The notes: generated by a model from the sequence alone, not told the origin. A stretch of DNA of 41,523 nt from Candidatus Woesearchaeota archaeon (GCA_021734865.1 JAIPIC010000011.1:1-41523), one strand, 5' to 3'. Numbered from the stretch's first letter, positions 1-41,523 are shown. A program made the numbers and translations.

Positions 1-14
1 AATCGCAATTATCA

Positions 15-137
15 GTACGGAAAAATGGTACATTTTTTGTACAAGAAATGCATATGCATTTCTTTGTATTGAAAATCTCGCACTAAAGTGCGGGGTATTT
101 GAATCCCGATGAAACCCTCGCAAGCGAGATTTTCAAT
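15..137. repeat. Compound hairpin repeat, left copy (related to 41411-41487)
   Basis: GTAC-gg-AAAAATG-gta-CATTTTT-t-GTAC (15-42), perfect palindrome AGAAATGCATATGCATTTCT (44-63), ATTGAAAATCTCGC (68-81) paired with GCGAGATTTTCAAT (124-137), inner CGCAC-TAAA-GTGCG (79-92). Confidence 0.8.
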
Positions 138-173
138 AAAATGACCTTACAACAACAAATTGATGGAGATTAA

Positions 174-449
174 ATGCTAATAACTGTTAAGGATGGGATT
201 ATTCTGACATTAAATCCTAGGTTTTATGACCTAGATTCTATAATAACAGCATTATCCGAGTTATCATCTAATTTCAGAACAAGGATGGAATCCGAATCCG
301 GGTATAAATCAACAGTGTCTCAGAAGTATATTAAGATTTTTCTTACTACTAAAAATCACCATTCTAATATTAATTCAGTCAAGAACAGAAATAGAATTAA
401 GATATTTTTGACAAGGGCTCTAAATGATAAAAATAACAGCACCAGTTAA
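174..449 (+). CDS. Small protein, possibly HxsD-like (weak resemblance)
   Basis: 91 aa ORF overlapping the next ORF by 26 nt. The 'LTLNPRFYDLDSIITALSELSSNF' and C-terminal 'IFLTRALND' pattern recalls HxsD-type small proteins. Confidence 0.45.
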   Translation: MLITVKDGIILTLNPRFYDLDSIITALSELSSNFRTRMESESGYKSTVSQKYIKIFLTTKNHHSNINSVKNRNRIKIFLTRALNDKNNSTS

Positions 450-1311
450 TCAAGAGATGGATGCACGTTTGGATGCGGATGAATTTTATACTGGTCATCT
501 TCCTGGATCATGGATCAGAAGATTTGGAATCCTTGCCGCACCGAGTAGGAGATATTTTAATGAGTCATACGCTCAGGATGCAATCTCAAAAATTGTGCGA
601 TTAGCTGGTGCAAAACCAGTTTATATCACTTATAATGCTCCCTTTTACAATGAGGCCCAGAAGAAGATTATCATAAAGGATATTGAAGAAATGATTCGGC
701 AGGGTGTGAGTGGTTTTATTATTGCTGACTTTACTTTGATAGATGAGATTCATAAGATAAATAAGGGCAATAAATCGGTCGAGATTCATCTGAGTACGGT
801 TGGAAATGTTTTTAACAAAGAGTCCGCGCGCTTCTTTTTCAATATGGGGGTAGATAGGATAATTCTCCCAAGACAATTAAAATTTGATGAGATCAAAAAG
901 ATTGTAACTACAATTCCTGGAAAATATGAGGTGTTCATGCTTTTTGACTTGTGCAGGAATATTGATGGAATGTGTTCTTTCCAGCATGGTCTGGAGGATA
1001 CTTTAGGTTATGACCATGGGTGTTTGTACTTAAACAAATATGAAGACCCTGATAAGGATTTAAATTCCAGAATATCATACTGTCAAAGGAGGAAATTGAA
1101 GTTCCCTATGTTCTGTGCTGCATGTTATATTGATAAATTCAAAAAAATAGGGATTCATTCGGTAAAAATCGTAGGAAGAAGGATGCCTCATGAACTGAAG
1201 GAAAAAGGGGTGCAGTTCATCAGAGCGGTTATTAATGGTAAAGAACCAAAGGAGAGTTATGCAAGACATTTCTTGCGGCGTTGCCCTATGATAAAATCAA
1301 ACTATTATTGA
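424..1311 (+). CDS. Peptidase U32 family protein, UbiU-like Fe-S cysteine pattern
   Basis: TIM-barrel U32-like text 'GVSGFIIADFTLIDEIHK...EIHLSTVGNVFNKESARFFFNMGVDRIILPRQL'; cysteines C177-x6-C184-x15-C200, then C220, C231-x2-C234. Confidence 0.75.
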   Translation: MIKITAPVNQEMDARLDADEFYTGHLPGSWIRRFGILAAPSRRYFNESYAQDAISKIVRLAGAKPVYITYNAPFYNEAQKKIIIKDIEEMIRQGVSGFIIADFTLIDEIHKINKGNKSVEIHLSTVGNVFNKESARFFFNMGVDRIILPRQLKFDEIKKIVTTIPGKYEVFMLFDLCRNIDGMCSFQHGLEDTLGYDHGCLYLNKYEDPDKDLNSRISYCQRRKLKFPMFCAACYIDKFKKIGIHSVKIVGRRMPHELKEKGVQFIRAVINGKEPKESYARHFLRRCPMIKSNYY

Positions 1312-1338
1312 TAAAATAGATTATTACAAAATAGTAAA

Positions 1339-2901
1339 ATGAAAAAAAAAAGTAATCAGGAAGGGCTATGGGAATCCTATTACAAAAATTATCAGATGGG
1401 TCCTTGGGAGACGACTGACTTTGATTATTCTTTAAAGGTACTGCTTGAAAATAAGCAATCTAAATCTACAGAGAATGAGTTGTCTACAAAGCAATCTGTT
1501 TTGGATGTTGGTTGTGGTACTGGACGCAACTGTAAGCTTATGAGAGATCTTGGTTTTGATGTGACTGGCATCGATATATCAAAGACTGCAATTGAAAAAG
1601 CAAAAAAGGTTGTTAAATGTCATGTAATGTCATCCTTAAATATGAATTTTAAGAAATGTTTCCAACTTGTAGTTGATTATGGCTGCCTGCATTCATGTAA
1701 GGGTGATGAAGTGATTCATCTCAGGAATGTTTGGAATGCTCTTGAGCCGGATGGGTTGTATATCTTAAGAGTATTTTCAGATAATCATCCTTTAAAGGAT
1801 GCTTATGAATTATTTCATAAGCTCAATATAGGTTTTTATTCAAAAAGCAGGATTACCAAGCTTGTGAAAAGGTTCTTTAAGATCGTCCATTATGGCCCTG
1901 ATATTGAGAGAAATGGGAAAAATAAAAATTTCCACCTTTTTTTGTTGAAACCATTGCCGCATGAACGAAACGTATGGGGTTTTCCAGAGATCAGTTTTAA
2001 GAGGAATCTAAGACCAATAATCAAGCATGAGATTGCCGTACATATTAACGATAAGAATTATCAAAAAGATTGTGACATCACAAGATGTGACTCAAAAATT
2101 GTTAAGATTGGCAGATTTGACGCAACAAGGATCTATTATGGAAATGAATTCTGCTCAAGGATTAAACCTGATATTAGGGTTTTTAAGAATAATGATATAG
2201 CAATCACTCTATTGACACCCCTTATTCCAGAAGAGGACTTAAAAAGTTGGGTTTCAATAATCAAAGATTTGTCCGTAAGTCATCCCAATTCTGAGGTTGT
2301 TTTCAATGATTGGGGGATTCTTAATACTATCAATGAGTACGGTCTCAAACCTGTTTTGGGCAGGCTCTTGGTCAGGCAAAAGAATGATCCCAGAACTATT
2401 AGACTCAAGTCACTTGTTCCTAATTTCAGAAACTTTATGGAATGCTCGCTAAGTTCAAAGGCCTTTATTGATTTTCTGCTGCAAAACGGAATAAGAAGGG
2501 TTGAACTGTCCAACACATTGCAGGGTATTTATGTTCCAAAAGACGCTTGGAAGCGTCTTAAGATTACACTTCATATACCTGATGTCCCTATTTCTGTGAC
2601 TAGAATGTGCATGTTTGCAGGGGGCGACAAACCTAGTAATAATCGTAACTTTGGGATAATCGACTGCGCTCAGGAATGTAGGAGCAACTGTGAGAATCCG
2701 GATACTGTAAAAGGTTCACGTGATAAAAGCAATATAAGAAATAGAGATAAAATAATTGATAGTCGGAAGCGGATGATCTTGGATGATATATCTATGCCAT
2801 ATAAATTATTTCTCGAGGGAAATGTACAGTATTATGAAAATTATTCACTAGAAAATATTTCTGTTAGTGATAGGCTTGTTTTCCATCCGAAAAGCATATA
2901 A
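1339..2901 (+). CDS. Fusion: N-terminal class I SAM methyltransferase plus C-terminal U32/UbiV-like domain
   Basis: Motif I 'VLDVGCGTGRNCKLMRDLGFDVTGIDIS' in the N-terminal ~200 aa; C-terminal 'ATRIYYGNEFCSRIKPD', 'SEVVFNDWGILNTINEYGLKPVLGRLLVRQKNDPR' and C-x18-C-x3-C are U32/UbiV-like. Confidence 0.75.
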   Translation: MKKKSNQEGLWESYYKNYQMGPWETTDFDYSLKVLLENKQSKSTENELSTKQSVLDVGCGTGRNCKLMRDLGFDVTGIDISKTAIEKAKKVVKCHVMSSLNMNFKKCFQLVVDYGCLHSCKGDEVIHLRNVWNALEPDGLYILRVFSDNHPLKDAYELFHKLNIGFYSKSRITKLVKRFFKIVHYGPDIERNGKNKNFHLFLLKPLPHERNVWGFPEISFKRNLRPIIKHEIAVHINDKNYQKDCDITRCDSKIVKIGRFDATRIYYGNEFCSRIKPDIRVFKNNDIAITLLTPLIPEEDLKSWVSIIKDLSVSHPNSEVVFNDWGILNTINEYGLKPVLGRLLVRQKNDPRTIRLKSLVPNFRNFMECSLSSKAFIDFLLQNGIRRVELSNTLQGIYVPKDAWKRLKITLHIPDVPISVTRMCMFAGGDKPSNNRNFGIIDCAQECRSNCENPDTVKGSRDKSNIRNRDKIIDSRKRMILDDISMPYKLFLEGNVQYYENYSLENISVSDRLVFHPKSI

Positions 2902-2977
2902 ATCCAGAATGCCTACCTTACAGGATAAGTAGTAGTTAAATATTGTTATCAACACAGATATTTATTGAGGGGTATAT

Positions 2978-3871
2978 ATGACTGAAGAACTGAATTCTAA
3001 AAATAACGGAATCAAATTAAAAACTGGCCTTGCTGATATGCTAAAGGGCGGTGTGATCATGGATGTAGTTACTGCTGAGCATGCAGCTATTGCTGAAAAA
3101 GCCGGTGCTGTCGCTGTAATGGCACTTGAGAGGGTGCCCTCTGACATTAGGCAGGCAGGCGGCGTTGCACGGATGAGCGATCCAAAGCTTATCAAGGAGA
3201 TAATGGCTTCAACAACAATACCTGTAATGGCAAAGATTAGAATTGGTCACTTTGCAGAAGCACAAATTCTAGAGTCTTTAGGTGTTGATTATATTGATGA
3301 ATCAGAGGTTCTGACTCCTGCTGATGAGAAGTATCATGTAAGCAAATGGGATTTCAAGGTTCCTTTTGTGTGCGGATGTACAGGATTGGGCGAAGCCCTC
3401 AGGAGGATTCATGAAGGTGCCGCTATGATCCGGACAAAAGGTGAGGCTGGTACAGGGAACGTTGTAGAGGCTGTGAGGCACATGAGGACAGTTAATGAGG
3501 AGATTGCTGCTTTGAAGGAAATGTCGGAATCTGAATTAGACACTAAAGCTAAGGAGTATCGTGTTCCTGTTGAGCTTCTCAAGAAGGTAAGGGAACTGGG
3601 ACGTCTTCCGGTTGTGAATTTTGCTGCAGGAGGGATTGCAACCCCAGCAGATGCTTCTTTAATGATGCAACTAGGTTGTGATGGCATATTTGTCGGTTCA
3701 GGCATATTTAAATCTTCAAATCCAACAGCCATGGCTCGTGCTATTGTCGATGCAACAACAAATTATAAGGATTCAAAGAAGCTGGCTGAGGTTTCTGAGG
3801 GTATTGGTGACCCCATGAAGGGTCAAAACATTGCAGACCTTGATGTGAAACTCTCTGAAAGGGGCTGGTAA
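2978..3871 (+). CDS. pdxS: Pyridoxal 5'-phosphate synthase, PdxS subunit
   Basis: Conserved '[46 protein letters not shown]' and '[13 protein letters not shown]'. Confidence 0.98.
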
Positions 3872-3872
3872 C

Positions 3873-4451
3873 TTGGTCAAGGTCGGTGTCCTGGCTTTGC
3901 AGGGTGATTTCAGGGAGCATATCTGGAGACTCAAAGCATTGAATGTGGATGCGTTTGAGGTTAGAAAAATAGATGAACTTGATGCAGTTGATGGGTTGAT
4001 TATTCCAGGAGGAGAATCTACCACAATTGGAAAGCTTATCCGCCGCAATGGTTTGACTGATCTATTGAGGAGATACCATAAACCAATCTGGGGAACATGC
4101 GCTGGAGCTATCCTTCTGGCTAAAGATATCGAGGACAGCGATCAATTCAAACTTGGCCTAATGAATATAACGATCAGAAGAAATGATTATGGCAGGCAGA
4201 TCGATTCTTTCTCTCAGGATATTGAATTAAACATCAATGATCAGAGAACCTCTTTTAATGCAATCTTCATCCGCGCCCCAAGGATTACAAAACTGGGAGA
4301 AAGTGTCAAATCTTTAGCTGAGTGTAATGGTGATGCAGTCATGGTAATAGAAAAGAATAGGCTGGCGACAACCTTTCACCCTGAACTGACAGATATGAAT
4401 ACTGTTCACAAATTCTTTGTTGAATTGATAGTTAAGCAACAGAATCACTGA
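3873..4451 (+). CDS. pdxT: Pyridoxal 5'-phosphate synthase, PdxT glutaminase subunit (TTG start)
   Basis: 'VGVLALQGDFREH', 'LIIPGGESTTIGKL', 'PIWGTCAGAILLA', 'TTFHPELT'; directly follows pdxS. Confidence 0.97.
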   Translation: MVKVGVLALQGDFREHIWRLKALNVDAFEVRKIDELDAVDGLIIPGGESTTIGKLIRRNGLTDLLRRYHKPIWGTCAGAILLAKDIEDSDQFKLGLMNITIRRNDYGRQIDSFSQDIELNINDQRTSFNAIFIRAPRITKLGESVKSLAECNGDAVMVIEKNRLATTFHPELTDMNTVHKFFVELIVKQQNH

Positions 4452-4510
4452 TTAAATGAGATAATCATCTTTTTGTATGATTGAATTTTATATCAAGATT
4501 TAATATCAAT

Positions 4511-5191
4511 TCACTTATTTCGGTTATTAAAGAAGTTCCTTACAGGATCAGTCATGCTTTTTTGGAGATATCTTATCCTGCACAGCCGCATAAATAGAAC
4601 CAGATCATTTCCATTTTTGATTTTTATCCTGTTCTTCAATATTTCTTTTTGTTCCTCAGGACTTAATACTCCAATTGCGTCAAGAAAATAATCAAGTGTA
4701 GTATTAAATGTGACACCTGCCATATTAAGGATTTTAGTTGAAGCACGACCGATATGGTCTATGAAATCCTTAAAAATCAGTTGGACACCGTGCTCTTCAA
4801 ACATTTCAGATACAATTTTCTGCACCTCATGATCACTAAACATAATATCTTTTGGAAGTTCAGTCAACAGCGCTTTCAGCTCTTTGTCCAGCTCACTATC
4901 ACTCGATCGTGGGTGGACATTCTTAAGATACTCACTGTATGCGCCAATATCTTTAATCAGCTCTTTAGATAATTCTGTGCTTATTTTGTCCCAATTTGTC
5001 TTGTAGATTACTTTCTTTCCCTCCCTCTCTTTTGTTATGAAATCCATGTCCAGAAGTTGATCCAACTGCCGGAATACCACAGGTATAGATTTTCCTGTCT
5101 CTCGAGCGATTTCAGAAGCATAATCAATTCCGGTTACTACGAATGTGAGAACTTCATTTAGAACCCCCGATACGACATCTTCCTTTGTCAT
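4511..5191 (-). CDS. Winged-helix transcriptional regulator (ArsR/MarR-like N-terminus)
   Basis: 'YASEIARETGKSIPVVFRQLDQLLDMDFITKEREGKKVIYKTN' is a typical wHTH; divergent from 5326 with palindromes between. Confidence 0.75.
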   Translation of the reverse strand: MTKEDVVSGVLNEVLTFVVTGIDYASEIARETGKSIPVVFRQLDQLLDMDFITKEREGKKVIYKTNWDKISTELSKELIKDIGAYSEYLKNVHPRSSDSELDKELKALLTELPKDIMFSDHEVQKIVSEMFEEHGVQLIFKDFIDHIGRASTKILNMAGVTFNTTLDYFLDAIGVLSPEEQKEILKNRIKIKNGNDLVLFMRLCRIRYLQKSMTDPVRNFFNNRNK

Positions 5192-5228
5192 CTGAATATC
5201 ATCAACAGTTAGCTATTTAAATATTACC

Positions 5229-5245
5229 TTTACCCAAAGGGTAAA
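5229..5245. promoter_or_regulatory. Candidate operator palindrome 1: TTTACCC-AAA-GGGTAAA
   Basis: Perfect inverted repeat in the divergent intergenic region; second copy 40 bp away. Confidence 0.7.
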
Positions 5246-5268
5246 CTTTATTAATCATCTTTATTTCA

Positions 5269-5285
5269 TTTACCTCAAAGGTAAA
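5269..5285. promoter_or_regulatory. Candidate operator palindrome 2: TTTACC-TCAAA-GGTAAA
   Basis: Perfect inverted arms, same arm sequence as 5229-5245, centre-to-centre 40 bp. Confidence 0.7.
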
Positions 5286-5325
5286 CCTTGCTGTCAATTC
5301 CACCGACAGTCAGGAGGTGATACAA

Positions 5326-5931
5326 ATGATAGACCTACAGAGGAAAGAAGGGTATTCAGAGTTAGCAATGCTTACACAAAAGCATTACAATAATCTTGGG
5401 ACTGCTTCAAAGATAGTATTACTGGAAGGGATGGGTTTTGAGAAATCAAGCTTTGTAGATGTCAGAGATCAAGAAAGCACATACTACAATCCCTGGCTGA
5501 TATACAGCAGACCAAAAGGAGCTGACCTAACAGATTACTTGGCAATCAGCCAGAAAGGTAATCTCCTATATGCAAGTGACTGGTTCAATAATGTCAGTGA
5601 TGGGCACGACCATGCCAGAAGCGCTCTGGAGAACATGGTCAAGCAGTACGATGCAAGCTTCTTATCGCCTGCAAGTAAGTTTCCTTCATACAGTGAATTC
5701 GTTGGTGGACGAATAACCAACGTACAAGAAAAATATGGAACTGGATTCATGGGAACTACCCTGTCTGTTGTTGAAGCGATATTGAGTCCATTCACATATA
5801 TGTTTGGCTCGATGATTTGTGAGATTACAAAGGAGAATAACAGACAGAGATATTTGACATCAAATGGATTGATAGAAGGTTCGGTCGGTTGGAAAAAGAT
5901 GATTGATCCAGGTGGATACATGATGTGTTAG
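5326..5931 (+). CDS. Hypothetical protein
   Basis: The ORF opens at GTG 5317, but the ATG at 5326 is preceded by a strong Shine-Dalgarno sequence AGGAGGTGAT (5312-5321). Confidence 0.75.
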   Translation: MIDLQRKEGYSELAMLTQKHYNNLGTASKIVLLEGMGFEKSSFVDVRDQESTYYNPWLIYSRPKGADLTDYLAISQKGNLLYASDWFNNVSDGHDHARSALENMVKQYDASFLSPASKFPSYSEFVGGRITNVQEKYGTGFMGTTLSVVEAILSPFTYMFGSMICEITKENNRQRYLTSNGLIEGSVGWKKMIDPGGYMMC

Positions 5932-5949
5932 TTCTTAGTAGTGCAAGGT

Positions 5950-8496
5950 TTATTTTTTATTCTTTTTACTCGTTTTATTTTTTTTCTTTTGTTCAGTATT
6001 TTTCTTTCTGGCTTTCTTAGGTTCAGTACTTTTTTTATCAGTTTTCTTAGATTCAGTAGTTTTTTTATTAGTTTTCTTAGGTTCAGCAGTTTTAACAGAT
6101 TTCATTACTGCCTTTGTATTTTTTTCTGATTTAAAATCAAGCTTCTTTACACTCATCTTTTCTTCCTTGGATGGCAAACTGGACAGGATTGCAATAATAA
6201 TGAAAAGTAATATAAGTCCGATTATTAAGTAGATAAAATAGGTCTTTATCCATTCCCATAGACTAACTGGGCTAAGGGCCGATACAACTCTGCCAAATCG
6301 GGATTTTTCTTCGGTGTTCTGAACTATAATGGTGATAGTCGAACTGTTAGCAGATTCTCCAAGATAATCATACGCAGTGAAACTGGTCCGTCTGATACCA
6401 CAGAAATCGGTATCGGGAACTATCTTAGCAATCTCATCAAATATATGGATTGTCAGGTTTTCTGTTTCCTCTGACGTGTAACTCAGAACATCCCCATCGG
6501 GATCGGTAAACATTTCAGACAGATTTAGCTGATATATCTGGTCTTCATACATGAGATTAAATTTATATTCAGGGGTTTGCGTGTCCTGAAAATACTTAAT
6601 TATCTGATCAATATCTTCTTTCTGTGTTTCGTTGCATGCTGTATCTTCAGGCACCATGAACATATAATCACTAAACCTTTGGTATTGATGTCCGACCCAC
6701 CAGCTTACAGAGTCTACTGCCCATGAAAAGAAACTTGCTGTATTTTCTAAAATAATCTTTATCCAATTTGTCTTCAGATGAATCGAAATTGTCTCATTGA
6801 ATGATGCGTCTTTACCAGGCACAGAATATTGTACAGGTATTTTATAAGTCCCACTTACGACTGATTCATTCGGACTTAACATTAGTTTCATATCAAACGA
6901 TTCTCCTGGCTGGATGCTGAAACTATCAGCGTCCATTGTAAGCCAATAATCCTTTGGATAGCTCAGTTGATAATTACCACCACGTATTCCCACATTACTG
7001 ATTTGGTAGCTGTGATTTGTATCCTTATAGAATGTGTCTATATATCTTGGTCCTTCAATATTTAAATCATAACAGTCATTTGCAGACATGACATAATGTA
7101 CTATTTCATGAGTATAGACAATATCAGGATAATCATGGTTGGTGACAACAAGAACAGCGGTTTTATTTCCTGTTTCAAAACCGTCACAATTAAATTTTGA
7201 GTAAATATCAATATTTTTATCTTCACCGGGATCAAGACTCAGTGATTCCCTGGAAAGCTCAAAATAGTCACCGTCTAAGGTGAGATCAAGATTGGCTTCT
7301 TTGGTGCCAGCATTTTTGATGGATACTGTTGAAATGATCTCGTCTTCACAGCAGGTTTTTCCAGGTTCTGCATCCCCTTCAAATGTGAAATCATCACTGA
7401 ATTCAGGCACATAACAATCAACAATATCCACAGGAACTGTCCGATTATCAAACAGCAGACCATAACCTGACTGGATATACATATCCAAGATGTAACTACC
7501 TGATTGGTTTGGTGCAATTATTGAAACTTGCTTTTCAGTTGAGTTAAAACCATCAAGATCAATTAGAGATTCATCATAAATTACTTGAATATCACTGGAA
7601 TTAGGAGTTATCTTAGTAGAATAACTATTCTTTATCTTAACATCATTTTCAATATCTAATGTGTAATTATACTGACCTGTTGATCTACAAATAGAAATAT
7701 CTGATGGAAATCCGATCGAAAAATCATAGCATCGTGATATATTCATATTTAGAGGGACTGTTGCAATCAGTTTTGAGCCACGAGATTTGGATCTAAGGGT
7801 TATCGTCTCATCTCCGTATACATCACAGGGTAGATCAACAATAACGTAGCCCTGTTGCATTCTGCCAGGCTGTACGGACATGGAAGCACTTGGATATATG
7901 TTAATGTATTCAGCATATTTATTTACATAAAAATCGTATGTTTCAGTAAATGCTCCGGCATTTGATAGTGTAAAATTGAAGACAACAGGTTCACATGGAC
8001 AGGTTTTAACTTGAGTATATGGCATGAATATTTCATTATTTGTGCATTTTTTCACATTTATATTCTGCAAATAATCCTGACGAGCCCCCCCTTGAGTCTG
8101 TACTGTTGTAATAAGATCATAATTTCCGCTTGCGTCACATGGAACAGAGATAACTTCACTTACAACTGCTTCCTCATTGGTCATTAGAGTAAATATCGAA
8201 GGAACTATAGTTGTCCATGCTGCAGCAGATCCACTTTTGTATAATTGGTATGTTGAAGCTCTGGCAACTTCACTAGAAGATCTTTCACTTGTATCATCTT
8301 CAATGATGATTGTGGTGAATTCTGAACCTCCAGTATTCCTAACTGTGAGCTGATTGTCCAAAATTTGACATTGGCATGCATTCAAACTTGTAGATTTTGA
8401 TACTATAAAAGTTTCCTCAGCAAAAACACCCGATACCAAGAGACTAATAATTAGTAGAAATAACAAAATATGTGATGTAATTTTTGCTTGGCTCAT
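5950..8496 (-). CDS. Large secreted/membrane-anchored surface protein with lysine-rich C-terminal cytoplasmic tail
   Basis: Signal-like 'ITSHILLFLLIISLLVSGVFAEE', Ig-like/COG1361-like repeats, C-terminal TM 'YFIYLIIGLILLFIIIAIL', then an E[PSQ]KK-rich tail. Start placed at internal Met (8496); the ORF's first 26 aa look like untranslated RBS region. Confidence 0.75.
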   Translation of the reverse strand: MSQAKITSHILLFLLIISLLVSGVFAEETFIVSKSTSLNACQCQILDNQLTVRNTGGSEFTTIIIEDDTSERSSSEVARASTYQLYKSGSAAAWTTIVPSIFTLMTNEEAVVSEVISVPCDASGNYDLITTVQTQGGARQDYLQNINVKKCTNNEIFMPYTQVKTCPCEPVVFNFTLSNAGAFTETYDFYVNKYAEYINIYPSASMSVQPGRMQQGYVIVDLPCDVYGDETITLRSKSRGSKLIATVPLNMNISRCYDFSIGFPSDISICRSTGQYNYTLDIENDVKIKNSYSTKITPNSSDIQVIYDESLIDLDGFNSTEKQVSIIAPNQSGSYILDMYIQSGYGLLFDNRTVPVDIVDCYVPEFSDDFTFEGDAEPGKTCCEDEIISTVSIKNAGTKEANLDLTLDGDYFELSRESLSLDPGEDKNIDIYSKFNCDGFETGNKTAVLVVTNHDYPDIVYTHEIVHYVMSANDCYDLNIEGPRYIDTFYKDTNHSYQISNVGIRGGNYQLSYPKDYWLTMDADSFSIQPGESFDMKLMLSPNESVVSGTYKIPVQYSVPGKDASFNETISIHLKTNWIKIILENTASFFSWAVDSVSWWVGHQYQRFSDYMFMVPEDTACNETQKEDIDQIIKYFQDTQTPEYKFNLMYEDQIYQLNLSEMFTDPDGDVLSYTSEETENLTIHIFDEIAKIVPDTDFCGIRRTSFTAYDYLGESANSSTITIIVQNTEEKSRFGRVVSALSPVSLWEWIKTYFIYLIIGLILLFIIIAILSSLPSKEEKMSVKKLDFKSEKNTKAVMKSVKTAEPKKTNKKTTESKKTDKKSTEPKKARKKNTEQKKKNKTSKKNKK
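5953..6084 (-). repeat. Approximate 10-aa (30-bp) repeats coding for a lysine-rich tail
   Basis: EPKKTNKKTT / ESKKTDKKST / EPKKARKKNT / EQKKKNKTSK. Confidence 0.8.
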
Positions 8497-8536
8497 TGTA
8501 TGCCATCGTCTGAAAGAGATAAAAAAGAAAAAAAAA

Positions 8537-9820
8537 TTAATAATAGGTCTGACCCTGGTCGTCATCATCGTCATTGCTTCTCAGTTTTGAGAATCCGATG
8601 ATAAGTCCTAGGATTATCAGAAGTACAACCAAAACAACAAGGCCAATTTCAAGACCGCTCTTGATTTGATCCCAACTGCCGTCAGCTCCTGAGTTTCCAC
8701 CAGTAACAGTTCCCTTAAGGACAACCTGTTCAGTTTTTTGGTCAGTCTTGACATTCACAACGAATGTGTGCTCACCAGCTGCTGCGCTTTCTTTAGATGA
8801 AACATACAGATAAACTGTCTTTGTCTCTCCTGCATTGACGACAACAACACTGCTAGGGCTAACTTTAACATCTGCCCAGTCGGTGGTTCCTTCTGTTGTA
8901 ACAGTAAGGGTTTTGCTTGTTTTCCCTTGGTTTGAGATAACCATTGGATAAACTGCTCCTGTTGTACCCATAACGATGTCCTGGGGGTCAGTATTAACAT
9001 TAATTACAACTTTACTGCTATCAGTGTCAACATCTGTTCCACCACATTCGTCAGCTTCAACATAAATGGTCTTGATGACTGATGTGCTTTCGTAGTTGTC
9101 GTCATAATAAGCAGATATTTTGACGTTGTATTCACCTTCTTTGGTGCATGATGGGATTCTCAGATAAAGTTCTTCACTTGTGACTGATTCGTCATATTCA
9201 AGCTCTTCAACATAATCTGATGCAGAAAGGCCCAAGTCAGGAATTGTTGCTTTGATCTTGATTCCTTCTTCGTCCTGTTCTCCCATGTTCTTGACACGTG
9301 CTGCAACAAGAAGTGCTCGTCCAGCAACAACACTTCCCTCAGGGGAGAAGATTACATCTTTAATTGCCAGATCATGTCTTGGAACATCCATCTTAATATT
9401 ATAATTTTGTACTATCTCATCATTGTTTCTGTCTGTTACAATGATTCTAACTTTGTAATCATCTTCATCAGCCCTATCTGGTAGGTCAAGATAAAGTTTT
9501 TTTACATACTTAACACCGCTTTCAACATCGAAAACATGTGTTGCATCTGAGATAGCTTGCCTGTCACTATATTCGTAACCGCTAATGAAAGCTTCTACAA
9601 CAACATCGCTTGCGTTGCCTGTTGCCTCAAGTTCAACTCTAACCTCAATTCTATTTCCTCTCTCGAAGTCAACACGAGTTGTGTCGTTTGCTGTTAGTGT
9701 TGTCCCTTCCATTTCAACATCTGAAATCGTAACTGGAATAGCACCTGCAAATACATTTGCTCCAAGTACTACTAACAGAATAAGTGACAACATACTGACA
9801 ATCTTTGTTCTCAAATTCAT
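8537..9820 (-). CDS. COG1361/CARDB-like S-layer-domain protein with signal peptide and C-terminal TM
   Basis: 'MNLRTKIVSMLSLILLVVLGANVFA'; 'DLAIKDVIFSPEGSVVAGRALLVAARVKNMGEQDEEGIKIKATI'; TM 'GLEIGLVVLVVLLIILGLIIGF'. Confidence 0.8.
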   Translation of the reverse strand: MNLRTKIVSMLSLILLVVLGANVFAGAIPVTISDVEMEGTTLTANDTTRVDFERGNRIEVRVELEATGNASDVVVEAFISGYEYSDRQAISDATHVFDVESGVKYVKKLYLDLPDRADEDDYKVRIIVTDRNNDEIVQNYNIKMDVPRHDLAIKDVIFSPEGSVVAGRALLVAARVKNMGEQDEEGIKIKATIPDLGLSASDYVEELEYDESVTSEELYLRIPSCTKEGEYNVKISAYYDDNYESTSVIKTIYVEADECGGTDVDTDSSKVVINVNTDPQDIVMGTTGAVYPMVISNQGKTSKTLTVTTEGTTDWADVKVSPSSVVVVNAGETKTVYLYVSSKESAAAGEHTFVVNVKTDQKTEQVVLKGTVTGGNSGADGSWDQIKSGLEIGLVVLVVLLIILGLIIGFSKLRSNDDDDDQGQTYY

Positions 9821-9972
9821 TTTATTCCCCCCGTTTTGGATATAATTTTATTGTGTATTTATTCCAACTTTTATTTAAAGTTTTTCCTTGTGTAGTTATA
9901 TACCAGTGAAAACCCTTAGTTGTTATTGCTTAGTAATGATTACTGATATTTAAATGTTTCGCATTGTTAGTA

Positions 9973-10067
9973 TATTGCAGTAGTGAAAGGATTGGTTAAT
10001 AGCCTCATCCCAACTGGGCGATTGCAAGATAGTTGATAACCAACAAAGCTTCATTAATACTGCAATA
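9973..10067. other. Nested inverted-repeat structure in long divergent intergenic region (possible structured RNA or regulatory DNA)
   Basis: TATTGCAGTA (9973-9982)/TACTGCAATA (10058-10067) and TTGGTTA (9992-9998)/TAACCAA (10037-10043), plus CCCA-ac-TGGG. Confidence 0.55.
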
Positions 10068-10314
10068 ACCAATAAATGGTATGGTTTATTACAATTAATC
10101 AGTGAAACACTCAATTGCCTCTAATAGGTAGTCAAGACCCAAATAAAAAGGTTTGTAATCAATAGTGACAAAAATGATAAAAATTGTGGGTTCACAAAAA
10201 CGTCTTGGAGATCATTAAGTAAGAGACACATCAAAACACTTGGTTTTTACTGTAAAGTTAGGTTATCCTCCAACAAGTGTAATTTTTTATATTAGATATA
10301 TTCACTAGATCAAG

Positions 10315-11469
10315 ATGAGAATAATTATTGTTGGGGGTGGGCCAGTGGGCTGTTTTTGTGCTGCTATGCTCTCCAGAAGGGGCAGTGATGTGACGATTGT
10401 CGAAGAGCATGGAAAACCAGGCTTACCTTTTGCTTGTACTGGAATTGTAACTAAAGAGATATTTTCAATACTGGACAGCATCAAAAATCAAGATGATGCT
10501 GTTCCTGTAATCAATGAGATCAAGAGTTGCACAATAATATCTGATAAGCGGAAAGCTAAGCTTCCAGTGCATGATTTTATTATCGATAGGATTAAATTTG
10601 ACCAAAATATGGCAAAGCTTGCAAAAAAGAACGGTGCCAGTATATTATATAATACAAAGTTTATGAAATTACAACGGTCTGGAAAGAAGTGGTTGGCATC
10701 TGTAATATCATCAAATAGTACAAGAAACAACGAAGATAAAAATATAAAGCTCTCTGCTGATATAATTATTGGAGCTGATGGACCAGTATCCTCTGTGGGT
10801 GTATCAGCAGGGCTTATCAATCCAGCAAGGAAAAGATTTATTCTGGGCAACCAGGTAAGATGTGAAGCAGATGGGTATTTTGACACAGGTTCTTTTGAAG
10901 CAGATCTGACGATAAGGAAGTTCTTTGGTTGGGTTGTTCCTGAGAACAAAAAGATTGCCAGGATTGGCATTGGAGTTCCCACGGATGGGAGAAATAAGCC
11001 AAAAGATACACTTAAATCATTCCTTAAGAAGGTAAGCGGACGATACGGCAAGCTTAAAATCATTGACAGACAAGCTGGACTGATTCCTGTGTTCTCTCCG
11101 TGGATAAAAAGTCAAAATAAGGACAGGACTGTCTTTTTGCTAGGTGATGCTGCAGGGCAGGTCAAAAGTACCACAGGAGGTGGTTTGATTCCAGGTCTTA
11201 GGGCTGCTGCCATACTCTCTGAGTGCATCCAACAAGGAAAAAACTATGATCTCTGCTGGAAAAAGAGCATTGGTCCTGATCTTGTTGCTCATAATATAAT
11301 AAAATGGAAACTTGACAGGATGTCTGATCGTCAGCTTGATGGACTTGTCAAAGATGTGTCAGCAAAAAAAGTGAAATCTGTGCTTGCATCAAGTAATCGG
11401 GACAAACCACTAAAAATGATGTTATCCCTCGTAATGAACAATCCAAATCTGATCAAATATGTTATTTAG
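10315..11469 (+). CDS. FAD-dependent oxidoreductase, geranylgeranyl reductase family
   Basis: 'MRIIIVGGGPVGCFCAAMLSRRGSDVTIVEEH', 'FACTGIVTKEIF', 'FLLGDAAGQVKSTTGGGLIPGLRAA'. Confidence 0.9.
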   Translation: MRIIIVGGGPVGCFCAAMLSRRGSDVTIVEEHGKPGLPFACTGIVTKEIFSILDSIKNQDDAVPVINEIKSCTIISDKRKAKLPVHDFIIDRIKFDQNMAKLAKKNGASILYNTKFMKLQRSGKKWLASVISSNSTRNNEDKNIKLSADIIIGADGPVSSVGVSAGLINPARKRFILGNQVRCEADGYFDTGSFEADLTIRKFFGWVVPENKKIARIGIGVPTDGRNKPKDTLKSFLKKVSGRYGKLKIIDRQAGLIPVFSPWIKSQNKDRTVFLLGDAAGQVKSTTGGGLIPGLRAAAILSECIQQGKNYDLCWKKSIGPDLVAHNIIKWKLDRMSDRQLDGLVKDVSAKKVKSVLASSNRDKPLKMMLSLVMNNPNLIKYVI

Positions 11470-11626
11470 GGACTTTTGGTCGCTTCATCCAGATAATTGA
11501 CATTTGAACTGTTTTGAGATATATTGAATATATTTATTCTGAAAATATATTCTTCTTTTTTAATAAGGCAGAGCCAAACAAAATGTTTATAAAGAAATCG
11601 TCTTTTTCTTACTAGGGGGTTTTAAA

Positions 11627-14554
11627 TTGGGAAAAGATACAAATAAAGGCACTGATGATGAAGAAATTTCTTTTGATTTCATAACAAATCTATTTAAGGG
11701 TAAAAAGGATAAAGTCAAAAAGCATAATAAACACCAGGCACATCATGGTGAGGACATGCACGAAGAGCAAGACGAAGAAGCAATTGATGTCGATGGTCTG
11801 AAGAAAGCCCTTGTTAAATATTCACCATATCTTTTGATCCTAATCCCAATTTTCTTAAGTGTTTTTCTTCGGATACAGCCTGCATATCTCTCAGTTACAG
11901 ATGACTGGGCAGAGAACACTGTTTATTCAAGTATTCAAAATAACATCAGATCACAGATTGATGCGCAGTACCAGTTGATGCCTGAAGCACAGAAAAACAA
12001 ACTAGTTGAACAGGAATTCCAAAAACTCTTAGATAATCCGGAATACAAGACTCAGTTTGACCAAATGATAATGGGTTACTCAGCAGGGTTCAAGCAGCAG
12101 ATTCAGGATGATAGTGGACAGACTTATCTACTCGCAATTGATCCATATTTCTGGTGGAAACATACTAAGAACATTATTGAAAACGGTCATCCTGGGGAGA
12201 TCCTCAAGGACGGCAAGCCATGGGATACTCACATGTTTGCTCCTAAAGGAAGGGAGGTCCCGCCTGATATGGGACACGCTTACTTTATGGCATACCTATA
12301 TCAGTTCATGAAAAACTTCTATCCTGATCTTCCACTAAAGAACCTGATCTTCTATGTTCCGGTACTTATTGGGACACTTTGTGTGATACCGGCATTTTTC
12401 ATTGGAAGGAAAGTCAGCGGCAACCTAGGTGGTTTTGTTGCTGCGATAATAGTAGCTGCGCATCCTTCATTCATCGGAAGAACTGCTGCAGGTTTTGCAG
12501 ATACTGATGCATATAATGTATTTTTCCCACTTTTAATTAGCTGGTTGTTCATACTGATGCTGGACGCTAAGACCAACAAGAAGACCGCAGTCATGGCTGC
12601 TCTAGCAGGAGTAACGACTGGTCTTTATGCATGGGTATGGAGCGGATGGTGGTATATCTTTGATTTCCTTATGATTGTTGCTGCTGTATATATAATTTCA
12701 TATGTGCTGATAAATCATAGAGATAAGATAAGTCAACCAGCAAGACTATTCAAGATAAAAGAAGTTAGAGAATTTACGATTGCTATGGGGATGTTCCTGC
12801 TAGCGACTGGCATTTTTGTGACTTATTTTGCGAGTTTTAACGGTTTTGTAAATGCTTTTGCAAATCCCTGGGAATTTACACAGATCCATCATGTAGGTAC
12901 AAAGAGTGTCTGGCCAAATGTGTTTACAACTGTGGCTGAACAGAATGAAGCATCAATTGAACAGGTTATTGAAAGTATTGGTGGTGGTGGCATTATTGCC
13001 AAGGTAATGATTCTGCTTGCAACTCTGGGCACAATATTTAGTATAACTAAATTCAAGGATAAGAGCTCTCTAAAAGTGGGTGTATTATTAGTTGTATGGT
13101 TTATTGGAACAATTTTCGCAAGTACAAAAGGGGTAAGGTTTATACTGTTACTTGTTCCAGCTTATAGCCTTGCAATTGGGGTTTTCTTTGGTATCTTATA
13201 CACAAAGTCTTCAAAAATCATGAAGGGCTCTCTCGATCTTGATCCCATGATAATAAAAGGGTCAGTCGTTTTGATTGCTCTTCTAACATTATATCTTCCT
13301 GTATCGTCAGGTTATAATGCAGCAGTACACGAAATACCATCAATGAATGATGCATGGTATGAAGCTTTACATGAGATAGACACTAATGCTTCACAGAACG
13401 CCATTATCAACTCATGGTGGGATTTTGGACATTGGTTCAAGAGGATAGGTAATAGGCCAGTAACATTTGATGGTACAAGCCAGAACACGCCTCAAGCACA
13501 TTGGATAGGTCTTTCTTTGCTTACAGATAATGAAAACCTCTCTGCAGGTATTCTAAGAATGCTTGATTGCGGGGCAAATGATGCTTTTGAAGTTCTGGAT
13601 AATTCAACAAACAAGAGTTATTTCAGCGTGGATCTTTTATATGAAGTTGTCCAGCTTAATAAAGAAGAAGCTAGGACAGTTCTTGAAAAGTATATTGACA
13701 GTGAGAATGCAAGTAACGTACTTGAGCTTACGCACTGTAATCCTCCTGAGGATTATTTCATAACAAGCCAGGATATGATTGGAAAAAGCGGAGTGTGGGG
13801 TCATTTTGGTGCATGGGACTTCAAGAGGGCTACCATTTTCAATAAAGTGCGGAGCATGGATCAGAATATAGCAATTGATTACATCTCCAATGAGTTTGGC
13901 TATTCACAGGACGCTGCAATGCAGTTATACTACGAAGTCAGATCACTTGACACTGAAAGAGGTGCTAATGACTGGATTGCCTCTTGGCCATCTTATATCT
14001 CTGGAACTGCAGGATGCCAGAATAATGGTGGGCAGTTGATATGCCAGAATACGATACAGGGTCAGCCAATCGTCATATTTGTCAATACAACCACATGGGA
14101 ACCAAAGATACCATCAACACAGGGAGAGATGAAACCTTCAAAATTCAGCTATGTTGATAATGAAGGTATTTTCCATTCAGTGGAATATAGCGAATCGCAG
14201 TATCCTATAGGTGTATCGATTGTTCCGTCCGGTGACGGTTATTTTAACCTCATCATGGATCCTAGAATTGTAGGGAGTATGTTCAACCGTCTTTTCTATT
14301 ATGAAGGTGAAGGACTGAAACACTTTAATAGGTTCAATGACAAGAAAAGCTTTACAGGTGATAGAATAATCACATGGAAAGTCGACTGGAACGGTGTGGA
14401 TGAAAATGATTATTTCGGTCCGTCGAAAGGATCATATGATGTCCCACAGGTCGATGAATCAAATATTGTTATTAATGATGAGATTAACAAATCATTGCCT
14501 TTCAATGAGACGCTGAATAATACTCCGGAACAGACAAATGAGTCAGAACAATGA
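11627..14554 (+). CDS. aglB: Oligosaccharyltransferase AglB/STT3 family (TTG start)
   Basis: Multi-TM N-terminus, 'VTDDWAENTVY', 'GFADTDAYNVFFPLL', catalytic 'NSWWDFGHWFKRIGNRPVTFDG'. Confidence 0.95.
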   Translation: MGKDTNKGTDDEEISFDFITNLFKGKKDKVKKHNKHQAHHGEDMHEEQDEEAIDVDGLKKALVKYSPYLLILIPIFLSVFLRIQPAYLSVTDDWAENTVYSSIQNNIRSQIDAQYQLMPEAQKNKLVEQEFQKLLDNPEYKTQFDQMIMGYSAGFKQQIQDDSGQTYLLAIDPYFWWKHTKNIIENGHPGEILKDGKPWDTHMFAPKGREVPPDMGHAYFMAYLYQFMKNFYPDLPLKNLIFYVPVLIGTLCVIPAFFIGRKVSGNLGGFVAAIIVAAHPSFIGRTAAGFADTDAYNVFFPLLISWLFILMLDAKTNKKTAVMAALAGVTTGLYAWVWSGWWYIFDFLMIVAAVYIISYVLINHRDKISQPARLFKIKEVREFTIAMGMFLLATGIFVTYFASFNGFVNAFANPWEFTQIHHVGTKSVWPNVFTTVAEQNEASIEQVIESIGGGGIIAKVMILLATLGTIFSITKFKDKSSLKVGVLLVVWFIGTIFASTKGVRFILLLVPAYSLAIGVFFGILYTKSSKIMKGSLDLDPMIIKGSVVLIALLTLYLPVSSGYNAAVHEIPSMNDAWYEALHEIDTNASQNAIINSWWDFGHWFKRIGNRPVTFDGTSQNTPQAHWIGLSLLTDNENLSAGILRMLDCGANDAFEVLDNSTNKSYFSVDLLYEVVQLNKEEARTVLEKYIDSENASNVLELTHCNPPEDYFITSQDMIGKSGVWGHFGAWDFKRATIFNKVRSMDQNIAIDYISNEFGYSQDAAMQLYYEVRSLDTERGANDWIASWPSYISGTAGCQNNGGQLICQNTIQGQPIVIFVNTTTWEPKIPSTQGEMKPSKFSYVDNEGIFHSVEYSESQYPIGVSIVPSGDGYFNLIMDPRIVGSMFNRLFYYEGEGLKHFNRFNDKKSFTGDRIITWKVDWNGVDENDYFGPSKGSYDVPQVDESNIVINDEINKSLPFNETLNNTPEQTNESEQ

Positions 14555-15215
14555 TCTCTTCGTTGTAATTCCAGCTTATAACGAGTCAAAGACCATTTCC
14601 ACGGTTATTGATAGGACTAAGAAGTTTGCAGATAATATCATCATCATTGATGACGGTTCTTCTGATAATACTTATGATGTAGCTTCGGCCACTGGGGCAA
14701 GCTATGTCCTACAGCATATTGTAAATATGGGTAAAGGTGCTGCTCTCAAGACAGGGTGTGATTATGCTGTCAAAAAGGGAGCAAAGACCATTATTGTGAT
14801 GGATGGTGATGATCAGCATGATCCAAAAGTGATTCCTCATTTAATTGAAGCTCTCAATCACGCAGATTTAATCATAGGATCCAGAAAAATGGGAGGTGAT
14901 ATGCCCTTCATCCTTATGTTAGGAAATCTTTTTATACAATATATGACTAAGTTGCTTTACAATATCCAGATACGTGATACGCAAAGTGGGTTTAGGGCAT
15001 TCTCGTCCAAAAATTACAGGAAAATCCGATGGGAATCAACAGGATATTCAATGGAAAGTGAGATGATTGCAAACGCCTGTCTTGCTGGTCTTAAGATAAA
15101 GGAGATTCCAATAAAGACGATCTATCACGATAATTACAAAGGTACAACTGTCCTGGATGGGTTAAAAATAATAATAAATATGGTCAGATGGAGATTATTT
15201 AGGTGGCTTAGATGA
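14538..15215 (+). CDS. Glycosyltransferase family 2 (dolichol-phosphate mannosyl/glucosyltransferase-like)
   Basis: 'LFVVIPAYNESKTISTVIDRTKKFADNIIIIDDGSSDNTYDVA', 'MDGDDQHDPKVIPHLI'. Confidence 0.95.
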   Translation: MSQNNDLFVVIPAYNESKTISTVIDRTKKFADNIIIIDDGSSDNTYDVASATGASYVLQHIVNMGKGAALKTGCDYAVKKGAKTIIVMDGDDQHDPKVIPHLIEALNHADLIIGSRKMGGDMPFILMLGNLFIQYMTKLLYNIQIRDTQSGFRAFSSKNYRKIRWESTGYSMESEMIANACLAGLKIKEIPIKTIYHDNYKGTTVLDGLKIIINMVRWRLFRWLR

Positions 15216-15535
15216 TTTTAGGCATACAAATATTGGGAGCGCTGTTCGGTATGATGATGCTTTATATCTCATATATGAACTTCAAGAGAAAAGACTTCAC
15301 AGTTGTTGAAGGACTGTTCTGGATGGGTGCTTGGGTGGCTTTTATTGTTGTATCATTCTTTCCTGATATCATCTCTCCTCTTGTCAAAACTCTCAGTCTT
15401 GCAAGAGCAATGGATTTATTCATAATTCTAGGGTTCATGTTCCTTGTCGCTTCAATCTTCTATTGTTACACATTGCTCAGGAAACTTCAGAAGAAGATGG
15501 AGCAAATTGTTAGGAAAATCGCCATAAAAAAATGA
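15212..15535 (+). CDS. DUF2304-like small membrane protein
   Basis: 107 aa with 3 hydrophobic segments, between GT genes and overlapping both neighbours by 4 nt. Confidence 0.8.
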   Translation: MILGIQILGALFGMMMLYISYMNFKRKDFTVVEGLFWMGAWVAFIVVSFFPDIISPLVKTLSLARAMDLFIILGFMFLVASIFYCYTLLRKLQKKMEQIVRKIAIKK

Positions 15536-16644
15536 ACATTCCACTAATCAGGCTGCTTGACAGGTATATTGGAGCCATGGTCATTGTAATTCTCAAGATT
15601 ATTAAGCCGCTGGTGAGGATAGACAATTCCAGTAAAAATATCTTATGCATCCAATTATGGGGCATTGGTGAGACTGTACTTACACTGCCTGCAATAAAGA
15701 GTATAAAAAAGAGATTTCCAAGCAAGAGACTTTCTGTGCTTGCAACATTCCGCAATAGTATCGTCTATAATAATCAGCCATTCGTCGATGAGGTGTATGA
15801 GATTGACATCCGTCCGTTATCGGTATTGTCCTTTATATTCAATAATTTCCGTAAATATGAACTGGTCTTTGATTTTGAAGAATATCTAAATATCTCAAGC
15901 TTGATTGCTTTTTCAGTCGGAGTTAGGACTTATGGTTATGATCATGGAGTACGCAGTATGATTTATGACAATAAAATCAACTACAATGATAAACAACATG
16001 TTGTCCAGACCTTTCTGGATCTAGCGAGAATCGGACAAAAGAAGAAAGATTATATCAATTATGACAAGCTTATAGAATTGAAGTATTCCTGGAAAGATAA
16101 TGCAAAAACCAAAAATCTAGTAGGTAAGTTAATAGGGATTTGTTCTGGTGCCGCCGAAAGCGGGAGGAGCAGGATTTGGCCTTACTATTCACAACTTGTT
16201 GACAAATTAATGGAGTACGATCCAAAGTTCAAGGTTGTGTTTGTAGGTACTCAAGCGGAAAAGAAGAGTATTGATACTATAATCAAAAAAATCAAGTATG
16301 ATAAAACCGACCGAGACAAGCGTATTATCAATCTTGCCGGCAAGCTTTCTCTTACAGAATTATTCGCATTTATAAAGAAATGTGACTTATTTATCAGTAA
16401 TGATACTGGGCCGATGCATATTGCAGCAGCACAGGGTGTAAAGACCATTGGTCTCTTCGGTCCAAATCTTCCACAGCGGTTTGGTCCATATGGCAAGAAC
16501 AGGAAAGGCAAACTCAATATTGGCATCTACAAAGGATCCAACTGCAGCCCCTGTATAAATGTGCATTTGGGCAGTATTAAGGAATGTGATGATCCTATCT
16601 GCATGAAGAAGATTTCTGTCGAAGATGTAATGGAAAATATCTAA
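15532..16644 (+). CDS. Glycosyltransferase family 9 (heptosyltransferase-like)
   Basis: 'CIQLWGIGETVLTLPAIKSIKKRFPSKRLSVLA', 'LFISNDTGPMHIAAAQGVKTIGLFGPNLPQRFGPYG'. Confidence 0.92.
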   Translation: MNIPLIRLLDRYIGAMVIVILKIIKPLVRIDNSSKNILCIQLWGIGETVLTLPAIKSIKKRFPSKRLSVLATFRNSIVYNNQPFVDEVYEIDIRPLSVLSFIFNNFRKYELVFDFEEYLNISSLIAFSVGVRTYGYDHGVRSMIYDNKINYNDKQHVVQTFLDLARIGQKKKDYINYDKLIELKYSWKDNAKTKNLVGKLIGICSGAAESGRSRIWPYYSQLVDKLMEYDPKFKVVFVGTQAEKKSIDTIIKKIKYDKTDRDKRIINLAGKLSLTELFAFIKKCDLFISNDTGPMHIAAAQGVKTIGLFGPNLPQRFGPYGKNRKGKLNIGIYKGSNCSPCINVHLGSIKECDDPICMKKISVEDVMENI

Positions 16645-16645
16645 G

Positions 16646-17212
16646 ATGCCGCATAAAAATAATATTTACGTTTTTGCAGCAATGATTCTTGCCCTAGTTG
16701 TTCTTGGGATTCTCCCTTATTTTATTGGACCACAGGTACTGGTTGAGTCTATTGGGATTGAGAATGGCTATATATTAGGGTTCATCGTTGCATTCTTTGG
16801 AGGGTTTTCTGCCGGGACATCAGTATCTGCTATTAGTTTCCTTATGGCATTAGTTGCAGGAGGTTTAGATCCGCTGCTTTTAGGACTGATTGCAGGTATA
16901 AGTCTTGCTATTGGTGATTCAATAATGTTTTTTGCAGGATTGAAAGGGAGGGAGATTATCAGTGGAAAATGGAAACATAGGATGGAAAGACTTGCTGACT
17001 ACACTGATAGTAAAAAATGGATTAAGGGATCAATCCCATTTTTATCGTACTTGTATATTGGTTTTGCACCGCTTCCAAATGATATCATGATCTTATTTCT
17101 GGCGATTATTAAATGCCCCAGGAAGATTGTATGGAGTGTTATCGTGCTCGGGGATCTGACATTTGCACTTATGATAACACATCTGGCTGCTTATGGTGTG
17201 CAACTAATTTGA
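16646..17212 (+). CDS. Membrane protein, DedA/VTT-like
   Basis: 188 aa multi-TM; 'LSYLYIGFAPLPNDIMILFLAIIKCPRK'. Confidence 0.55.
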   Translation: MPHKNNIYVFAAMILALVVLGILPYFIGPQVLVESIGIENGYILGFIVAFFGGFSAGTSVSAISFLMALVAGGLDPLLLGLIAGISLAIGDSIMFFAGLKGREIISGKWKHRMERLADYTDSKKWIKGSIPFLSYLYIGFAPLPNDIMILFLAIIKCPRKIVWSVIVLGDLTFALMITHLAAYGVQLI

Positions 17213-17315
17213 TTTACCTAAATAATGTTTTATGCCAAATACAGTGTTCAGCTAATTAAAGTGTTAAAGAAGAAGAACTGAGTTGACTAGGAGATTAGGT
17301 AATTTTCGTGAGAAA

Positions 17316-17654
17316 TTAGATTCTCTCAAGTTCAACAAGGGGAATATTATCACACTTTTCATTGTCTGTTATTAAAACATTACGCATTCTCTCCAACTCT
17401 GCCTGTATAGCCAGACCTAATTCTGAAATCAAGTAAATTTTATCCTCTTTAATTATTATTCCTAGATCTATAGCCTCACAAAGAAAATTACTTAACAGAG
17501 TACGACCTATCTTTCTTTTTGTCATATGAATAAAATCCTCAAATCGGTATTTTTTATTAGGTCTCAAATGATAAAAAATAGGATAATGCCATTTCTTTCC
17601 AAGAAAGCAATAAAAACGCAATATAATACACTTCTCATTCTCCATAAGAGTCAT
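17316..17654 (-). CDS. HxlR-like winged-helix regulator
   Basis: 'KKWHYPIFYHL...FEDFIHMTKRKIGRTLLSNFLCEAIDLGIIIKEDKIYLISELGLAIQAEL'. Divergent from the 17734 gene. Confidence 0.65.
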   Translation of the reverse strand: MTLMENEKCIILRFYCFLGKKWHYPIFYHLRPNKKYRFEDFIHMTKRKIGRTLLSNFLCEAIDLGIIIKEDKIYLISELGLAIQAELERMRNVLITDNEKCDNIPLVELERI

Positions 17655-17733
17655 AAAATTAGGACTAATATTTAAATACTGTCTAATGAGATAAAATCCA
17701 TATTCATAACAGATTTTTGAAAGAGGTGCAGAT

Positions 17734-18708
17734 ATGAAAAAAATAATAGTCTTAGTCCTTTTAGTATGTTCGTTAATTGTATTTGGCTGTTCTCAGAATT
17801 CCAATGATTCTGTAACAACAAGCAATGATATGGCCAATAGCAATCCAGACAACAGTAATGTTAATACACATAGTCCAAATATTCAAGGAGAAAAAATTAT
17901 CATGGGTATTCTTCCATTAAGAAATCCAACAGATATGCTTGATAGATTTGGTCCTACTGAAGCTTATTTAAAAGATAAAACTGGTTTGGATATTACACTA
18001 AAGTTTTACCCAACAGAAGGGGAGCTTGGAGGTTATACTCAAGTTGTAAAAGAAATTACATCAGGAGAAATTGGACTTGCTTATCTTGCTCCTGTAACAA
18101 TCGTTCAAGCACATGGTGTGAACAAAAATGTTATACCATTCATTTGTGCCCAAAACAGCGGTTCGCCTACTTATCAGGGTGATTTAGTTGTACTTGCAAG
18201 CTCAGAGTATGAAAATCTGGAAGATCTAGAAGGAAAGAAAGTAACTGGAACTAGCAAATCTTCAACATCAGGAAATCTTTTCCCATCAGCATTACTTATG
18301 GATAAGGGAATTGACAAAGAAACTTACTTTGATGGAGGGATGCAATATTTAGGTTCACATGATAAAGCCGTAGAAGCTGTTCTTGCTGGTACAATGGATG
18401 CAGCATTCATAAATGAAGCTACATTCAATAAATACAATTCAGAAGGACAACTTAGATCTATCTGGAAACATGATTCAGTTGCAGAGTTCCCTTTCGTTGT
18501 AAACACTGACGTAATTAATGAAGAGACACTTGCAATCATTAATGACGCGCTTCTAGTTATGCATGAAACTAACCTTGAAGGGATACAAGCAGTAAATTCA
18601 AATTATGATAAATGGGTATCCATCTCTTGGGATGATTATGCTGCAGCGAAGAAAGCTTGTGATTCAGTTCATGGTGATATCCTATACGATCTTGATAACT
18701 GGAGATAG
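17734..18708 (+). CDS. PhnD-like phosphate/phosphonate-type substrate-binding lipoprotein
   Basis: Lipobox 'LIVFGC'; '[40 protein letters not shown]', '[33 protein letters not shown]', '[13 protein letters not shown]'. Confidence 0.92.
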
Positions 18709-18710
18709 GT

Positions 18711-20315
18711 ATGCACAACTTAACTAATAGCAAATTACAGTTTAAGATAATTATTTTAGCTGTATTTGCAATCTCTTTTTTTTTGTCAATCACGACTCTT
18801 TATTCTATTGATCAAACTAAGAAAGAATTAATATCACAGCATGATGATTATGGTGAATTTATAACTAAGACTCTAGTTTCTCAGAGTAAACAAGACTTAT
18901 TATCTTTAAACTATCCAGCAATAAGACTAGTATTAGAGGAAATTGGGAGTAGTGACCCACTTATTGCATCAATAAAAGTTAGACAAAACGACAAAGATGT
19001 GGCTGTATATCTTTCTGATGCTTATTCTAATACTAAAAGTAATTTTGACCATTCAGTTTATACTCGGGATATTGTTCATAACGCTACTACATTTACAAAA
19101 CAACTTGGTCAAATTGAAGTTAATCTTTCAAACAGACAACTTAATGAATTTATCAAACAATCTATGATCACATTTTTTATCCAAAATTTTTTGGTAATGC
19201 TTTGTATCTTAATTGTAATTTATTTCTTCATGAACAGAATGATTGTTAAACCAATCACTAAACTTAACGAATCAACCAGAAAAATAGGAGATGGTGATCT
19301 AGATATCCAAATTTCAAATAATTCAAAAGATGAAATTGGTGTATTAGCAAGAACTTTTAATTCAACTGTTGAAAAGCTAAGAAATCTTGTTACAAATATC
19401 AAAAACAATATTGTGGAGTCAAAACAAATATCAGAAGAAATATCACATAGTTCAAAAAGCATGAATGACGCAACTGCGATGATTAATGATTCAATCGAAC
19501 AAATCAGTTCAGGAACATCTAAGCTTAGAAATGTTGTCAAGACGAATTATAAACTAATGACAGAAAAGCTTGAAAGCAATATAAATGATGTTTCACATCT
19601 ATCTAAGGAGATTACTAAAGATACAAAAGACATGAGTGCAATCTTGAGTAATACGTCTGTCATTACAACACAAGCGAGTCAAAAACTAAATTTATTCTAT
19701 GATTTCATAGGTACATCAATAAAGGATGTCGAACATTTAAGTGATAAAATTGTGCGTATCTCAAATTTTGTAGAAAACATCCATAAAATCTCTGATGAGA
19801 CAAACCTTCTTGCTTTAAATGCGGCTATTGAAGCAGCTAGAGCTGGTTCATCTGGAAAGGGTTTCGCAGTTGTTGCTGGTGAAGTAAAAAAGCTTGCAGA
19901 ACAAACACAGGGTGCTACAAAAGAGATAGTTAAGCTAATAGATGATATCCAACAATCATCTAATAATACCTACACTAATATGAAAGATGGAAGTGCGGAT
20001 CTTAAGACAGGCATCAAGACGATCAGTGATGCTTTAGATTCTTTCAAAACAGTAAATGATAGTATCAGGACAGTAATTTTAAGAGTAAATGATATTGAAT
20101 CAAGTTCAAACCTCCAATTAGAAAACTCTAAAGCAACAAAAGAAAGCCTAGCCATACTTAATGAAGTCGCAACAGATTTTACTGATAAAGTAAGCCTTGT
20201 TATGAAGAGTATTGGTGAAACACATGAGGCCATGCGGGGTATCGCAAATTCTTCTGAGAAACTAACTAAAAGGGCAGATATGTTGAATACTCTTGTAAAT
20301 AACTTCAAGTTATAA
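18711..20315 (+). CDS. Methyl-accepting chemotaxis protein (periplasmic sensor, HAMP, MCP signalling domain)
   Basis: Two TM segments, HAMP '[27 protein letters not shown]', signalling tip '[40 protein letters not shown]'. Confidence 0.97.
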
Positions 20316-20428
20316 TCTACTTATTTCTTTATGTGATAGTCAGCCTAATCATCCCAATCATCATTAAATTCATTAGCACAGGACATACCTACACACAGTT
20401 TATATTTGTTTTATTGAGATTTAATTTT

Positions 20429-20932
20429 ATGATTATTAAGATTAAATACATCCCCATAACTCGCGTATATAAATCAAAACGAGGCCTATCTGAGAAACTC
20501 ATCAGAAAAAGGCTTGAAAAGTCAGGCTGGGTAGTCTGGAGAGGAGGTTTTATTAATGCAGTTCGTAAAAACTACCTTTATCCAAATGTTGAAAAGAAAT
20601 ACAAAAAACTGAATGCTCTCATGGACAGGGAAGACCTGATTTATTTATCTTATATGGCAAAGATACATCACGGGATGCCTGATTTCTTGTGCTATAGGGA
20701 GGGGTTCGCAAGTGATTCAAATGGTTTTAAATTTGTTGAGTGCAAGTTAGGATATGAGCAGTTAAGCGATCGTCAGAAGACATGCATTGCAAAATTACTA
20801 AAAAGAGGTTTTAAAGTCGAGGTCCATAAGATGGTGCATGGCAGCATAAAACTAAGAGTATGTAAATATAATATCATAACAGGGGAGAAAAAAGTGATTG
20901 CACAACAAAAAAGACTTGTATTAAGATGGTAA
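20429..20932 (+). CDS. VRR-NUC-like (PD-(D/E)xK) nuclease-domain protein
   Basis: 'HHGMPDFLCYREGF...FKFVECKLGYEQLSDRQKTCIAKLLKRGFKVEVHKMV' fits the G-PD-ExK layout. Start placed at internal ATG 20429. Confidence 0.7.
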   Translation: MIIKIKYIPITRVYKSKRGLSEKLIRKRLEKSGWVVWRGGFINAVRKNYLYPNVEKKYKKLNALMDREDLIYLSYMAKIHHGMPDFLCYREGFASDSNGFKFVECKLGYEQLSDRQKTCIAKLLKRGFKVEVHKMVHGSIKLRVCKYNIITGEKKVIAQQKRLVLRW

Positions 20933-20961
20933 GTAATTGGATATGAAATGTCAGTAATTCA

Positions 20962-21052
20962 TATCATTTATTGATATTACTTATTAGTATTATTCATTAA
21001 TATTACTTGTTGGTATTACTTGTTGGTATTACTTGTTGGTATTATTTATATT
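20962..21052. repeat. Degenerate 13-bp tandem repeat, about 7 units, three identical (TATTACTTGTTGG)
   Basis: TATCATTTATTGA/TATTACTTATTAG/TATTATTCATTAA/TATTACTTGTTGG x3/TATTATTTATATT. Confidence 0.95.
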
Positions 21053-21085
21053 AGTTTTTTATATTACTTAGAATTATTCAAAATA

Positions 21086-21943
21086 ATGAATGTGCTTCTC
21101 CTAATATCATTTTTATTTGGTATAGCAGTTAAGTTTTCATCCGGTAAACATGATCAGGTGAGAAAAATTGTCAATAATTATCTCATGTATATAGGATTGC
21201 CTTTATTGATATTTCTTGCATTTTTAAACAGTGTGGATATTGATTATGGTAAGATTATCTTGATAGGTACAGTATTCAATCTAATTGCCCTTGTATTATT
21301 TTATTTTGTAATAAGCATAATGAATATCGACGTCAAGAGAAAGGCCTCGATGTATCTCTGTACAACTTTTGGCAACTATGGTTTCGTAGGAATTCCGTTT
21401 GGAATAATATTTTTTGGAGATATAGGGGGTTCAGTTGCCGCAATCATGTCCATTATTACAGCATTGTTGCATTTTACAATTGGTGTTGTTCTGGCTAATA
21501 GTTTTCTTAAGAAAAAAGAGTACTCAATAAAGAGCCTTCTGAATCCAATCTCTTTAGGAATATTGCTAGCTTTCATTCTGTCAAGATTTAATATGCAGGT
21601 TCCTGAGTTAATAGGACAAATATCATCATTAAGCACATATTTACTTCTGTTTGTGATTGGTATGTCTATTGAATTTAAGCATCCGGGAAGAGGCTATATC
21701 AGCAGTTTTATAATCAAATTCATTGCTGCTCCAACAATCATGATTATCCTTGTCTTTCTTCTAGGTGTATCGAAATATTCTGATTATTATCCACTCATCC
21801 TGCTTTCGTTCATGCCGGGGGCAATGTCCAATACTGTATTGGCCAGTAAGTATAAGTTTGATGATACATTTGCATCGAATCTTGTATCGGTTAGTACATT
21901 TATCGTCGTAGCTGTGATGTTAGTAATCTCTTTCTTCAGATAG
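21086..21943 (+). CDS. AEC (auxin efflux carrier) family transporter
   Basis: ~10 TM; 'LCTTFGNYGFVGIPFGIIFFGDIGG', C-terminal 'SFMPGAMSNTVLASKYKFDDTFASNLVSVSTF'. The ORF opens at 21020 inside the repeat; the first ATG is 21086. Confidence 0.88.
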   Translation: MNVLLLISFLFGIAVKFSSGKHDQVRKIVNNYLMYIGLPLLIFLAFLNSVDIDYGKIILIGTVFNLIALVLFYFVISIMNIDVKRKASMYLCTTFGNYGFVGIPFGIIFFGDIGGSVAAIMSIITALLHFTIGVVLANSFLKKKEYSIKSLLNPISLGILLAFILSRFNMQVPELIGQISSLSTYLLLFVIGMSIEFKHPGRGYISSFIIKFIAAPTIMIILVFLLGVSKYSDYYPLILLSFMPGAMSNTVLASKYKFDDTFASNLVSVSTFIVVAVMLVISFFR

Positions 21944-22040
21944 CAAAAGTTGAGATATCTCACAACCATAATAAAAATGGATTAATCTGTAAGATAAATA
22001 AGACTCAAGAATAACATACGACAGTTAAAAAAATATGTCC

Positions 22041-22895
22041 TTAATCAGTTTCTAGGTTAATCCTCTTAATATCTTCTTCGGATAGCTTCCAACCGATTGA
22101 TCCCAGATTCTCCATGATATGGTCTTCGTTGACTGCTTTTGGTATAGTTATAACACCTTTCTGAGAGATAAGCCAGTTCAGTGCGACTTGTACGGGCGTT
22201 TTGGAGTACTTTGCGGCCAGTTCATCCACTATCCCTGGATAGCTGAACGCTAGGCTTCCTCTTGCAATTGGTTTGTAAGCGATTATGGCAATATTATTTT
22301 TATGGCAATATGGTATTACTTCTTCTTCTGGTTCCCTATGGAGAAGATTATACTCTATTTGATTTGCCACAATCGGATGTTTTGAGTGCATAACAGCCTC
22401 TTCCATCTGATCGACTGTGAAATTGCTGACTCCAATGCATCTCACGATTTTCTGATCCACAAGATCATTCATAGCTTTGATAGATTCTGATAGTGGAAAT
22501 AATGGATTTGGCCAGTGAATAAGATACAGGTCAATATAGTCTGTCCTAAGTCTCTGAAGGCTGTTCTTAGCTGCTTCAATTATACCTTTGTATGATAAGT
22601 TATCCCTCCATACCTTTGATGTAAGAATGATATCCTTTCGTGGTAGGTCTGTGATGGCTTGCCCGATTAATTCCTCAGCATGTCCCTCACCATAGACCTC
22701 AGCGGTATCTATATGACTAATACCAAGCCCTATAGCTTTCTTAATAGAATTAATGGCTTCTTTATCTTTTGAGGTGTCCTTAATAAACCCGCCTCCAACA
22801 AGCCATGAACCTATGCCAAGTACAGGTATTTTCAGGCCGCCTTGTAGTTTTTTGTATTCCATGATGGAGTTTTTGATTAGTTTATCCCACAACAC
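22041..22895 (-). CDS. Aldo/keto reductase
   Basis: 'IPVLGIGSWLVGG', 'GISHIDTAEVYGEGHAEELIGQAI', 'DYIDLYLIHWPNP', 'CIGVSNFTVDQMEEA'. Confidence 0.96.
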   Translation of the reverse strand: MLWDKLIKNSIMEYKKLQGGLKIPVLGIGSWLVGGGFIKDTSKDKEAINSIKKAIGLGISHIDTAEVYGEGHAEELIGQAITDLPRKDIILTSKVWRDNLSYKGIIEAAKNSLQRLRTDYIDLYLIHWPNPLFPLSESIKAMNDLVDQKIVRCIGVSNFTVDQMEEAVMHSKHPIVANQIEYNLLHREPEEEVIPYCHKNNIAIIAYKPIARGSLAFSYPGIVDELAAKYSKTPVQVALNWLISQKGVITIPKAVNEDHIMENLGSIGWKLSEEDIKRINLETD

Positions 22896-22957
22896 ATTTA
22901 CTACTATACCTTAATAAATATATCGAAAAATAATAAAAAATACGATTTTGTTCCAAG

Positions 22958-24571
22958 TCAGGAGTTTCGAATAAGGGCTTTCAATTCTGAAAGCTTCTGT
23001 TCAATGTCCTGAATTTTGTCCAAGATGCTATTGCTCTCATTTCCCAGAGTAACTTCACTGCCTGTATCAGGTACGACAGTTCCCTCTTTTACAAATTGCT
23101 GTACTTCCTCATCTGTCTTGAAAGCAAGGACTTCGTTCGTTTGGCTGTCTACGAATACAGTATATGAGACACCAGCATAATCTATTGGTGTTATAGACAG
23201 CATCCAATAAAGCCTCCCTTCTACGACATATGGTCTGGGTTCAATTACCCTGCTTGTGGCCCAGTCAATTACTGGAAACTCCTGTTTGACATACGATACG
23301 ACCCTTACGGGGCCTGTCAAAGTTTGTTCATCATCCAGTTCAAGAAGGTCAATACGACCAGACATCCCATCCACAAGGAATATCTTAAAGACACCATAAC
23401 TTTGACCATAAGGTTCAGTTGCTACTATCCATTTCAATCCATCCTCTGTTGGTATCAAGAAAGGCTGTCTATTGGCTTCTCCGTATACATCAGATATTTC
23501 TATCTGATCTTCGTGCAGGAACCATGTGTTGATTATACCAAGATGGTATTTATAGGAATCAACATAGAGGCGTGCAAGGCTCTCAGGATAGACTACATTA
23601 TCTGCAAATAGCGGATCTTTCTCTATCTCTTCAGGTGTGAGGAATTCAGCAGAACCATCCTTATAGACTTTGAAAGCTCCATTGAAATATGGGACCATGA
23701 CCGGGAACATAAATCGATATCCAATTGTCGGTACGATCGTTATCACTTCATCACCGTCCATAAGGTAATATACTTCATCCACATCAATAAAGAATTTCTT
23801 TTTGTATATCGTCCAAAAGATGTTATCAAATATTCCAATGTCTTCCCCTATTTCCATCTCTGAGTTAACCAATCGAGTCTTTCGTTCAGATACATCAGCC
23901 TGGCCAATCATCAGGCCATTGACTTTTTGTGTAAAATACAGTATTGTACCATCTGGGACTCTTGGTGCTGTCCAGACGAGACTGCCATTTATATTGACAA
24001 TATCCAGGCCACCAATGCGCTCGGTTGACTTCTGGAGACTATCCTGTAGATACCTGTAAGCTACAGGCATGGGAAGCATTCTAAGAGTTGTAGAGTCTGG
24101 AAGTTTCTGAATCTTATTATACTCTGTCGATTGAACAATATTATGCTGTACGATGAGGTCATTGAATGACATCACAAGCATTAACAGGATTCCAATTGTA
24201 ATCAGGACGGATGATGTGACCCTGCTCCTCCGAATCATCATAATTGAGCCTGCTACAACAAATGCAACAGATATAAACAGCATAGGTACTCTGTAAAATA
24301 CCATCAGGAATTCGTGGAACCAAGGGCGAAATATATAAATGAATACCAGCAGTGCTGCAACAATTAAAAGGGCAGAATACAATGTTCTCTTATCGCCCAT
24401 AGATATTATCTTTGCTTCCTTGATCTCTGGATCTTTCTTTGTTTTCATACGCCCCACCTTTTTACGATTCATCAAAAAAAACATGGCCAATAAGCCTAAG
24501 AGGATATTTTGAGTTATCAGAGCAAGACCTACTCCAATAAGTACAGGCACCCAATTTCCTTTAATTTTCAT
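22958..24571 (-). CDS. Membrane protein with large C-terminal extracytoplasmic domain, function unknown
   Basis: Several N-terminal TM segments, then a long soluble region with 'FVDSQTNEVLAFKTDEEVQQFVKEG'. Confidence 0.75.
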   Translation of the reverse strand: MKIKGNWVPVLIGVGLALITQNILLGLLAMFFLMNRKKVGRMKTKKDPEIKEAKIISMGDKRTLYSALLIVAALLVFIYIFRPWFHEFLMVFYRVPMLFISVAFVVAGSIMMIRRSRVTSSVLITIGILLMLVMSFNDLIVQHNIVQSTEYNKIQKLPDSTTLRMLPMPVAYRYLQDSLQKSTERIGGLDIVNINGSLVWTAPRVPDGTILYFTQKVNGLMIGQADVSERKTRLVNSEMEIGEDIGIFDNIFWTIYKKKFFIDVDEVYYLMDGDEVITIVPTIGYRFMFPVMVPYFNGAFKVYKDGSAEFLTPEEIEKDPLFADNVVYPESLARLYVDSYKYHLGIINTWFLHEDQIEISDVYGEANRQPFLIPTEDGLKWIVATEPYGQSYGVFKIFLVDGMSGRIDLLELDDEQTLTGPVRVVSYVKQEFPVIDWATSRVIEPRPYVVEGRLYWMLSITPIDYAGVSYTVFVDSQTNEVLAFKTDEEVQQFVKEGTVVPDTGSEVTLGNESNSILDKIQDIEQKLSELKALIRNS

Positions 24572-24784
24572 TTGTTCTTAAATCAATAAACTCAGTTATA
24601 ACCAATCTTAATAAACAGTCTATTTAAGTTTAACTGTTAATATCTAATCATATTGAGTGAAATCTGCAAAACAAGCAAGTTGAATCCGCAAACAGGCATT
24701 TTGTTTCTCTTTGTTGTTCAAGGCAGTATTTTTTCCGGGTTTGCATCAATAACGGTTAAAAATACCTTCACTTTGGTTTGTGTT

Positions 24785-25432
24785 ATGAATAATGACCAGA
24801 TGCCCAGAGAACGAATGTTATCTTTGGGACCGGATAGTCTTTCGGACTATGAACTGATAGCCATACTTCTCCAAAGCGGAACAAAGGGAGAAAATGTGCT
24901 GGATGCAGCCAAGAGGATAATATCCAAGATGCCAATATACAAACTGAGGAATATGAGTATACATGAACTTATTGATTTCAAAGGTATAGGAATAGCTAAA
25001 GCATGTATAATTATTGCAGCCTTTGAACTGTCCAAGAGAGGTGAGATGCCAAAACCAGGGAAGCAGATCCGATCAGCAAAAGATGTTTTTAAGCTTATGA
25101 GCAACCATGCAGACAATACAAAAGAGAAAGTGATATCACTTCTCCTAAATTCAAGGAATTTAATTATCCATAAGGACCTCGTCGGAATAGGGACATTGAA
25201 CTCAGTGCTTGTTCATCCAAGGGAGGTATTTAACTGTGCGATTCGCAACTCAGCCAATGGAATTATTTTGGTGCATAATCATCCAAGTGGAGACGTGACT
25301 CCCTCAGATGAAGATTTCCGCATAACCAAGGTATTGTATGACAGTGGGGAGATAATCGGAATCAATCTCATTGATCATGTCATAGTTTCAGATGGAAAAT
25401 ATTTCAGTTTTAAGGAAGAGGGTTATCTGTGA
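24785..25432 (+). CDS. radC: RadC-family JAB/JAMM-domain protein
   Basis: 'PRERMLSLGPDSLSDYELIAILLQSGTKGENVLDAAKRI', JAMM 'ILVHNHPSGDVTPSDEDFRIT'. Start placed at internal ATG. Confidence 0.93.
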   Translation: MNNDQMPRERMLSLGPDSLSDYELIAILLQSGTKGENVLDAAKRIISKMPIYKLRNMSIHELIDFKGIGIAKACIIIAAFELSKRGEMPKPGKQIRSAKDVFKLMSNHADNTKEKVISLLLNSRNLIIHKDLVGIGTLNSVLVHPREVFNCAIRNSANGIILVHNHPSGDVTPSDEDFRITKVLYDSGEIIGINLIDHVIVSDGKYFSFKEEGYL

Positions 25433-25519
25433 AGAAGTGGATTAAATGGATTATAGAGAGCTTCTGTATTACCGTGTTAAAAGGACCATATCCTTACTTT
25501 AAATGGTAATATCAATAGA

Positions 25520-26719
25520 CTATCTCATTTTATGTCTTGAGGTACTGTATTGATTAAAGAAGAGATGCAAATAATAAATGTAAAATAATACAAGGCTCAG
25601 GTATTGACCATAATCAACCCATAAAAAATCCCCATACATATTGAATGCATAACCAGCTGCAAAAAGGAAGATTGGAAAATAGCATGTTATCAGGATCATA
25701 TTTATTATATGTTTTAGCTTGAAATCGTTTATCAGAAAGTAAACTGGTATCACTACAAGGATGAATGTGTATGGTTTCAGGCGTGGATACACAAGGAAAA
25801 CTGATACTAATGCAAACATTAAGTTATCTGAGTATTTTGTCCTGTGTTTATGATATTTTAGATATATTAAACCGATTATAACTATAATTAGGAAATAAAC
25901 AAGTAGTGACAAATACTGGTGACCATTGAATATTGAAAATAGCAGTAAGACCAATGATGGATTATGCTTACCTCCTCCCATAGATAATGGTATGAAATGG
26001 TCCACCAAAGCCAGATGATCCACATCTTCCAACTGAGGACCTGATATCATATTTGGGAAGTAATCAGCAGTCATTTTGGGAAATAAGATCATTGAAGTTA
26101 ACGACAGGATGATAAATGAAAATAACAGACCAATCACAAAATATATTTTTTTTCTCTTCTGGAAAAAAAGGAATATTGGAGCTAAAATAAAATGTATCAA
26201 TTTAGGATAACACATCAATGTCAAGACAATGCCAGACAAAAATGGCCTTTTGTACAGTAAGAAATATATCGCTATTGCGTAGAATAATAACTGGAATATG
26301 CCAATATTTCCAGTCCTGAAATTCCAGTATGACCCTAAAAACCCTGATATCAAAAGGACCATAAGCAGAGATCTGGAATTTTTTTTTCGTGCTGATGCAA
26401 TCACTATGAATGTTGCAATAAGAAGAAGGGACCAGATTATATGATAATTGAGTCTGAAACCTTGACAAGCTTTTTCGTATAATAAAAGACTAATCGGGGG
26501 ATACCAAAAAAACATCCCTTCCATGTGTGACTTTTCCAAGAGCTGATCATATTGGTATGGGTTGCCACCATCTTTTACGACTTCAACAGCATGGCAGTCA
26601 ATAACAAAATCCCAGCCGGATGTTGGGAATGCAATAATAACCATGGCTATGCTTAATATTATTACTGAAATGACAATTAGATAATATGTCTGTATATATG
26701 TCTTATTTGGAGTACCCAT
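25520..26719 (-). CDS. GT87-like (DUF2029) polytopic mannosyltransferase-type protein
   Basis: 'GWDFVIDCHAVEVVKDGGNPYQYD', 'FFWYPPISLLLYE', 'RTGNIGIFQLLFYAIAIYFLLYKRPFLSGIVLTLMCYPKLIHF'. Confidence 0.85.
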   Translation of the reverse strand: MGTPNKTYIQTYYLIVISVIILSIAMVIIAFPTSGWDFVIDCHAVEVVKDGGNPYQYDQLLEKSHMEGMFFWYPPISLLLYEKACQGFRLNYHIIWSLLLIATFIVIASARKKNSRSLLMVLLISGFLGSYWNFRTGNIGIFQLLFYAIAIYFLLYKRPFLSGIVLTLMCYPKLIHFILAPIFLFFQKRKKIYFVIGLLFSFIILSLTSMILFPKMTADYFPNMISGPQLEDVDHLALVDHFIPLSMGGGKHNPSLVLLLFSIFNGHQYLSLLVYFLIIVIIGLIYLKYHKHRTKYSDNLMFALVSVFLVYPRLKPYTFILVVIPVYFLINDFKLKHIINMILITCYFPIFLFAAGYAFNMYGDFLWVDYGQYLSLVLFYIYYLHLFFNQYSTSRHKMR

Positions 26720-26824
26720 TTAAATATAGTAAATACAGCACTATTAATTATTTATCGATAATTGAAGATGATTGTACAGTCCAAGTGATGTCAATTTTTA
26801 GGTCGATAAATATTTAAACAAGCG

Positions 26825-28600
26825 ATGCTAGAAACATTATTAAAAAGAGGTATGTATATGATTTTTAAAGATATAAGTGTCAAAATCCAGTTGATGATTA
26901 TCTGTATTCTTCTTGTAACAGTGCCTGTAAGTATCGTTGGCTATATGACTTATGTCTCTGCGGAAAATGAAACAACTGAGCGTGTTGAACAGCAGCTTAC
27001 AATCATTGCGCAAGATTGGCAGAGGATTGTGCAGACATATGCTCTTAACTCAAAGCATGTTATGGAAGACAAAGGATTGCAGGGTCTGCAAGAATATAAA
27101 GAGTCAGTTAAGCAAAAGATTGCTGATATGCATATTGGGGAAGCTGGTTATATTTTTGTTCTGGACAGTAAGGGACAATATATTGTATCAAAGGACCGGT
27201 TGCGTGATGGTGAGAATATTTGGGATTCACAAGATGCTGATGATGTTTATTTTATTAGGGAAATTGTAAATGGCGCAAAAACTAAAGAATTTCACATCCA
27301 ATATTATCCATGGAAGAATGAAGGAGATAACAAAGAAAGGCTTAAGATTGCAGCCTCGACGTATGTACCAGAATGGGATTGGATAATCGGCGTAAGCGCA
27401 TACCAGAATGACCTAAAAGGGACGCTGGGTGGTCTGGATAAGATAAAATCAATAATGATAGTTGGAATTATATGCTCAATAATCATCGGATCTGTTGTTG
27501 CTTACTTTCTTGCTCTTTATCTTTCATTAGTCCTGAAAAGTCTGGCAGGCCGGATGAGGCAAATGGCCCTTGGCGACCTAACAATCACTATAGATAAGAA
27601 TCCAGGAAAGAATGAATTAGGTAGTATTTTCATGGCATTCGGAGCTCTTGATGAAAGCCTTAGAGCTTTGATTTCCAAGATTGCTGCAAATGCTGGAACC
27701 TCTGCAAAGATTTCGACTGATCTTTCTATAAGTTCAGATGAGGTAACAGCTTCTACTGAACAGGTAGCATCAACTATGCAGGAAATTGCTCGAGGAGCAC
27801 AAAAGCAGAGTAGACAGGTCAGTCAGACTGCTAATATAATCAAAAATTTTATTACTACTATCAATGAGATAGGAAGCAAATCGAAAAACACTTCTCAAGC
27901 TGCAGCAGAAGCTAATAAAGCTGTGGCTAAAGGCGTCGATTCAGCAAAGAATGCTGTATCAAAAATTGAATCTTTAAGATCAACTGTGAACCGATCAACA
28001 AAACTCATCCAAGGATTAGGAGAGAAAAGTGAGGAAGTAGGAAAAATTACTGATATGATAAATGGAATATCAGAACAGACTAATCTGCTTTCTTTAAACG
28101 CAGCGATTGAAGCCGCAAGAGCTGGAGAGGCAGGAAGGGGTTTTGCCGTTGTTGCTCAGGAAGTTAAAAAACTGGCAGAAGGAAGTAAGAATGCAACTCA
28201 CGAAATAACTAGGCTTGTAACAGATATTCAGAACGAAATAAAGAATGCGATAGAAAGTATGGAACAAGGTTCTCTGGAGATGGACAGTAGTAACAAGACA
28301 ATAAATGATTCTCTGCAGTCGCTTGAGGGGATCAGCAGTTCAGTTGCTATTGCTGTCAATCTAGTGAGTGAGATCTTACCCTTGGCTGAAATGCTTGTTG
28401 CTGGTACGAAGCAGGTTGAGAAAGCAGTGACTGAGATTAGCTCTGTATCTGAAGAAAATGCCGCAAATAGTGAGGAGGTTTCTGCATCTGTTGAAGAGAT
28501 TTCAAGCGCTATGCAGAGAGTTGCCCAGGCTGCGCAAGGTCTAGCTCAAAAATCACAAGATTTGCAGAAGCTCGTAGGTGTGTTTAAAATTAATGATTAA
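26825..28600 (+). CDS. Methyl-accepting chemotaxis protein with Cache-type sensor
   Basis: '[33 protein letters not shown]', '[13 protein letters not shown]', HAMP, '[40 protein letters not shown]'. Confidence 0.97.
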
Positions 28601-28707
28601 ATTTTATCTTTTTTTTGTATCAAATCTTTTATCAGAAAAAAAGTCAGTACAAATGTTGCCAGAACCAAAGCTATTGCGTCTGCTATCAGGAGTAATGTTA
28701 GGTCCAC
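28597..28707 (-). CDS. 36-aa single-TM small protein overlapping the symporter stop (not in ORF track)
   Basis: GTG start at 28707, SD-like AGAGGT just upstream, 10-nt overlap with the symporter ORF: (M)[35 protein letters not shown]. Confidence 0.6.
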
Positions 28708-30140
28708 TTTACTACCTCTTGTTTTCCCTCATTAACAGTTTTTCTCAGTTTCATACTGGTTATTGTAACTACAACATATACAATTAGTGACATTAAAAGT
28801 CCGGGATACATGGGTTCCAGCCCAAAAATGTATGTTGGCCAACCTTCATAGGCATTAATATAACCATCCATCATCCATAATGTAGATGTCAGTGAACCAA
28901 TTATTATACTTAAAAATGATGCATTTGGTGATTTCCTACCTTTAAAGAAGAAACCTGCTAAAACAGGTATCAATAAAGCACTAATGCCAATAGTCCCAAT
29001 TGTATACCACATGGCTACTAGCGATGTAAAAGAAAGTGCGATTATTGCAGCAATAACGCCGGCGATTACAATTCCAATTTTGGTGACAAACATTATTTTC
29101 TTTTCTGATGCTTTTTTGTTAAATATTTTGTAATATAAATCATGTGATATGTTCATTGCTCCTAGGAACGTAAAAGAATCTATCGTAGACATTATTGTTG
29201 CTATGAGACCAGTAAAGAAAAATCCTTTGAATACTATTGGTAGGACTGCCGCTGCAAATACAGGGTAAGCAGTTGTAGGGTCGATACCTGGCATCGCAGC
29301 CCTGGCATACATGCCAGTAAATGTTGTGCAGACATCAAACAATGCCCAGAAAACAATTGAGATTAGAATACCTCGTTTAGGTATCATCGAGTTCTTTGCT
29401 GCATAGCATCTTTGATAAAATCCTGGATCAACAAGTGTCCAAAAGGCAATGAATCCCCACACAAGAATCATCTGGATTGTCCAGTCTCCAGTAAGCGTAA
29501 AATGAGATGCAGGTAGATTGGCTTGAAGGAATCCAATCCCACCAAATTTGAATACAGCAAATGGGATTATCATGGCTACTCCAAGCATCATGAGGAAAAA
29601 CTGTATGAAATCAGTGTATACCACACCCATGAAACCACCGCGCATTGTGTAAAATATCATCACTAATGTTCCAATAAGGATTCCTACCCAATGAGGCCAG
29701 CCAAACAGAAGGCTAAAGACCAAGCCTAATGAAAAAACATAAGGTGCTGGCGTTACCATGATAAAATTGAACACTGCTCCTAGGAAACGTGATTTCTTAT
29801 CATAGAACTTTTCAAGCAGGTCTGGTATTGTAAACAGATTTGATTTTCTGACTTTATGGGCAATAAAAAATGCGAAGAACAAATAACTGAGATACCAGAA
29901 GAAACCTTGTGTCAGCCAGTTGACTATCCCATAGTTATATGAAAGCTCTCCCACTCCAAGCAGACCGCCGTACCAAGTACTGACAAGTGTTGCTACAAAT
30001 ATGGGAAGTGTAAGTCTTCTTCCTGCAAGAAAGTAATCAGTAATGTTATGTACCTTTTTGCGAACAACATAACCGATCACCAAAAGAAGTATAAAATAAA
30101 TTATTATGATTGAGTTATCTATCCATGAAAGTTCTATCAT
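28698..30140 (-). CDS. Sodium:solute symporter (SSS) family protein
   Basis: 'DYFLAGRRLTLPIFVATLVSTWYGGLLGVGELSYNYG', 'MRGGFMGVVYTDFIQFFLMMLG', 12+ TM. Confidence 0.95.
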   Translation of the reverse strand: MIELSWIDNSIIIIYFILLLVIGYVVRKKVHNITDYFLAGRRLTLPIFVATLVSTWYGGLLGVGELSYNYGIVNWLTQGFFWYLSYLFFAFFIAHKVRKSNLFTIPDLLEKFYDKKSRFLGAVFNFIMVTPAPYVFSLGLVFSLLFGWPHWVGILIGTLVMIFYTMRGGFMGVVYTDFIQFFLMMLGVAMIIPFAVFKFGGIGFLQANLPASHFTLTGDWTIQMILVWGFIAFWTLVDPGFYQRCYAAKNSMIPKRGILISIVFWALFDVCTTFTGMYARAAMPGIDPTTAYPVFAAAVLPIVFKGFFFTGLIATIMSTIDSFTFLGAMNISHDLYYKIFNKKASEKKIMFVTKIGIVIAGVIAAIIALSFTSLVAMWYTIGTIGISALLIPVLAGFFFKGRKSPNASFLSIIIGSLTSTLWMMDGYINAYEGWPTYIFGLEPMYPGLLMSLIVYVVVTITSMKLRKTVNEGKQEVVKWT

Positions 30141-30142
30141 TT

Positions 30143-30883
30143 TTACACCAAACGGGAATTCTTAGATTCATCAGTTCGATCACAATCGTCCGAGATAATA
30201 TTTTGGTGCATTGTAGAATTATTCAATATTGCATCCGATATTGTATTTGGAATTATGATCATTACCTTCCCTGATTTCATGTCGATTCTGCAAATATCCT
30301 CTGTAGCTAAGTTGCTGACACCAAACCATCCTGACTCTGTGTCAAGATTATTCACATTCCACTTCAATCCAGTATAACTGAGACCTTTAACGGGTTCAAG
30401 CGGGATTACTGATATGGTTTTTCCTTTGATGTTTGTCAGTTTTATTAGACGATTAACAATATGTATTGTGGAATTTTTGTCCACCATCCTTAGTCTGATT
30501 CCACCATCAGTGGTTTGTGGCTTAGAATTATTTTCAGAGACATATCTTGAGAGGGTAATTATATTCGCAAGAAAATGATCTGTTCTTGTGCCATTCGCAC
30601 AAAAGAGAGTTATCTGGCTGGGCTTAAAGGTGAGCGCTAAGGAAAGAGCAAGTTCTGTGTCTGTCCTTGACTGATCTTTATCGTCAATAATCTTTACGTC
30701 CTGATGTTTGTAATATTCCAAAACATCCGATTTGATAGAATCCAGGTCACCTATTATATATTGTGGTACAATCCTCATTTTATGGGCATGATTGGCTCCA
30801 CCATCAGCACATATTAAAATGTCTGAATTACACTCAGTGACTGAATCATCAAATTCTCCGTTCGCTATGATACCAATTTTCAT
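30143..30883 (-). CDS. Thiamine pyrophosphokinase-like protein
   Basis: 'ILICADGGANHAHKMRIVPQYIIGDLDSIKSDVLEYY', 'DDKDQSRTDTELALSLAL', 'NGTRTDHFLANI'. Confidence 0.93.
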   Translation of the reverse strand: MKIGIIANGEFDDSVTECNSDILICADGGANHAHKMRIVPQYIIGDLDSIKSDVLEYYKHQDVKIIDDKDQSRTDTELALSLALTFKPSQITLFCANGTRTDHFLANIITLSRYVSENNSKPQTTDGGIRLRMVDKNSTIHIVNRLIKLTNIKGKTISVIPLEPVKGLSYTGLKWNVNNLDTESGWFGVSNLATEDICRIDMKSGKVMIIIPNTISDAILNNSTMHQNIISDDCDRTDESKNSRLV

Positions 30884-31671
30884 TTTATCTTTGTGAGTTG
30901 TGCCAATTTTCCAACTACATCTACAGCATCTGTGCCAATGATATATGAGCAGGGCTCTATTCCAAATGCTCCTTTATGGATAATTATATCAGTATCAATG
31001 CGTGCACTAGGAAACCCCTTATCTCTATATCCATAAACTTTCAGGCCTAGTCCAGTATATTTGGAATACTTGATATTCATTATTGATCTGTACCTTGTAC
31101 CTTTCATCCGAAATATCAAAGAAGCAAGATGCTTACTGTTTTCAAAACCGACTGGGCCATAATAGGCAAGTTTGTTATTTACAAAGACCATACCTCCGGC
31201 AATTGAAGCGACGTCAGACATCCGTTCTGGATCTTTGAGTGACATTGCTAAGTTGACCTTGATTTTAGGGATAAGTCCGTTCAGATCAAATGTTTGTAGT
31301 ATATTTACTGCCCGCAGGACATTATCAATTACATCCTGACGCTCATCTGTGAGAAGCTCTTCTTTTTTACCAAGATAGAAACCACCTTCAACTTTTGCAG
31401 TTGTGATGCATGATTGAAAATAGGCTTTACGATCGTCTTTAATCAAATCAGTAAATCTTCTGGCACTAGCAATAATAGTCTTGGACGCTGTAGAGTTATT
31501 TTTCAGATAGACACTTACCATCGGCTGGGTTATGTCGAGAAGCTTTGATATAGCTGTCTGGCTGTATCCTTTACTATGGAGTTCCTTGGCTACAATTTCT
31601 TTCAAGACAGGAAGATCGTCCTCAGAGCAAATTATTGTTTCAGTTACCATAAATGATTTATTAAGAAACAT
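30880..31671 (-). CDS. HTH plus ThiN-domain protein (ThiR-like thiamine regulator); start may be 31650
   Basis: N-terminal HTH 'GYSQTAISKLLDITQPMVSVYLKN', C-terminal ThiN-like 'GLIPKIKVNLAMSLKDPERMSDVASIAGGMV...SARIDTDIIIHKGAFGIEPCSYIIGTDAVDVVGKL'. Confidence 0.88.
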   Translation of the reverse strand: MFLNKSFMVTETIICSEDDLPVLKEIVAKELHSKGYSQTAISKLLDITQPMVSVYLKNNSTASKTIIASARRFTDLIKDDRKAYFQSCITTAKVEGGFYLGKKEELLTDERQDVIDNVLRAVNILQTFDLNGLIPKIKVNLAMSLKDPERMSDVASIAGGMVFVNNKLAYYGPVGFENSKHLASLIFRMKGTRYRSIMNIKYSKYTGLGLKVYGYRDKGFPSARIDTDIIIHKGAFGIEPCSYIIGTDAVDVVGKLAQLTKIK

Positions 31672-31682
31672 AAGTGATTTAT
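31648..31682. promoter_or_regulatory. Two 14-nt direct repeats CATAA(A/G)TGATTTAT at 21-bp spacing, candidate ThiR operator
   Basis: 31648-31661 and 31669-31682, overlapping the two possible start codons and next to an AT-rich TATA-like tract. Confidence 0.5.
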
Positions 31683-31823
31683 ATATTTTTAGTTATATTT
31701 AGTTATGTCTAGAATAAGCGATACTAATAATCTGTGTTATTTCTCATATTGTACTCCAAATATGTGACGATATTTTAACCTCCAGGTATGAAACCCTCAA
31801 TTGCTCATTCAAAATATCAGAGA

Positions 31824-33050
31824 TTATTCTGTTGAATTAAACTTTTTTGAGGTCTTGCTCCTTATGAGATTGACTATCTTAAGCTTCTTAGAATTCATAT
31901 AAAATTTGTTAACTATATAGAATGAAGCTATACCTATTGCTATCGAGATCATCGACCACCTAGCTAGGTCAGGCAGACTGAAGGCGATTAGCTGGCCTGC
32001 TACAGCTTTGTTTGTGAGGGGGTCTGTAAAGAAGAATCTTGCGCCTGGCATTGCTCCAAGACTAACTATTGTAGCAATAGTACCGACTGCAAATATAACT
32101 TGCAGTAAGGTCATCTCTTTCTGGGAATTTTCTTTATATATTGTATCTATGAGAGTCAGTGTTGAATGAACATAATCACGTGCCATGATCCATTGTTCAT
32201 TGACGTAATCATTCAGATTTATCATTTCGTCAAAGTCAAAGAGCTTGAGATTCTTTAGGATTGTCTCGTCTTTGTTCTGAATTACAATTCTTTGCCGTTC
32301 AGCGATGAAATTGTCAAATTGCTGGAGCTGTGACATAGTGTGTTTTATTTGTCTTTCTGCCTCAAGGAGCTGGTCTATGAGCTGAGGCAGTTCTTTCATC
32401 CTAAGCTGACTTTTATTCCTGACATCAGTTACCTGACGCCAGATATCATGATATTCAGATACTAAATATGGGATGATGTTTTGATAATCTGAAAGCACTA
32501 TCTGGCTTTCAAGGAGGGTTTTGAGTTTTCTGTTTCTTTGGAGCGATTTAAACACATATTTGAATACAGCCAGACCGTTTCCATAATATTTTTTTATGCG
32601 AAAAGGTTTAGTTATTGAGATTGTATAATCATGATTGCGTCCTAAACTTTTGAATAATCCATCTGCTTTCTGGTCGTTCATGCTGGAATCAAAAATTAGT
32701 ACTTCAGGGACCTTCTTAACGAGTTTTCTTATCAGAAGTGTATCCAGTACGTGCATCTGAAGGATATCTTTGTATATGACTTCTATTATGAAGTGGTTTA
32801 ACTCAGCAACATTATCAACAATCTTTGTAAGGTTCCTTATACCATATACAAGACCGTCCTGAGTTACAATGTACTTTACTTTGTTGTGTATTATTTCGAT
32901 AAAATCAAAGTCATCCCGAATATATTTGACTGTAAAGCCCTCTTCTCTTAAATGCTTTTTAATCTTAAGCAGATGAATTTTTGTCAGAAAAAATAATCTG
33001 CCCACTATTATCTTTGATACCATATAAAGCCTCTTTTGTCGTATACACAT
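31824..33050 (-). CDS. Coiled-coil protein with two C-terminal TM segments, function unknown
   Basis: Coiled-coil-like mid region 'LPQLIDQLLEAERQIKHTMSQLQQFDNFIAERQRIV', TMs 'MTLLQVIFAVGTIATIVSLGA' and 'WSMISIAIGIASFYIVNKFY'. Confidence 0.75.
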   Translation of the reverse strand: MCIRQKRLYMVSKIIVGRLFFLTKIHLLKIKKHLREEGFTVKYIRDDFDFIEIIHNKVKYIVTQDGLVYGIRNLTKIVDNVAELNHFIIEVIYKDILQMHVLDTLLIRKLVKKVPEVLIFDSSMNDQKADGLFKSLGRNHDYTISITKPFRIKKYYGNGLAVFKYVFKSLQRNRKLKTLLESQIVLSDYQNIIPYLVSEYHDIWRQVTDVRNKSQLRMKELPQLIDQLLEAERQIKHTMSQLQQFDNFIAERQRIVIQNKDETILKNLKLFDFDEMINLNDYVNEQWIMARDYVHSTLTLIDTIYKENSQKEMTLLQVIFAVGTIATIVSLGAMPGARFFFTDPLTNKAVAGQLIAFSLPDLARWSMISIAIGIASFYIVNKFYMNSKKLKIVNLIRSKTSKKFNSTE

Positions 33051-33155
33051 ATAATAAGAGAAGGTCTATTTAAAAACATTTAGATTTACTTAGTGGTCAT
33101 AAACTATCTAACCAAACATTAAAATCAAAGTAATTAATTGTATTATATATCAAAA

Positions 33156-34130
33156 TTAATTAGATTCAAAAAATGCCCAAATTTCATCTGTAGCAATAAT
33201 AGCTTTCGAAGGTTCAGTTTTTTCTAATAGATTTGGAAATTCATCTACACCGGGCCAAGAATGTCCTCCATCCTTTGTCGTACATGCTTTTACCTTAACC
33301 CCATCTGTGCATTCTGTATAAGTTTCACAGTAGGAATTTTGATCATTGGATGTAATATTTGGGGTTTTGGAACAATTGTTTATTTTTATCCATCCTAAAA
33401 TTGTATCAGGCACTGAAACAAACTCTGTTTCCCCCACTATCCTACAATCAGGGCCACAACCACCATTATACAACACATGTTGATCATTTAGAGAATGAAT
33501 TAGCATAATAGAAATCTTGTCTTTTGGATCACAATCTTCAAAATTATTTGTTCCTGCTACAGCTCCTATTGCAGTAAAAGTATCTGGCATCTCACAAGCA
33601 AGGCGATGTGAAAACATCCCTCCATTAGACATGCCTGTTGCAAATATTTTGTCTACTTCAATCCTACTTTTTATATCTTCAATTATTTTTTTAACAAACC
33701 CAACATCATCTGAATTGCTTTCAGCAGCATAGCCACAACAGCTACCAGCATTCCACGTCGCTAGTTTACCAGTTCTGAGTCTACTTGCCCCATTTGGGAA
33801 TGCAACAATAAAACCCTCCTCATCCGACTTCTCTTTCCAGCCGTAATATTTTGACATTATGGTTGCATCACCCATACCACCATGAAAAGCCAAAACCAGA
33901 GTCAATTTTTCATGATCATATGTAGTTGGAACATGCAACAAATAATACCTATTTACATTATTATAATTGATCTCATATCTGTAATCTCCGGGCTCAAACA
34001 AATCAGCCTTATGATCATCAGGAGATGGGTTCTGATTTATGATATGCCTATCCTTTGATATTTGACATCCAAATAGAATCATAACTAACAAAAACGTTAG
34101 ACTAAAAAAAATGAATTTCTTAATAGCCAT
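33156..34130 (-). CDS. Secreted lipoprotein esterase, LpqC/PHB-depolymerase-like alpha/beta hydrolase
   Basis: Lipobox 'MILFGC', 'LVLAFHGGMGDA', 'IFATGMSNGGMFSHRLACEMPDTFTAIGAVAGT'. Confidence 0.9.
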   Translation of the reverse strand: MAIKKFIFFSLTFLLVMILFGCQISKDRHIINQNPSPDDHKADLFEPGDYRYEINYNNVNRYYLLHVPTTYDHEKLTLVLAFHGGMGDATIMSKYYGWKEKSDEEGFIVAFPNGASRLRTGKLATWNAGSCCGYAAESNSDDVGFVKKIIEDIKSRIEVDKIFATGMSNGGMFSHRLACEMPDTFTAIGAVAGTNNFEDCDPKDKISIMLIHSLNDQHVLYNGGCGPDCRIVGETEFVSVPDTILGWIKINNCSKTPNITSNDQNSYCETYTECTDGVKVKACTTKDGGHSWPGVDEFPNLLEKTEPSKAIIATDEIWAFFESN

Positions 34131-34185
34131 TGTTAAATATTCAAAAAAATGTAATTTATTAAATTAATGGAATTTTCAATAATAT

Positions 34186-34968
34186 TTAATCAAATTTGAT
34201 TAGATTAACTGGATTCGGGCTCTTACTAATAGTAATCTCTTTTCCTGCTTTTACTGGGTACTCTCTAGTCAGGCAGTCCACAACCACAATGCAATTATCC
34301 ATCCTGCATGGTGTTATTACTGCCTCTGAGGATTGCATAAATCCTTTTAGGCATTTTGCTGGTGTTAGGGTTCCAAAATATGGGTCTCTAACCAGATACT
34401 GGATTTTTTGGCTTCTCATTGGCAGTTTCCTGCCGCCAGCACTCCCAATCCACGCATAAGTGCCAGATGCTGTTGAGATAAGCACCCCACTTGATTTTTG
34501 GAACTCACTGCAGCCATTAATTTTAATATTATACCGTGACATCAAGTAGGGCTTTGCGCTTCCTATGTATACTTCATTGAGAGCTGGTTCAATCTTTTTG
34601 TTTCCTATCCAAACATCTAACCTAGTCAACTTGGTAGTCTTAAATTTTCCTTGAAAAATCATATGGATGCGTTCTTTGAAATTAGTATCATCCGCGCTTG
34701 TAAAGAACCCTTCCTTAACTGTCGGGTCTGAATTAATTCCGCATATGACAGCTTTCTTCTCCATATAATGAGCTGCTCGCAGAAATGTCCCGTCTCCACC
34801 CACAGTTATTATTATCTCAGTATTATGGAAATTGGATCTTAGAATACCATGCGAATCAACTATTCTGCATCTGACACCTATTTTCTTAAGGTAGTCAATC
34901 ACATCTGCAACAGTTTTTTTGTGCCTTTTTGTATGAAAATTAAGGCATGAAACAACTACTTTAGCCAT
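34186..34968 (-). CDS. nadK: NAD kinase
   Basis: 'NTEIIITVGGDGTFLRAAHYMEKKAVICGINSDPTVKEGFF', 'SSGVLISTASGTYAWIGSAGG'. Confidence 0.88.
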   Translation of the reverse strand: MAKVVVSCLNFHTKRHKKTVADVIDYLKKIGVRCRIVDSHGILRSNFHNTEIIITVGGDGTFLRAAHYMEKKAVICGINSDPTVKEGFFTSADDTNFKERIHMIFQGKFKTTKLTRLDVWIGNKKIEPALNEVYIGSAKPYLMSRYNIKINGCSEFQKSSGVLISTASGTYAWIGSAGGRKLPMRSQKIQYLVRDPYFGTLTPAKCLKGFMQSSEAVITPCRMDNCIVVVDCLTREYPVKAGKEITISKSPNPVNLIKFD

Positions 34969-34993
34969 AAGTGGTAAAAACCAGATTTAGTAT

Positions 34994-35221
34994 ATAAGTA
35001 TTGTCAATAAGTGGTAAAGTCAACTTAAGTGGGTTAAATGGTTCTTTTTTGTAAAAAGCAAAATTTAGATCCAAATTCATCGACGGAGAAACCCAACGAT
35101 GAATCCTTTTTGCAAAGAAGAATTTACTGTAAATAGAGTAATTTACAGTCCCAAAATCTGCTTTGCATATATTTGTTACCCAAACCCACGTTAGCTGACT
35201 TTACCTCAATAAGTATTGTCA
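34994..35221. mobile_element. MITE-like element: inverted terminal repeats with 13-nt flanking direct repeats
   Basis: ATAAGTATTGTCA at 34994-35006 and 35209-35221; ends GGTAAAGTCAaCTtAaGTGGGTT and AACCCACGTTAGCTGACTTTACC; internal ATTCATCG/CGATGAAT and ACTGTAAAT/ATTTACAGT hairpins. Confidence 0.65.
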
Positions 35222-35230
35222 GAGCTCAAA

Positions 35231-35698
35231 TTAGTAGGACTCAGAGAAATGTTGTGGATCTGAAAAAAATGACTCTTCCTTTAACTCATCAACTACTTCA
35301 ATGGACCTAGTTTTTGAGATGATATAATCATCTTTCAACACGTTTACGAATTGATTAAAGTCTTTTTTGTTCTTAAAGAATCCATCAACGATAAAATCAT
35401 ACTCGTCGTTTACCATCAATACAGTATTGACATTTTGATGATAAAGAAGATGAGACATCAGTTCTTTCCTATTTTCTGGAGTTGTTTTCAGGAAAAGCTG
35501 GACACGTGTATTGTAACCAAGCTTATTAAAATCAATTAATGATGTATATTTTCTGACATAAGCTGACTCAATCTGCTTGATTCTGTCGTGAATTGTGGAG
35601 ATTGGATAATTGGTTTTCTTGCCCAATTCTGTTAGGGTAATCCTTGCGTTATTCCGAAGGTGGCTTAAGATAAAGAGATCTTTTTTCTTTAGTTTCAT
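35231..35698 (-). CDS. Lrp/AsnC family transcriptional regulator
   Basis: 'KKDLFILSHLRNNARITLTELGKKTNYPISTIHDRIKQIE' followed by a RAM-like domain. Confidence 0.9.
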   Translation of the reverse strand: MKLKKKDLFILSHLRNNARITLTELGKKTNYPISTIHDRIKQIESAYVRKYTSLIDFNKLGYNTRVQLFLKTTPENRKELMSHLLYHQNVNTVLMVNDEYDFIVDGFFKNKKDFNQFVNVLKDDYIISKTRSIEVVDELKEESFFSDPQHFSESY

Positions 35699-35779
35699 AA
35701 TTTTTACCCTTTCCAGGCATAAATTGACGATTTGTGCTCTATTCGTAAATTATCCGGTTAATACTATATATATTTTAGT

Positions 35780-35812
35780 TAACCAATATGTATACGCATA
35801 CATATTTGGTTA
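35780..35812. promoter_or_regulatory. Near-palindromic candidate operator
   Basis: TAACCAATATGTATACGCATACATATTTGGTTA: arms match with a one-base bulge; lies between divergent Lrp and PhoU-like genes. Confidence 0.65.
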
Positions 35813-35853
35813 TTACAGAAAAAAATATATATGATTTTGTATTTCATATCACA

Positions 35854-36789
35854 ATGAAACGAAAAATCGTAAAGCATGGTCCGTCGAGCCTTACCATTAG
35901 CTTACCCATAAAATGGGTAAATCAGACCGGCATAAGAGCTGGTGATGAAGTAGATATTGAATATGAAGACAATCTATTAAGAGTATTTGCTGGAGATCAC
36001 AAGCAAAAGGAAAAGCACATTACCGTCGATCTATCGGCAATAAAAGAAGTCCCAATGGAGCGTTTTCTGGCCATTTTCTACAAACTAGGATATGATGAGA
36101 TCAAATTCATGTTTAAGAGTCCGAAAATAATTCAGGAAATCCAGAAGACTATCAATGAAATGTTCATTGGTTACGAGATAATTGAGCAGACAAATCAGAA
36201 ATGCATCATAAAAAACATCTCAGGAGACAGATCAGGAGAGTTTGAGAATATAATGAGAAGACTCTTCCTGGTAACAGTATCTTTGGCTAACAATAGCTTG
36301 GATATCATCCAAAGCGGGAAAATAAGAGATATCAAGGAAATTCTTGTCTTAGAGACCACAAACAATAAGTTAAGCAATTACCTGCATAGGATGGTCATCA
36401 GAGGTGCCTTTGGAAGTGTTAAATCGTTCCTTTACCTCATCATATGGGCACTTGAGGGTGTTGCAGATGATTATAGAGACATATGCAAATATATTCAAAC
36501 TCAACCAAAATACAGCCCAACTAAGCCAATGTTGAAGTTCTATGAAGAGACTAATGAGAACTTAGACATGTACTACAGAAATTATTATAAGTTCAACATT
36601 AAAAGCTTTGAAGCTCTCAGGCAGAAGATTAAAGAAACGAGAGATTCCATAAAAAACGATATAACAAACATCCCAAAAGAAGAATCAGTCATATATTTCT
36701 ATCTTTTAAGTCTGAATGTCAGATTATTTGAGCTTATCAATGCGACAATGGCTTATGAAATAGGAGATAATGAAGATTTCATCAGTTAG
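35854..36789 (+). CDS. AbrB/SpoVT-domain plus PhoU-like protein
   Basis: 'MKRKIVKHGPSSLTISLPIKWVNQTGIRAGDEVDIEYEDNLLRVF' plus helical PhoU-like remainder. Start at ATG 35854. Confidence 0.85.
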   Translation: MKRKIVKHGPSSLTISLPIKWVNQTGIRAGDEVDIEYEDNLLRVFAGDHKQKEKHITVDLSAIKEVPMERFLAIFYKLGYDEIKFMFKSPKIIQEIQKTINEMFIGYEIIEQTNQKCIIKNISGDRSGEFENIMRRLFLVTVSLANNSLDIIQSGKIRDIKEILVLETTNNKLSNYLHRMVIRGAFGSVKSFLYLIIWALEGVADDYRDICKYIQTQPKYSPTKPMLKFYEETNENLDMYYRNYYKFNIKSFEALRQKIKETRDSIKNDITNIPKEESVIYFYLLSLNVRLFELINATMAYEIGDNEDFIS

Positions 36790-36809
36790 ATAATAACCAT
36801 TCTCATGTA

Positions 36810-37496
36810 TCAGGGAAGGATTATCCCTGAGATTTCTTTCATATTTGAAATAACATAGTTAGCTTCATGCAATGCTTCCGCATCAAATGTACCTGTTGTG
36901 ACCGCGATAGCTTTAACACCAGCTCGTTTTGCTGCGATTATGTCTTTTGGAGTATCACCAATGAGAAAGACATTGTTCTTCTCAACAAATCCATATTTTT
37001 GAGATGCTTTTCTTACTGCTATCCTGACCAGCTCAGACCTCTCCTCATGATCACTGCCATATCCACCCAGTTTGAAGAATTTAGAAATGCCTAGTTTCTT
37101 CATCTTTGCCAGTGCTATGGGTTCAAGATTGCCTGTAACATGGCCAATAAGTGCATTTATACCGTATAAATATTCCAAACCTTCAATGACACCAGGTATT
37201 AGACATATCTGATAATCGTCCACTATCTTAGCAAAGGTCCTGTTAATTTCTACCATTACCTCTTCAAGCTTGTAATCTGAGATCTCAAATGGTTCCAGAT
37301 GATATTTTATGATCTGTTGATCTGTTGATCCGTGAATCTTGGATGTGTCAAGTTTGACATCAACGCCATGTACTTTTTTCAGTGCAATTTCAAATGAACG
37401 TTTGTGAGCGCTTGGTCCAGGATTATGTGTTAGTGTCCCATCAATATCGAAAAGAACCAGATTTTTACATTTTTGATTTGATTTTTCTCCATCCAT
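36810..37496 (-). CDS. HAD-superfamily hydrolase (phosphoglycolate-phosphatase-like)
   Basis: 'LVLFDIDGTLTHNPG', 'GHVTGNLEPIALAKMKKLGISKFFKLGGYGS', 'FLIGDTPKDIIAAKRAGVKAIAVTTG'. Confidence 0.94.
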   Translation of the reverse strand: MDGEKSNQKCKNLVLFDIDGTLTHNPGPSAHKRSFEIALKKVHGVDVKLDTSKIHGSTDQQIIKYHLEPFEISDYKLEEVMVEINRTFAKIVDDYQICLIPGVIEGLEYLYGINALIGHVTGNLEPIALAKMKKLGISKFFKLGGYGSDHEERSELVRIAVRKASQKYGFVEKNNVFLIGDTPKDIIAAKRAGVKAIAVTTGTFDAEALHEANYVISNMKEISGIILP

Positions 37497-37558
37497 ATCA
37501 AAAAGAAATGAATGTAAGTATAAAAGATTAATTTAAGAACGCTATCAAAGAAGTAATC

Positions 37559-38107
37559 CTAAGATGTAATTTTATATTCCTGAAGATGCAGAGATAAATA
37601 TATCTCTCGCGCCAGGGATACTGCCCCACCACTTGCACTTGGACCCATTCTCCAGAAATCCAGAGATTTGATCATCAGTTCCCCTGCATAAGATATTTTC
37701 TCTCTTGATTCCTCAACTACTCCTTCAATGAAGCGGTAGACCTCATTTACTGGCTTTAAGATCCCATGGATATAGCCCATAGCTGTTTTAGCTAGTTCCT
37801 GGTATGGATCATCAGATGAAAACTGGTCATCTGATTGATAAGTGGAATACTGTTGTTCAACAACATTATTGGAATAATCTAAAGACTCAGTGTGAATATT
37901 GGATATCAGACTATTAATTTCATTATTCTCACAATTGATGGGAATATCTAAGAGTTCGCTTTTTGCATCCTTAATTGGACTGTCTGCAGGACCATCAAAA
38001 ATCTTTTGCTCGAGACTATCAGCAAAGATATCAGCTGTGATAATTTTAGCTAATGTATTTGTACTATCTGTTGAACCCGATGCGGGGTCATCATCTTCTT
38101 CATTCAT
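37559..38107 (-). CDS. Hypothetical protein with acidic, low-complexity N-terminal half
   Basis: 182 aa; 'MNEEDDDPASGSTDSTN...' then a helical C-terminal half. Confidence 0.6.
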   Translation of the reverse strand: MNEEDDDPASGSTDSTNTLAKIITADIFADSLEQKIFDGPADSPIKDAKSELLDIPINCENNEINSLISNIHTESLDYSNNVVEQQYSTYQSDDQFSSDDPYQELAKTAMGYIHGILKPVNEVYRFIEGVVEESREKISYAGELMIKSLDFWRMGPSASGGAVSLAREIYLSLHLQEYKITS

Positions 38108-38245
38108 ATTGTCAACCTTTGTATTAAACCTCGACGGTAAATGTTATCTCTAACACCAGATAATGAATCATCATATATATAGTTTTTTCGAACTGTTTCT
38201 AAATGAAAAAAATATATAAACTAGAAGATATTATTTTGGTTAATT

Positions 38246-38815
38246 ATGAAACTGAACAAGAATGAAAGGTTAACATTGAAACTAATATTGGATGATTCAT
38301 CTATATCAAATTCAGATATTGGAAGAGAACTTGGGATAACAACACAAGCAGTGGGTAAGATAAAGAAAAAATTGAAAGATAAAGGAATAATTAAGGGTTG
38401 GGAGCTTGTTCTAGACTATGAAAAATTGGGGCTGAATCTTTTTGCAATCGCTCTCATTAAAGTGATGCCAATAGCTTTTAAGAAACTTGAACTCGATGAG
38501 TTTGACACCCTTCTAAATTCAGTTAATGTTATTGAATCCTATGCGATCCCAAAAACAAATGTCACGCATATCTTGATGTATGCCTTTAAAGATATTGCTG
38601 AATATGATAATTATTTTAAGAAACTCCTCACACAGTTAGGAGACTATATTGAGATAAAAAACACATATGTGTTCTCTTCAAATAGTATCTTGAAATACTC
38701 TGCAAAAGACCTTTTCATAAGTATCCTGCAGGAATACGAAAAGCCAAAGATGCATGAACCAGTAATTCCAAAAGAAAAAATGTTTGCTCCTAAGGGAGCA
38801 TATCTGAAAAAATAA
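38246..38815 (+). CDS. Lrp/AsnC-like transcriptional regulator
   Basis: 'LNKNERLTLKLILDDSSISNSDIGRELGITTQAVGKIKKKLKDKGIIKGWELVLDYEKLGLNLFAI'. Confidence 0.85.
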   Translation: MKLNKNERLTLKLILDDSSISNSDIGRELGITTQAVGKIKKKLKDKGIIKGWELVLDYEKLGLNLFAIALIKVMPIAFKKLELDEFDTLLNSVNVIESYAIPKTNVTHILMYAFKDIAEYDNYFKKLLTQLGDYIEIKNTYVFSSNSILKYSAKDLFISILQEYEKPKMHEPVIPKEKMFAPKGAYLKK

Positions 38816-38817
38816 AA

Positions 38818-41226
38818 TTACCTTCCAAGGGATTTTTCAAGTTCAGCTATAGCCATTGTTGTCTTAATGACTGTATCTGGATTCAGGGACATTGTCTGAA
38901 TGCCACATTCCACAACAAACTTCGCAAATTCCTGATAATCGCTTGGTGCCTGTCCACAGATTCCGATATACTTACCTTTTGAATTGGCTGTTTCTATTAC
39001 CCATTTGACCATCTTTTTTACGGCTTCGTTCCGTTCGTCATAGACGTGAGCAACAAGTTCTGAATCCCTGTCTACACCTAGAAGAAGTTGCGTAAGGTCA
39101 TTTGTGCCAATGCTAAAACCATCAAATATTTCAAGGAATTCATCTGCAAGGATAACATTTGCTGGTATCTCACACATGCCGATCACCCTAAGGCCGTTTT
39201 CACCCTGCCTTAGTCCAAATTCTGCCATCGTATCGATGACTCTTCTTGCTTCTTCAGTCGTACGTGGGAATGGTATCATAACCTCAAGATTAGTCAGACC
39301 CATTTCATTTCTTACTTTAAGTATTGCCCTACATTCAAGACTAAAAGCGGGTTTATAATTCTCGGAGTAATACCTGCTTGCGCCTCTCCATCCAATCATA
39401 GGGTTGTCTTCAACTGGTTCAAACTGCTTTCCACCGATAAGATTAGCGTATTCATTGCTTTTGAAATCTGATAGCCTGACAATTACTTTCTTAGGATAGA
39501 ATGCAGCAGCAATCATTCCGACTCCTTCTGCAAGCTTATCGACAAAGAAGTCAGCTTTATTGCTGTAGCCAATAGTGAGTGCCTCAATTTTCTTCTTGAC
39601 ACTCTCGTCCTGCAGTTCATCAAATCTGAGCAGTGCAAGAGGATGTATCTGTATATATGAATTTATGACAAACTCTTCCCTTGCAAGCCCAACTCCTTGG
39701 TTAGGGATGAAGCTTTTCTCAAATGCTTGTTCAGGTGAGCCAAGATTCATCATTATCTTGGTATGTGGAGTCGGTATTGTTCCTAAGTCAGTTTCTTTAA
39801 TCTCAAAATCGAGAAGCCCTTGGTAAACATTTCCATCGCTTCCCTGGCTGCAGTCAACTGTTATTTCCTGGCCCGGCTTAATAGTCTCTGTAGCGTTGTT
39901 TGTTCCAACAACACATGGGATACCAAGCTCTCTGCTAATTATCGCAGCATGGCAGGTCCTTCCACCTCGGTTCGTCACAATCGCGGATGCTATCTTCATT
40001 ATTGGTTCCCAGTCAGGATCTGTCATGTCTGTGACCAGTACCTCTCCTTTCTGGAATTCATTAATTTTATGGACATCTTTAATGACATGAGCTCTTCCTT
40101 TTCCGATAAGCTCACCTACTGATTTTCCTTTAATAACAATCTCGCTCTTTTCTTTTAGGATATATTCCCTTAGCTTGGACAGATCTTTCTGAGAATGCAC
40201 AGTCTCTGGTCTAGCCTGAACAATGAAAATTTCATTTGTGACTCCATCTTTAGCCCATTCCATATCCATAGCGGTAAATTTGCCGCGCTTTTCGCTGTAA
40301 TGGTCCTCAATAGTACATGCCATCTTAGCCAGCTCAAGGATTTCGTCCTGGTTAAGAACAGGTTTTACACGGTCTTCAGGTGCGACGCTGACATTCTTTG
40401 TTGGATGTTTTGCGTCTTTTGTGTAGACCATCTTTATCTTCTTCTCGCCTGTCTTTGACATTACAATAGGTTTGAAACCCTGTCTGAGGGTTGGCTTATA
40501 GATGTACCACTCATCTGGATTTACTGCTCCCTGGACAACATTCTCTCCAAGCCCGTATGCTCCAGTCAGAAATACTGCATCCTTAAATCCAGATTCAGTA
40601 TCGATAGAAAACATAACTCCACTACACGCCATGTCAGACCTTACCATTTTCTGAATTCCGACACTGAGTGCGATTGAGAAATGATCAAATCCTTTATCTG
40701 TCCTGTATGAGATTGCACGATTAGTGAATAATGATGCAATGCACCTTTTGCATGCGTCGATGACTTCATCTGCCCCGTGAATATTGAGATATGTCTCCTG
40801 CTGGCCTGCAAAACTTGCGTCTGGAAGATCCTCTGCTGTAGCTGATGATCTTACGGCAACATCTGTGTTTTCACCATACTGTTTGCACATATGATCATAA
40901 GCTTCAATTATTACCTGGCTGAGTTCTGGAGGGAATTCCAGATTTCGGATTAGGTTCCGTACCTTGTTGCCTCTCTCTGCAAGGTTGTCCATATCACCAG
41001 TATTTAGATCTGAAAGAATCTCACGGATTTTATCTACTGCCTGAGTTTTCTCAAGTAGATACCTGTATGCGTAAGCTGTGACCGCAAAACCGTTTGGTAT
41101 TCTTACACCTTTTGGCACAAGATGCCTGTACATCTCACCAAGTGAAGCATTTTTTCCTCCTACTAGTGGTACGTCGTCGATACCTAATTGATCAAACCAT
41201 AATATGAATTCTGTATTTTTATCCAT
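38818..41226 (-). CDS. ppsA: Phosphoenolpyruvate synthase
   Basis: 'VGGKNASLGEMYRHL', 'AVRSSATAEDLPDASFAGQQETYLN', 'IVTNRGGRTCHAAIISRELGIPCVVGT', 'FSIGTNDLTQLLLGVDRDS'. Confidence 0.98.
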   Translation of the reverse strand: MDKNTEFILWFDQLGIDDVPLVGGKNASLGEMYRHLVPKGVRIPNGFAVTAYAYRYLLEKTQAVDKIREILSDLNTGDMDNLAERGNKVRNLIRNLEFPPELSQVIIEAYDHMCKQYGENTDVAVRSSATAEDLPDASFAGQQETYLNIHGADEVIDACKRCIASLFTNRAISYRTDKGFDHFSIALSVGIQKMVRSDMACSGVMFSIDTESGFKDAVFLTGAYGLGENVVQGAVNPDEWYIYKPTLRQGFKPIVMSKTGEKKIKMVYTKDAKHPTKNVSVAPEDRVKPVLNQDEILELAKMACTIEDHYSEKRGKFTAMDMEWAKDGVTNEIFIVQARPETVHSQKDLSKLREYILKEKSEIVIKGKSVGELIGKGRAHVIKDVHKINEFQKGEVLVTDMTDPDWEPIMKIASAIVTNRGGRTCHAAIISRELGIPCVVGTNNATETIKPGQEITVDCSQGSDGNVYQGLLDFEIKETDLGTIPTPHTKIMMNLGSPEQAFEKSFIPNQGVGLAREEFVINSYIQIHPLALLRFDELQDESVKKKIEALTIGYSNKADFFVDKLAEGVGMIAAAFYPKKVIVRLSDFKSNEYANLIGGKQFEPVEDNPMIGWRGASRYYSENYKPAFSLECRAILKVRNEMGLTNLEVMIPFPRTTEEARRVIDTMAEFGLRQGENGLRVIGMCEIPANVILADEFLEIFDGFSIGTNDLTQLLLGVDRDSELVAHVYDERNEAVKKMVKWVIETANSKGKYIGICGQAPSDYQEFAKFVVECGIQTMSLNPDTVIKTTMAIAELEKSLGR

Positions 41227-41410
41227 TACAATCCCTCTTTTTTCTTGTGTAAGATTATAGTCCTTATAGTGCTATTAATTTCAGCAATAAAACTATATCT
41301 ATTTTCATGTAAATTAAACAGATAAGGGTTTATAAACATTTACTGTCATTCGAGAATAGGTAAATCCTGTTTGGGGTTGCTTAAATAACAAAAATTCCCG
41401 TTCGCCCTGA

Positions 41411-41487
41411 CCCCAAGCTAAAGCATGGGGTACAATAAAAATGTAAAGCATTTTTGTGTACAAGAAAAGCTTTGCTTTTCTCCGTAT
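41411..41487. repeat. Compound hairpin repeat, right copy (related to 15-137)
   Basis: CCCCAAGC-TAAA-GCATGGGG, GTAC-aat-AAAAATG-taaag-CATTTTT-gt-GTAC, AGAAAAGC-TTT-GCTTTTCT flanked by TAC/GTA. Confidence 0.85.
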
Positions 41488-41523
41488 TAAAGGGCTCACA
41501 ATCCATAGGCAATTTTTGGTAAC

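Follow-up and report, generated by a model that had tools for sequence, protein, structure and literature searches.

A methyltransferase-fused U32 pair in a Candidatus Woesearchaeota archaeon as a candidate peptide-tailoring cassette

The 41,523-nucleotide stretch of Candidatus Woesearchaeota DNA analyzed here (the window) carries near its start three genes that may form a peptide-tailoring cassette, in which an O2-independent and probably prephenate-dependent peptide hydroxylase would be coupled to O-methylation, a reading to which a probability slightly above one half (about 0.52) is assigned. The core of the cassette is a pair of U32 proteins from a separate, unnamed UbiU/UbiV-like clade of archaea and bacteria that is not UbiUV. 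Relatives of this pair are found in archaeal His-Xaa-Ser (Hxs) RiPP loci and in quinohemoprotein amine dehydrogenase (qhp) operons, and it is this genomic context that points to a peptide.

The cassette is encoded on the plus strand and comprises, as originally predicted, three consecutive co-directional ORFs of which the first two overlap. A small HxsD-like protein of 91 aa (positions 174–449) shares 26 nt with the ORF of a UbiU-like U32 protein of 295 aa (424–1311), which is separated by 28 bp from a 520-aa fusion (1339–2901) composed of an N-terminal SAM-dependent methyltransferase domain (1339–2031, Methyltransf_25) and a C-terminal UbiV-like U32 domain (2032–2901, assigned with a 35-row family, hhalign, and an AF2 model). 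Downstream, at 2978–4451, lie pdxS and pdxT, ordinary pyridoxal phosphate synthase genes. Upstream, positions 1–139 are occupied by a high-copy repeat of approximately 140 bp, recognized from its copies in the same genome and its inverted arms (61–81/124–144 and 43–53/54–64). About 20 near-complete copies, most of them 94–100% identical, and many partial ones are present in the genome, often at contig ends, and the contig of the window (C2) itself begins inside one. This palindromic-armed repeat looks like a MITE-type element and is a cause of assembly breaks. Since the contig ends inside the repeat, the genes located 5' of the cassette are hidden. Scans for promoters and terminators gave no signal above shuffled sequences.

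The HxsD-like label of the first ORF is likely right, although the curated HxsD model TIGR03976 does not match it. Archaeal Hxs loci contain a second, shorter HxsD-like protein (65–95 aa) beside HxsD, between HxsD and HxsB, and a custom profile was built from archaeal HxsD and these HxsD-small proteins by iteration, keeping the window ORF out at every rebuild. Against this profile ORF 174–449 scored 22.3 bits (E 1.6e-5 among 4142 ORFs), compared with 7.9 bits for the next ORF outside Hxs loci and 12.4 bits for the best of 2000 shuffles.

The second ORF encodes a U32 protein recognized by Pfam Peptidase_U32 (PF01136) with 93.4 bits (cut-off 22.4, E 1.6e-26), and its family profile aligns with true UbiU at a probability of 99.95 in profile comparison. 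The NCBIfam models, in turn, place it far below their cut-offs, with TrhP as best match (66 bits, cut-off 534) and UbiU at 59.1 bits (cut-off 440), and a HMMER search of the PDB with the UbiU-like rows retrieved 5d88 only at E 0.036. Its cysteines are arranged as C177-x6-C184-x15-C200, followed by C231-x2-C234 and C287, and the six corresponding columns are filled in 26–27 of the 27 rows of the UbiU-like family. The product is presumed to be the [4Fe–4S] half of a heterodimer. Cys 234 and Cys 287, which belong to the C-x2-C and to the C-terminal C...CYY region, fall outside the four known UbiU ligands and are kept in 26 of the 27 UbiU-like members; they may point to an extra metal site.

The N-terminal domain of the fusion is a methyltransferase (Methyltransf_25 E 2.8e-13; Methyltransf_25/11 about E 1e-12) with an intact VLDVGCGTG motif and weak UbiG/UbiE similarity. 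The C-terminal domain is unrecognized by every Pfam or NCBIfam U32 model, NCBIfam UbiV included, and its assignment to the superfamily comes from profile comparison: hhalign ties it to the UbiU-like partner set (probability 91.6, E 8e-7), and a weak match with true UbiV (E 7e-4, probability 27%) extends over 205 columns with the four Cys aligned. It contains YGNEFC272SR and C424-x18-C443-x3-C447 (fusion numbering), and the four Cys columns are occupied in 35/35, 35/35, 34/35, and 34/35 of the UbiV-like rows; the Cys columns of both the UbiU-like and the UbiV-like rows are not due to chance. The AF2 model of the fusion reaches pLDDT >90 across most of residues 261–420, and its methyltransferase part is poor because no aligned rows cover that part. 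Foldseek returned TIM barrels as best matches of the modelled UbiV-like domain (TrpA and DHPS; E 4e-4, low TM), and a HMMER search of the PDB with the UbiV-like rows gave no relevant match. A natural UbiU–UbiV fusion, in which the two partners form one protein (L056), yields a model that matches the U32 protein Mk0906 (5d88) at E 3e-7, with its UbiV half modelled at low confidence.

The original prediction, made from the sequence alone, holds for the composition of the locus. Its HxsD-like call agrees with the custom profile, and the cysteine spacings that it reported for both U32 proteins (C-x6-C-x15-C with a later C-x2-C in the first, an early YGNEFCSR cysteine with C-x18-C-x3-C in the second) match the sequence. 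The methyltransferase fused to a UbiV-like domain was borne out by Methyltransf_25/11 on the N-terminal side and by the profile–profile link on the C-terminal side, so that the second of the two U32-type proteins, for which a placement outside U32 had been named as the refuting outcome, is tied to the UbiU-like set by profile comparison, and the first by Pfam. The similarity to the arrangement of E. coli UbiU and UbiV is also correct (UbiU Cys 169/176/193/232; UbiV Cys 39/180/193/197). Conservation of the exact trio as a cassette, however, was not supported: the neighbourhood survey showed conservation of the U32 pair instead, and the order HxsD-like, UbiU-like, methyltransferase–UbiV was seen in the window alone among the surveyed loci.

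A scan of a GTDB genome set identified 39 loci with a UbiV-like gene, distributed among Thermodesulfobacteriota, other proteobacterial MAGs, Omnitrophota, Acidobacteriota, a Helarchaeote, an Undinarchaeote, a Pacearchaeote, and others. In 27 of them the UbiV-like gene has an adjacent UbiU-like gene on its own strand; the 12 unpaired cases come from MAGs of Thermodesulfobacteriota/Proteobacteria, together with a contig end and a bin whose label says no more than uncultured bacterium. Of the unpaired genes L021–L023, L026, L027, L029, L030, L032–L034, and L042, several lie near RdgB-like and DAHP-synthase genes; the unpaired UbiV-like genes possibly have another role or an unlinked partner. The genome of the window holds two more U32 pairs, on contigs C31 and C76. 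Methyltransferase fusions recur in the family, with the methyltransferase placed first in the window and last in C76, L044, and L045, and these domains are homologous (E 1.7e-15 between the window and C76; 7e-14 and 3e-12 with L044 and L045).

In the phylogenetic tree, the 27 UbiU-like rows form a clade with 100/100 support, distinct from the true UbiU clade (94/92) and the TrhP/RlhA branch, and the window row sits within it on a long branch (1.71) without supported nearest kin. This position bears on two readings with other substrates. A UbiUV-like pathway, in which the head group of a quinone or another isoprenoid would be hydroxylated and then methylated in the manner of UbiG/UbiE, draws on the kinship with UbiU and UbiV and on the weak similarity of the methyltransferase, but it is the least probable of the alternatives: the window row lies outside the true UbiU clade with 59 of the 440 bits required, the SCP2/UbiT neighbour found at every annotated true locus inspected is missing around the window genes, and the presence of three divergent pairs in this genome is more in keeping with tailoring than with a single core cofactor pathway. 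The identification of the pair as UbiUV itself was ruled out by the cut-offs, the tree, and the missing UbiT. It is also highly improbable that the pair hydroxylates RNA as TrhP1/TrhP2 or RlhA do and that the methyltransferase targets the RNA base. RNA is a known substrate of this superfamily and TrhP-type U32 pairs exist (PMC6599085, PMC11574389), and TrhP is the best NCBIfam match of the UbiU-like ORF; this score, however, is far under the cut-off, the clade is separate, and the occurrence is patchy (3 of 378 class genomes) and falls in peptide-maturase operons instead of RNA-gene contexts.

The long branch, the high-copy repeat adjoining the start of the cassette, and a UbiU-like C-terminus lacking the last Cys of the family's CYY motif could mark the window copy as a relic, decaying or without catalytic activity, next to a mobile repeat. 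This is improbable, since all ten positions invariant among the UbiV-like proteins, the eight invariant among the UbiU-like ones, all main Cys ligands, and the SAM motif are intact, and the reading frames are uninterrupted and closely packed. The copy shares just 22–36% identity with the relatives from which function is transferred.

The linkage of the family to Hxs loci is found in four genomes, that of the window and those of three other archaea. In the former, the C76 cluster contains HxsB (429 bits, cut-off 370), HxsD (39.9 bits, cut-off 50), an HxsA-like precursor, two more radical SAM proteins, and a U32 pair. A single ORF of 1237 aa on the minus strand of this contig (L015:4495–8208) combines B12-radical-SAM, GT4-type glycosyltransferase, UbiV-like U32, and methyltransferase domains. 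In G123/L099, a run in one direction, in which most genes overlap or nearly so, consists of an A24-like peptidase, HxsD, HxsD-small, HxsB (454 bits), HxsA, a 715-aa radical SAM protein, and the UbiU-like and UbiV-like proteins. In a Pacearchaeota locus (L052) the pair lies approximately 2 kb from HxsB/HxsA (HxsB 472 bits), and in G240/L098 approximately 7 kb (HxsB 464 bits). Across 378 genomes of the class, a UbiV-like gene was present in 3 of the 24 HxsD-positive and in none of the 354 HxsD-negative genomes (Fisher p 2.3e-4), a statistic that stands on small numbers and takes no account of phylogeny. No HxsB, HxsC, or HxsA precursor was found in the 41.5 kb of the window. Four precursors of the HxsA type are present in the genome, on C40, C76, and C39, with HxsB accompanying HxsA on C40 and C76, so the window cassette could act in trans. 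One of the precursors (L179:8761–9561, minus strand of C39) has an HxsA-type leader and a short core, joined to a domain of the Hint/intein type (Pfam Hint E 5.7e-8); it lies beside B12-radical-SAM genes and a methyltransferase-like ORF, and is possibly a self-releasing Hxs precursor. To our knowledge, neither a U32 pair nor a methyltransferase is among the described Hxs genes. A literature search, with subscription papers outside its scope, returned no publication linking U32 proteins to RiPPs, Hxs, or tryptophylquinone.

A second type of locus concerns the tryptophylquinone cofactor CTQ. In classical qhp operons, the flavoprotein QhpG, a FAD- and O2-dependent monooxygenase, is reported to 6,7-dihydroxylate the Trp residue that becomes CTQ (PMC7876137). 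In L055, a complete qhp operon (QhpA E 1.5e-163, QhpD 5e-178, QhpC 2.8e-41, QhpE 1e-47), the U32 pair has the QhpB-like gene on one side and the QhpF/QhpE genes on the other, and L050, L051, and L054 are further qhp loci among those with a U32 pair. Four plasmid qhp loci, in turn, contain QhpG-like genes and lack the pair. With 28 additional distinct Acidobacteriota qhp loci gathered via the gamma subunit, all of them tested by tblastn, 36 distinct loci were compared: 6 carry the U32 pair alone, 26 a QhpG-like gene alone, 4 neither (two of these on short or truncated contigs), and none both. This mutual exclusion is significant (Fisher p 1.1e-4, or 8.8e-4 without three weak QhpG matches). Genome-wide searches of four U32-type genomes detected no QhpG homolog, and the gamma-subunit motif C-x-W-P, which holds the CTQ target Trp, is retained in all qhp loci. 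PF04820 proved too broad as a proxy for QhpG, and real QhpG sequences were used instead. The second qhp locus of genome G378 (L146) has QhpA, QhpD, and QhpC, with neither QhpG nor a U32 pair within 9 kb; the pair in the other qhp locus of this genome might serve both. On the plain reading of these genomic data, QhpG would be replaced by the U32 pair in such operons, and from the mutual exclusion we infer that the Hxs/qhp-linked pairs are probably peptide hydroxylases. A wider proposal, ventured tentatively and at somewhat less than even odds, is that this unnamed heterodimer family consists of O2-independent, prephenate-driven side-chain hydroxylases of ribosomal peptides, which would serve archaeal Hxs RiPPs, replace QhpG in tryptophylquinone formation, and be fused in the window to a methyltransferase capping the new hydroxyl.

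Some members are found in other surroundings, and these weigh against a peptide as general substrate. They occur in glycan- or small-molecule-like clusters (C31, L041, L043) or with mutases (L028), and the main rival to the peptide reading, although unlikely, is that small molecules, sugars, or lipids are what the family hydroxylates, in anaerobic pathways to natural products or surface glycans; Hxs and qhp would then be special cases, and the window product a hydroxylated and then methylated small molecule. Consistently, the C31 pair (L014:7831–15519) is followed by genes for a NeuD-like acyltransferase, a radical SAM protein, a NodU-like carbamoyltransferase, and a B12-radical-SAM protein, NeuB and a CTP transferase are encoded in L041 and a glycosyltransferase in L043, and the C76 fusion includes its GT4-type domain. 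A cluster related to that of C31 is present in Ca. Saelkia (L039). Such a role, however, leaves unexplained why QhpG is replaced in qhp operons and why an HxsD-like ORF overlaps the window U32 gene. The fusion of other members to, or their flanking by, a glycosyltransferase, a carbamoyltransferase, and an acyltransferase fits a tentative general scheme in which the pair would install a hydroxyl handle that is later capped.

U32 oxidases are reported to contain [4Fe–4S] clusters, to form heterodimers, and to require prephenate as the oxygen source (PMC11574389). Under the peptide-tailoring reading of the window cassette, the UbiU-like protein would likewise associate with the UbiV-like domain in a heterodimer of two U32 TIM barrels, each with one [4Fe–4S] cluster, and this heterodimer would place a hydroxyl group on the substrate without O2, the oxygen atom probably coming from prephenate as for UbiUV and TrhP. 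The fused methyltransferase would then O-methylate the new hydroxyl, and the HxsD-like protein would act as the peptide-handling partner. Prephenate should be available, since the genome encodes a chorismate synthase–chorismate mutase fusion with an adjoining TyrA-like gene. Because neither a precursor peptide nor HxsB lies nearby, the substrate of the window copy is reached by inference: it would most likely be a ribosomal His-Xaa-Ser-type peptide, whose gene would lie in another part of the genome or just past the contig end and whose modified residue would probably be an aromatic one or His. The sequence of reactions first proposed, hydroxylation and then O-methylation, is kept as the best chemical guess, and the quinone-like, RNA, or peptide substrates then considered are narrowed to a peptide because of the Hxs RiPP and qhp operon context.

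If this is true, U32 chemistry would extend to RiPPs and protein-derived cofactors, the formation of the Trp-derived quinone in qhp operons without the flavoprotein QhpG would be explained, and chemical steps could be predicted for the Hxs systems of DPANN-like archaea. Moreover, QhpC would provide a small and genetically tractable peptide substrate for studying prephenate-dependent hydroxylation by mass spectrometry.

Among known systems, the U32 oxidases characterized in a review act on quinones or RNA, and their mechanism is still open (PMC11574389). The window pair resembles UbiU–UbiV of E. coli in its two adjacent U32 genes, in the expected heterodimer, and in the common Cys architecture (C-x6-C-x15/16-C-...-C in one partner, C-...-C-x12/18-C-x3-C in the other). 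Unlike UbiU–UbiV, its family forms a clade of its own, lacks UbiT and a quinone context, and includes methyltransferase fusions, and its UbiU-like half has two extra family-wide Cys (in the C-x2-C and at C287). The RNA hydroxylases TrhP and RlhA, for which prephenate dependence has been reported, share the U32 superfamily with the pair, but they are deeply separate in the tree, the TrhP score is 66 of 534 bits, and the window shows no RNA-modification neighbourhood. The Hxs system (HxsABCD) is approached through the HxsD-like ORF of the window, the several Hxs loci of its genome, and the presence of the pair in some archaeal Hxs loci, and the window differs from it in lacking HxsB, HxsC, and HxsA. 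Finally, relatives of the window pair fill the place of QhpG in six qhp loci, which suggests that they probably carry out the same reaction on the same peptide; QhpG is a monooxygenase that depends on FAD and O2, whereas the U32 pair, an enzyme unrelated to it, is predicted to be of the Fe–S type.
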